From positions 26,645,264 through 26,709,263 of the forward strand of contig OV121092.1 of the NCBI GenBank assembly GCA_921293015.1: 64,000 nucleotides of DNA. The letters run 5' to 3'. Below are positions 1 to 64,000 of the stretch, in pieces. Under the pieces are notes generated by a model. The model saw only the letters and a list, made by a program, of their open reading frames with translations, was not told the origin of the DNA and did no database searches. The DNA comes from Phorcus lineatus. Taxonomy: Eukaryota; Mollusca; Gastropoda; Trochida; Trochidae. The translations under genes were made by a program, and so were the position numbers. Position 1 is the stretch's first letter; every line of letters starts with the position of its first letter.

Positions 1-620
1 TAGTTTAAGGGTTGTTTTTGAGATGTAGTTCATTTGAAAAAACGGTTTGTTTACTTTTGAGGTGTGATGGTATTTTGGACTACTGCTTGAAGTGACCGTT
101 AGTCGATCTTGGTTTTAGGTTCTCTTTACTCTATTTGCCGTTTTTTCTATTTTTTCCTTTTGTATAGGTTTAAGGTGTGTTGGTATTTTTGAGTGACCAC
201 TCGCCAAGTTGTAATTACATTATTGATGAGTGGTGTTGTTAGATCTCTTGTGAATAGTTTTTTTTTATAATTATTTTTTTTAAACATTCGACACGTAATT
301 ACTCCTGATGGCCATTTTTGGAAGAAGTTAAAAGGTCAGCATGACACAAGTTTCAGTGGTCTTTTCAAGATAGTCTTTAAGGTTAGCCATTACATTGACA
401 AACCACCCCATCCCCCACTTTCTCAAGGCAACTGTCATCCAAACACTATTTGCAGTTTATATGGTAGACTTGATTAGTTTGTAGGGGAATAAGGGGAGAG
501 AATGCTGTTATAGGTAGGTAATTAAATTATCAAATAACATTAAAATTGTTTTGGGGAATTGGCAGCAACACTTTGTGTAACTTGGGAAGATTTGTCCTTG
601 AAATATATATCTATAAAAAC

Positions 621-1002
621 TAGGGGCGGGTATTGCAGAGATTTTCCGCAGTGCGATATATTGCGATATGAAGAGTTGTATTGCGATGCCTGTTGCAATA
701 TATTGGAAGATCTTTTTCTCAATAAATAATTCCCTGATTTAGTTACTTTAAACATATTAGACATGTCTTATTGTCTATTAGATTTTTGTAATCTGTATAA
801 ATTGAAATAGAAACTTTCAACATAAAAATTCCCTTCGTCTGCATTCGCCATTTTACCAACGACTCACTTCCATCTGTTTTAAGTTTTACGAACCCGCATG
901 ATGTTTTCCGAATGCAGAAATAAAAACCGGAAAAAAACTGTTTTGACGACTGTATTGCAATACCGGTAAATACTGATAAAGCGGTTATATTGCGCACCCC
1001 TA
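621..1002. mobile_element. hAT-like non-autonomous DNA transposon (MITE)
   Basis: A 382-bp element. Its left end, TAGGGGCGGGTATTGCAGAG, and the reverse complement of its right end, TAGGGGTGCGCAATATAACC, are imperfect terminal inverted repeats. It is flanked by a perfect 8-bp direct repeat, ATAAAAAC (613-620 and 1003-1010). An 8-bp target duplication and a YAGGG-type terminus are usual for the hAT superfamily. The inside carries short internal repeats of ATTGCGATAT. No transposase reading frame is present, so it would need transposase from elsewhere. The intact target duplication suggests a fairly recent insertion. Confidence 0.82.
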
Positions 1003-1544
1003 ATAAAAACACTGTCTGTCAGAGACTTCACTTCTGGGTAAATTTTGTAAGTCAAAAACATCTTTTCCTGTGCCTTTTTTTACCAAAAATTCATTCCTAT
1101 TGCTTAGTCCCTTCTTTTTCCAAAGAATTATTTTCTAGCTTCAAATACACAATGGTAATATTATTTAAGGTTTATCGTCTCGCCCTATGATACAGGAAGT
1201 CATGCAAAGGAATAAACTATGAGCTAAAGCCACCTGTTGGTATTATTACTGTGAGATGAGATGCTGTGATAAAAATGACTTTCTTTGTCGTTGATGACCC
1301 TGTTTTTGCAGTTTTTATGCAACTTTTTAGTTCAAAATGACAGTTAGACATTCCATGTGTTGATATATGATCACAACTGCTGGGTTTGACATTGTTTTCA
1401 AAGATTTGATCACGACTGTTATTTATTCCAAAAGATTTAATAAAAATTAAATAACTCAGTAAATTGTTACCATTTCTTTATACTTCATATAATTATTTCA
1501 TAAAACAAATTTCGTTGATGAACTAATAATCTTTCACCATTTAT

Positions 1545-1576
1545 TATATATATATATATATGTGTGTATATATGTA
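1545..1576. repeat. TA/TG microsatellite
   Basis: A run of TA dinucleotides passing into TG and back to TA. Confidence 0.8.
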
Positions 1577-2209
1577 AATATTAGCAAGTGAAGAATTTCT
1601 TTTTTGTTTCAAATTTTCCTTTCATGATTTTTATAGTGAAAGCAAGATATCTATTACCATTCATAATCTCTCTACGCTAAAAACATTTCTGAATCTCCCC
1701 ATGAATAAAACAGAATAAAACTTTTGAATTGGACATAACGTAAGTTGTTTCTTTTTTTCCGGCTAATTTTATTAATTTTACTTTCTCCATAGATTTATTT
1801 GTCAGTATCACCTTATAATATGCTGCAAATATAAAATTAATTATTTTTTCTCTAAACATCTCAACAATGAACAAGATTCATCTGCAAGGATATCACATAA
1901 AGGTAAATGTAGTTCATAAATCCAAGTATCTCATGAATTAAATATTAGAATCTAATGTTTTCTTCCAAAGTTGCATGTTTCTGATGAAGAATTTTTAAGG
2001 TGTATATATCACTGCAGGTGTTGAACCATAAGTAAAGTTTGAATACATATGTATAATTTGGGCATTACTCGATGAAATTAGATATTTTGGGCGTATTTTT
2101 TCTCATGAATATTGCCAAAAAATACAAGGATATCCTTTAAATGACCCTAAAATGAAATCATTTGAAATCTCTTATATCCCGAACCTCAAATTTTAAGCAT
2201 TTGTTCAGG

Positions 2210-2233
2210 GGGTCCGGACCCCCCCCCCCCCTT
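2210..2233. repeat. GC-rich palindrome joined to a poly-C run
   Basis: GGGGGTCCGGACCCCC is a perfect 16-base palindrome that runs on into further C residues, inside AT-rich DNA. It could be the fold-back end of a degraded mobile element. No matching partner end was found. Confidence 0.6.
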
Positions 2234-3400
2234 TTGAAAATCAATGATAGATCCAAGTCAATAAAAATAATTTGAAAATCATATATAACGTAACAATAGC
2301 CCAATATATGAAATATAGTAGAATTTATTACATATTACATGCTGACATTGCACATGCTTTCATTTTTTCTAACTGGCTCTCTGACTTCAATTATCAAGAA
2401 GATCAATTATTTAGTAAAGTACCAGTTTTCAAACGTTGATTCGCATTTCGATTAAATTTCATCAATGAAAATGTTTTATTTAGCTTAATTGAATGAAACA
2501 AAGCAAATAAGCCTTGTTCGGAATGAAAGGGCATTGGCATGTCAATGACTTCACGATAGGCAACGTAAGGTCATTCAGCGACCCTTGACCTTTGTTCATA
2601 AGTGTATCTCGCAGCACATATGCACTCATGCAATTGGCGTTGACGACCAGAATATGTTCACTACCGGCATACGATATGTCTTGATGGTTGTCATGTTTCA
2701 AAATGACAAAATATGCCTTTTTTTCCGGCCACTTTTCCGATAATTATCAGAAGTGTTCTATATAGTGACACTTGGAGAAAATGCACAATGTTCATGATTT
2801 AGGGGTCGCAGAGCCCTAAATATTGAACCCTGATAGGAAGATAATTGGATTAAAGGGGTCACATGTAGCTTATATCTTGAAATCGTAAGATGTGTAGATA
2901 TATATCAATTCAATGGAAGTATTGTGTCAATTTTTCTGCGAACAATTGAACTTGACAAATTTAATATTATTGGTCAAATATGAATTTATCAAACATGTTA
3001 ATATTATTAAGATTTCTTTAGTTCATTGAACTTTTTGTGGACTGGTTGTGCTGATCCTGACATAGACACTTTTTATCCTCACAATAAAAATGAACCTTTT
3101 TCCCATTTACATCAAAATGATGTATCATCTCAACTTTGCACCAATGTTGTTTAAGGTTATAAACACATTAATGAAAAACTTTTGTATGTTTGTTTGTGGA
3201 ACAGTCTTACCTCTAAAGTAATTAAGATTGTAGTAATGTCTATGATACCATTTTACTTTTTTGAATGATTAAGAAAACAGGAAAAAATATTAATGAATTT
3301 CTACTTCTTCTTGGTTGTATGTCAAACATTTAATAGTTATTCCTAGACCTTTGAAAAATGAATGATATTTATTAGGAGAAAAAGTTATATCCCAAAGAGG

Positions 3401-3718
3401 GGAGGGATATAGCGCACTGGTTAGTAACTTCGGTTAAAGATCAAGAGGTCCATGGTTCAAATCCCGCCAGGGGCTTGGCAACTTTGTCTGCAGTAGAGAA
3501 CTGTTCTACATGCAGTAAGGTTTGGGTGCAATGCTACACTTAATTTCAGTGCAGTACCACGTAATTTTTTAGTTACAGCTAAAGCTTGCAGGTTCCAATG
3601 CAATGCATAGCCACAGTTGTGTTGCGGGCTTTCTCCCTGCAATAATACTAGCAGCTGCATAATGTTTAAGTGAAATACTTTTGAAAGTGTTGGTTGTCAA
3701 ACCCAAAATCACCTCACC
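3401..3718 (+). mobile_element. tRNA-headed SINE, full length, diverged
   Basis: Head with A-box-like ATAGCGCACTGG and B-box-like GGTTCAAATCCC. Then comes the family body (GGTTTGGGTGCAATGCTACACT, written here in two parts: GGTTTGGGTG and CAATGCTACACT) and the tail ending in ACCTCACC. Flanking direct repeats are TATATCCCAAAGAGG (3386-3400) and TATATCCCGAAGAGG (3719-3733), matching 14 of 15 bases. The tRNA part has several changes, so the copy is older than those at 14.3 and 53.1 kb. Confidence 0.88.
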
Positions 3719-4012
3719 TATATCCCGAAGAGGGAAAATGCAGATAAAACCGATTTACATATCAAAATGTAATGATGTTGGATTGACAATTTTTGAATGA
3801 ATTAGTAAATGGTAGTTTGAACATTTACTCTTGTTAACTTTATAACTATCAAAACCATTGTTCTCATTATTTTATGGGAATGATGCGTTGCATGTGACAA
3901 TTTTTCGACTCGTAACAACAGTGTTTCCTCATTCATGCCTTAAAAGTACATTTATTTTTAAATTGTAATTATGTTTATAAATATTCTAACCATATTAACC
4001 CCTATCTTGCAG

Positions 4013-4549
4013 GACCTAAGTGCCTTTGCAATGCCGCTCCTGGAATCGGACGTAGCAGATGGAAACATGATGGACGTCGACCAGGATTTCCGGCCGCGGG
4101 CCGGATCAACTGGACTCAAAGGTCTTCTCACGGGGAAGACCAGACAGCGGAATAAATCTGGAGATGAAAGTAAAGGAAATTCACCCACAACAACATCAAA
4201 AGTGAAAACCTTCTTTGATAATTTTCGCCCACGGTCGAAATCGGATGTATCAGGAATGAAAAAGCCAGGGAAAAGACTCACTAGCGGTAGTGCAATGGAA
4301 CGTTCAATGGACGAGTCTCAGCTTCATGCTCATGGATTAACCCCTAACCTACTGGCGCCACGAGGTCCTGTGGAGCCCTTGACCCCCATGGGTCAAATTC
4401 TTGAAGGTCAAATGATGGATTCCAAAGGTGACCGTAATCGGCATAAATCAGGACCTTCAACCCCTGTTGAACAGTTTATGAGTAAATTTAGAACTAGGTC
4501 AAATTCCGACTCGAGGCCAAGGTCACCCAGGAAAAAACTTGAAACACAA
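4013..4549 (+). CDS. PRKAG2: AMPK gamma exon, N-terminal regulatory extension (179 codons)
   Basis: The exon starts after the acceptor TCTTGCAG and ends at the donor CAA|GTGAGT; both borders are phase 0. It opens with DLSAFAMPLL, matching the DLSSFAMPLL block that follows the first exon of long vertebrate PRKAG2. The rest is low in hydrophobics and rich in Ser, Pro, Arg and Lys, so probably disordered. Two copies of an F-x-x-FR-x-RS-x-SD motif are visible: FFDNFRPRSKSD (residues 67-78 of this exon) and FMSKFRTRSNSD (155-166). RxRSxSD sites of this kind are plausible phosphorylation or 14-3-3 docking sites (inference). An internal ATG at 4031 (MPLLESD) could be an alternative start. In this region the family gives isoform-specific localisation and regulation; the nucleotide-binding core lies downstream. 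Confidence 0.92.
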
Positions 4550-7134
4550 GTGAGTACAACTTTTGACTTTTTTAACAATTGATTATTGATGTGAATATTT
4601 TATAAGAGAGAGCAGTTTTTGTTCAGACAAGAAAAGTACCAATCTGTCAATGTTTTACTTATTATCTTATTTCGTGCATGTTTTATGCATCACTAATCCT
4701 GAAAGGGGTAGAAATCCTTTGACTTGTTCCTGTGTTCAAGACTTGGCTACTTTTTCGCTCTTTTCTTCTCACCCTTTCCCATGGAGAACCTGAAATTTTC
4801 AGCATATTACACTACTTAAAGAAAAATGTTGATGAAGTAGGATTAAGATATACAAATTCAGCAGTAAGTACTACAGAAGTAATGGTATTTCTTTCAACAT
4901 GAAATAGGCGATTTTATTGGAATTCTCAATAATCATGTTGATTACATAAACATAGAAAAAATTGTATTTACTAAAAAAAAGGAATTGTTTAAAACTGAAA
5001 AATTAATCACTTTATTGAAGGAATTATTGACAGAGGAAATACTATCAGATAATTTTTTTTTTTATTTCTGCCATTTATTATCATATTACTTTTATAAAAA
5101 TAAAAGTAATAAACTGCAGACTGAAATCCCTTAACACAACCCCAAAAAAATATTTGTATTTTTATAAAATATATTGTATAGATTAGGACAGAATTAGAAA
5201 AATGAAACATTGTTTAATGGTTCTGCTGAAAAACCTTGACCTTTAACCTCGCATGTCATTAGTGCTGTTAAAATTAATGAGCAGGTGTACACCTGACACG
5301 ATTAACAAATAGGTATACATTAATTCCTCTGTATCTACCTTTGGGTTACCTGTCTTCGTTATAGCACTTTTTAAAATCAACAATTCTCACTGACTCTTGA
5401 CCTTTCATTTAACTTCTTTTACATAAAAAATTTTCGTGAGAAAAATTTGCGAGTAAGATTATTAACAAAACATTTTAGCATAATATCACTGACTTTTTGT
5501 GTTATATCGAGGGAATTTTCTTTGGTCTGGCAGTCTGTTAATAGGATCTGTCGCTTGTATATATATCTGTATGAGATGAAAATGTGTGTGAGGATTCTTA
5601 TATCTTCTTTTTAAAAAAATTCAAAGAATTTTATGAGTCTCTTGAAATGATTTTTATCATAATTTTGAACTTGTTGAAAATATATCTTTTGTTAACTTGT
5701 AACACTGTGCAACACAATAACTCTTATTTTGATGAAATTAACATCCTTTGTAAAAATGTTATACTCATTTTGGGGAACAAGGATTGTTATAAAAAGCAAA
5801 AGTAAAATATTATTTTTCATACGCCAAAAGGTATTTGATATTAGTAATTGGAATCATAACAAAATATCTATTAACTTAATATGTTTTAGGATGATACTTA
5901 ATAATATTTCCTGATAATATAAAGATCTGCTTTTCATTAATGAAATTATGTGACAAACTGAATTATTGCAATGAATATCTAATACATTTACAAATTATAG
6001 TCTATGTTCACCGGATAAATATTCATGAGGGTTTTAAGGTATAATGAATGAATGCTGCGTGGCCTGTTTTACAATGTAAAACTGTCACCTTGCCTACAAA
6101 ATCATTGATAAACTGCTTATATGACCTTAACAACCTAGTTGGTTTTTTACTCAACTTTATATAACTTTAGAGGAGCTATATCTGCTAAAATCAAACAAAA
6201 ATCTTTTTGGATTTACAGAATATTAGTTATGAAATATTGAACATATCTCCAGTTTGAAATAATAATTGTACTTTCAGAAATTGCCCAAGTTATTCCCTGC
6301 TGGTTTGTGGCTAAAGGGAGATAACTCCATATCATCTACTTAGTGTTTGAGCTGTGGATCATGACGGAAATAAAAGCATATTATTTTCTGCTACGTATGA
6401 TGATATTGTAAATAAATAATATGTTTTCTATTTTGATAACTGTAGTGACCAGAATAAGTTGTTGTTCTTTAATAATATAAATAAATGCAAAATGATTTCA
6501 TTTGATAATAATTATACTCAACTTATTAGAAAATTTCATTATTTCAGTCAAGAGATTTCAACCCTTTGAGTAATTAAGACATTTAGTGATAACAGATCTA
6601 GGATTAAAAAACAACTGTCCAAAAGACTAAATGACGGGTAACAACATTTTCTTGTGACAAAGTGTGCATTTCACATGTAAATACACCAACATTTGGTGGA
6701 GTTTTTGAAATGATTAAAAGAAGATATCTATTATATGAAGTAAAATATATATAGTAAAATGCTTACACAACTCAACATAATTTTCTTCATTTTACCAAAA
6801 TTCTGAGAATTGATGCCTCTATTTACCATAACAATGCATCGCTGTGAGTTAAGCTAGTAGGTTCAAACCGAGGTCAGAATCTGTCAATATATATATACTT
6901 ATTGTACCTGTGGAACAAAGAATATAAGTCACGTTGGCAACAGGTGTTTCTACCGCCTTGCATTTCTTGCCTTGCATTTCTTTCCTAATCGTTGTGCTTC
7001 TCTTTCCTGTTAGACTTACTCCAAATCACCTACTCCTTATTTCATTCTAAATGTACCCAAAATAACACATGTCAAAATCATGAAAAAGATTTATTAAACT
7101 TGTGTGAGACATGTATTAGCACGCGGCTTATTAT

Positions 7135-7420
7135 TTTCAATATCTTGAGGAATATTTGGAGTAGACATCTTGCTAATTACTTTCAATATCTGGAGCAAGC
7201 ACTTAATTAGGATCAATATCTGGAGAAAACATTTTGCTATTTACTTCATTATTTTGCTAATTATTCATTATCTCGTATGATGTATTTGTTTATCAGATTA
7301 AAAATCTGGGGAAAGCATACTGTCAATTACTCCCCTCATCTGGAGTAAGCACCTGACTAGTTAATTTTTATATTTCGAGTGGACATTTTCCTGAAGTTTT
7401 CAAATATCTTTATTAAGCAA
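7135..7420. repeat. degenerate short tandem array
   Basis: Variants of CAATATCTGGAGNAAGCAC followed by TTGCTAATTACTT recur about every 40-55 bases (near 7180, 7213, 7300, 7340 and 7380). Spacing and sequence vary, so this is an old tandem array. Confidence 0.6.
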
Positions 7421-7509
7421 CTTTGTTACGTTATATCAATATTTGACAAAAGCATATTTTCATTTAATCCCATCATCAATCAATATATTAATACCAACTT
7501 TGTATAGAC

Positions 7510-7826
7510 GGAGCAGCGGAGGAATAGTGGTTAGCGCATTCGGCTTTGGACCAAGAGGTCCGTTGTTCGAATCCCGCCAGGGGCTTGGCAACTTTGTCTG
7601 CAGTAGAGAACTGTTCTACACGCAGTAAGGTTTGGGTGCAATGCTACACTGAAATTCAGTGCAGTACCACCCATGGTTCGCTAGTTCCAGCCAATGCTCG
7701 CAGGTTTCATCGCAACGCATAGCCACAATTGTGTTGCGGGCTTTCTCCTTGCAATAATACTAGCAGACACAATATATGTGAAATAATCTTGAAAGAGGCA
7801 TTAAACCCCATATCACCTCACCTCAC
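7510..7826 (+). mobile_element. tRNA-headed SINE, full length
   Basis: B box GGTTC-type (TTGTTCGAATCCC), the shared body, a tail with AATAATCTTGAAAG and a CACCTCACCTCAC end. The 5' end is slightly rearranged (GGAATAGTGGTTAGCGC). No clear flanking duplication was found. Confidence 0.85.
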
Positions 7827-8542
7827 TTGGGACAATGACCTGATTGAGGGTAAACTAACTGTGTGACCCGAGTGGTTGACAAACTGAGGTCAAGTTACTG
7901 ACCATGGTGACACTTCTAGGTTGACATGCTTGACCGCCCTAGGTTTGTAATGACCAGGTCAGATGTAAAGTCACCACTGACCAGATATAGCATTGAACAT
8001 TGAGAATCAACGAACCATGGAGTAATAATCACTTCACCGTGTATGGTGTTTAGTGCTCTTGGTGTTAGAGATAGGAACTGGTGGTAGTGAATAGAGCCAT
8101 TCTTGATTTTGTTTGAAATGGGCAGAGCAGATTTAAACCTGGATAAAACCTTCGTGAGGACTGCGTGTGAAGAGAAAGCTTGAGAAATAGCCAGTCCAAA
8201 GGTGTTTTTTAGGTCAATTTGATCAACTCAGAATTCAGAACTTTTCAAGCGTTGACCAAATAATTTCAGGCCTTATTTCACAACTGATATGGAATAGGCT
8301 TGCCGTCTTTATTTTTTAGAGGCGTTTTCAACAATTTTGATAGTCTGAAATGTCATTGACCCACCATATGTTACTACGAAGGAGATGGACTCACCTGTTG
8401 GTACAAGTTCAGTGACCTTTGGCAGGAAATAAATAGTAGGAGTTTAACACCCTGGGCATTCAGTCTGATGTAGGTTGCTATTGTTAGAAGTGCTATCACT
8501 CAGCTGCCAGTTCAAATACCAATTGTGTTGGACATTTCCTTC

Positions 8543-8689
8543 ATTCAAAGACTGATCTTAGTTTCTGAGAATATTTCAAGGAAAACTATGCTCGCTAGTT
8601 CTAGGATACAGAAAGGAATAAATCGTTTCAAAATGTCTCCAACAACTTTACATTCAACATAGCCTGCAAGTTTAAAGGATACCAAATAG
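8543..8689. repeat. 147-bp duplicated segment, copy 1
   Basis: From ATTCAAAGACTGATC to GGATACCAAATA. It is repeated with a handful of base changes at 9741-9887, same orientation, about 1.2 kb apart. No coding content. Confidence 0.85.
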
Positions 8690-9451
8690 ATATTTCCAGG
8701 AACTGCATGCATGCTCAACCTTAGTCCGCCACTACAAATAGTTGGAACTATTCACAGAACCCTATCATTTATATAGAAGGGGAACAGAGTTTTTACAGCT
8801 TGGTCAAGTTTTTAATTTTCAAGGATTGTCCAAAACCAAGAGATGGATCATTCCATATTATTGTCTGCCATTTTGAATTGGGACTATTGTCCAGAATTGT
8901 AAACATCTTGACAAAAATAGAATTCCTTGATAGCTTGACCAGTCTATCATCCTAAAGAGATTTTCTGGGACTAGTTCAGATTGGTGGTCAAGCCTTCAAC
9001 AAACAAGCAGAAACGAAGACTTCCATGTTGTAGTGTTATGTGAGATGTGAATGTTGCGGTCATTACCCTCTGTGAACTTGTCACTGAAAACCGTGGTTTC
9101 CTCTGCACCTATAATGGATTCCACTGATGATGACTATGTAAATATATCTGCCTAGCAGTAATAGCGCTATTATGAATCCACTTACATGTGTTGTCACTCG
9201 GAGTGGAACAAAGCATTCCTACAACTGATTACCTGTTCGTCTGAAAATTTATGGACTTGTTGTGTTTTGGCTTACCTGTGAGGTTGCACTGAATTCTGGA
9301 TCAAGGATTATCTGCTTGGAGAATTATGATTTGTAACAACCAGTTTGTGGATAGTGTCGCTTAGATTTTTAAAAAATTTGATCAATACCTTTCACCATCT
9401 TTTGAGTCCTGTAAAGATGCATTTAAACAACTATATGAATTTAGAGCACTG

Positions 9452-9718
9452 AGATTGTCTTATCAAAGGATGGGATTAAACGATTATCTGTTTGAGAAAG
9501 AAGATATACCTGAAAAACGGATTAAGAGTATCAAGATTGTCTTATCAAAGGATGGGATTAAACGATTATCTGTTTGAGAAAGAAGATATACCTGAAAAAC
9601 GAATTAAGAGTATCAAGATTGTCTTATCAAAGGATGGGATTAAACGATTATCTGTTTGAGAAAGATGATATACCTGAAAAACGGATTAAGAGTATCAAGA
9701 TTGTCTTATCAAAGAATT
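9452..9718. repeat. 82-bp tandem repeat, three full copies plus a partial one
   Basis: Copies start at 9452, 9534, 9616 and 9698 (partial), each opening AGATTGTCTTATCAAAG. They differ at only a few bases, so the expansion is recent. Two more diverged units follow at about 9946-10030 and 10025-10110, which suggests an older, longer array. The 147-bp duplicate at 9741 sits between the young and the old units. Confidence 0.9.
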
Positions 9719-9740
9719 TGATTACAAAATACTAATTTTA

Positions 9741-9887
9741 ATTCAAAGACTGATCTTAGTTTCTGAGAATATTTCAAGGAAAACTATGCTTGCAAGTTCT
9801 AGGATACAGAAAGGAATAAATTGTTTCAAAATGTCTCCAACAACTTCACATTCAACATAGCCTGCGAGTTCAAAGGATACCAAATAA
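9741..9887. repeat. 147-bp duplicated segment, copy 2
   Basis: Direct copy of 8543-8689 with a few substitutions (for example CTTGCAAGTTC against CTCGCTAGTTC). It interrupts the 82-bp array. Confidence 0.85.
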
Positions 9888-11085
9888 TTATTAATTTGGG
9901 TGAAAGGTTCACCTGCATGTGAAGTAGAAAATTGACATAGAGATTTGTGATTGTCTTGTCAAAGGATTGGATTATAATATTATCTGTTGGAGGAAGAAGT
10001 GACGAAACAGATAAACAGAACTGAGATCGTTTTATCACTGGATTGTATGAAGGGTTTATATGTTTCGAGAAAGATGATACATCTACAATTGTAGATTTAA
10101 CATTGGATTTTTAGTACGTACAGTGCGTCTTAACATGATAGATAATATTCACCCTATTGGTCAGTCGGGTGAAAAAAGTTGTGAATATAAGAACAGTATA
10201 AAGCACAACACAAGATACACCTTTTGATTTTTTTTAGAGAGGTTCTTGTGGCCTTTCAGTAACTGTAAATTTATCTCATCAAGTAGCAGTTGTGTCATTA
10301 ATTTAGGCTTTTTTAAATTGTATTTGGAAATCTATGGCTTAGATTCTGAAAAGATATCACATAGTGTTGAAGCCATTCAAGGACATTTTGGAAAATTTCA
10401 ACAAATGTTATGCTAGATTATCAATAAGTGACAATTTCTTGACATGGCAATATCCGTCTTTGTGCTGACTCGTGTATAATTGACAGAGAAGACATTGTGT
10501 ACCTCGTTAGGGGAAATCCACATCATTAACCAACCTGTAAATTGGGATGGTCATAAACAGGAAAACCTTGAGTGAAAGAGCTGTGAATTGATAGTGTGTA
10601 TTGAAAGTTTATTATCCATCTCCAAATATATGTCAGTGCAGTTAGACATGGAATATTAGGACACTGGAATGAAGTGAGTTTTCATAGGGAATGTACAGCA
10701 GGGTCATAATGCACGGCAGGAAGGTCGTAAAAGTGCAAAAGAAGAGCATTTGAAATCCCTTTGTGGATTGGATAATTTCATAACAATCATAAAGGTGACA
10801 AAGGTCAACCCATGTCATTAAAGCAATTTGAATCAATTACACTTTCTAACCTAGGAGGGATTTTGAAGTTTGAATAGCGTGAAAAATGGTGACTTGCACT
10901 TTTGTGGTAAATGGGGCACCAAATGATGAATCTTTGACATTGCTTATTTTTTTTGGAATGTGTACCAGATTAGGATAATTGAGCGATGGATGTTTTTCAG
11001 TAGAACATTTAATGACACCCCTTCGAAGGTTTTAGCCAAGTTTATGACTGTTGCAAAGACAAAGATACTATGAGCTCCATTTAAC

Positions 11086-11157
11086 ATGGGGCAAGGTCGA
11101 TCCGATAAATTTCACCTTGGAAAAAGGAAAAACGAATGTCGGACGAAAAATCATAAG
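11086..11157 (+). CDS. candidate alternative first coding exon of the AMPK gamma gene
   Basis: An ATG at 11086 opens 24 codons (MGQGRSDKFHLGKRK...) that end exactly at a donor AAG|GTATGT in phase 0. The next acceptor, 82 bases downstream at 11239, starts the 37-bp exon in phase 0, so the splice is in frame. An in-frame TGA at 11071-11073 lies just before the ATG. The peptide is basic and has no homology I recognise. An 82-base intron is short but workable. A chance ORF is a real alternative; RNA evidence would decide. Confidence 0.38.
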
Positions 11158-11239
11158 GTATGTATAAGAAATGTTGAGATTTTTACTAAAAAGAATGTTT
11201 TGTTGGTTTTGACTTAATTGTAATATTTTTGTTTTTCAG

Positions 11240-11276
11240 AAAAGCTTCAGCCCACCTAGTAGTCCAACACTTAAAG
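11240..11276 (+). CDS. PRKAG2: AMPK gamma 37-bp microexon
   Basis: Acceptor TTTTTCAG, donor AAAG|GTAAGT. It starts in phase 0 and ends in phase 1, encoding KSFSPPSSPTLK plus the first base of a Val codon. The Ser-Pro pattern (SPPSSP) fits the disordered N-terminal extension and offers proline-directed phosphorylation sites. Its phases fit both the 4549 donor before it and the 36451 exon after it. Its short length and the 25-kb intron behind it make optional splicing plausible. Confidence 0.8.
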
Positions 11277-13478
11277 GTAAGTAATTTTTATCTATATATT
11301 TTCTTGAGAATTGAATGTAGAGATAATCACTTATTTATTGGTTTGTGTATGTGTATGTGTATATTAAAAAAATTAAAGTTTTAGTTAATCTGCAATTTCA
11401 CAGATATTTTCATGTACAGAAACCAACACTAAAATTCAAGAGTTCATGTTTTATGAAAAAACTAATATTCTTTATGATCTTTTAGTTGAATTGTCATACA
11501 CAATTATTTTAAATATTGATAAAGACATATCGAAGAAAATACATGCATCACACAAAATAGATGTTGATGTAGCAAAGAGTGTACTTTTAGAAATAACCTT
11601 TTTTGTATAGAGTTTGCCTGTTTCTAGGCCCAGTTCAACGCTAACAGGTTTTCACACTCTGTGGATAAATACCCTACTATGTTCAATTCATTTTGGAAGG
11701 AATTCCCTCCTGAGTGTTCATTGACTGGCATAATCACATGGCTGTGTTGTCAGTGCTATTTATAGCTATACTGGGGGAAAGCTTGACCTAAATACCAGAG
11801 GGGTGATTAGAGTGCAACAAACAAGGAAATGTCTTATTTCTAGGCCAGTAGGCATAACAACAGAACATCTCCTGTCATAGAAGCTTATTAAAATACTTAA
11901 CCAATGCATTGAAGTAGACAAACAATACAAATTCAATATTAAAGAAGTGGTTTGGAAGCAACTTCCCTTCAAATAAAATGGTCTGGCCTTATGAATATTT
12001 ATGATATGTAAATGAGCAGGAAGTGTGGTGCATTCTGGTAGTGACCTTGAGGAAGGGATTGTTGATAGAGGCAGAAATATTTTCAGTAGATTTGCACATC
12101 AAAAGATAGCACTGGGGGCAAAGAAATCTTCTCAAAAACCTTTGAGTGAGGGAGGTGTTTTAGACAAGGAATCTTCAATGATGCCTGCAGGTATATTATA
12201 CTGTCAAAATGGCTGTCAAACTTGTTGTGGCTCTTTCCCCCCAGCTGACATCTCTCTACAGTGATGATGGGGGATTTTCTGTGTGATAACATTCATAATA
12301 AAACATTTATTAACACCAAATAACACACCTCTCCAAATAACCCTTTTTCTCAATGTTGTAATTAATTCTTACCACCTGATTTTATGTCTTGTGTTAAATT
12401 TCTGTGTGAGCATTTTTTTAATGTGATATTTTCATCTAATTAATTAATTATAGTTTTATATCTAGGCTTCAAACCAGACTGAACATACAGTCACATTATG
12501 AAAACGGATTGAGCATGTATTCCTTTGTCAATTTTGACCCAAGTATCTTAGAGCAGGAATAACGAATGTAATCACTGTTAAAAAACACACATACAGCTTC
12601 GTACAGAATTGTGTGTAATTGCAAAAACAACAATGATTCTATCTTTTTCACAGCAATCAGAGTTTGTTTGATGAAGCATTTTTGGAGATGATGGACTTCT
12701 ACAGAGTAACAAAGAGTTAATAGGATGATGTAGTTTTGATTTAGAAACATCTACAATGACTTGGATATTTCTTTTGCGAAAGAGAAATTTCAAGAAACAC
12801 AAAATTTTCCTTGTTTTGAAGATTTAATAGTTGAAAGACCAACATATGCTCTAAGACGGTTATGAAACATTTTTTTCCAAATTGAGAAAAAATGATATCA
12901 CATCTTTGTGGATTTAATTAAAATTTAAAAGATATTGACAAAGAAACAGTGACTTTGCCCAGTTATTAGTAACTGATTCCTGCAAGTTCTTCATCAGAGT
13001 GCATGACATGTTATTCTCTTGTGTGTGCATGAGCAATGAATCATTATGCCTTTTGATGCCCTCAAAACAAATATGTTTTTGGCACATGCAACTCTTGAGC
13101 TTTATGCCAAGTTTTCTAAGGCAATTCTGCTTCTCTAAATTATCTCATTCTTTTTGTTGTGGTAATTTTGAAAGTTGATTGATAGATATAACTCAATGTT
13201 TCGACTACAATTAATTGAAGCTGAGGTGTCTTTAAAATAATTTTTATGTGTGCTTGTGAATAATTTTATATTGACATTTAGAAAAATAATTGAATTATTT
13301 ATAACTATTTGTAGCATTACTGAGTGACAATTGTACTATTTATGCTAGCATCGGTAGAAAATTTAACAGTTCCACCTGCATCATTATTGTTTGACAAAAA
13401 TGTAGAATTAAAGACTGCAACCACCGTGTCAATCTTGTAAAAATGTTACCAGAAAACATGTCATTTGTTAATGCAGGC

Positions 13479-13716
13479 GTACACACATGAGCACACCCTT
13501 TTTAACAAGTACACACATGAGCACACCCTTTTTAACAAGTACACATGAGCACACCCTTTTTAACAAGTACACACATGAGCACACCCTTTTTAACAAGTAC
13601 ACACAGGAGCACACCCTTTTTAACAAGTACACACATGAGCACACCCTTTTTAACAAGTACACACATGAGCACACCCTTTTTAACAAGTACACACAGGAGC
13701 ACACCCTTTTTAACAA
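13479..13716. repeat. 30-bp minisatellite, eight copies
   Basis: Unit GTACACACATGAGCACACCC then TTTTTAACAA. Copies start at 13479, 13509, 13539 (28 bp, one CA lost), 13567, 13597, 13627, 13657 and 13687. Copies 5 and 8 read CAGG in place of CATG, so the last six fall into two groups of three. This suggests that a three-unit block was itself duplicated. The 30-bp period keeps frames open on both strands, but there is no sign of a gene. Confidence 0.95.
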
Positions 13717-14286
13717 GTAGAAGACTCTGAGCACCAAAAAGCCTTTATGTAAAATATTAACTGAATGAAATGGGACAATTAGACCTGCTTTACATATCTT
13801 ATTTAAAGTACGGTTTTAGGTGTTAAAAGTCAGTTCCTTGTCAATACATCACCAGCCTGATAAGAGCAAGCTTAATACTTTTGCACAAACTCACACACCT
13901 TATATATGAAATACAATTTCATTTTAACTTCTTTAAAAAAGAGGCAAATTGTTGACCTTTTAATGAAAGTGTGAGTGAGTCAAAGCAGTAGTTTTGTAGT
14001 GAGTGACCTCAGACTTGTATATTCCCACCTGTAACCTGTCCAAAAGTACATGTAAACAAGTTTTTGTTTGAACCTGACAAAAGAAAGGAAAATATCACAC
14101 TGCTTACAAAGGGTAAAATAGTGAATAAACTCCCTTTTGAATCTTTAACTGTTGTTGTCAAGAATGAAGTGTTTTGACTTTTCATAAGAGTGCAGCCATC
14201 TCTTGGTCCATTTATTGTTTTGAACAAATTCCTTCATGTGGTTTTCCTTAGAAATACAGTGGTGACAGTCAAGTCTTGTTTATCTG

Positions 14287-14602
14287 GGGGCGGGATAGCG
14301 CAGCGGTTAGCGCGTTTGGCTTCGGATCAGGAGATCCGTGGTTCGAATCCCGCCAGGTGCTCGGCAACTTTGTCTGCAGCAGAGAACTGTTCTACACGCA
14401 GTCAGGTTTGGGTGCAATGCTACACTGAAATTCAGCCCAGTACCACCCATGGTTCGCTAGTTCCAGCCGATGCTCGCAGGTTTCACCGCAATGCATAGCC
14501 ACAATGGTGTTGCGGGCTTTCTCCCTGCAATAATACTAGCAGCCGCGATATAAGTGAAATAATCTTGAAAGCGGCGTTAAACACCAACTCACCTCACCTC
14601 AC
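14287..14602 (+). mobile_element. tRNA-headed SINE, intact and young
   Basis: A 316-bp copy with A box TAGCGCAGCGG, an anticodon-loop-like CTTCGGA followed by TCAGG, and B box GGTTCGAATCCC. The CTTCGGATCAG arm resembles tRNA-Arg(TCG). The tail is GCGGCGTTAAACACC then ACCTCACCTCAC. Flanked by a perfect 12-bp duplication, CTTGTTTATCTG (14275-14286 and 14603-14614). This is one of the best references for the family in the window. Confidence 0.95.
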
Positions 14603-15000
14603 CTTGTTTATCTGATGTTTTAGTCATGACATTGTTATTGTGAATCCTTGTTGCTTGATTGAAAAGAAGCATGATTGTTTGTTTTATATTTCATTTACTT
14701 CAAACAAAGATAGAAACAATCAACCATATGTTGTGGGAATATAAACCTATTTTCAGATTATGAAAAGCAATAGAATCATGGTTAAATTCTGTTAAATTAA
14801 AATTAGAATTCACAAATAAAACGATCATAATGGGAATGAAGTGTATAAACAATATTCCTGTAAATACTATCATTTTATTATACAGATGCAGCATTAATTG
14901 AATTTGATCAAATGTTGAATACATAAAAACAGAAATTATATCATGGTTTAAGATTTTTTTGTCAGTAGAAAGAGAAGAAATGTTATTCAGCATTGGTGAA

Positions 15001-15058
15001 CTATATATATATATATATATAACTATATATATATAACTATATATATATATATATATCT
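15001..15058. repeat. TA microsatellite
   Basis: TA runs broken by two AACTATA interruptions. Confidence 0.9.
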
Positions 15059-15519
15059 ATTGGTAGATAGTATTGTTTTGTATTGTTTGCGATTTGTGTA
15101 TGTGTTTATATGTACTTTCTGCTTCTTTATACAATGTTTTATTTGCCTGTGTCACAAAATATGGGGGGAGGGGGGATATATATTTCATTTATTCCTTTAA
15201 AAAATAAAGTCCAAAAGCTGTCTCCTGCTGTATTGCTTCTAAATGATCCTCTTGAAGCATGAAATCTTTGAAACACCTGCATAAGATACACACTGCCGGG
15301 GATTCGGGTTTCGAATTTGTGTGGTCAAAGAACAGGAAACCCCCAAATCACTGGCAATAGGAATGCAATGGGATCTGCCTGTGTCAAAGATGGACGAAGA
15401 AGATATGTGTCAATGATATTATCTGTCTGATAAATAGACATTGAGAAAGTCTAGAATACCTTGAAAAGCAATCAGCCGTATGGCCAGGATATCTGCTTGT
15501 TACCTGCAGCTGTCGATTA

Positions 15520-15925
15520 AACAATAATGGCGATTTGTATAGCGCTACCTCAATGAAAGTACATGCTCCAAGCTCTAGCAATAGTAACACTGAAAAAGGT
15601 GTTTTGAGTTTGTATTTGAAGGACTCAAGTTTTGGAAATTCTTTGATTGAGATTGGGAGAGAGTTCCACAAGACAGCAGCAGAATGGTAAAAAGTTCTGT
15701 TTCGAAATGATTTCAGCTTGGTTTGAGGCACAGCTAGAAGTTGTTGATCTTGTGAAAGTAGATTTTTGGTGGGTCTATATTCATTGATGAGGTCGTCAAG
15801 ATACAATGGGACCAGCTTGTTTGGCACTTGTAAGTTATTGTTGATATCTCTGATCTAGACTGATGTTTAGATGTGTGAGAAATGATTCTTGCTGCTGTAT
15901 TCTGTATCCAGGTTCTCTGCAGCTG
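15520..15925 (-). pseudogene. 3' relic of a non-LTR retrotransposon (reverse transcriptase C-terminus)
   Basis: On the minus strand, an upstream frame reads LQRTWIQNTAARIIS (about 15922-15850) and a second frame reads LVPLYLDDLINEY, TFYHSAAVLWNSLP and LESFKYKLKT (15827-15600). These follow the usual C-terminal pattern of CR1/L2/RTE-like LINE ORF2: LQxxQNxAARL, YLxDLI, AAPxLWNSLP, FKxxLKT. The two parts are in different frames, and the normal spacer with the HWLPV segment is missing, so a deletion and frameshift have destroyed it. After the coding part comes GGTAGCGCTATACAAAT, a typical LINE 3' UTR end. A decayed, 5'-truncated copy in the host intron. Confidence 0.82.
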
Positions 15926-16008
15926 TCCAATGAAATGGGGCCAATGAGTTAGTGTAGAGGTATAAGTACAAGTAGTCAGACTTCATGAAAAAACTAAATC
16001 CAGGTTAC

Positions 16009-16230
16009 ATATACTGTCTATTGAAATAGAGAATGTCAGAAAGTCTAGAAGAGATATATATACAAGCAACGTAATGTATTGCAAGAACATTATCCAAGTT
16101 ATCTGTCTGTTGACATAGGGACCATGAGAAAGTCTAGAAGAGATATATACAAGCAATGTAATGTATTGCAAGAATTTTATTCAAGATATCTGTCTGTTGA
16201 CATAGAAACCATGAGAAAGTCTAGAGAGAG
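16009..16230. repeat. 88-bp tandem repeat, about 2.5 copies
   Basis: AGTCTAGAAGAGATATATAC recurs with landmarks at 16042, 16131 and 16218 (spacing 89 and 87). The units also share ATCTGTCTGTTGACATAG and AATGTATTGCAAGAA. A single related piece, ATCTGTCTGATAAATAGACA with GAGAAAGTCTAGAA, lies at about 15420-15455. Confidence 0.85.
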
Positions 16231-18765
16231 ACATTCTTGTCTGGTCACAATGACCTTTATCTTATTGATCGATGCATCAAGAAGAAATTTGGGAAAATTG
16301 TAAATATCCCAAATTCTACGTTGACATCCTCTTGTCTATATATTGTAAAGCTTTCTTCAACTTGGTAAGGAAATTTGACTTTCTATTGATCTAGCTGTCA
16401 TTAAGTATTCCATAGAGGTATTTAGCCGTGATATTCATCCCATGTCGTGGTATTGATCTGCAATATATTTGTAATAATGTTCACTGTATCAGAACACTGG
16501 ACGTGGCCTGTCGTGGGTGTTTCGTAAGGTGAGGTACTGTGCTGTTGATAGAGACTGTTGTCATGGTATATATCATATGTATCTTTGATATTCTTCGTAA
16601 GATATAGGGATGTGACTTCGGATGTTTTGTGAATGACATTGGTCGAGACGTCACAGGTTTGTGAATATCTCTAATACTCTATACACAGTTAGTATATTGT
16701 TCTTTCTGGGGCCTGTTTCTCATTGTGATATTAAGTATAAATATGTTAAGATAGCGAATAATTATAGGTGATTATGTGGAAATCAAGCATTGGATAAACA
16801 TAAAGCATATTTGTGATAGAAAAAAGTGCATTTCGAAATCTTGTATAACTACATAACATCTATACTACAACGATACTAGAACTACTATACTACAACTCCT
16901 ATATTGATACCTAGGTATATAATCTTCTCTACTGTGGGAGATCCTGAGAAATTTCTTTCTGATACAAGAACAGTGTTTTAAAAAAAACATCTACCATAAC
17001 AGTGTTTAAAATCCCATCTACATTAAAATTTGCTTTTAGTGCAGTCAAAAATTTTAAATCCATAGATCACAATTCATAAAGATGTTGACACTTACATGGT
17101 TGAAGTGATTTTTAACTCTTTTTAGGTACTGCCAAACTGCAATCATTGATCATAATTGATTAAATTGTTACAGATTCCATAAGAAATAATGTACTCTTTG
17201 AATCAATTCCTTCTAAATTCAGACGTGAGTTTTGTTGAGACACTAGATTTAAAATTTTGTAGTTTAAACAAATAGTTCTACATAATGAGCAAGGTTTGAT
17301 GAAAGATTTCATAAGAGAAGATTATTTCAATAATAATATGAAAGGAGGCTGAAAGAGTCAGGGTTTTAGTTTATCCAAAATCTATAGACCTACTTTCTGA
17401 GAAGTTAATTCAGGTTATGGCGAATTTTATCTTTAAAAATTAACAACAGATTATGAATGAGCATATGAGTAAAGTATAAGTAAAACTGCACTCAGATCTT
17501 GTAGATTCCAGAGTTTGTCGGTAGAATAATTACCTGAAATAGTTAGTGTTCATGCACCATGTATAAATATCCATAAGGCAATATCGTTAACATATTGGCA
17601 CGTCTCCAGGCTCGGTTCAAGGCAGGGTTGGCCTTGTGAGTAGATTCTTGATCATAAAAAGCTTAGATTTCCTCTCCTAATTCTTCCTTTGACCCAGAGG
17701 GAATCAGTACTACAGGTCAACCTCAAGGCAAGTTTTTCTGTTTCCATTGTTAGGTTTCAGTCGCTTGAATACCTGTTTAGGTCCTTGGCGCCACTTGTTC
17801 AGAATTTCTTAAGATTTTGATTTTACTTTTTGAAAATAGCAATTGATATTTTCAACCTTGCTTCTCTTAAAGCCTATTTCAAACAGAGCTGTTTATATGT
17901 AAAAATCTTTTCAGTTCGCTCTGAGATGTAGTGGCTTTGTATGTATAAGTCACTGTTATGGATCACTTGGTAAGTCAAGTTTCATTCATGACTGACGCTA
18001 AGTGTGGCTTAGTATTGTAATACCAAGGTGACTTTCGTGATGTAATTTGCACTAAGCAGCCCCAATGTGTAGAGGTATATGAGGTAAACACCTGGATTTT
18101 TTGTTTGTTTTCACTGAAGAATTGTTGTTATTTTCAAGCTGTGGAAATGTCACCAATTTGGAGTATTTGATAAGGTAACTATTACAAGTTTGTTAAAATA
18201 TCATTGAACCCTTTTGGTGAAGTATTTTTTAAGGACAGTGAAATATTTACTCACAAAATAGAAACTTGTGGAAAGAAATTTGAAAAGTGGCTTTCTTGAA
18301 TAATTGTTCACAAGTCGTCAGAATTAAGTCTTAAATTATCTTTCCTTGTAAGATTTTTTAAATTTTTCGCTGATAATTCTCTTATTCTCAAAGTTATGTT
18401 TTGAGACTAAGACGGAGGTGTTTCTGGCACAGGAGGTAGTTCTGCTTCTGTAGAGAGATAGGAAGCTAGCAAGGTCAAGGTCGTGCAGTCAGAGGTGCAC
18501 CCTCAAGGTGATCCCAGTGCTTTGACTTGCTGAAGGCTTCTCAAACTTTACTAGACAGGACAGAGCTATCTGGGTAATTTTTGGAGACAAACTTTAAATA
18601 GACATTCCTGTTAATTATTGATACTACATTTTGACACAGTCCTGTTGAGGGTAATATTTTGGCCACCTGGTTGTGAAAGCCTGTACCTAGGTATAGCATG
18701 ACAAGGCATTGTTGATCAGTGCAATGATTACCATCTTCGACACAATAAGCGCCCTATCCCAATAA

Positions 18766-18780
18766 CCCCCCCCCCCCCCC
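18766..18780. repeat. poly-C run
   Basis: About 15 consecutive C, preceded by AATAAGCGCCCTATCCCAAT, which resembles the end of an unrecognised mobile element. Confidence 0.7.
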
Positions 18781-18914
18781 AGCAGTATTTGTAACTCAAC
18801 AAATAATGAGCACCCCCTTCTCAAACCTTTCCCTGTATGAAAAATCTAGTATGTTACAATATAAGCTTGAGTCTCCTTCTTACTTCCATTTGTTAGGGAG
18901 CTGTATTTCGTATT

Positions 18915-18932
18915 GTCATGTACGTACATGAC
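18915..18932. repeat. perfect 18-bp palindrome
   Basis: GTCATGTACGTACATGAC is self-complementary over all 18 bases. It could be a cruciform or binding site, or chance. Confidence 0.75.
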
Positions 18933-19327
18933 TGTATTTCCATTCTATGTGTTGTCAAGCCAAAACTTTTTTTATCAGTGGTTAATTAATGCCAACTCCC
19001 CTTTTACAGCTGATGTTTTGAGGTTATTGGGTACTTTACAGGAACTCTTTAGCAATGCTATTATTCCTTTATTTTGATTGTTGTCAGTTATGAAATGGCT
19101 TTAATTATGAAATGATATGCATAAAAAAAAGTTAATCAATTAGTTGACAGACTTTCCTGTATGTATAATTTCATTTTGTGCAAGACAATTTGTTAATTGT
19201 TTGTATTTTCATGTGATGATAGCCTTCAAAAGTTTGAAAATATGATTTGTAATGAACATTGCACTTAAAGGAACCGTTAGTTGTTATAAATGCCTCAATA
19301 TTCAAAATCATACTCTGTTGACATCAG

Positions 19328-19620
19328 CGGCAGGATAACACAGTGGTTAGCGCATTTGGCTTTAGACCAAGAGGTCCGTGGTTTGAATCCAGCCAGGGGC
19401 TCGGCAAATTTGTCTGCAGTAGACAACTGTTCTACATGCAATAAGGTTGGGGTGCAATGCCTCACCGAATTTCAGCGCAGTTCAACCAAGGGTTTGCTAG
19501 TTTAAGCTCACAGGTTTCATCACAATACATAACCAATGTGTTGCAGGCTTTCTCCCTGTAGTAGTAATACTAGCAGCCATGATAAAAGTGAAATATTCTT
19601 AAACCCCAATTAGCCTCACC
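19328..19620 (+). mobile_element. tRNA-headed SINE, diverged
   Basis: Head GATAACACAGTGG and GGTTTGAATCCAGCC, the shared body, and a shortened tail (CTTAAACCCCAATTAGCC). Flanks TGTTGACATCAG (19316-19327) and TGTTTACATCTG (19621-19632) match 10 of 12 bases, an ageing target duplication. About 20 bases are missing from the tail relative to the intact copies. Confidence 0.85.
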
Positions 19621-22600
19621 TGTTTACATCTGTGCCTAATTTCATTCTCGTTCATTCTCAGGATGCAGTTAAAAATTTAGGACATTTTTCCACTGTTGAT
19701 TAATAAAAAAGATATAACCATCTTTGGCATAAGATATGGCCTGAAGGTATGACTAAATGTTTATGATATCTATATCCTGAGTGAACAATATCAAAGTTCT
19801 AGTTCACCGAATTTCAACTGTTCTCAAGGCCCAACCCATTTGTTGTTGAGTTATCAAATTACTATAAACTACGTAGGTTAATTCACAATTCGGTCACATA
19901 TTTTTGGGGGTAAACATTTCTCACAAACACTTGTAGGGTGAACAGTGAACTACCTGACTTCCAAACATGTTGCCAATAATAGTTAAAGGTAAGATTTATT
20001 ATTTAAAGTTGAGTACTTTTTATGAACAGATAATACTTTAATCAAAATATTATATATCTTATACCCTGGTATTATTCTGTGAGATAATGTTATCTCACTC
20101 TCTTTCTGCCATCCCTTCAAACATCTGTAATCATTACGAGCATCAACAAGTAGGATAAAAAAATCGAAGTCGCATCATTTTAAACTTTTCATATGAGTAG
20201 GTAACCTATCTACTAGCTATCTAGAGTGCTTAGAATATTGTTTTTTGGTTCAATTGGGAAAAGTACAAACTAGACAGAGATTTAGGATTTTTATACTACC
20301 GAGACTTTGCATGTGAATAGCAATATACTGTGATGTTAAAACTTGATATACTTTTTTGTGAAATATGAACTTCTTATGTTGGTCTTTGAATAAGGAAATT
20401 CTTTCTTAAAAGGGTAATACATTTTCAAGTAACTGTTAATTGAAAACCAATTTAAATACCAAATTCATAGAATATCCTTAAAATTTTACCACTACAGAGC
20501 ATAAATTACAAAGGTGAACGGAATATTTATTATATACATGCTGTAACGACTATTATTTAAGTAAGTTCTTCAAAATGATTTTAACTTTCCTTTATGAAAA
20601 GTTATTTTTTGATTATTTTTTCTGTTTGTAATTTTGTTTTAAACAGTGTTTGATACAATTTTTTAGATTTCTCATTTCAAATCAAACTCGAAATGACACT
20701 TTCCTCTTTTTTTTGTGCAGTTAAAGGGAGGTAATCAGTGATGGCCTCTATAAACATTTTACAGGTTGTCATGTGAATCAATAATTGACAAAAGTGAATG
20801 AAGCAAGCATAAAATAATTGATTTGAGGTAGTTAATCATTTATGGAATTTGAAGCCGAGAAATAATTGCATTATTGACTTTCGATAATTATCATGGTTAC
20901 AAAATTATTTTCCATTGTAAAGAATATATTTTCTTTTCATAATTCATATTCAGGTTTACCACAAATCCATTTAGATAAGTTGAGATGAGTAGTATGAATT
21001 ATTTAAAAAAATATCTACTTTATGTTAACCCAAATTCATTCTTCAAGATTTGGAAGAATGTGAACTTCTTTTGAAATACATTGTCTATACATTCATATCA
21101 GTATGGCATAACAGTTATTTGAACTTTAATCTGAGACTTAATTCCATTTTTTGCCATTCGCCTGTAGCAAGAAACTGACTCTGGTAAATTATACTTTGTT
21201 ATTGTAATAAGAGAAAATTGTACTTGATAGCCGGTGGCATACATAATTAGTCTGGTGGTATTGATTTAAGGTAAGTAAAAAGTATTTCTCTGGCGTCGAT
21301 GCCTATATTTTAGTTGTGCCTGTAAGTAACATCATAATGATGTTTAACTAATATTTGGAGCTGCAAAATCTTTGTTTTTAAACCTGAACATGTTTCTGTG
21401 TGTGTTTGTGTTTTCCTAATGTTCAAGATAGTTAGTCATATATATTTGTTTTTGATATAAAGCTTTTATTTTCCTTAGGAAAATTTACGAATTTTCAGAT
21501 TTCAGTCTGTTAAAAAAGCTGCATCACTTGTAAACTCCATGTTTTTGTAAATTACATCTATACATTGGTCTCATGACTAACCAGTAACTTTTCATCTAAG
21601 GTAAAAAAAATCATTTTTAAAAAAGCCTTTTCAGCAAAGTTCCAAAAGGATTTTGTGGAAAAAGTTTATACTGTTGATATAGTTTACTCTAATTAACATA
21701 GAGTGGTTAGTGGAACTGATGAAAGCATGTTCAACATTCAAATATGCTCAACCAAAAAGACAAAAGAATAATTTATCATTTTCATCCAAATTAAGCATAA
21801 GCATGAAAACCAGGCAGTCAAGGATTTGATCCTTGCATGACAAGCACTTATATAAGGTACAAGATAGTTCTTCTAAATGACTGCAGCATGTGCACAACAA
21901 GAGCCTTTAATACAGTCTAGGTACTCAGTCAGCAAGTCTAGACTTTACTCATTGCTTACAGAAAAAAACATTGATAAGGAACAGTAATTTTTTTAAATTT
22001 ATCGTTCTTAGCCTAGGTACCAATGTAAACAATATACTTCAATGACGGCTTGTTCAGATTATTTCATAAATTTGGAAGTCATTTGAACAAAAATGATAAT
22101 AAAAACTGCGTCTCCAATAAGCGCAGGGCCTCTTTTAAGCATTGAGAGTCAAGGATGATGAATAGAGGAGAATATAAGAGCAGGATCTCAATTTTGAAAT
22201 GAAAACTCCCTTAGTAAATATTATCCATGATATGATAACTTCGATGTTCTCTTAAAGAATAAACGCCGGGTCTATATAAGTGCCGGGGAAGTCAAAATGG
22301 TGCTGAAAAAATAAGTAACAAAAAGGACAAGGCTTCTATGCAAGCGTTCATAGAATGAAAATGAATGCAAGTTAGAATCAATTTATAAATTTCCAGGCTT
22401 CTATGCAGACACCAGTACTATCACCTTTAAAATATGAAGACATTGGCACTCAATTGGCATCAATTAGCACATAAACTTGGTCACAATAGCAACACTGTTT
22501 GATAGTTAATTTTCCTTCAGGGATGTGACTATGCATTAGGGAAATTGATTAGTGACACATTTTCAAGCTGTGAAGAACTCTCTATATTTAGGTCAGTCGT

Positions 22601-25402
22601 CAATAAAACAATTCGTCCTGCTTTATTTTCAAGTTCAGAAAAGCTGCTGGTCATAGATTTTTTGTAAGTATTGTTGTCGCTGTGAATTAAAAGCTAAATG
22701 AAGAATTATAACACTAAAGAAGTTTAATCAAATAAAAATAAAGAAATTATTGGTTAAAAAATTATTTTTTTCAAATTATATCCAGTCTGGAGATTAATTA
22801 ACTAATGGAATGTTAAGCAACTGATACGTCTTAGAAACAAGGTTCTTATTAATGGCAGCTTCTTATTCTTAGAGTACTTAATTGTTTGTTCTTTGATATT
22901 CATACAACTTCAGATTCCATATAAATGTCAACTTGATATTGTGTGGTAGCCGTGGCAACCTCAGCTAAAACCGACTCTAACATTTGCAAAATGAGCTTGA
23001 AGAAATTCTGTTACAGACATTGTAAGCTGCAGTTTGGAAATGTGGATTACTAAAATAACTTGACTGTCGTAAGAACATGAAATTGTTGACAGTATCTAAG
23101 AAAGCAATTCATGGATTTTATTTTTAAGGGGGCTTTCCGCACTTATGGCGCTGGCAAATGGCTTCACTTCTCGTTGAATTTCCTTTTAAATGAAAATTGG
23201 TTCATCTTTGTCAGATTTAAAGCAAAATAATGTATTTGAAATATGTGATGTATGTATAAACAGGAGTGTCCCCTTGAAATTTATCTCTGTAAAAAAATAC
23301 CCCTATTGAGAAACTTAAGACATTCAGAAGGAAATGCCCATCAGATAAAAAATTGAGTAAAATAATGCAATTCTCTTATTAATTTTTGGATGGTCAACTT
23401 TCTTATTATTTATGTTCATGTTCTTTGCCCAAATCAGACCTATTATATTCAAATGTCCCTATCCTATTTTTTAAATTGAGTTTCATACCCCAAATATACT
23501 TGAAATTCACGAAAGAAAAAATGACATGGACAATGCAGCCAAATAATTTTTTGTTTAGCACTTTATGCTAGTCACTTAATCACATTTTTTAACATGACTT
23601 TTAGAAGTAATTTTATGTATGACTGTACAGATTGTAAGAAGTAAGCTCTTTCAAAATGATTTTTCCTTTTCAGAAATAATTTAACGAGGATCCAAGAATC
23701 GGGCAATAAAACAGAAAATAGCTCAATATAAATGTCTCCATTTCAGCATTAATAAAGTAACTAAGATACTAGAATTATTCATTAATACAGAAAATAAATC
23801 AAATTAGAAATTCTCTATTTCAGATAAAAAAAATTGAAACAGATACAGTGATCGTGCATTTTATCAGAAATAAACTCTATTAAAACGAAAAAAGAAAATA
23901 AACGCTTTGAGATCATGTTTTATCCATATTCTACAATTATTTTGCATTTAGTTCTATTTTTGTAACAAAATTTACCATAAATTTATGATAGTTGACTCAT
24001 CAAAAACATATGTTGGCAGAGTCAGAAATTACATTTTAATAAAGTAGACTTACTAAAAAGAGAATAAATAAGTATGGATGAACTAGTAGGTATGGTATAT
24101 GGATGGTAGTTAGTGATGCTGGCAATGTTTTCATCGAATTTAGACAAAGTAAGAAACTTAAAGTTAAATAAGCTCTTGGCTTGTTTTCCGATTCATTTCT
24201 CTTATTGAACCAGAAACTTCAGTTAGTGTGACTTCAAGCTCCAATGATGTGTTTCAAAATATACCTGAAATTTGCATAAATGATTGCCGTTACATGTAGA
24301 ACTCAGATTTATTTCCTCTATCAAAATCTTAATTAGTAATTTAAGGATTGAAATTTGACTTGAAATCAATTTGAATTAACTTCATTCCATCCATTTATAC
24401 TTATGATTAATTTTTTTTTTCAATATTATTGTAAATACTTAACAAAGCTCTGATTTGACAATCTCATAGCACACTCATAAGGATGCCTCCAAATAGAGGG
24501 CGCTATTTGTGAACGTAAGGTGTCTTATCCTCGTTGGATATTGATGAAAAAGAGATGCCAAAATAATGAACCTAAAATGATTAACCTATATAGATCAAAA
24601 ATAGATATGAATTAGATTATTAATGTACATCACAGTGCACTATTGGATGAAGACTTAGCTCCCAGTGCTTGAACTTCTGATTGGGCGCTAATTAGGAAAG
24701 CATTTGATTACCTCCAAACAGGTGTGATATAATATTAGTAGTCCACTCTTGGACAGAAGTTGGTATACTTTATTTGCTTGTTGCAAATGCTAGTTACTTT
24801 AGAACTGATAACCGAATTAATTTTCTCTCTATTAAGTTTTATAACTTGAAAGAATTAGAATTGTTTCTAGGTTTAGGATTTAGGGGCCAATGAGGATTCA
24901 GTACATCCAGAACTCGAAAGTATTAATATTGGATTTCAAATAATGTGATAACTGTAACCTTCTCTATTATATATATTAGTGAATCATTTCTGATTTTTTT
25001 GTCAAACCCGTTAGAATCAAAAGCATAAAATCAGGTGATCAATTATTCCTTCCGCTGCTTAAATGGTATCATTCCTGGTATAATTTCAGGGCAAGGGGTT
25101 AAAATTAAATTCCTCTTGTGTGTTACTGAGCTTTACTCTCTGTTATTGGTCAAGTAGGAAGGTTATACAATTTGAGGCTGATGGGCAAGGGATTATTTCT
25201 CCTGCTGATAAAAAAGTAAAATTCCCTGTGTAATAACCCCAGGTTAAGGGTTAAGTGCATTTCTCTTGTGTACTACTTGGCTTCAGTATCTGTTATTGCT
25301 CGAGTCAAAAGGTTTAATCCCATTTAAGGCTGATGAAGGACAAGCGATGGATGGTTCCTTCTGCTTTTCCATTTGATATTTCTTGAATGCAGCCACAGTC
25401 CA

Positions 25403-25520
25403 GGGCCTCCTTTCACAAAGTCCTAAGTTGATCAAAAGTCCTTAAGGTAACCTTAGTGCAATGTTGAAGAATGGTAGTTAAGGTTAACCCTAGTAAAGGC
25501 TGCTTTGTGAAAGGAGGCCC
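25403..25520. mobile_element. 118-bp foldback MITE
   Basis: The ends are a perfect 18-bp inverted repeat, GGGCCTCCTTTCACAAAG and CTTTGTGAAAGGAGGCCC. Further in, AAGGTAACCTTAGTGC and GGTTAACCCTAGTAAA pair imperfectly. No coding capacity and no clear target duplication. Confidence 0.78.
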
Positions 25521-25782
25521 CTTCCTGGATGCACCCTATTGTAATCAAGTTCTTGAATAATTATTGGGTTCATTTTTATTTAGCACAGAAAGGGTTAAAA
25601 TTCCATTCCTCCTAGGTTAGTTTGTGTCTCCATTGTTGTATAGTTCGGAAGTATATCCGACCACTCAGCCTCCACTCGCTCTTATCTTCCTGCTGCATTA
25701 TCATTTCATCAAGTGAGAATGTATTCAGCTGATTTAAGTAACTTGGTTGATACATAAAGTCTCGTTCAGTAGGTCCTTTTTC

Positions 25783-26079
25783 AGGCCCATAGCAAGCAGG
25801 GGGCCTGGGGGGGCTCGGATCCCCCACTAATTTTAGAGGGAAAAAAATAATTTTTTTTGCTCTTTATTTCAATGTTTGTATGAAAAAATAGAATATTGTA
25901 AGTTTCATGAGGCATCTGACCCTTTTCTGCAGATTGAGAACGTGACGTGAACATTAAATGCCTGTATTTGGTCTCACCGACGTTGTAAGCAGGTGTTTTT
26001 CTAATCTGTCATGACCTATAAAGTATAAACATTATTCTTTCTCCCCCCCCCCCACTCTTAAATTGGTGCTACGGGCCTG
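25783..26079. mobile_element. possible TIR element with G/C-run ends
   Basis: Left end AGGCCCATAGCA and right end TGCTACGGGCCT are inverted copies matching 11 of 12 bases, about 297 bp apart. Inside are a G run (AGGGGGCCTGGGGGGGCTCG) and a C run near 26042-26053. No reading frame of substance. The element borders are inferred from these ends alone. Confidence 0.5.
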
Positions 26080-26082
26080 GGC

Positions 26083-26183
26083 CTAGATTTTCGAAGCTCT
26101 CTTAGCACTAAGATAGTCGTAAGTACCATCTATTAACATTGGCCTACGACTATCTTAGCACTAAGTGAGCTTCGAAAATCTAG
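26083..26183. mobile_element. 101-bp palindromic MITE, copy 1
   Basis: The left arm, CTAGATTTTCGAAGCTCTCT then TAGCACTAAGATAGTCGTA, pairs with the right arm ending GAGCTTCGAAAATCTAG. Nearly the whole element folds into one hairpin with a short central loop. A second copy of the same length lies at 57305-57405. Confidence 0.85.
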
Positions 26184-26224
26184 ACCCTGCTTTGTAATTA
26201 CTCAGCTTTATACCTTAGAAGTTT

Positions 26225-26410
26225 ATTTCTGCACTGAATTTCAGTGAGGTTCGACTGATTGATTGCTCATTGCAGGTAATACTTAGAGGTTTCACTGTAA
26301 TACATAGCCACAACGGTTGCAAGCTTTCTGTCTGCAAAGTTCCTGGCTGCTTTGATTTTGGTGAAACTTTGACATTAATACCCAAAATCAGATTGCCTCA
26401 TATTACATTA
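26225..26410 (+). mobile_element. worn 3' half of the tRNA-headed SINE
   Basis: Recognisable pieces in order: TGCACTGAATTTCAGTG, GTTTCACTGTAATACATAGC CACAACG, GCTTTCTGTCTGCAA, TTGGTGAAAC and AATACCCAAAATC, matching the body and tail of the intact copies. Old and diverged. Confidence 0.6.
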
Positions 26411-27799
26411 GTTTTGAAGAAAAAACAAATAGGTATGATTTGGAATTGTCATGATTTGAAAAATTTGAATTCATAAATCAATATTACAAAATTATGTCAT
26501 TTAAACCGCAATTTTGATAGTTTTCACTAATTTATGGATAAGATACCTTGATTTACTCAACATATGAATAAGATCTTATCAGGCGTGATACATATTTAAA
26601 TTTCCCTAAAAAAAACTGCAATAGTGCATGTTATCTATAGAAGTTTTGGCATATTATGAACACAGATAGCTATGAACTTCTTCATGGTCTTGTCAACACC
26701 ATTCCTAATCGAGCCCATATATCAGCACTGAATTGCAGTATTGTGTTCCAGGTAAAAGCATTGTGACAGTCGATGGTTAACTTGTATGTGGAAAGTCTAC
26801 CTCCTAGTGCTTTCTGTATTTTGGTCTTGTCAGTTTCGCATGGACGACTCTACTCAAAAGATATATGGTGTTCGAACAGCTTGACTTCATTTGAATGAAG
26901 CAGGGTTGAAGCCAAACCAGATCCGGGAGCTTGTAATCTTTAAAGGGACACTTCTACTGTTCTCTTACCCTTTTTTCTGCTGATTCAGCAATATATATAT
27001 ATTGTGTAGCCCGTAATTTCTTTTATTATACCTGATAGAGATCCAAAAAAGCTGCATAGCTTCAAATAATATTCTGATATATTCAGAAAATATGCATAAA
27101 TATTAAATAAGAAAATATGCAAGTAAATACAATATATGGGCTAACATAATAAAATTTTAGTTTCATATCAGCATGGCAGACTTTAATCGATTCAGTACTC
27201 TGACAGTAACTCAACACTTCTCTGATATTTAGCAAACAATATGTTAATTCTTGGTGTTTAATTACAAGATGTATTATGATGATATTTTATATACATGTGG
27301 CAAAGAGGCAAAACTTCACAACATGTCAGCAGAATGTGATATAGCACCATTTAATGTTTCATTGTGACACTGATACCTTTTCAAGTAACATGCACAATAT
27401 TTGCTACCCACTCATGAAAATATAGTAGGTATTGAAAAAGAATAGCAACTTCAATTTTTAGAATACCCTCTGAATTTAAAAGTAGTTAGCATCATACACA
27501 CTTTTTACAAAATCGTATCTGCAGCTCTGATTTGTATTTTTCACCCTGACAGGAATGGTTTGACTCTTAGAAATTTATAGCCCACTTTACATCAATTAAT
27601 TGTGTAAAGTTCCAAGATTTTCATGTTTATGGCCCGGATATTGGTTAATTTTCTATGTGAGTTCCACAAATGATAAGTCAGTTTTGCCAAGGTATTTTAT
27701 GTATATGGCAAAAAAATTTTATCTGCTGCTAATGACCTGAGATATTCAAAATAATCCAAACAAACAGGATTTTTCATAGCTTAGTTGCTGAGTCAATTT

Positions 27800-27990
27800 A
27801 GCATAGTCCTATCCATGGTTCATTTGTTTCAGCCATTGCAATCCTCACAGGTTTCATTGCAATATATAGCAACAATGTTGATGCAGACTTTCTGCCAACC
27901 AAACAAGCAGAAATGTTCAAGTAAAATACTCTTGAATGATGTATGGAAACACGCTAGGTATATGGTTAAAACTTTCTTTCTCAATGCTTC
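27800..27990 (+). mobile_element. worn 3' half of the tRNA-headed SINE
   Basis: Pieces CCATGGTTCATTTGTTTCAG, CTCACAGGTTTCATTGCAAT and CAGACTTTCTGCC, then CAAGTAAAATACTCTTGAA, follow the family order. The GCGGCGTTAAAC end is lost. Confidence 0.55.
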
Positions 27991-29299
27991 ATTAACTTGT
28001 ACAGTAAAATTATGGAAGTAATGATTTTTTTTTTTTAATAGTTCTTTATCAATAGGAAACATAAACACACAATACATGCATCAATAGCATGGTAAGCAAT
28101 AATCATTTTTATAGTTTGCTGTTGCCTGAATGTGATAGTGAATCTTGGAAGGCATATGGTTAAAACTTTACTTCTTTCAAACTCACAAAGTAATAATCTT
28201 GGTGTTCCTGTATTTTGTCATTTTGACAGGTTAGGTGTTCAAACTGTGCCTGCTGGGAAAGATGGGACTAGGAGAAATTAAGAGTTCTAAATGATGTCCC
28301 ATTTACCAAATTTGCATGAAACTGGTTTTGGTTTTAACGAGGGAAAGTGAGAAAAGTTATTAATTTGGACTGAGTTTAGACTGTTTTTTATTACTCGCTT
28401 ATTCAAATAAAACTGTTGTTTTCAAAGCTGATATGACATTCACTTGTACCATTGCGACACTTTCCTCATGATGTTGAAGTTAATGACAATGTCGTCACAA
28501 TAATCAGCAGCATGCGATGTCATGATACAAGAGTTATAAATTTCTGTGTTTATCAAACAGCCTTATCTTCAAGGGTTGGGTAATAAGATGAAGTATTAAA
28601 GTTTAAAGGAAAGCTTGGATGATGTTTTGGTAAAATTATAGTGTTTGGCTATGTTGTCTTTCGTTTGCAATTTATGTTAACATTGATTTCAGGTGACCTT
28701 GAAGTAAATCGAATCTTTTGAATAACTTATAGATGAGAAATGAATTGATAGGTGCATGCATGCATAATAAACATTGAAAACAATTTTAGGTTTTATTGTA
28801 CTCAAGAGCAACTACGAAAGTAGACAGCCATTGTAACCATTTTGAACGATTGAATACCTTTAACATGCACATCTGTTGTTTGATATGTCAAGCATCTTTA
28901 CAGTGAATTGCACAAATGATATGTTCATGATTGCATAGTAATATTGCTGATTGATTTCTTGACTACCTTCTGAATACGTTGCCATCCTGAACATAACATG
29001 TTCACATTGACGCTCATAAATAGTGCTGACCTATTGAAACTTCTCTTCATCACTTTCCAGGATTCAGTCCAATTTTACACATTTCATATGAGCCTTTGCA
29101 AATATATCTGTATGCCTTCTGCCGATCAATGCTTGATAAGACTGGTAGGCCATCAGGGATCTTAATTCAGCTCCATTGATATTGACTAGTAATAATATTA
29201 TTGTTGGTCACTTGCCATATTTTTGCCCTTGTTGATAGCCATTGGCCACATGTTGAATGCTAGCCAGGCATATAGAAACATTGGGTCATGACGATCTTT

Positions 29300-29548
29300 A
29301 TGCAAATATCAGAGGTCATGTTACCTTTTGCTAATATCTAAGGTCATGTTTGTTGCTAAAGTTGATTTTCAATTTTAAACAGATAATCCTGGTGTTATCA
29401 ATCGTTATGCAAACATTTGCAGATATGTTACACTTTACATAATTAACTAAGAGATGACAGCCTCTATACAAATATCGAAGATCAGATATGCAAATATATC
29501 AGGGTCATGAGATCTACGAGAGGTCAACTAATGTCCCTGGATTTGCAT
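29300..29548. promoter_or_regulatory. cluster of three octamer sites upstream of the alternative first exon
   Basis: ATGCAAAT at 29300-29307 and 29488-29495, and its complement ATTTGCAT at 29541-29548; a near match, ATGCAAAC, is at about 29405. ATGCAAAT is the classic POU-domain octamer. The sites lie 230-480 bases before the candidate start at 29779. A regulatory role is an inference; the background is AT-rich, and local GGTCATG repeats hint that part of the cluster arose by duplication. Confidence 0.35.
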
Positions 29549-29778
29549 AGGCATATAAACACAGGCCTGATTGCTCAGATGCATACATGCAATGTGGGGA
29601 GCTTGATCCGACTGCCTTCCTCACCACAGTAGATCTAAGCTCCATACAGCCTCCTGGCGAGGAACTCAGCACACTATCCAAGTCTGTAGGTCGAGGGATA
29701 TAACAGTGAAACTCCCCACCTGGTCACTTCAAGGAGACACGTTCGATCGCGTATTGACGTCCCTCACTGACCGCTACG

Positions 29779-29827
29779 ATGAGCAAACGCAAAAGAAAGC
29801 TGAGTTTGAGGCTCCGAATACCGAACA
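29779..29827 (+). CDS. PRKAG2: candidate alternative first coding exon (basic N-terminus)
   Basis: The ATG at 29779 opens MSKRKRKLSLRLRIPN and ends at a strong donor A|GTGAGT in phase 1. The next exon (36451) needs exactly one incoming base, so the splice is in frame and gives ...RIPN-I-SPLRF. An in-frame TGA at 29755-29757 lies 21 bases before the ATG. The peptide resembles the end of vertebrate PRKAG2 exon 1 (KRRSLRVHIP) in its basic run, SLR and final IP. The about 150 bases before it are richer in GC and CpG than the surroundings, as expected for a 5' UTR. It would give an isoform lacking the DLSAFAMPLL exon, with a new basic tip. In vertebrates this sequence precedes DLSSFAM; here it sits downstream of that exon, which points to an extra promoter. 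Confidence 0.62.
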
Positions 29828-32800
29828 GTGAGTGTTGCAGTGGTCCAGTGCTTGTTTGTTTATTTACAGGGGAACTGGGTCACTCTCAAGGCCGAGCCTT
29901 ATCATGCAAAGAATTTGATATCGCCAATTATGTTTTATAATAGAACTAGGTTTTTCTTGGCTGTTAATGAAAAAGATCTTAATTGATTTTTTTCGCTGCA
30001 AAATGTCTTAGTTGATGTTAAATTATGAGAATTTAATATCAATTTCCTATCATTGTTCTTGGTTTAGCTGGATTGTTTTAGACTCTTTTCTGAAATATTT
30101 GATTTGTTGATATATTGATGTAAAAATTCAGTACATGAAATTCTATTATGATATTGTTGGGATTGGTGTATCTGGGCTGTCTCAACACATGTGGTCATAT
30201 TTCTGATGTGATTGTGTTTATGTGTTGGTTTGATATTAGCAAATGACATCACCATATCATCTTGCTTTGTTAAGAATCAGGACTTTTCTGACATGTCGTC
30301 TATTTGTTGCTAGGAAGGTGTAAGAAATGAAGTATTTGACTTCTAACCATTGTTTACAGTGTTTTTAGTTCATGGAGGGGATCTTGGCAAACTTGCACAT
30401 CCTGTTGGCTTGGTGTCCCTTTAAAATTGTTAGAAGTATAAATCTTTTCTATTTACCATGCACAGGATATTCCCAAATTACCCCTAATTCAAACACTTAG
30501 GAAAAAATTTGCTTACTTCAGCTGCTTTTGATGACAACGTTTTCATTTCTTTCTTCATCTATCATAATTATTTACATTGGTAATCAAGCTTTTGAAGAAT
30601 TGATGTTCACTGTCATGCTAAATTTAAAGGACAAATGTTTTCATTTGCTTCAAATGAACTAAAACTGAATTAGACACTTCCATTGCAAATACTTTAGTGT
30701 GTAAAACAATTAAGCCAACTATGGTTTATTTAAAGTCTGTTTAGCATTTCTGCTAATGAAGTGAGACTGAGAGATTTACACACTTTATTACGGGAATGTT
30801 TTTGCTGGTGAAAGAAAAGAATATTGTTGCAATTATATTTTATTCTAAAGTAATTACATTTTTTGCTAAGTTTATAACAAAGACAAGAAGTAGACTGAAA
30901 CTGTTTCCTGAAAAATGTAACATCTTGAAAAATTGCCGTTTTATAAAGAGCATGAAAGGAATCTTGGAGAAATTAGTTGCCTTGAATAATTGCCAGGAAT
31001 GAGATTAAGCAAATGTAAATTAATTAGAGAATCTTTCAGATTGTCATACCCCTGGCATATCGGTCATACCCATGTCGGTCATACCCATGTTGATAATATC
31101 CATGCGGCGTTCAACCTTTTGTCAAGAACTAATTTTTAATATACACATAAAAAAATTCGAATAATAATGTTTTTGTTCAAAAAGAAATTTTCCATACACA
31201 TTATATATATATCTTTGAAATGAATAATCATCTGCCTCAGAAAGATCATCTGCCTCACGTCAACAATCGACAGATCAAATTATGATTGAAATTGATTATA
31301 GCCAATTATTCAAGAATACAAAAATTAATACTTTTGGATATTTCTGTAAATGATTAATTCAAAAAACGCTTTGAATTAATTGTTGGAATTTGTCATGCAT
31401 GAGCTTTGCTCATATTTATTTGATTATTTTTGTTACTAAGCAACAATGACGGTCAAGGAATTCATTTTGTGTAATTGAAATGATCTATGTAATTTGGATA
31501 AAATTCATGCATCCTTTTTAATGTGAAATTCATTACTTTCACTTGGAAATGAGTTTCTATTCTGATGAATAAGTTTTTATAATTTATGGACGAAACTAAT
31601 GCTTTAAGAGTAACTTTATGATACAATTAACTGATACCATGCCATTTATTCAAACTATTTTAAGAATTCAGGACAGATGTAAACCTTTAAAGCATTTTGT
31701 ATAAACTGACGTCAGATTGCAAAACATTTGATTAGAATTGAAATTGGATAATTTTTATACTATGCAATGGCATTTTCATGTCATGAAAAATTAAAGTATC
31801 TTTATGAAAATTAATGGGCTGACAAGATATTACATTATATTGATATAAGTTAAAGAAATACAATTTTGAAAATGTGGATGTTTTGATAATGATACTTATT
31901 TAATAAGATGGCGTTTATTCTGCTGTGAAAGGCAAACATTATGAATAAACAACAATATGCTGAATGATACTGACATCATCAAAAGAACAAAATGATATAT
32001 GATATTACTTGATATCGGATATCATCAGTTTACTAAACCGCATGTCTGTAGAGATATTGGAAAGTTTTATACATGAAGTTCTTGTTTAATCAATCTATAA
32101 ATGTTAAGAGGAAAAATGTTTTTGTTGGAAAATTGTTTTTATTAATTTGATATTTTGCAGGTTGATATTTAACCCTTTATATTGGGGTTCGTATTATCTA
32201 TAGCTACAGGCTCACCCAAGGTTTTTACTTCGTAAATGAATTTTGATGTCTTGATTTGTTTTTTTGCTCTTATCAATTAAGCACTTGTGAGTGTTACTTT
32301 ATTTGTTTTTTTTAAAAATTGTATAATTAAATCAATTGATCAAACAGTGTAATCAAGGTGATTATATAATTGAGCAGATAAAATAACCAAACTGACACAG
32401 TTTGTGTGTTTGCGTAGTGTTAAAACTTGCAATGCAATATGTTTGCGCCGTGAAGTAATAAAAAATTAGAGTAATTGAATTATCGCAACAGCATTTACTT
32501 GTCAAATCATTGATTGGAAACCCAATCAATTGCAAGAAGCTGGCATGAATAAAACATTGGTGGGGAATGGTTTACAATTACATTGCTGAGTCGACAAAAT
32601 CTTAACTCTTAGCATGCAAAGTACAAATCTGATCTTAATGCTGTACGTGTTGAAATGCTTCCAAAATTGATTTCCAGTTCACATCCGTCTTAATGCTATT
32701 TCTGAACTAGGCCACATCCAAGTGTCTCTTGCATAAAACTAAATGTTCATTATTTACATTGAAATAAAATCTAGCATGTCTGACATATTTGGTTTTTAAA

Positions 32801-35059
32801 AATTAAACCCAAATTGATTTTGCAACCATGTTAATATTTATGAAATGCTGTTCGAAAATAAAATATTCAGAATCTGGATTTAGATTCATAAATATTATTC
32901 AGGATTTTCACTTTCAGTATTAATAAATGTTTTCATTGCTCGTTCTATATTTTTTTCTTCTTATAAATGAATTTGAGTAACTCTTTTAACATCCTTATCT
33001 ATCTGCTTGCCAATAATGGAGGTGCCTGTCCAACAGTTAAATTAACTTTTTTGAAACTTTACAAATGCTCTCCCTTTTCTTTCATGTAGCTGTCAACGGG
33101 TGTTTAATGCCTCTATGTAAATATTTTCGTTACCTTATTCATCTGATTAAGTGGTAAATTAATTTATAAGAAGTAGTTCAGAAACATTGTGTCAACAAAA
33201 TAAAGAAGTTTGAGTACATGCCAGACAATAGTGTGTTGTTTTTGATATTACTCCTTACACTTAAAGAGTCCGTCCTATCCATTAGTATTAACCACTTATT
33301 GTCAACTTTTATATTTTGAGAAAATCTCCCGGGATAAGTACATAAAGCCTTGTTTCTAAATGCGTGCATAAGTGAAGGCTGTTTGTGGACACAGAAGCCA
33401 TAAAGTGACAAGAATAATAACCTATATTAGCAAATGTGTTGATTTTCCCTGTTTAGAAGATCTTACATTTTCGTGACTTTGTGAAAATTGTTGCTATGTA
33501 AATATTAACCACTAGAGATAATATTGAAAACTGCTTGCTCTTTATTAACTTTTCAAATATTGCTTGTTATTATTTAAAAAATATTGCTATTTCCTCCTAC
33601 TTCTGCGGCAAATCATGCATCTTTCATTTTGTTAAGAAGTTCAAATGAGTTGTATTTCTATTGTCATATTGGCCACAATACCCTACTTCTTTTCAAGAAA
33701 TATCTTCTCTGATCATTATCTCGTGAAATATTTATTTAAGATTAATATTGACTTTGGTTTATTTATGGCTTGCTATTCTTAAAATAATACTTACACATTT
33801 CTCTCAGTAAACATGAATGATCGAGGTATCCAAAATTTATTTTGCAGTTATTTTAACGCTCTCCCAAGGATACAAAATTAGATAACAAAAATTTATTTCA
33901 CAAAAAGTAGTCATGTTTTATGACTCATGATCATTTTGATATTCAAGTTCAGCTTTCCAACATCTGCTGCATATGAGAAAATCTTGTGTCAAATTCCCTG
34001 TAGAACTGCTACAATGAAACACATTGTTTACAAATGCAACATGCTGTGGTGCTCCTTCTGTACTCGTAGTGTTGACACGGATGTTGAATCTCGGTCACCC
34101 ACTCATTAGAAATTAAAGAGACACTCATAAAGCGTGTATATTCATATGTTCACTGATGTATTTCGAGAATATATTGCAAAAATTGGAATATGTATCAAGA
34201 GATTTATTGTTTTCAGTAATAAACAATCTTTTGAAGTGAAGCAGCCAACACATACGCTGAAAATAGGTTGTCAGGACATTTAAGCAAACGGGACCCTCTT
34301 AAAGTGTAGTATTTTTATAGGAAACTGGATTTGATGTTCGTAATGCGTAGACAGATTCAAGTGGGGAAGATAAGGGTAGATCGTTCATAGAAACATTGAA
34401 TTGAAGGTTTGTTTGCAGTTGACAACAATGAATTGGTACACTGGATATTGGCAACTTAGGAACACATCTCAAGAGTACATTATCTCAAAATATTAATCTT
34501 AGGTAGAGCTATGTTGACAACCTCGAACTGATAAGCTGCAACAACATGAAAATGAAGAGTTGATCGGCATCCCTGAATTGAGCTTGTTGAGAATGCATAT
34601 TAGAAACTGGGGACACTTCTGGAGAAGATATAATCCAAAATTTCTTACTCAAAACCATAATACTTGAAGCTGGAGTTCAAACAGAGTGGACAAATAATAT
34701 GTTTTCAACTTTTCCGTCTTTCAAGGACAGATGTTGAATTCTTTCTTTGCTTCCACACTTACCATGTTGTACAACGGAAACCTTCCCTCTTCTGACAGGG
34801 TCAAAATTCCCTTCTTTTGATTTAAATTTTTTAAACACTAACATCATGTTCAAGAAGTTTTTAGACTTGAATTGATTCATACACGACCTTGACAGACTAA
34901 ACAACAACAGGAAATATTCTGAAGGCCTACTAGCAGGTTTCTTGTTGTTAATCCAAGTAATCAACTAAATTTTCTTGGTGGCAGAGTGGGTAGACTGTTT
35001 GTTTGGTTAATGCTTGTGAGTTTTGGCCTACTCCAAGGTGTCGGTTCATATCCTATAAA

Positions 35060-35105
35060 CCAATATATATATATACAGAGAGAGAGAGAGAGAGACAGAC
35101 AGATA
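35060..35105. repeat. compound TA / GA / GACA microsatellite
   Basis: (TA)n, then (GA)n, then GACAGACAGATAGACAGACA. Confidence 0.9.
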
Positions 35106-35737
35106 GACAGACAGAGATATATTATGGGAATGTGCAATAAATGAAACTGACATAAAAAAAAAGATTATAAAATACTATGTAATAAAATGTGAAGTTTGTT
35201 CACTATCGAGATAGCATGAACTCTTGTACTGGCATCTAGCATGTTTTTCCAAAGTTCACCTATAAATGTGGAGAATAAATATTGAAATAGAAAAATTTTG
35301 CATGATATGATTTATGAAACGAATTCATAAGGAGACTTTACTACTCTTCCATTACTATCTGATGAAAATTCTTGTTTGAATTTGTAGTTGATAAATTCTT
35401 TCAGCTTTTCACGCTCAAAGATCTCTAAACTGGGTGATGGTCTTAAAGAGATAATAAAACTTTTAAAGGTAGCTTGCATTTAATACAGTGTACTGCTAAT
35501 ACAATGCTTACAATTATTTTCAAGATCTTAAAATTTACAAGGATAGTTTCAATAACATAAAAATTCCCCGACCTTGTATCAGTGACACATTTACCACTGT
35601 AACTCAGTGACCTAATTTGACTTAACAATAGCTATGACTGCAACATGCATTTGTATCTGCAGCTGCATCTGCAGTGGTTCATTAGGTACCTATATTTGTT
35701 GTGTACTCTGACAGAGTATGCTTTTATATGCTGCTTG

Positions 35738-35796
35738 TGGCTGAAATATCGTCTGAGCAGCGGGGTGCTTAACAATAATTCATTCACTCTGAATCG
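35738..35796 (+). mobile_element. worn SINE tail fragment
   Basis: GGCTGAAATATCGTCTGAGC AGCGGGGTGCTTAACAATAA then TTCATTCACT is a decayed copy of the tail at 43652-43704 (GGCTGAAATATTGCC, GGCGTTAAACAATAACTCAC). Confidence 0.6.
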
Positions 35797-36450
35797 ATGA
35801 TTTTTAATATTTCACAATTTTCTATTGACAAAAATTGTGTAACTAGTTTCTGCATGGGGTGCTTGAAAATGTCCCAAACTTTTTCCATAGCAAATTTAAC
35901 AATTTAATGAAATGTGTACCAAACAATTATTTCTCTACAAAATGTATCAGTGCCAGTGACTTCATAAATCACATACAGCAAATTTCACGCTAGAAACATC
36001 TCTTCATTTATTATCAACAGTCTGAAAAACAGTGTTGGTGATATATTTGAAATGTCATAGATATGAACCGCACTTTGTAGTTATCTATTTTTCTAATACA
36101 AACCGATGAAGAACTCTAATGGTTTGTAGTTCTTGCTTATCAGCAAAGGTTTCAAGCAATGCCAAGACAGAGTGGTATCAGGACATTAGGTGTAATGTCG
36201 CCTGCAGAGATATAAGTAAATAAATCTTACACGAATTATCAACACCTGAATCACCTCATCCCTCTCCTCAAGCCTCCCGGAAGCCGATATTGGAAATGTT
36301 TTTTAAAATTTCTTCTGATAGAATTTAAGAATTTTTCTTTGGATTGCCTTCTGTTTTCCTGTAGCCATACCAGGAAAACAGCTGTCTTTACAAAACAATG
36401 ATAGAGTTTTTTTATTGCATCATTTTAAACTATTCTGTTTTGTTTTCCAG

Positions 36451-36566
36451 TATCACCTTTGAGGTTCCAGTCAAGTAACGAACCCAAGTCCGCTCCACCG
36501 ACCATGGCGCGCTCCTTCCAGAACGATCATACGCACGCCATTATATACAAATCAGACCTCATGAAG
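36451..36566 (+). CDS. PRKAG2: AMPK gamma exon, linker region (38 codons)
   Basis: Acceptor TGTTTTCCAG, donor ATGAAG|GTAAGA. It begins with two bases that complete the Val codon from the microexon and ends in phase 0. The peptide runs SPLRFQSSNEPKSAPP, TMARSFQNDH, THAIIYKSDLMK. It belongs to the variable linker between the disordered extension and CBS1. Its last 30 bases and splice donor have been copied downstream several times (36705, 37043), which is unusual for a coding exon. Confidence 0.85.
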
Positions 36567-37200
36567 GTAAGAACAAGGGAAACATAACCATTGTCATATA
36601 TTTGATATAAATACATGTGCAATTTTATAAGTCTGACCTTATTAGTGAGAAATGTAAACAGTGTCATCAATTGGGTTTCTATACATACGCATTGTTACAC
36701 TTTGGCCATTATATACAAGTCAGACCTCATGAAGGTAAGTACAAGAGAAACATAACCAGTGTCATATATTTGATATAAATACATGTGCAACTTTATAAGT
36801 CGGACCTTATAAGTGAGAATGAGAGAAACATAAACAGTGTCATTTATTGGGTTTCTATACATATGCATTAGTACACTTTGGCCATGAAGGTAGAGAACGC
36901 ACAAACAGTGTCATACATTTGGTATCTGCACACATGCAGTATTACCAGCACACAAGTTGTATAAGTTAGACCTAATGAATGTATAATAGAAAGATAACCA
37001 TTGTCATAAATTTAGTATCTATACATATGCAATATCACATGCACACTATTATGTACATGTCAGACCTCATGAAAGTGAGTACAACAATCACATGCAATGC
37101 TACACACACACAAGTTGAATAAGTTAGACCTTGTTTTACTTATGAGAGAAACTTAACCATTGTCACATGTTTGGTATATATTCATGTGCAATATGTCACT
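36537..37200 (+). repeat. tandem duplication of an exon/intron border
   Basis: The unit starts inside the coding exon at GCCATTATATACAAATCAGA and runs through the donor into the intron. Copy 1 is 36537-36704, copy 2 is 36705-36880, copy 3 starts at 36881 with the exon part mostly deleted (GCCATGAAGGTA), and copy 4 starts at about 37043 (ACTATTATGTACATGTCAGA, CCTCATGAAAGTGAGT). Copy 2 keeps a coding-like AIIYKSDLMK and an even stronger donor, GTAAGT. Copy 4 keeps GTGAGT. No acceptor with a good pyrimidine tract precedes the copies, so they are probably not exons, but they are decoy or reserve donors in line with the real one. Confidence 0.9.
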
Positions 37201-37510
37201 TAAGCAATTTTACAAAAGCCAACCCCTGAGATCATTAAAAAAGTGACGGAAGATATATTTAAGTTTCATGTTCAATTCAAATGACTTTAATCCATACCTT
37301 TTGCTCCTGATGGCACCGTTTTTGTTCAATTTTGGCATTTAATATGACAAATTAGCACTTTTGGCCGGCTAATATTTAAGCTTGTTATAGATACTCTATG
37401 CACGTTTCACTAGGTTGATACAAGCCATCTTACACACTTGTTTGTGTAAATATCTGGAATGAAGGCAAATGTAGTAGTAATGTAATATAAATTGACATGA
37501 TTTGTTTCAG

Positions 37511-37556
37511 GTATCCATGGACTCAGAAATGGACAAAATGGAAATAGAAGATTTAG
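37511..37556 (+). CDS. PRKAG2: AMPK gamma exon, acidic linker (46 bp)
   Basis: Acceptor TTTGTTTCAG, donor TTAG|GTGAGA; phase 0 in, phase 1 out. It encodes VSMDSEMDKMEIEDL, an acidic, Met-rich stretch just ahead of the CBS core, comparable in place to the acidic EFEDEAVEDSE region of vertebrate PRKAG2. Met codons here could serve as starts for a short gamma1-like isoform (inference). Confidence 0.85.
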
Positions 37557-38530
37557 GTGAGAAATTTGTGTTCATTTGCAAAGACATTGGCTACTTTATT
37601 TGATGAAGAATTATTACTGCTGGGAACAAACCAAATGTAACCAATCTTTGTTAAGACTACCGTGGGTATTTGTTTGTCAACCTAGTAACACAGCTTCATC
37701 TATTTTAAGCATTTATGCCTAATATTATCATTTCATGTCAAAAGATAACAGGCTTTTTTTGGGTAGCCCAAATCCAGAGTTGCAATAAGGATTTTCAAGA
37801 CTTAACTTTATTACAGAGTGTTACAGTCAATCCCAAAGGAGCGATTTAAGCCTTTTTCTAAACTAAACCTATGTTCTAATGGAACAGTTTTTCTGTTTAA
37901 GCAAAAACAAATCTTTATTAGTTGCAGTTAAATTTTCTTTTTAAATCACAGTGGTGTGCAAACAAAGCAATTCTACTCTTCCCCATCCTAGGTCACCCAG
38001 GGCCGTATGCTCTGAAGCTCACTTTATCACTCACAGGACATCAGGAAAATATGTACTCAAATTACCTGCCCTTGATTTGTGTAAGCCAATGAAACTGTTC
38101 CATCATTCGAACCTGCGAGCCTCTTAGAAGAGATGATACGATGCGCTTTGGAAGTTGTCTTGCTTTTAGCTCACTCTTGTGTTCTCAGCCTAGCCTGTGG
38201 CCAGGTTGCATTTGAAATTTCAAGTTTAAACCCCTGAACATCGGGCAAGCAGTCTTTGGTCAAATTCGGAGATACCAAGATTTGTTTTTCCATGATCTCA
38301 TCTCAAGACCTTTCGTTTGCTAATTGTTTTTGTATTAAGATCCAAGGATATGAATTGTCCTAATTAGAAGGTTCAGGGATGATAGTTGCAGATAATCTGA
38401 ACATTAAACCACAGGAGAGGATTTCACTCAGTTGGATTACTTGTACCCTATCCTCTTATTTTCAATAATTATGTTTAAATCAAATCAAGCCATGGTTACC
38501 AAAGATGACTTGTTCCATGACATTCTGAAA

Positions 38531-38775
38531 GATCTGGCTGTGTGCGTTAAACTTCAGTCAAGATTTCAGATCCCGTCAGGGGCTTTACAAATAATCTGCT
38601 GTTAAAATAGTCTAAATGCTGATCTTGCCGGCTGTTACATTGTTATCCAGTGCAACATCACAGGCTTCAAAACAAAGCAATACAATAAACTCTATGCTGG
38701 CTTTCTTCCAACAATAACATCAAGCTGTTGTACAAGAAAAATGCTTCTGAAAGTGGCGTTAAGCCAAATCACCAA
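38531..38775 (+). mobile_element. old, heavily diverged SINE
   Basis: Family order is retained: GATTTCAGATCCCGTCAGGG (B-box region), TGCAACATCACAGGCTTC AA, CTGGCTTTCTTCCAACAATA, GCTTCTGAAAGTGGCGTTAA GCC and AATCACC. Many changes and small deletions. Confidence 0.6.
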
Positions 38776-39959
38776 GTTGAAGGAAGGCTTAAGTTGGCTT
38801 AGAGGCGAAACAGCAAGGAGCATTCTAAGTAGATCTTTAATACCTTAAGTAGTGTTTACATATCATGATACACAGTTAAGAAACACTTGAGAAACAAAAA
38901 CAAGGTCAAAATGTTGTGAAAGCTGAGGACTGGGCTAGCCAGATAAGATATGAACATGAGAACTTGAGCGATTACTATGTCTTTAGCTTTAGGTTAAGGT
39001 GTAGTTTGGAATTGAACAAAGGAAGGTTGTCAATTGAGAAGAAAAATTCCTCAAATAGAAAATTGTAATTTGTATTCAAAATGCATTGGTTCACAAGGAT
39101 TTCTCTACAATAAATAACTAGAAAGACCTCAAGTAAATGATTTTTTTCCCTCACTCTTAAAGCGAGACTGCGTCCATGATAGCAATGAGACTCATCATTA
39201 TTGACCCCGGCTAAGAGAATGGTGTTTTCTAACAAGGGTTCTTGCCAAGCATATAATTAGCTTGGGTTGATAACAATGTGTACATAGCCTCGCCATGTGA
39301 ACATTTGAGATTTTCAGTAAAATAAAAAAGGTTAAAATAATTTGGGTGATATTTTTTAAGTTGAATAAAACATATTGCTCATACCTTCCAATACAATAAA
39401 ACTTATGCAGTTGAATTGAAGTGCAAAACCATTTATTGCCTTTTCGGAATTCTGGGTTGTTTGTAACTTTTTTAGCCTGCGGCTGAAAGAATGAAAGGTA
39501 TATTAACTAATTATTTTTTTTGGGGTTGATTAATTTGTTTGCGTTAAAATGTTACGATGTAAACATCTTTTTGAAACAGTATACATAAGGTCTTTTGTAG
39601 TTTGATTTATGTATCTGTCTTTCAAAAATACCATTGCCTCAGGCATTATGTATACGTATAAATGCAATTTGGTTTTTGAAAATGATGATGTGAATTTCAA
39701 GCTTCAAAATGAAAATGCTCTTTGGATATGATTCATCTTATTTAGAGAACTATTTGTAAAACTTCTGAAAAAAAAGTAAAAGTAAATAAGTTTGTGAAAA
39801 TATTGAAAGCTTATATATGACATTATCCACTCAGAGAGGAAAATCAGATATGAATTATTCTTTTTATCAAACAAAGTATCATTAGTCTACATTTAAAACA
39901 TTAAATTGATAATCTCATGCAACACAAATGAATTAATTCACAACATCTTGTGATCGTGG

Positions 39960-40117
39960 CAGCGCAGTACCACCCATGGTTCGCTAATTCCAGCCGATGC
40001 TCGCAGGTTTCATAGCCACAATAGTGTTGCAGGCTTTCTCCCCGCAATATACTAGCGGCCGCAATATAAGTGAAATAATCTTGAAAGCGGCGTTAAACCC
40101 CAACTCACCTCACCTCA
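39960..40117 (+). mobile_element. 5'-truncated SINE with target duplication
   Basis: Only the 3' half of the family is present, from CAGCGCAGTACCACCCATGG to CACCTCACCTCA. It is nonetheless flanked by 16-bp direct repeats, CATCTTGTGATCGTGG (39944-39959) and CATCTTGTGATCTTGG (40118-40133), with one mismatch. This is the signature of incomplete target-primed reverse transcription by LINE machinery. Confidence 0.9.
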
Positions 40118-40244
40118 CATCTTGTGATCTTGGTAGTTCTGTGTAAGGAAGATGTTATCGTATACATCGACAGCTCAACTTCTGTTCTATTTTAAGTAAA
40201 CTGCTGGCACTTGAAGAAAGAAACAAGATATATTTTAAAAGCAC

Positions 40245-40400
40245 ATTTATCATCTGAAACAAAAGTTTCATTAAATGCATAATTTATCATCTGAAACAAA
40301 TTTTTCATTAAATGCATAATTAATCATCTTAACAAAATCTTCCTTGAAATAATTTATATATCATTTGAAACAAATCCTTTGTGGAATGCATACAGAATCT
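40245..40400. repeat. 37-bp tandem repeat, four or more copies
   Basis: CATCTGAAAC or its variants occur at 40251, 40288, 40325 and 40362, exactly 37 bases apart. Units contain TTCATTAAATGCATAAT. Worn units continue to about 40450. Confidence 0.88.
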
Positions 40401-40797
40401 TGACGAAACGAAATCTTGATTTAATACAAAATCATCATTTGATTCAAAATCGTGAAAGAATATTCATTAATTGAAACAACATCTTGAAGAGAAACATGCA
40501 AAGGTAAACCATATATACGATTTCAACACACCTATTTTCAAAGCTAGAAATGCTAAATAACCAAAAATAGTCATAGATGTATATAGGTTTGCAAAACAAA
40601 GTCTTGCTTGTAATTGTTAATGTATACTTCACTAGTAAGGTTTTATCAAAATAGATTGCCACAATGTTCCGACAGCCTTATCTCCTGCAAACTTACAATC
40701 AGTATGTCCTTCAAACAGGAAAAGAACTTACAAAAATCTTTTTGATGCAGCTACTAAACCATGTATCACGTCTACTCCTTTAAAATATTGAGGCTTT

Positions 40798-40990
40798 GTT
40801 GCTGAGTCGGCAAAGGCGTCGGACACCTAGTTGCATCATAACAACATGCATTAGCCTGACAAAATTCTGTGACTGTCCCAGTCCACCAAGCTGTAAATGG
40901 CCACCTCGTAAGGAATGGAAGTGACATAGACTCGGTGTGCCTCATGGCTGCACATGTTTCATACTCCCCGGGGAGTTGAGATTGTATTAG
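40798..40990 (+). mobile_element. possible old SINE with tRNA-Ser-like head
   Basis: TTGCTGAGTCGGCAAAGGCG TCGGAC resembles the A-box/D-arm region of a tRNA-Ser-like head. It is followed by GC-richer sequence ending ACTCCCCGGGGAGTTGAG, an inverted repeat. No B box is clear, so the call is tentative. Confidence 0.35.
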
Positions 40991-43651
40991 ATCTTGAAGA
41001 GTGATATCCAAAGAACAAGAGGAAAATCAAAGCCTTTGAGCAGCCCTTACTGTGCTAGATATTGGCGCTATTCTTGCGAACATGTATACGTATGTTGATG
41101 ATGATAAACATCATGAAATTTTTAGACATTCTTCTGAACAAGATTATCAAAGTTAATGCTTGCCTTATGCTCCACTTGTATGACAAAGACTACTTAACTA
41201 AAATTTCAGACAGTATGCTAAGAGCTTAAGATTTGATTCATGTCATGGTGACAGATCTTAAGCACTGTGTAATTTGGATAAATCTATTTTGAAGCAACAT
41301 GAGCAAGATTTTACCTTTGAAGCTCACATGTAAGATTAAATTTGACAATCGAGGCTAAATTAAGGTGAACAGATCGCGTGTGAAATTCAACGAAGAGTCT
41401 TTGTCAGCCATCACTGCATCCTGTTCGTCCAGGGAAGTAATTAGCTCCACTTCATTAATTGACTGATTCCATTTTCTGACTAATTGAAGATATTTGCAGA
41501 GTGGCCATAAATCACGTTGTTCAGCTAAGCTAACCCTCTGTCTGGAGACTTACGTAACATAATGGTATTATATTGATTGTATTTGTGTGAGTTACACTAG
41601 GCCCTGGCTAACGTTAGGTCAAATTTGGAGAACAAATTTAATTTAACATTTGCAAGTTGAGATGCTGGTGTGTTATATTATAGTTGATAATAGTTATTCT
41701 CTTAGAAAGGTTTTGAAAACATGAAAAGTTAACTATTAAAAAAATGTTGATATATATTTGATGACTTTAAAAGTAAACTGATTGCTTTCTTATATTTTTG
41801 AAGGATAGTGAAAACTTACGGTAATTTTACTCCTTGTGGTTCAAAGAAATTCAAATTTATTTTGTAAATCAAAAGAAAGAAGTGTGAGAACAGCATGTCA
41901 TCAAAATTGGTTTGTACAACTCCCGATTCTTAAAAACTTGTCAATTGAATTGAAACATAGATGAAGAAAACATTGTCACTTTTTTTATACATTCAAATTC
42001 GGATATCTGATGATGTGAAGGTTTTTAAATAATGCTTGAAAGAGGATGTTTTTGGAGTTAATGACATTAAAAATGATTCGTTTAAGTTCAGCATCAAAGT
42101 TTTAATTTCCAAACTAACGTGCTGGTTGATGAAGATGTAAAAGCCGGTTCTAAAGATAAACTTTTTATGTTGAGCTTAATCTACCGTAGTTGTTTTCTCT
42201 TCTACGACCTTGAGGTTTGTGCATTTGTAGGTCAAGTAGATTAAATACGACTTCTGTTTCTTTTGATGAATGAAGAGTCCCTTCTACTTAATTCTGTAAT
42301 TTTTCAACTGGCTGCTAAGCGTACAAGTTTGTGAAACTGGAAATTGGAAACTATGTTAACACTGAACCAATCGAATTAAATTATGCCTTATTGATGTCTA
42401 AGTTGCTTATTTGTGAGAAAATTCTTGTGTTCTTGTGACATCTTGAATAAGTCCTAAGTTTTGCAAACAATTCAGCTCCACTTGTCGTAATTTCAACATT
42501 ATTAAAATAGTTATTTTATATCCATTTTTTAACAATTCTTATATAATGCATTTTGATTGCAATTGAAGAAGTAAATAATTTGGAGAAAGTTTAGATTTCT
42601 CATTTTCTTATGAAGCAATCAAATTTATTTCAGGTTATCGATTAGAATAATTCTTGCTCAAAAGAAAAGTTGAATGTTATTTGTGTTTTGAAATCAAAAT
42701 CATCCAAAGTTTGTTGAAAAATTAACTTTTTTAGTTTTAAAGTTTCTGAGAAAACTATGCGTTATTTTTTTCAGGCCAGAAAAAAAGCTAGTTTGACAAT
42801 GATATTCAAGTTATCAAGTTAACTCAAAGTTCAAAGCGAAAAACGCAGATTCTTCATTCCTAGGAACATTTGTAAAAATAATGCTGGCATCTTATCAAAA
42901 CTTTTAAAATATTTGTAGCCTTTGTAATGTTTGCTTCTCTCTGCTTTATTATAAAGATAAATCATTAAATGGCAATAAAATTTTATAGACACCATTTTTG
43001 GTGTATCAATATAAGAATCTTGAAATAGTAGGCACAAAGTTAAGTCTCATTGATTTTGCTACAAACTATTTATTGATCTTTTATTTAGATAATTAACATT
43101 TGAATTGGAATTTCTTAACAACAGAGCTTAACAATGAAACTGTCCATTGCTTGAATATCTGAAATAAAAGGAATCATAATGACTCTCTTACTTATTGTTG
43201 AATAAATAAATTCAGTTTGAAGTGCCAAAGTTAAACTAAACTGGAATTTTAAAAAATAGTAAGCTTATATCAATCATACATAGATGACTCCCCGCGGGTA
43301 TTTGCATCTATGAGAGAAGCAAGCTTTGACGCAGGTGGTAATACCAGGGGAAGAGTTTTGAAATAGATTCATATATCTGAGCTGACACTTTCTGAAAGTG
43401 AGCTTTCTATTTAGAGATTGAAATATTTTGAGAACAATAGTTCTTTCTGTACCTGAAGATTTGCTGATCCAGGATACTGATTTGGAACATGATCTGATCG
43501 TCTAGATTAAAACTGATATGTAAATATTTTTTAGCAAAAAATATTTCTAGAACATTTGACTCTAGTTTTAATGTCGTTTCAGCTCCAATTATTTGGTTTG
43601 ATTACTATGGTTTGCATTAAGTTTTGTTTGTTGGCTACAATATGGTTATAT

Positions 43652-43704
43652 CGCCGCGAATGGCTGAAATATTGCCCAAGCGGCGTTAAACAATAACTCA
43701 CTCA
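43652..43704 (+). mobile_element. tail-only retroinsertion, 53 bp
   Basis: The insert consists of GGCTGAAATATTGCCCAAGC and GGCGTTAAACAATAACTCAC plus a few flanking bases. It lies between perfect 17-bp direct repeats, CTACAATATGGTTATAT (43635-43651 and 43705-43721). It is an extreme 5' truncation of a SINE related to, but with a different tail from, the CACCTCACC family. Confidence 0.9.
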
Positions 43705-43734
43705 CTACAATATGGTTATATTTTTGGTTGGCAA

Positions 43735-43950
43735 GTTCAGTCGGTAGGCTTTTAGACTCAGGATGAAGGGGTTTGAAGTTTGGCTGGTAATCTTTCTCTG
43801 TTTTAATGATTTTTTTTATATGCTATTGTTTTGGCCACATGAAATGGAAAGCAGAGTCACAGATCCCTAGATAGTTCCTTGTTGGCAGGTTTCAATGCAA
43901 TGTAAGCCTCCAGGTATGAAGGCTATCCCCCAATGGAAATATTTAACTTT
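43735..43950 (+). mobile_element. worn SINE
   Basis: A tRNA-like head (CAGTCGGTAGGC, GGGGTTTGAAGTTTGG) followed by GGCAGGTTTCAATGCAATG in family order. Heavily diverged and without the 3' tail. Confidence 0.4.
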
Positions 43951-44167
43951 TCTACCTTATAGGATGAGATAACATGGTATTTGTCAGAATTTCACAAACA
44001 TTCTGTCAATCAAGAAAATGTTAATCATTAGCTGAGCCAAACTTTCATGTTGAATGGTCGCTAGGAAGAGCCTGTCCCCTCGGTAACACAATGACATCAT
44101 AAGAATTCATTACATCAGGCCACTGTTACATGACGCCAGACTCGTGAACCTTTAACCTTTAAGTAGT

Positions 44168-44313
44168 GATAAGATGTTATTTTCACTCTACCCAGTGCAA
44201 ATAACATATTTCTCTACCCAGTCGACTGGGTTACTCCACTGATAAAGTATGTTTTTTCTACCAAGTGTATGATAAAATGTTATTTTCACTCTATTCAGTG
44301 CAAATAACATATT
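44168..44313. repeat. 103-bp duplication with inverted-repeat units
   Basis: The segment GATAAGATGTTATTTTCACT... (44168) is repeated at 44271 as GATAAAATGTTATTTTCACT..., 43 bases with few changes. Each copy is a hairpin (ATGTTATT with AATAACAT). Between them lies the perfect palindrome CCCAGTCGACTGGG (44217-44230). Confidence 0.8.
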
Positions 44314-45182
44314 CTCATTACTGTGCCCTAGAGCAGGTTTATTCGACAGTATTTTACCACAAATCACATGCCAACAACGGATAACTTTTCCCTTTAATCA
44401 ACATTGTAAAGTTACTCTCCAATAAATTATTATGCTAAAAGTAGTAGGAAGCAATTCCTGTAAAATGGCCACTTACAGTGTTTTTGCACTAAACTTTTCA
44501 ACATTCAGATAGTTATTTCGTTAAGAATTTTAAAAAGCTGCGACACTATTTCAAGGTTTGTGATTGTTTTCTTCATCTTCTGACATTTGCTTTACTGTTT
44601 TTCACCTCAGTACTGCGCAGTAGTTTTGAGATTTATTACTCTAAGTGACTGACACAGCTTAATCACATTTATGAAACTTTCTTTAAGTGTTATTTTTAAA
44701 AGAATCTTGATGCCTCTAAGGTCTCAGATTTCTAATGCGCATTTAAGTTCAAAGGAAATATGCGCAGTAATATTGTAAAATGAAACTTCTTAAGTTTGAT
44801 AACGGAATTGAATATTCTGAGCTTGTATTTTGCTGTTGTAGCTCTGATTGTTTTGCAGATCAGTTTCAGCTGTTGTCATTGTTTAAGGGGTCATTTATCA
44901 GAATGAATCACTTTAGTTGTTTTTAGTTGTGTAAGAAGAATTCAACATGAGATTAAGAACAAGAGTTCACCCATTGAAGAGGTAACAAAGTTAAGACAAA
45001 TAGTTACACAAAAAGTAATGAATACAGACACTGGTTACATTTGTAAGGTGTATAAGTCAGTTGGAAGTGGTTCTTCTATCCACTATAAAGCTCAGAGCGT
45101 CCTTCCATCAGACAGAAGGCCAGTGTATAATTCTCAGTTTATTTTAGGTCATATACTTCACCGATTGCAAGCCTAAAGTCTA

Positions 45183-45241
45183 TGTGTGGCTCAGTTGGTA
45201 GAGCGTTCACTTGTCATCCAGATGATTGAGGTTTGATTCAC
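45183..45241 (+). mobile_element. tRNA-like SINE head of a second type
   Basis: A-box TGGCTCAGTTGG then TAGAGCG, and B-box-like GGTTTGATTC 43 bases on. This is the pol III promoter layout of a tRNA. It does not close into a full tRNA (no matching acceptor stem), so it is probably a SINE or tRNA pseudogene. It lies only about 100 bases before the next coding exon. Confidence 0.55.
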
Positions 45242-45345
45242 TGTATAGTCTTCAACATCAAACAGTACAATGACTGATGAGCTACAGAGCCAATGGCTTT
45301 ATCTTCTTTATCTTTAAATTGACACTATTTTTCATTCTTTTGCAG

Positions 45346-45449
45346 ACGAAAACGAGGAGCTGGTGTTTGCAAAATTTATGCGTGCCCACAAGTGCTATGA
45401 TCTCATTCCCACCAGTGCAAAGTTGGTCATTTTCGACACACAGTTGAAC
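45346..45449 (+). CDS. PRKAG2: AMPK gamma exon, start of CBS1
   Basis: Acceptor TTCTTTTGCAG, donor AAC|GTAAGT; phase 1 in, phase 0 out. It encodes (D)ENEELVFAKFMRAHKCYDL then IPTSAKLVIFDTQLN. FMRxHKCYDxxPTSxKLVxFD is nearly invariant in animal AMPK gamma subunits and marks the entry to the first Bateman module. Together with the next two exons it makes the family assignment secure. Confidence 0.98.
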
Positions 45450-45833
45450 GTAAGTCTCTGCTTATCTATCACATGCCTTACAATATCTAAAAGTTGGAGG
45501 TCACTACCCTTATAAGTTTGTCTTTAACAGTAAAACTCAGGGTATCATTTTTGGATACAGTAATCTTTCAGAATTTGGATTTCGAGGGATGGGATATTTT
45601 TGGGGTTTGGTTGAAACCTTTTAGTCCGCCACTCTGTTATGGATTAGTTGTAACAAATAATCAACTACCGGTGTACCAGTAATGTTATCTCATGCTCCTA
45701 ATTTTAAAAAATAATTTTACAAATGAAATGTATAGTATGTAATGCAGTTTGATCAGTTGCATATTGTAACAAACAATAATGTCTATTATTTGAAATGATG
45801 ATGATAGTTATTTCAGAATTTTCTTTCCTGCAG

Positions 45834-45915
45834 GTGAAGAAAGCATTTTTTGCGCTGGTGTACAATGGAGTTAGAGCAGCTCCACTTTGGGATAGTGCAA
45901 AACAAGATTATGTCG
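45834..45915 (+). CDS. PRKAG2: AMPK gamma exon, CBS1 middle
   Basis: Acceptor TTTCCTGCAG, donor TCG|GTAAGA; phase 0 in, phase 1 out. It encodes [20 protein letters not shown] then SAKQDYV. The Arg in NGVRAAPLW (codon 45873-45875) corresponds to the residue altered in human PRKAG2 cardiomyopathy (R302) and contacts bound nucleotide. It is conserved here. Confidence 0.98.
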
Positions 45916-46355
45916 GTAAGATAACAGTGTTACACTTGCCTTGAGATAATGTTGTTATACATTTAAAAGCACTAGAGGTCAAAGCTTTTTGCACTCTTAA
46001 CCAAATTAGGTCTTCTAGATATGTACTTTAAACTTGAATTTAGGATACAAGGACACAGCGATGACCTTTAATTTTCCTTCATAATACTTAATCAGGGTTT
46101 CCTTGAATACTGACCAGGGGTTTTATACTCTTCAGGACCCCTTTGCCCTGAATCCATTGAAGATAGCATGGAAGGTTTTAACCTAAGAAACTGTTCATGA
46201 ACAAATTTCCTCTTCCTTATCCTCGGTTGTCTGTATGGTTTCAAAAAAGTAAAAGGGACACTGAAGTTTGTGAACTGAAATTAAAAGATTAAGGCAAAAA
46301 GGGACCCTCCATCAAACCTCCTCATCTTTTGATTATGAATGCCTTATTGTAATTT

Positions 46356-47040
46356 TAGTGTTTCCCCTAGTCATTTTTAGCAGGGCGCAACGCCCTGCCC
46401 TTTTGAACATGCGCCCTGCCCTTTATCTGTCCCGCCCTGCCCTTTTTCCTGAGCGCCCTGCCTTGTTGCTAGACCAAATCTTTTGTTGCCCTTTTGCAGA
46501 ATAACATGTACCATGAAATTATCTACCATGTCACAATCGTATTTTACATAAGATGCTTATGTTTGAAGAGCTCATTATTGCCAGGACATTAGGAACTACA
46601 AGCAAAAGAAACAAAAGAAGAGAAGGATTAAACCAATAATCGATCCTTTGTTTCACTTGGACACAGTTGCTGACCACATGTTTAGAAACACTAGATACAG
46701 GAACAATAGGGAGATTACTGGCCGACACAGCCGAATGATCTCATTTGATGTAATGAGTGAAATGTATGCACACATGTTCTGTAGCTCATTCAAAATTGGT
46801 TGAAATAAGTGTGATGTTTGTCTTAATTTATTCATAAGATTCAGAAATTATTAAAATATATTTTAGACTGCAAGAATTGACACAAGTGTAAAGAAAACTG
46901 TTTCATTTACAGAAAGTAGCGCCCTTTTCGTTCGAAACATACTTTCAAATGAATTTGTATGTAAGTGCCCTTTTGAAAGGAGTTGTGCCCTTTTTAAAAT
47001 CAATTTGCCCTGCCCTTTTTCCAACCTAGGAGAAACACTA
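46356..47040. mobile_element. 685-bp TIR element with GCCCTGCCCTTTT subterminal repeats
   Basis: Ends TAGTGTTTCCCCTAG and CCTAGGAGAAACACTA are inverted repeats with about one mismatch. Just inside both ends are many copies of GCCCTGCCCTTTT or GCCCTTTT: CGCCCTGCCC at 46380-46465 and GCCCTTTT at 46920-47030, all in the same orientation. A direct AATTT flanks both sides (46351-46355 and 47041-47045). No transposase is encoded. Non-autonomous DNA transposon, superfamily not settled; the TAGTG terminus is hAT-like, but an 8-bp duplication is not seen. Confidence 0.78.
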
Positions 47041-48407
47041 AATTTCCAAATCTTTCCTCATCGAGTTAAGTGAGTGCCAACTCTCTCCCATAATTTGCTA
47101 CGGTTGATTCACTTTGAGAAACACGCAAAACAACTGTAGGTCAAGTCTTGGCTGCTGTACGTATTTGCAAGCGGATGAGACGGTCAGTGCTTGTGATAAG
47201 CTGCCGTCTCAAGGTGTTTGTTCCAACCCATTAAAGTGAAACTCCCAAAAAAGTAAAATTGCTGACAGTGTTTGAAAAAAGTGTTTGGACTTTACAAGCA
47301 AGCAAGCAGGAAAAAGCAGCTATTGATAGACGATACACTTCGCTAATGGTGCCACAAGAGATTAATTGTGTTTGAGAACAGCTGGCAGTTTACTCTTGCA
47401 ACAGAAACAATCAGCCTGCAACTCCTATCTCAAATTAATTGTCAGAAATTTCCTCTGTAAGTGAAATTAATTTTAGCACCTCTGCATTCTCAGTGTTGTA
47501 TTATGACTCTGGTCCATAACACGTACAGATCTTTTGTTAAGATGCTTCAATGGAATTTTCCACAATTTTGACACCATTTGGTTTAAAGTCTCAAGACGAA
47601 AGTGTCAGAATTCATTTTGCAGAGAAATATTATATTCTGCATAAGTCATACTGACATGGTGATCGATAGAAACAAAATTGTACAAAATCTTTTTCAACGT
47701 AAATGAGTGGATAGGATTCTTTTTTGGGAGGAAATGGTGCCAACGAGTGCTTCAACACATTTAAGAAGTAAAATCTTCACTCTTCTTATTGATTTCATGG
47801 CTAAGAATTAAGGATTATTCACCTTGTACATATTAACGTAGGATAAGCCAAGGATCCACTCACGTCCCTGATTGGTCAATAATATAAGCCCCCTCTGTAT
47901 AAGCTTTGTACTAATAAAATATCTGTACTGACAGTCCATTCCATGTGATGTTTGTAAGGAACTATCAATTGAGATCCAGTTTGATTGAATATATCAATGA
48001 AAGGTGTATAAACCTTCTCTTGTCATAACACTGAGCCGGCTCATTTTAACACTGATCATGGAACACCAAGAGAGTCGTCCGCTTTTGGTCGTAACTTTTT
48101 CGGCATTATATGAAAAAATGCACTGCACTGACTAATTTTGCAAACTTGTTCGATATATTTTGTGCATTAACTAAGAGTATCCAAATATTAACAAATAATT
48201 ATTTCTACCGATCAGCAATGTTTTGTCATACCATATAAGCAATGCCATATAGCAAAGCATCAATACTCTGAGACGGATATTGATTTTGCTTCATTTCTCC
48301 GTGGTTTTCCATTGAATGTAAGTTATTCTTTGTCAATTTGTAAATACGTAAGCCAACAAAAAATATAACTTTCAGTGCTTCAAGGGAATTTAAATAATAA
48401 TGTTTCA

Positions 48408-48530
48408 TGATGTATGTATAAACAGAAATGTCCCCTCAAATGGTTTTCAAAAGATACACCCCGACAGTTCTCCCTTTAAATGGCAATAATAAACTAGTAG
48501 ACTCTGAATACCGCAGCCAAACTTACATAA
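48408..48530. repeat. dispersed repeat shared with 23248-23560
   Basis: TGATGTATGTATAAACAG followed by a TGTCCCCT motif occurs at 48408 and at about 23247. GCAGCCAAA recurs further on in both. The rest is diverged. Probably two fossils of one unrecognised element. Confidence 0.5.
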
Positions 48531-48868
48531 TTCCCTAGTTTGACAAATGATTGATTGTGGTATACAAGTATCAAGTATATTTAGAAAAAAGCTGCATTTT
48601 CATGATAGTCATCCTTTAAGCTTTCAAGGAATTTTCAAGGCTTTCTAATTAGAATTGCCTCTTTCAGCGACAATGCCAATTAATCAACATTTTTTAACCC
48701 TGCCTACCGGATTGTCTATATCTAATTTCATGCTGTAGAAATAAAAAGTTCAATGGAGAATGTTGAATTTCATTACAAAATTAATCAGCTCTTATTTCAT
48801 TTGTCGCTTGCTACCTGATGCTAGTTTCATGGAAAAAATGTTTACAAGATGATTGTTCTGCGTTTCAG

Positions 48869-48927
48869 GGATGCTGACAATTACAGATTTCATCAATATT
48901 CTCAAGATGTACTACAAATCTCCGCTG
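48869..48927 (+). CDS. PRKAG2: AMPK gamma exon, CBS1 C-terminal part
   Basis: Acceptor CTGCGTTTCAG, donor CTG|GTAAGT; phase 1 in, phase 0 out. It encodes (G)MLTITDFINILKMYYKSPL. The Asp in LTITDF (codon 48886-48888) is the conserved nucleotide-ribose-binding Asp of CBS1. The next expected sequence, corresponding to VQIYELEEHKIETWR, is not in the window. Confidence 0.97.
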
Positions 48928-50864
48928 GTAAGTAGAAAAAATGCACATCGTTTCCTAGTAATCCGGGATTGCCAGGCTAATAAAACTTGGAACCTTACAA
49001 GACTCTCAAGTCCGACAAGCTATCTTTGAAAGAGATGGTCGTAAATTTTCTCATTGCTGATTAATCTTGGATTTATTTGTGTCGAGGTCAGTTAATCCAC
49101 CATCTGGTTGATGTTTCCTTCATTGTTGTTCTCTCTTGATCTAAGCCATGGTTTTTATTGGCTGGGACAATTCAAAGATATCAACATGATAAAGTTAGTT
49201 GGGTAAAATTGATTAAATTCTGACAAAAATCATTGTTTTTATTAGATAGATAAATATAATTATGGAATTTCGACCCCTTTTAGTAAAAATTTAAAATTAA
49301 ATGAAAAAAAGGTTATGGACCACCAAAATCACAAAATGAACCTTTGAATAGTTCAATATTGTATTCATGTTGGCCCTTTATTTTTGGAGTATATTAAAGA
49401 ATGATGTTAAATAAGACATGAGTGTAAATAGCCAAAACATGAAGAGTGTTCCAAAGAAATTCTCTTGAGTGCCAGTGACAGATTTATATACTACATGGAT
49501 GAGGAAGATAGAGATAAACAGATAATATAAATACAGATTGATTTTTGTGTTTTAAGGTACAAGGTCATATTTCTACTTGCCAGTGAAAAAAGAAATGTCA
49601 CTGAACAAACTCATCATTTGTAAACATCTGTTGGCATTCTGATCTAGTGGCAACTGTTGTCCATACATATGCAATAAAACGTTTATTCTGAATATGTTCC
49701 ATTGATGAGGAAACCGCATATGGTCATAGATAACTTCACAATGTTAATGGAATATTGATTCAACATAGTTTCTATTCAAGTGAATACTCAATTTCAAGTT
49801 TCTGGATAGAAGGGGGGCAACATGATGTGTGTGCAATCTCTTCTCATTGAAGTTTTTCTGCAGATTTCATCTCTGTTAAATTGGGCCATATTTCTGGGTT
49901 CTCTCAAAATTCTCTAATGGTGAAAATCTGGAACACAGAGACTGTGGTTTTCTATGTATGTCTCATTTGCTTTTACATCACCAGTTGATTTCTGTTTTGT
50001 AAGAAATATGTGGACATCACACAGGAGAAGAGGCTCCAGTCTCCTCCAATCAAGGGACAGACTGAATACTGAGCTCGAAACACAACAGCTTTTTTCACAA
50101 TAAATTTCTAATTCTTCCTATCAGGATTCTATATTTCTGGCGTAGGAAAATATTCGCCAAATAATTGATGTTGCCAATCAAATGTTGATTAGAACTTTCA
50201 TTTAGGGAAGAGAATGAAGACAGTTTTGTTATATTAAAATCTTATTTCACACCATCCATTTTTAATGATCCAACTTTGAAAATTTGTGTCAGACAAGATT
50301 TTTTAGGTTTATCATTGAGTATCCAAATACTGAAATTATCTTTTTTCTATAAGAAAAATCTGACTTTGTAAACTTAATCAAACAAAATTTTGTAGATATG
50401 TCATTGCATTCCATAAATACTTAACATCAAGGCTTTAGACAGGACAAGTTCACATGAAAAGGGTGATCACAGACAAGAGAATTCTCCTACACGGACGAAA
50501 GGCAATTAATGATGTACTTACTTTGGACCAAAGACTCTTTGATAATCTACTCTCAGTTTGCAGGAATAGCAGCAATCAGTGCCGAGTGGTGTAGGTAATT
50601 GTTGATCAATATTCTTGGACTCGCATGTCACATTGTGTTACAATACCTACTGTGGCGAAAAGGTCGTTTAGAAAAGTCTTTGCTAGTGTTTTTGGATTCT
50701 CATAAGTATTTGGACTTTCAAAATTATTGAGGTTTAGATATATTTAAATATATATATATATATATATATATATGAAAAAAGTTCACCAATTTGAAATTGA
50801 TCTTCAGCTCCCAGGCGTTATATATTGAAAAATACGAAGTCAGAAGTAAAAACAATCCATTTTA

Positions 50865-50904
50865 ATGGCTAGCGCTTTCAGCTCAACGAGCCTCTTCAGG
50901 CCAT
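50865..50904 (-). ncRNA. hammerhead-ribozyme-like motif, left arm
   Basis: Exact reverse-complement twin of the motif at 51023-51062; same core and helices on the minus strand. Confidence 0.65.
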
Positions 50905-51022
50905 ACATACAACGGATAATCAATACAAAATAATATCTATTCAATAATCAAATTATATAATATTTAAATTATATAATATTTATAATTATAAATTCAATAA
51001 TACAAAATTATCCGTTGTATGT

Positions 51023-51062
51023 ATGGCCTGAAGAGGCTCGTTGAGCTGAAAGCGCTAGCCAT
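51023..51062 (+). ncRNA. hammerhead-ribozyme-like motif, right arm
   Basis: In order: helix I 5' strand AUGGC; core CUGAAGA (fits CUGANGA); helix II GGCUC, loop GUU, GAGCU (five pairs, the innermost to the core being G-U); core GAAA; a minimal helix III formed from AGC and GCU with no loop; cleavage triplet CUA (fits NUH); helix I 3' strand GCCAU, pairing with AUGGC. Very short helix III is known in hammerheads of Penelope-like elements and metazoan retrozymes, which cut best as dimers. Activity here is untested. The canonical G10.1-C11.1 pair is replaced by G-U, which may weaken it. Confidence 0.68.
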
Positions 51063-51199
51063 TAAAATGGATTGTTTTTACTTCTGACTTCGTATTTTTC
51101 AATATATATATATATATATATATATATACCGTTCTGATTAAACAAAGATGTAATCTGAGAACAAATGGTGTCCTTGGTCCTTGGCAGTTCTGAACTTAT

Positions 51200-52030
51200 A
51201 GTTGTCACTTAATTGCTCACTAATGTTTGTTGATGTCTTTGGTTCCATCAATTACTTTGACTTCAACAGTTCATATAAATATAAAAAAAGTTAATTAACA
51301 TACTTTGTGTTACTACAATATCATATTGAATAGCATGCTAGTGTCCTTGGGGCCATTTAAGCACTGGCAGACAAAGTTTTTATCATAGGAAGTTATTTAC
51401 AATCTACCTTGAGACTTATATATTGTTTTCTGAAGGTCTGTTGGTGAGATAATCAGATTTTCTCTCAAGAACAAATGTATGCTAGTGTTTAGGTTCCCTT
51501 GTATTAGTTTGAATTCAAGTCCATTTGCTTCTGAAGGTCAGTAAGTCAGATAGTCTAATGGTTCCTCACGAAGTAATGTTTGCTAGTAGTTTTGTTTCCC
51601 TAGAGTAGATTCAACTCAAGGCCATGTGTCTGAAGGTGAGTTACATAGTGCTGATGTCAAGCAGACGTCCCCTTGAACCAATTTATATAGTGTCAATGTG
51701 TCCTTAAAGTTACCTCGAATCTCGTGAGTTCATACCTTAAGAAGTTTAGTAATATGGTGAAGGCGAACTTGATACCACCTTGAGATAATGTGTGTTGGTC
51801 TTCAGTTCTTGTGAGTTTTTGCACTTCAAAAGACTAATTACTCACGCTGTTAACTTGAGCAGTGCTGCTGTAGATATATCTCTTGGAAAAATGTTTGTTG
51901 CTGTGTTTGGTTCCTATAGGTACTTGCAGTTTTAAAGCCATTTGCTGTCTGAAGTTCAGTTGAAAGATCTGCTGACAGAGAAATGTTCTCTTGAGAACTG
52001 TTGAATGAAAGTGTTGTTTGGTCCTTGTGT
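51200..52030. repeat. degenerate tandem array, about 110-140 bp period
   Basis: Variants of GCTAGTGTTTNGGTTCCCTT followed by AGTNNATTCAACTCAAGNCC and TTTGCTTCTGAAGGTCAGTT recur near 51215, 51340, 51480, 51590, 51895 and 52000. A related piece is at about 50680. Strongly diverged. Confidence 0.55.
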
Positions 52031-53103
52031 CTTTCAGTCCTTAAGAATTCTCCACCCTTATGCCTTAATTGCTCCTACAAATAATTATACTCTTTTTACC
52101 CTTGGAGATCAGTTGTTGGGTGCTGATATGACAAAATGTCACCCTCTGATTTTCATCCTTCTCAGATATTTCATGTTAGTCATAAGATCTTGCAACTTCT
52201 GTAAAGTAATCTGAATCAAAGTAATTTTGGTCTTATGCTCATTATGTCATACCTCTCCCAAAGAGTATAAACTAGATGATCATAACTAGATAAAGGTTAA
52301 GTGTTCCTGGTTTCAATTTATCCTTCTTGAAAATTAATACCTATTGACGTTGTAATATCACATTGTATTTGATATCTGTGTGTTTGATGCTCAATCCTTT
52401 CCATTAATAAACTCAAGACAATGTCATAGACAGATCCCTCAGGAATTGGAGCCGGATTTGAATACTTAGCACCAATACTTTCAAAGACTACAAAATTCTG
52501 CTGAAATTCTATTCTTAATCTTGATTTTAAAGTCAGTTAGAGAGCCTAATCTACCTTGGGGAAAATATAAACTGTCTTTTGACTCCAGGAATAGGGGAAT
52601 CAAGTTTTCAAGGACTTAATGCCCTTTTACCTAAAAAGCACTTTGCCTTTAATTCTCAGAATTTACAAGCCAGTGGAGAATCTGAGATAGCTTGGGAGAT
52701 AGATTGCAAACACCTAATTGATTTGCTCATTGATTCCTTCCACTTATCAGGGACAATATTTCACAGCTCTTACACTTCCTTCTCCACCTTGAATACTTAG
52801 ACTTGATCAGTCTCTGTAAAGTATTTTTGTCAGTTTGTTTAAAAAGTCTTGTATTGGTGGAAACTTCATTGAGGCATAACCATGACACGTATCATTTCCT
52901 AACTTTGTTGTGCCAACTCTTTAGCCAAATGCAGCTTATCTTGATTATCAGAAATCTCAAGGTGGCTGCTTCTTATGTACTACCGTTTGCCCATAAGGCA
53001 TATGCACTTAAACTTTTGGTGACATGCAGCAAGGCCTGAATAAGCCAGTGATGCAGACTGGAAGGAGTTGTACCTTGTTAGGGAAGTTGTTTTGTTTGTT
53101 GAG

Positions 53104-53419
53104 GGGGCGGGATAGCGCAGTGGTTAGTGCGTTCGGCTTCGGATCAGGAGGTCCATGGTTTGAATCCCGCCAGGGGCTCGGCAACTTTGTCTGCAGTAGA
53201 GAACTGTTCTACATGCAGTCAGGTTTGGGTGCAATGCTACACTGAGTTTCAGCGCAGTACCACCCATGGTTAGCTATTTCCAGCTGATGCTCGCTGGTTT
53301 CACCACCATGCATAGCCACAATGGTTTTGCGGGCTTTCTCCCTGCAATAATACTAGCAGCCGCGATATAAGTGAAATAATCTTGAAAGCGGCTTTATACC
53401 CCAACTCACCTCACCTCAC
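53104..53419 (+). mobile_element. tRNA-headed SINE, intact and young
   Basis: A 316-bp copy starting GGGGCGGGATAGCGCAGTGG, with B box GGTTTGAATCCC. Flanked by the perfect 12-bp duplication TTGTTTGTTGAG (53092-53103 and 53420-53431). Same length as the copy at 14287. Confidence 0.95.
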
Positions 53420-55062
53420 TTGTTTGTTGAGTAGAAGACCTAATTTACTTTTGGTGTCAAAATAGGGCTTCTTGATAAGAAAATTTACCAAAGCTTTCTT
53501 CATGATGTGACCTATTGAGAACTCAACTCTTGCAATATGTTTCATTTGTTTTGTTTCTTTCTTGCATGATTTGTAACTATTAATCTTTGTGAATTTGGTC
53601 TATACATATAAATAATTAATTTTCTTTTGCAAGTAATTTGTTTGATGCGTGATATTGCTGAGTTTAGTTTCAACAAATGAAGTGACTTGATTGAATGTAT
53701 TTTATTGTTCCTCTTCCATAATTCAGTGCTCTTATGTTTCTTACCATTTGGATATCCAAAGTTTTATGAGCAGAAGAAAAAAGAAAATATTCGAATGAAT
53801 GAAAATCCATCAAATCTTTGTTGTATATTGTTTTTCGTGTGTAGATTCTTTTTTGTTGAAAATATTTTGAAATTACAATTTTTTTATCAATCTTGTCTAA
53901 AAAATTCAATCGAATTTTCAAAGGTGTGTTGATTTTTTCCTTTTTGTTTTAAATCAAAATTCTGTAGTTATTGTGTTAACTCTCTCCCTCTAGTAAACAA
54001 ATATCATTTTACTATAGTTGTCATGTCATATCAAGTTAACCACATAAATCTATAGATGTAAGAATGTCTTCAAACAAGAGCAAAGGAGAGCCAATATTTA
54101 ACGTTAATCACATCGTACAATAGAGGTGTAAATTTGGGGGTTTTTTTATTCATCATGATAGTTGTAAATTTGATGGATACTTTCAAACATAACTAGATTA
54201 TCAGTCATTGAAACAGAAAAGATGATGCTATAGAAAACAATACATCAAAGTTTCCTCCATGATATGCTTCTCATTTCATTAAATTTTTTCTCCACAGCCT
54301 ATAAGATCAATAGCCATTATTTCATTACTAAACGTAGAAGAATTGCCAATGGTTTTCTATATCAGCAATGTTTTTTTCGAATTAGCTTGCTAAGCTAAAA
54401 TACAAAATCGATAATTATCCTCATTGCCTATCGTTTATAATCTGATTGGTTAGTGTAATTATGGCAAGATGATTGATTTCCCATGGTTTCTTTGTCTCCT
54501 GGGTTAATGCCAGACTCATTTATGAATACAAGCTATGGTAGCGCCGTCTTCAACATCATGAGGACAGGACGGGTTGAGAAGAAAATTATATGGAACTACA
54601 TGCTTGTGTCCCTTTCTGCATAATGTCCGTTAAAAATATTAGTTCTGCTTCATGACCTGTGTAAATAGGATCTTTTAATACAAACTAGGGCCTAATTTAG
54701 TCTAGATTTTACCTTTGATAGAACAAATCCAAAATATTTATAAAATAGAATTGCATAATTTTGAAAATAAGAAATATCAAAGAGTAAATTCCAGTCGAGA
54801 GTTCCTAATGTTTTTGATGCTTTATGGTGAAAGATTCTGAAGAAAGCTTGTCAACAGGGCAGACGTACATTTGATTATGTAACATTGGCTAAATAACTTG
54901 AATTAGAATTGGTTGAGGGATCTTGTGAGTTCCAGTTACATTGTATATGTCCTTATCCTTCAGAGAGGGCAATAAGTTCACAAGGCCTATAGATTAAATG
55001 CAGTGTGAGATACTTTCATTATCATTCTTCTCCATTTAATCAGTTCATTTCAATCACAAGTA

Positions 55063-55351
55063 GGGGGCGGGATAGCGCAGTGGCTTCGGATCAAGAGGTC
55101 CGTGGTTCGAATCCCGCCAGGGGCTCGGCAACTTTGTTCTACACGCAGTCAGGTTTGGGTGCAATGCTGCACTGAGTTTCAGTGCAGTACCACCCATGGT
55201 TCGCTAGTTCCAGACGATGCTCGCAGTTTTCACCGCAATGCATAGGCACAATGTTGTTGCGGGATTTCTCCCTGCAATAATACTAGCAGCCGTGATATAA
55301 GTGAAATAATCTTGAAAGCGGCGTAAAACCCCAACTCACTCACTCACTCAC
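55063..55351 (+). mobile_element. tRNA-headed SINE with head deletion and CACT tail
   Basis: Starts GGGGGCGGGATAGCGCAGTGG (here 55063 on). It lacks about 14 bases between the A and B boxes and about 20 near AACTTTGTTCTACACG. The tail is (CACT)n instead of (CACCT)n. Flanked by the perfect 13-bp duplication TCAATCACAAGTA (55050-55062 and 55352-55364), so it inserted recently with these deletions already present. Confidence 0.93.
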
Positions 55352-56389
55352 TCAATCACAAGTATAAACCTTGTTCAAAGATGAGGAATGCTAAGAAACA
55401 AAGTTTCTCTCAAATGAAAACATTGTATCTTTAGGAGGGCTATCAATCTCCCCATTTCGTTCAAGAAGTTGCAGACGTCTGCTTTATTAGATCTGGAACT
55501 ACAAAGCTGGGATCAGGACTGGTAAGATGTCACTTACACTTGGTCTTGATTGAAATTGGATTAAGCCGTTTAATTTGCTCAGTGAAGCACAGTCTTATTA
55601 AACAGATTCTTCACACTGCAAGTGGCTGATGGTTGATTGGTAAGTGTTGAGACTTGAGGACCACATGATTAAGAAATTCCCAAGCAATTATGCTAAGGAA
55701 AGGATTCAGGGATTTATAGTTAACAGTTTCTTTATAAGGACTTACAATGTTTTGTAATCATAAAAAATAGCAGTCTCATACCTAACAATGTGATTTATTT
55801 TCAATTCTGAAGAAATTCTGTATATCAAAGGGAATTTGAATATTTGGGTTTATGAAAATGTATTTGTCAGATAATCAAAATGATACATTCTTTCAGAATA
55901 TTTGTATTGATACACTTTCCAGACCTTGTTCTGTTTCCCCCAAGCAATGGCAGCTGTAATAGTGTAGAAAGAAGGATATCACAATCACGCAATTGAACAT
56001 TTTCAGCTGTCATACTCTTTTGAAATCTCACTTTATTGGTTTCACTTTGGTAAAGATGTTGTTTTCTTAATAATAATAATAAATAATAATTGAAAGCAAT
56101 ACCTATTTGTTGTGCCAAACTATTTGAGTGGCAGCTTCTTGGCAACAACAAAAAGTGATTATACTACCAGATTAAACACTCATATCATAGTAACTGACTG
56201 CACTGCATGAAGAAATCCTATTATTGCATTGGCTCTTTCTTCACAAAATATAATCTATCAGTAAATCATTTAAATAAGTCAATTTATTGATTTGTAGCCA
56301 TGATAGGTAGTCAGGTTTTATTTACAATTCTTTCTCTTAATTGATAATGTTATCTATTAAAGAAAGCATGTAAAACACTTGTATTTTTT

Positions 56390-56630
56390 CTGCTCTGAAA
56401 AATGATAAACTCCAACTCTTAATCATGTTATAGAGCCAAAACTCTCAGCAAATGACTATGCAATCAAATGGGGTGTCTTGTTATGCGAAACTCCCATCCC
56501 CTCCTCTCAATTGAAATATTAAAATGCTCTGAAAAACATTAAACTCCAAAGATTGATCATATTTAAAGACGAGAGCTACAACTCTCTGACTAATGTTGAG
56601 AAGGAATATGCTGTCAAAATCAAGGAAAAT
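56390..56630. repeat. worn 130-bp tandem duplication
   Basis: TGCTCTGAAAAATGATAAAC, then TCCAACTCTTAATCATG and AACTCTCAGC (56390-56500), is echoed by TGCTCTGAAAAACATTAAAC, then TCCAAAGATTGATCAT and AACTCTCTGAC (56523-56630). Confidence 0.65.
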
Positions 56631-57304
56631 TAGGCATACAAATCTATCTTTTTGAAATTTCTATTGATGAATTACTCAAAAGCAGGTGAACATCCTGCCC
56701 CATTTTCAATAAAAAAAAAACGTCTTTGAAAATTTCTTGCACTGCCAGTGAATGTTGTACTGTACAAATTTGAAGACAATGTCTGATAGTTTCATAACTT
56801 GATAAGTGTAAGACATGTTGCCCTGAAATGGTTTCATCAATCTTCAACATTGATCTCCGCGGGACAGATGTTGGCGACCTGTTTCTCTTGCAAGAATCTC
56901 TGTCGCTGTTAGTTGTCAAAATGTTTCCACAAATACGAAAATGAAGACAGAGTGCTATGCAATGGGGACATTTTTATCCCTGGATCGATTGTAATTGTCA
57001 ATGCTGTTCTTCGACCCTTGACAGAAAATCTGCTGACTTAGGACTTTTATTATTAAATCAAGATATAGAGAAGGCTCGATGTCATAGATTGCAAGCTCTG
57101 TGTTCCAATAAACAATTTCATTAACAAAAAGATATAGGGACGGCTGGAATTTATAGATCGTAATCCTTGTATTTGATTGAATAATTTTTAATTCGGAAAC
57201 TTGACACTAAACTTCAGCATCATATATAGTAACAGATTTATTTACTAGATTGTAATCCATGTTTTGCAAGAACAAATGTAACAATTTGGTTTAAACATCA
57301 GGAA

Positions 57305-57405
57305 CTAGATTTTTGAAGCTGTCTTAGCACTAAGATAGTCTTAAGTCCAATACATTAATATAGGCTTAAGACTATCTTAGTGCTAAGACAGCTTACAAAA
57401 TCTAG
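57305..57405. mobile_element. 101-bp palindromic MITE, copy 2
   Basis: CTAGATTTTTGAAGCTGTCT then TAGCACTAAGATAGTCTTAA, a short loop, and the complementary arm ending CTTACAAAATCTAG. Same length and design as 26083-26183, differing by scattered substitutions. Confidence 0.87.
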
Positions 57406-59017
57406 ACCCAGATTTATTTTAATGTAATAGAAGGTTGAGACTGAGCCAGGATGGGTTTTAAACCACTATTATCTTGAATTCAGATATATAGAAGGTATGA
57501 TTTTAGATGTAGATATTATTGATTGATAACAAGATCTAAGTTCATAGAGACTATACACCAAATATATCATTTGGATTGGGAAAAAACATGATTGCAAAAG
57601 TTATTCTCTAAAAGTAAATGTTTATATTGTAAACCTCAAAACATTGTAATTTGAAAATAAAACAAAGACATGATCATTATTATTCTACAATTGCGAACAT
57701 TTAAGATAACCAGTACACAAACAAATGTGTATTAATTCCACATCAGACTTCTCAAAATATTACAATCTTGAAATTTGAAAAAATAAAAGGGAATTGAATA
57801 TAATATAAGCTATACTTCCGAGTGAACATTTCTCCAAGAGGACTAGTTTTCTGACAGGCTGAGTAGCTAGCCAATTACCTATTTAATTATTCTGCAAGAT
57901 GAGAATTGTGCGTATTGGATAGAAAATTACACTTCTTCGATTGTCATGGCTCAAAGAGCTTAATTTTGGCCATTTTGTTGAGCTACATAAGCCAGTTTAC
58001 TCAACACTTCATGTCGGTGACATACATTTTCTTCTTCATTTCTGCTTATTATAGAAGCCTATGTTTTGATCTTTCAGTACTTTGTATCACATTTCATTCA
58101 ATGAATCATTAGTTTAAAAACAACATCTGCTACTTGTCTTTTCTAGGTTTGTATTGATTTAACTTCATAAGGTTAATTATCAGGTTTAATTGTTACAAGG
58201 ATTGGGGATGAGAAAAGGATATTTCAGCTCTAAAAAGGTTAAGCTCCAAATTATTTCCTCCTCTTAAATTTTAACACGACATTTATTTCAACGGATTACC
58301 CTCTAATTAAGGATATTACAAAACAACATCTATCTAAAAACAGGTTTCTTTAAGTGTAAGGATTAATTTGCACAGTCTTCCTGAACCTAATCAATCGCTT
58401 TATTTTCATCTGTAGTCTGGAAGAAGGTCATCACTACGATGTATGGCCATGTTACATTTACCTGGATATGATTAATGCCTCTCTGGTTGGTTGTAATCCT
58501 ATTATGTACACCAACTGTTCATCTGTGCAGGAATAAGCTTAGAGTAACCCAGTGTTTTCGTGATTCAGATCTACCGCCCATTCTGCTCACTGAGTTAGTC
58601 TGTCCTTACTTGATAGATGATATTAAATGGACGAATTCCATATATTGGCAAAGTAATGCATTCACATACCGAAGCGTTGGGAGTTCTTTCTGCAGGAATA
58701 GTTGGTTATTTGTTGAGCAATTTCTATCTTATCGAGTTGCCATTTGACTGAAGAGGATCACTTTTAATTCAAACAGGATTATTCCCAATACAGTGAAACA
58801 TTTGCGGTACAAATCTTTCATATGTGCACATGTGCATATAGCACCTCTACTGAGAAATTATCCATTTGCTCAATGTGAGGATTTATCTTCTGGTATCTCA
58901 TTTTTAACAAATGTCAAAGACATCAATGTAACATGCCGATGTAAAGGAAGCGGAGTGCTTTCTGATATTTTTTTTAGCAATCAAATAGAAAAAAAAATTA
59001 TTAATACACTCTAAAGT

Positions 59018-59190
59018 ATTCTGCAGTAGCCAAATAATTTGGCTGAGTAATTCCAGCTGGTGCTAACAGGTTTCAATGCAATGCACAGCCACAACAGTGT
59101 TGCCGGGTATTCTCCCTGCAATAATACTAGGAGCTGTGATAAAAGGGAAATACTCTTGAAAGCGGCGTTAAACCACAAATTTTCTCACCC
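59018..59190 (+). mobile_element. 3' half of the tRNA-headed SINE, diverged
   Basis: Contains AATTCCAGCTGGTGCTAACA, GGTTTCAATGCAATGCACAG, TTCTCCCTGCAATAATACTA and GAAAGCGGCGTTAAACCAC. The 5' part is missing. No certain target duplication. Confidence 0.75.
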
Positions 59191-59202
59191 CTCCTCATCA
59201 AT

Positions 59203-59317
59203 CTTGCAGGTTTCAATGCTATGTCTGTAAACATCGTTGCTGCATGCCTTCTCCCTGCAAACTAGGCAGTCATTGTATCACGTGGCATTAATTTGCAAAT
59301 CACCTCATCTCACCTCA
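59203..59317 (+). mobile_element. second, older SINE 3' fragment
   Basis: GCAGGTTTCAATGCTATGTC, TGCCTTCTCCCTGCAAACTA, CGTGGCATTAATTTGCAAA and CACCTCATCTCACCTC follow the family order. It lies directly behind the fragment at 59018. Confidence 0.65.
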
Positions 59318-61929
59318 ATCAAGCATTTCGATGACTTGCGTGATTATATTCCTCAGTGTTAGGACTGACGGGTCCGAGGTCCTCCTCATGAATATTGGTC
59401 AATCTGGAGAAATTGATGGTCTAGTTTGGACAATAACAACTGATTCAGAATATTGAGAAGCAATCTGTCCCCTCATCAGAAGCTGATGGTCTTGAAATCA
59501 TCCCTCCATTCTCAGGAGTAGAGATTAGTGGTGGCTCTTCGCCCTCTTCATCATGTCTTGTGTATCAACGACTGATTGATTCGTGATTTCAGATACTATT
59601 CTTGATATTTTGTCATGATTTAGGCTTTGGAGAAAAAGATTTGATGAAAGCTTCTTCATATCTAGGTCATCTTTATCAGTTGTTGAATAGATAATAAAAT
59701 ATTGTGTTTTCATTTCAAATACATCAGCCCAAGAGCTTTAGAAACTTGTGAGTTTGAACACAGTTCTCTCTTCAAATCAGTTTTAAAGAGAAATTAGATT
59801 TTTAATAAGGGTTTATGTAGGATAAACTTACATAGAATTGGACACTTTTGATTGGAGCATACCTGGGTCAGTTTGCCCTACATCAATATCACAAGAATAA
59901 TAGTGTGTTAAAGATTTTTTATGCATTTAAATTTTCGAAATAAAACGGGAGTTTTTTGCATTCGAGGTGTACAGTCCTTATCAGGTAAGCTAGTTCTGAC
60001 AATGACTATTATAGAAAATGTAACAGCAGCTGTTGTCATGGAAACAACAACTATTTTGAGAATGAACTGATTTAGTGATATAAAGATACATTGAAAACAG
60101 AACATCATTTAAGATAATTTGTAAGTTGGGTAATCTATTCTGTGATGCTATTGACCATAAGAACGTTTAATTTCTTATCTAGTGAACGTTAGAAACCTCT
60201 ATTTTGGATAATGTTTGTCAGTCATGATTTTTCAAAAAGAACAACCCATATAAATGGAAAATAGATTAGTGAAGCATTGTCAAATTTTTTTTTTTTATAT
60301 CAATTGAAAGGTATTTAGAAGTGGCATATATGTGAGAACAGCAAGATTTTCCGAATAACAGCTTACATACAATCAGCAGATTCGCAGGAACGTAATTCTC
60401 ACAATAGAGAAGTTAATTGTTACAAGGAAATCTTGCTGTTGAATTTTTCACTTTTTCTCTTATGAGAAGTGGGTGCTAATTTGTGATTAGTTTTGGTTAG
60501 GGGTGCTTATACATAAAGGGAGCTTATTGCCTCAAATAAGGTATCCATTTCAAAGTCATTTTGTAGCCCTGTTGTTGTGTATGACTGAAATCTATTCAAA
60601 TCATCTCGTGATAAAGGTTAACCTGATAGACATAATAACTAAAACGTAACTTAAAAATTAAGAAATAACCTTTTCAAACATGATACTATTTCTCAGAGAC
60701 CTCTTTAAGCGTCATAAAAGCGTAAATGACTAAAATCTGGTCCAATCATAGTTTGACATTTTATATGATCAGGTAACGGTTTATTTTCAACGACATTTTA
60801 ATCGTCTTTCTGCCTATGAATTACCCAAGTAGCAATTTTAGGAACTTCTTTAACTTTTTCTTGAAAATATTTTTTTAATTTATTTCTCTCTTTACTTGAT
60901 AAACCCATTCAGACGGTCTAACATAGTTATCTAACATATTTATGGTTGTTTAGATTTAGAAGGAGCTACATCGGCCCTGACACCATTCTGTTGCTTAATT
61001 GTCCTTGACTTTATAATGAACTTCCTGCCTGCCAGACTTCAGTCAGGTCTGTAATCTTTGCTTAATTCCATTGCCAGTCTGGAGACATCTAAGATAAAGC
61101 TTATTTATATCATCGTTGTTGTATGCCTTGTATCATGTTGGATTGAAATAATAATGGTTCAAATCTGATGGTTTAAAGTTTGAACAAATATATGATCTGT
61201 TATTTTTAGTCCATCTGGTTTAGGCCAAATCGGTTTATAGTGGGATGGGCTGTCTTACAGCTTCTGTATATTTACTGTCTGTAAACTTTCATTCTTTTAA
61301 CTTCTCTTCAAAACTGCTGCACCCATTCGGTAACAATTAGGTTGGGAGGTACTTTGCACCTGGATAGTAAGGGGAAGAAAGAGGGGTGGAAAATTGGGAT
61401 GATTTAAAGAAAAATGTTCTAAGAGTTTTCAGTTAAAAGTTTTAAGAGTATATAGCATTTGCATAAACGTATGAGGTATTGTGTCACACTTGGCGAGTTC
61501 TAAGAGCTTACTTCTTTTGATGACAGAAAAACACTTTGCCGAAATTTTGTAGGCATATTCCTTGAGCAGGAAATTTCGATTGCATGTTTGGTCATTGCTT
61601 TATTTAACTATATATGATTATTAAGAGGGCCTTCACCCTTATGACTGCATGTCATCAGGTGGATCTTTCACCCTGGAGATGTTCCATGATCTTTTATGTT
61701 CAATAGAGACTAAAGCTTCTCACTAAGTCTACCATAAGTAGAGTTTTATGATTCTATTTTAGCATATTTCCTTCAAGTTTCTCGATGATTTCTTAATCTC
61801 CAATCATTTTTTCACGAATCCTTCTCAAAGTTTTTCGGGCTGGATGTTTCAAGTTCTTTGCCAATAATCCTTGGACACTCTGATCCTGTCAGATGTCCGG
61901 ATTTGATGACATCCGAGGTTTCATATCCA

Positions 61930-62180
61930 CAGAATACACAAAGTTTTGGCCACAAAATACCAGACACATCATAATGAGAACATTTGGTTGTTGCAGAGTC
62001 TTACCAAATGTCAGAATCAGATGGAAAACCTGTTGATTGTTGCATTATCAATACTTTAACTTTCTCCTTATCCAAAAATAGATGTCTGTCTACAAAATCT
62101 GGACATTCGGTCATTACTGATTAGACAATCTTATCAAATGTCAAAAACAAAAGAAAATAACTTCTGACAGTTACATTATG
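61930..62180. repeat. worn tandem duplication, about 130 bp
   Basis: GAACATTTGGTTGTTGCAGA with CTTACCAAATGTCAGAATCA (61978-62055) resembles GACATTCGGTCATTACTGAT with CTTATCAAATGTCAAAAACA (62102-62185). Confidence 0.5.
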
Positions 62181-62314
62181 AAACTTTGATTTGATCCAAG
62201 GAACAGAAAAAAAGGCCTTTGGCGCTAATCATGGCAGATTGCTTATTTTTATTCAGTTGTCTTGCATTGTCTGTAAACTTCTTATATTATGAATTGCATC
62301 TCTTTGACTGATTT

Positions 62315-62512
62315 GTCAGATTTGGGTGCAATGCTACACTGAATTTCAGCGCAGTACCACTCATGGTTCGCTAGTTCCAGCCGATGCTCGCAGGTTTCAC
62401 TGCAATGCATATAGCCACATGATGTTGCGGGCTTTCTCCCTGCAATAATACTAGCAGCCGCGATATAAGTGAAATAATCTTTAAAGCGGTGTTAAACACC
62501 ATATCACCTCAC
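62315..62512 (+). mobile_element. 5'-truncated SINE with perfect target duplication
   Basis: Begins at GTCAGATTTGGGTGCAATGC, so the whole tRNA head is missing, and ends CATATCACCTCAC. Flanked by a perfect 15-bp duplication, CTCTTTGACTGATTT (62300-62314 and 62513-62527). A dead-on-arrival copy, since it has no pol III promoter. Confidence 0.92.
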
Positions 62513-64000
62513 CTCTTTGACTGATTTACCCCAAAAGCAGAAATTTTGGAAGGAGCCATATCATGCGCCAAAGACATCAAAGTTCCTAGTCTATGTGGTG
62601 GCAGACATTATTCTTAAAACTTCTAGATGACTTCTTTGCCCTTGCTGATTGGCAAAGAAGTTTTAAGGGAACGAGTTAATTGTTCATCTCCAACAAATAT
62701 TTGCAACTATTGACGTCTATGTGGTGTCTGAGAAATCTGAGTAAGATTGTTAAGCACAATCCTTTCTTGAATGATTGAAATTAATTTGGTTCAAATAGAT
62801 TAGAATATATCAGTCACAAAGTACAACATATGCTTGTAGTTGATGTTTTATTCCTGTTTCACTATCGTGTGTCAAACATGATATTCAGATCATACATCAA
62901 CAATGAATAGATGAAGGATAAAACGCTTACTCTGGATTCTAGTACAGATAGACAGTCAGGAGGACAGACAGATTGTTTATTCATTTCCTACCATTGGTAC
63001 ATTTAATGAATGCTCAAAGAAAATCAACCCGCCTTATTGCGAAATCAATAAAAGAAATTAAAACCCTGCTTGTATTCAGCCCTTGAAAAGAGATATGGTA
63101 AAACTTATCCTTTCATATTGTTTTACACATTTAAACATACTATATTTCTTTATTTTGACTTTAAATGGACATACTCTACTGATAAACTCAGTTTTGATTT
63201 GATATTCATAATTTATAAACTTATCTCAAGCAATAATAGTATTAACACAGACTATAGTTAACAGTATGTGGACAATATTGGAACATATTCAATTCAACAT
63301 TGAAAGCAAGTCTAGATTCAAAATAAAATTTCCATTTCTCTGCGAATCCTGTTATGCATGTGATAAAATAATATTTTCTAGAAAGACTGAGTATAAGTCT
63401 GTTCAAGCCTTACCTATATATATAAAGCTACCTGCGTCAGATTGTGGGTCATGTGTGCGACACGTTTTATGACACACTCTCAGGTGTTCCAAGCACTTAC
63501 CTCTGATTGACATAGCTAATGTATCATATAAGTATCACAGGTAGATCTGTCACATTTGTCCATCACCTGGGGCTTTCATTTGTCCGTTACCATGGCAACT
63601 ATTTGTTCCATTTAACTTGCTGAATTCTACATCATGACATGATATACATCATTTATATAATCTTTTTAAATACTGTAACTCTAATTACTTAATGTAAGTG
63701 AATATTATTAAGTGTTACTCACAAATTGAAATGTTTATTACTAGAGTGAATAACTAGGTTTTTATTTATTTTCTGTTTGACTACCTAATTATTTTGTTTA
63801 CATAAGTCCTGCTCTATTACTGTGTAAATCAACTGATGATAGAACAAGACAAATTATGAAGAAATATGCATACACTACAAAATTTCATTGGTTCTTATGG
63901 ATAAGTATAATTAGATATCTGTCTAATTTTGGATGAATCAAAGAATTTCTGGTTCTCATCTGTTGATCTATAACAGGGGTTTTATGGTTTGGTAAAGTAG

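Follow-up and report, generated by a model that had tools for sequence, protein, structure and literature searches.

The DNA analyzed here, in the following referred to as the window, is a stretch of 64,000 nucleotides from the genome of Phorcus lineatus. A repeat search identified a perfect inverted repeat with two arms of 102 nt (50819-50920 and 51007-51108), which are 100% complementary and lie 86 nt apart. The 86-bp spacer (50921-51006) is composed of 46 A, 33 T and 7 C with no G on the + strand, and imperfect direct repeats of 13-15 nt are located near both of its ends. Towards the outside the repeat is flanked by a left (TA)n tract (50749-50772) and a right (TA)n tract (51103-51128), the latter overlapping the end of the right arm. 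TA runs of at least 12 nt were found seven times in the whole 64-kb window, including both of these flanks. The repeat search and the base composition therefore confirmed the original prediction of a perfect 102-bp inverted repeat with an AT-rich spacer of 86 bp and flanking TA runs.

The left arm is orientated antisense on the + strand and shared 100% of its sequence with unit positions 3752-3853 of a tandem element at a second locus of the genome, here named L029. Outward of the left arm follows a stretch of 45 nt (50774-50818, - strand), here referred to as the tail, which runs on from the same sequence in L029 (unit 103-147). This tail is missing from the right arm, which lies on the + strand, and the window copy is thus tailed at the left only. 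The arms as such form an inverted repeat as described originally, but the complete unit is larger, since the tail extends the left arm. No coding body is present in the window copy.

In the genome assembly (958 Mb, 74 contigs) an exact 37-nt core was present in 414 copies, 205 and 209 by strand, and the reversed control in none. With up to three mismatches allowed, a 59-nt stretch was found in 493 copies. Genomic copies that fail to keep the core bases had been named originally as evidence against a ribozyme; the core was kept in the 414 exact copies. These copy numbers show a young repeat family of common descent and are no demonstration of selection on the ribozyme core.

Thirty-six loci including the window were read, and in many of them the arms flank element-body sequence. 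Thirty-five of these loci were picked because they matched a 95-nt arm query over its full length (40 of 862 candidates scored); since this choice favours full exact arms, arm conservation is not used as evidence here. Of the four stretches scanned at the outset, L023 (E = 4.7e-07) and L010 (E = 1.2e-07) contained a GIY-YIG domain (PF01541) above the Pfam cut-off. Furthermore, a 650-aa open stretch of L026 had 931 relatives at E <= 0.001 among 7992 candidates scored. The best 120 of these 931 relatives, with 41-55% identity, carried PF28514 throughout and PF26215 in nearly all cases, and many carried PF00078 or PF01541. We take PF26215 and PF28514 to be RT domains of the type found in Penelope-like elements (PLEs). 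Matches to RVT_1 in the tested fragments were weak (E = 0.018 and 0.0046) and below the cut-off. The hosts named among the 120 matches listed include oysters (Saccostrea), a mussel (Mytilus) and a scallop (Ylistrum), and a few records were labelled as bacterial symbionts of clams.

RT and EN were collinear in L023 and L029, with ORFs interrupted by stops in the copies read. The native order in L029 was endonuclease, 3' UTR, pLTR, tail, ORF start, body, second pLTR, tail and (TA)n. From the EN/RT-like bodies between the arms and from this tandem order, the arms can be recognized as pLTRs of a PLE. The link to PLEs suggested originally holds, as identical arms enclose a GIY-YIG/RT-like body at other genomic loci. 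The family as a whole combines a GIY-YIG ORF between pLTRs, an RT of the PLE type, direct or inverted pLTRs with an optional tail, and AT-rich insertion sites. Very probably, therefore, the window locus is a minimal non-coding insertion of an abundant PLE family, in which both arms are 102-nt pLTRs and which was inserted by way of the two boxes described below.

Some of the collected loci showed further features. In L021 a related PLE (~65% DNA identity over unit 2667-3585) precedes a hammerhead, on the - strand near 2641, whose helix II has 9 bp and whose helix III is the palindrome AACGTT. L022 (3626-4924) and L023 (2990-4290) have one inverted junction in common (unit 686 against 3179), so that a rearranged copy appears to have been re-copied or duplicated. 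A receptor-like open frame in L012 was closest to acetylcholine receptors of abalone, with up to 61% identity, which makes a gastropod-like mollusc the likely host.

Each arm carries, on opposite strands, the motif ATGGC-CTGAAGA-GGCTC/GTT/GAGCT-GAA-AGCGCT-A-GCCAT. It consists of helix I (ATGGC/GCCAT), the core strand CTGAAGA, helix II (GGCTC/GAGCT) with a GTT loop, GAA, the palindromic AGCGCT and A17, and thus contains the type I hammerhead core CUGANGA ... GAAA ... UH together with helices I and II. The minimal type I motif of the right arm is located at 51023-51062 (+ strand) with predicted cleavage after 51057. Its mirror in the left arm is located at 50865-50904 (- strand) with predicted cleavage after 50870.

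The hammerhead-like motif claimed for each arm is present and stands out from chance. A pairing-constrained scan of 308,595 bases of loci gave 62 matches of the window motif, a number that includes double counts because L001-L008 overlap L009-L014, and one match of another sequence; the same scan found no motif in 150 simulated sequences of 64 kb. When a palindromic helix III and helix II were both required, three motifs were found (62, 1 and 1 matches) and none in 100 simulations. Since the simulations gave one match when helix II was not required, the weaker candidates at L020:6369, L039 and L040 are not claimed. In the two sister motifs (L020:7889 and L021 near 2641) the architecture is retained while the helix sequences differ. 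The sister in L020 belongs to a second hammerhead family, which forms an inverted pair (7591-7636 and 7872-7928) with the core strand CTGATGA and the palindromic helix III ATACTAGTAT, and this pair adjoins the same TA tract as a PLE copy.

A covariance search had been proposed originally as a check, with the lack of a hit counting against a ribozyme, and the Rfam hammerhead models indeed gave no match at E <= 10 in the window. For the sister motif at L020:7885-7928 the best match was Hammerhead_1 with 19.3 bits (E = 0.018), below the gathering score of 34, and for the sister motif in L021 there was no Rfam hammerhead match. The Rfam models therefore look insensitive to this minimal type, and we regard their silence as weak counter-evidence.

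The loopless AGC/GCU helix III described originally has to be revised. A three-pair helix without a loop cannot close within one molecule. AGCGCU is a self-complementary hexamer as in dimer-pairing hammerheads, and its full pairing is possible only with a second copy. According to the accessible text of one report (PMC7229834), hammerheads with a weak helix III and palindromic tetraloops act better as dimers, and the available part of another (PMC7761336) states that tandem PLE hammerheads may cleave as dimers.

For a transcript reading through the locus, a hairpin of 102 bp was predicted (-185.8 kcal/mol, z -31.7). The long hairpin that would bury a ribozyme is thus borne out by the predicted fold, whereas the idea that two ribozymes are hidden is not, since one is sense and the other its antisense. 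The predicted fold of the monomer preferred a structure other than the hammerhead (-19.7 against -16.4 kcal/mol, a gap of 3.3 kcal/mol), in energies that leave aside any contribution of helix III, of tertiary contacts or of a protein. On the PAc element of Anolis, the part of PMC11167929 available to us reports that hammerhead cleavage required protein and that cleavage mutants inserted nonetheless. Because the hairpin locks the sense hammerhead against its complement and the PAc cleavage mutants still inserted, we see no role for the ribozyme in the inverted copy. The hammerhead is part of the element and not a function of the inverted repeat; any use it has would lie in the full-length RNA of tandem copies.

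Hammerhead-cleaved RNA was also considered as the template for insertion. Among 62 upstream cDNA ends read by hand in 40 loci, 61 were located upstream of the predicted cut (51/52) and the only one close to it was at position 55 (L031), which argues against cleaved RNA. The composite doubles L030, L046, L049, L062, L067 and L069 consist of alternating pLTR fragments, as if the enzyme had repeatedly switched template. In L030, L046 and L062 internal fragments end at about 49, 50 and 51, at or beside the predicted cut, which speaks against rejecting cleaved RNA fully; other internal fragments of such doubles end at 31, 35, 44, 58, 67, 75 or 83.

The outer ends of the insertions fell on two main points. 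From 52 pLTR/tail matches in the 36 loci, 28 reached 146-147 and thus included the tail, 23 ended at 102 and one at 95 (L026). Two of the 28 tailed matches are not insertion ends of a pLTR (the internal junction of L029 and a tail-only fragment in L012), and in 35 of the 36 loci the full 95-nt match used for picking confined the sample to ends from 95 onwards. Loci fetched later had ends at neither main point, namely at 90 (L049), 59 (L052), 72 (L062) and both 31 and 76 (L068). A TA run of at least 5 nt followed directly after 50 of the 52 scored ends. Additionally, both main points are located at AUAUA boxes of the element RNA, as taken from L029: ...CAAUAUAUA/ACGCC... and ...UUUUUUC/AUAUAUUUAU..., with the slash marking the end point. 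Since both start sites are at AUAUA boxes and the insertions are in (TA)n, pairing between primer and template would be possible.

On the side that was not primed, TA runs of at least 10 nt were present within 60 nt in 8 of 16 single-cDNA junctions, compared with 0.8% of random 60-mers of the window, and the (TA)n tract thus probably predates the insertion. The upstream ends frequently lie at the pLTR edge, with 5 of 40 inside an interval of 22 nt even when tight doubles are left out. A hairpin (CGTTGC/GCAACG) is located just upstream of the 5' edge of the pLTR; the 5' end of the RNA could, as an alternative to this hairpin, account for cDNA stops at the pLTR edge.

Close neighbours in the family are mostly arranged head-to-head. 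Between the 100 copies listed first, out of 414, 20 of the 96 gaps were shorter than 6 kb, where 0.26% are expected at random, and these comprised 16 head-to-head, no tail-to-tail and 4 direct arrangements. One tail-to-tail neighbour was seen in L023, outside this list. Genome-wide, there were 16 tight head-to-head junctions (gap of 0-30 between the CAAC/GTTG edges), two of them within one C39 locus. As 15 different centres were found in these 16 junctions, they look like separate events and not like copies of a fixed palindrome. In pairs that carry a body the cDNAs are often unequal in length, and few if any additional nucleotides separate them (e.g. L009, L011 and L026). The original prediction regarded a head-to-head pair as unusual. 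This layout is not exotic: 16 of the 20 close pairs are head-to-head, and inverted pLTRs, a tail on one side only and captured DNA between pLTRs are known from PLEs of Adineta vaga, as described in the accessible portion of PMC3846280.

Exactly one tail was present in 26 of the 28 inverted pairs that could be scored at both ends (P = 1.5e-6 for independent ends with a probability of one half). Of the 22 pairs in the first set, 20 had one tail, L028 had none and L053/L054 had two; the further tight doubles had one tail in six of six cases. Pairs with an end elsewhere were dropped from the count, i.e. L026 (95), L049 (90), L040/L052 (59), L062 (72) and L068 (31, 76), while L066 with an end at 101 was scored as untailed. 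In the pair L058/L029 an inverted pLTR stands opposite a tandem, the composites L046, L063, L067 and L069 were scored by their outermost ends, and for L053/L054, L055/L056 and L033/L057 the DNA between the ends was read in part. The count covers neither the inverted structures with a single pLTR (L022, L025, L032 and L037) nor the third pLTRs of L020 and L023 nor two pairs on C9 at 17.218 and 55.786 Mb. The window copy, with its tailed left and untailed right end, TA on either side and inner ends at the 5' edge of the pLTR, follows the common layout of the family.

The arms of L011 differed at 1 of 821 sites from each other and by at least 1.1% from other copies, and seven rare states were common to both arms; either one RNA, or one cDNA copied twice, therefore made both. 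Arms were identical in L009, L020, L026 and L051 and differed at 1 of 258 sites in L050, but since other loci match equally well these are non-discriminating. In L023 the arms differed at 6 of 570 sites, which is about the level between loci. An origin of the L023 arms from two RNAs was considered and dropped, because each odd state was private to one arm.

Based on these data we propose, tentatively and at slightly less than an even chance, that one RNA serves both ends of the (TA)n tract opened by the cut, with its two AUAUA boxes, 45 nt apart, each pairing with one target strand end during integration. The element would cut the (TA)n tract, whereupon both 3' ends would prime reverse transcription on the element RNA. 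In the window, the right arm would have been primed at the AUAUA box after the pLTR, which makes its outer edge the first insertion end, and the left arm at the box after the tail, the second insertion end; the (TA)n tracts represent the two sides of the target. Synthesis of both cDNAs would have ended where the pLTR begins at its 5' edge, and the two would have been joined via the 86-bp AT-rich filler. With two boxes and one strand end for each, a two-ended insertion would carry a single tail. We read the 26 of 28 pairs and the shared variants of L011 as pointing to one RNA that offers two start boxes. The filler gave only weak AT-rich matches among the collected loci and contained no PLE sequence. 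It was the only filler other than pLTR among the four places with a gap of 75-104 nt, in a search that left gaps of 31-74 nt outside.

The main rival of this model, possible yet somewhat unlikely in our view, is that a single first-strand cDNA folds back at the 5' edge of the pLTR via CAACG...CGTTG and copies itself, whereupon the second arm, at whichever AUAUA box it reaches first, is joined to the opposite end of the (TA)n tract. It predicts one tail per insertion just as the one-RNA model does, and it fits the rare variants which the L011 arms have in common as well as the palindromic or near-palindromic centres of tight doubles, e.g. CAACGGATAATTATCCGTTG. Moreover, in the text of PMC3846280 available to us, self-priming is favoured for similar junctions in A. 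vaga. However, folding back leads one to expect the tail on the longer, primary cDNA, and in nine unequal pairs (L009, L010, L011, L020, L023, L026, L031, L050 and L051) the longer arm was tailed in four cases and the shorter arm in five. It is further opposed by untailed single insertions (e.g. L017 and L041) and by the 86-bp filler, which is no product of a fold-back. Two independent solo pLTR insertions that by chance flank an 86-bp AT-rich host segment appear improbable. Solo pLTRs do occur (L038, L041 and L043), the second ribozyme family in the same TA tract of L020 implies that repeated hits on one tract happen, and the spacer of the window is the sole non-PLE filler among the four places found. 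The excess of gaps below 6 kb (20 of 96 against 0.26%), with 16 head-to-head and no tail-to-tail arrangements, speaks against independence, as does the agreement of the window with the one-tail layout of the scorable pairs.

We give next to no weight to a fold-back or MITE-like DNA transposon with terminal inverted repeats of 102 bp, even though a perfect inverted repeat with flanking repeats would suit one. L029 and L023 contradict such an element. The arms flank EN/RT-like bodies, antisense and sense; the ends are asymmetric with a tail on one side, direct tandems exist, and the centres vary (15 different among 16 tight junctions) where a fixed internal unit would be expected. An equally negligible chance is assigned to a microRNA precursor. 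Rfam microRNA families such as MIR7723 and MIR8007 matched with E-values down to 2.1e-18, yet the scores listed were far below gathering (86.7 at best against 200) with none at the gathering threshold, and both strands and several families matched one hairpin, which is typical of any long hairpin. Such microRNA E-values on the hairpin at 50819-51108 are a trap for automatic annotation.

Among known systems, the window family stands closest to Penelope/Poseidon-type PLEs with a GIY-YIG endonuclease, such as Pen of A. vaga (PMC3846280) and PAc of Anolis (PMC11167929). As far as the available sections of both papers describe them, these elements share with our family RT-EN coding, a palindrome at the pLTR's 5' edge, and direct or inverted pLTRs, of which one inverted copy may bear a tail of about 30-40 nt. 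Further common features are AT-rich targets, 5' truncation, a tail delimited by two neighbouring RT start sites, and a hammerhead at the pLTR. Differences exist as well. In the portion of PMC11167929 available, the PAc starts are reported as non-homologous to the cut DNA, whereas the window family starts at AUAUA boxes in (TA)n targets; the ORF of PAc begins inside the hammerhead, whereas in the window family, with its core CUGAAGA, it appears to begin after the tail.

Minimal dimer-type PLE hammerheads (Cervera and de la Pena 2014; Lunse et al. 2017), as cited in the accessible part of PMC7761336, are likewise of type I with a minimal helix III, are located in the pLTR and can pair as dimers in tandem copies, as in the window family. 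In contrast to such tandems, the inverted copies of the window make dimerization in cis within the locus impossible. Animal retrozymes, in the excerpts of PMC7229834 and PMC7761336 available, are likewise small non-autonomous repeats with type I hammerheads. They are direct tandem repeats between hammerheads and move by way of circular RNA, whereas the window shows inverted pLTRs of a PLE with coding copies; the direct tandem monomers bounded by hammerheads that mark retrozymes are absent here, the arms of the window being inverted.

The literature already describes hammerheads of PLEs and inverted pLTRs, as well as tails and two start sites. The one-tail count across inverted pairs is a new detail on PLE insertion; neither this count nor a combination of TA targets with paired AUAUA boxes was found reported in the literature that could be searched, which leaves out most subscription titles. 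As the Rfam hammerhead models can miss the minimal dimer type, PLE ribozymes may be undercounted.

How PLEs complete their insertion is described as an open question in the part of PMC11167929 available to us. Hundreds of similar copies in one assembly provide a statistical record of the reaction, in which two starts are preferred, the targets are TA, cDNAs are joined head-to-head and the one-tail rule holds almost strictly. If the one-RNA model is true, the tail would not be an optional extension but would have been left behind when a single RNA templated double-strand target-primed reverse transcription. An odd inverted repeat thereby yields testable predictions on which strand primes where.
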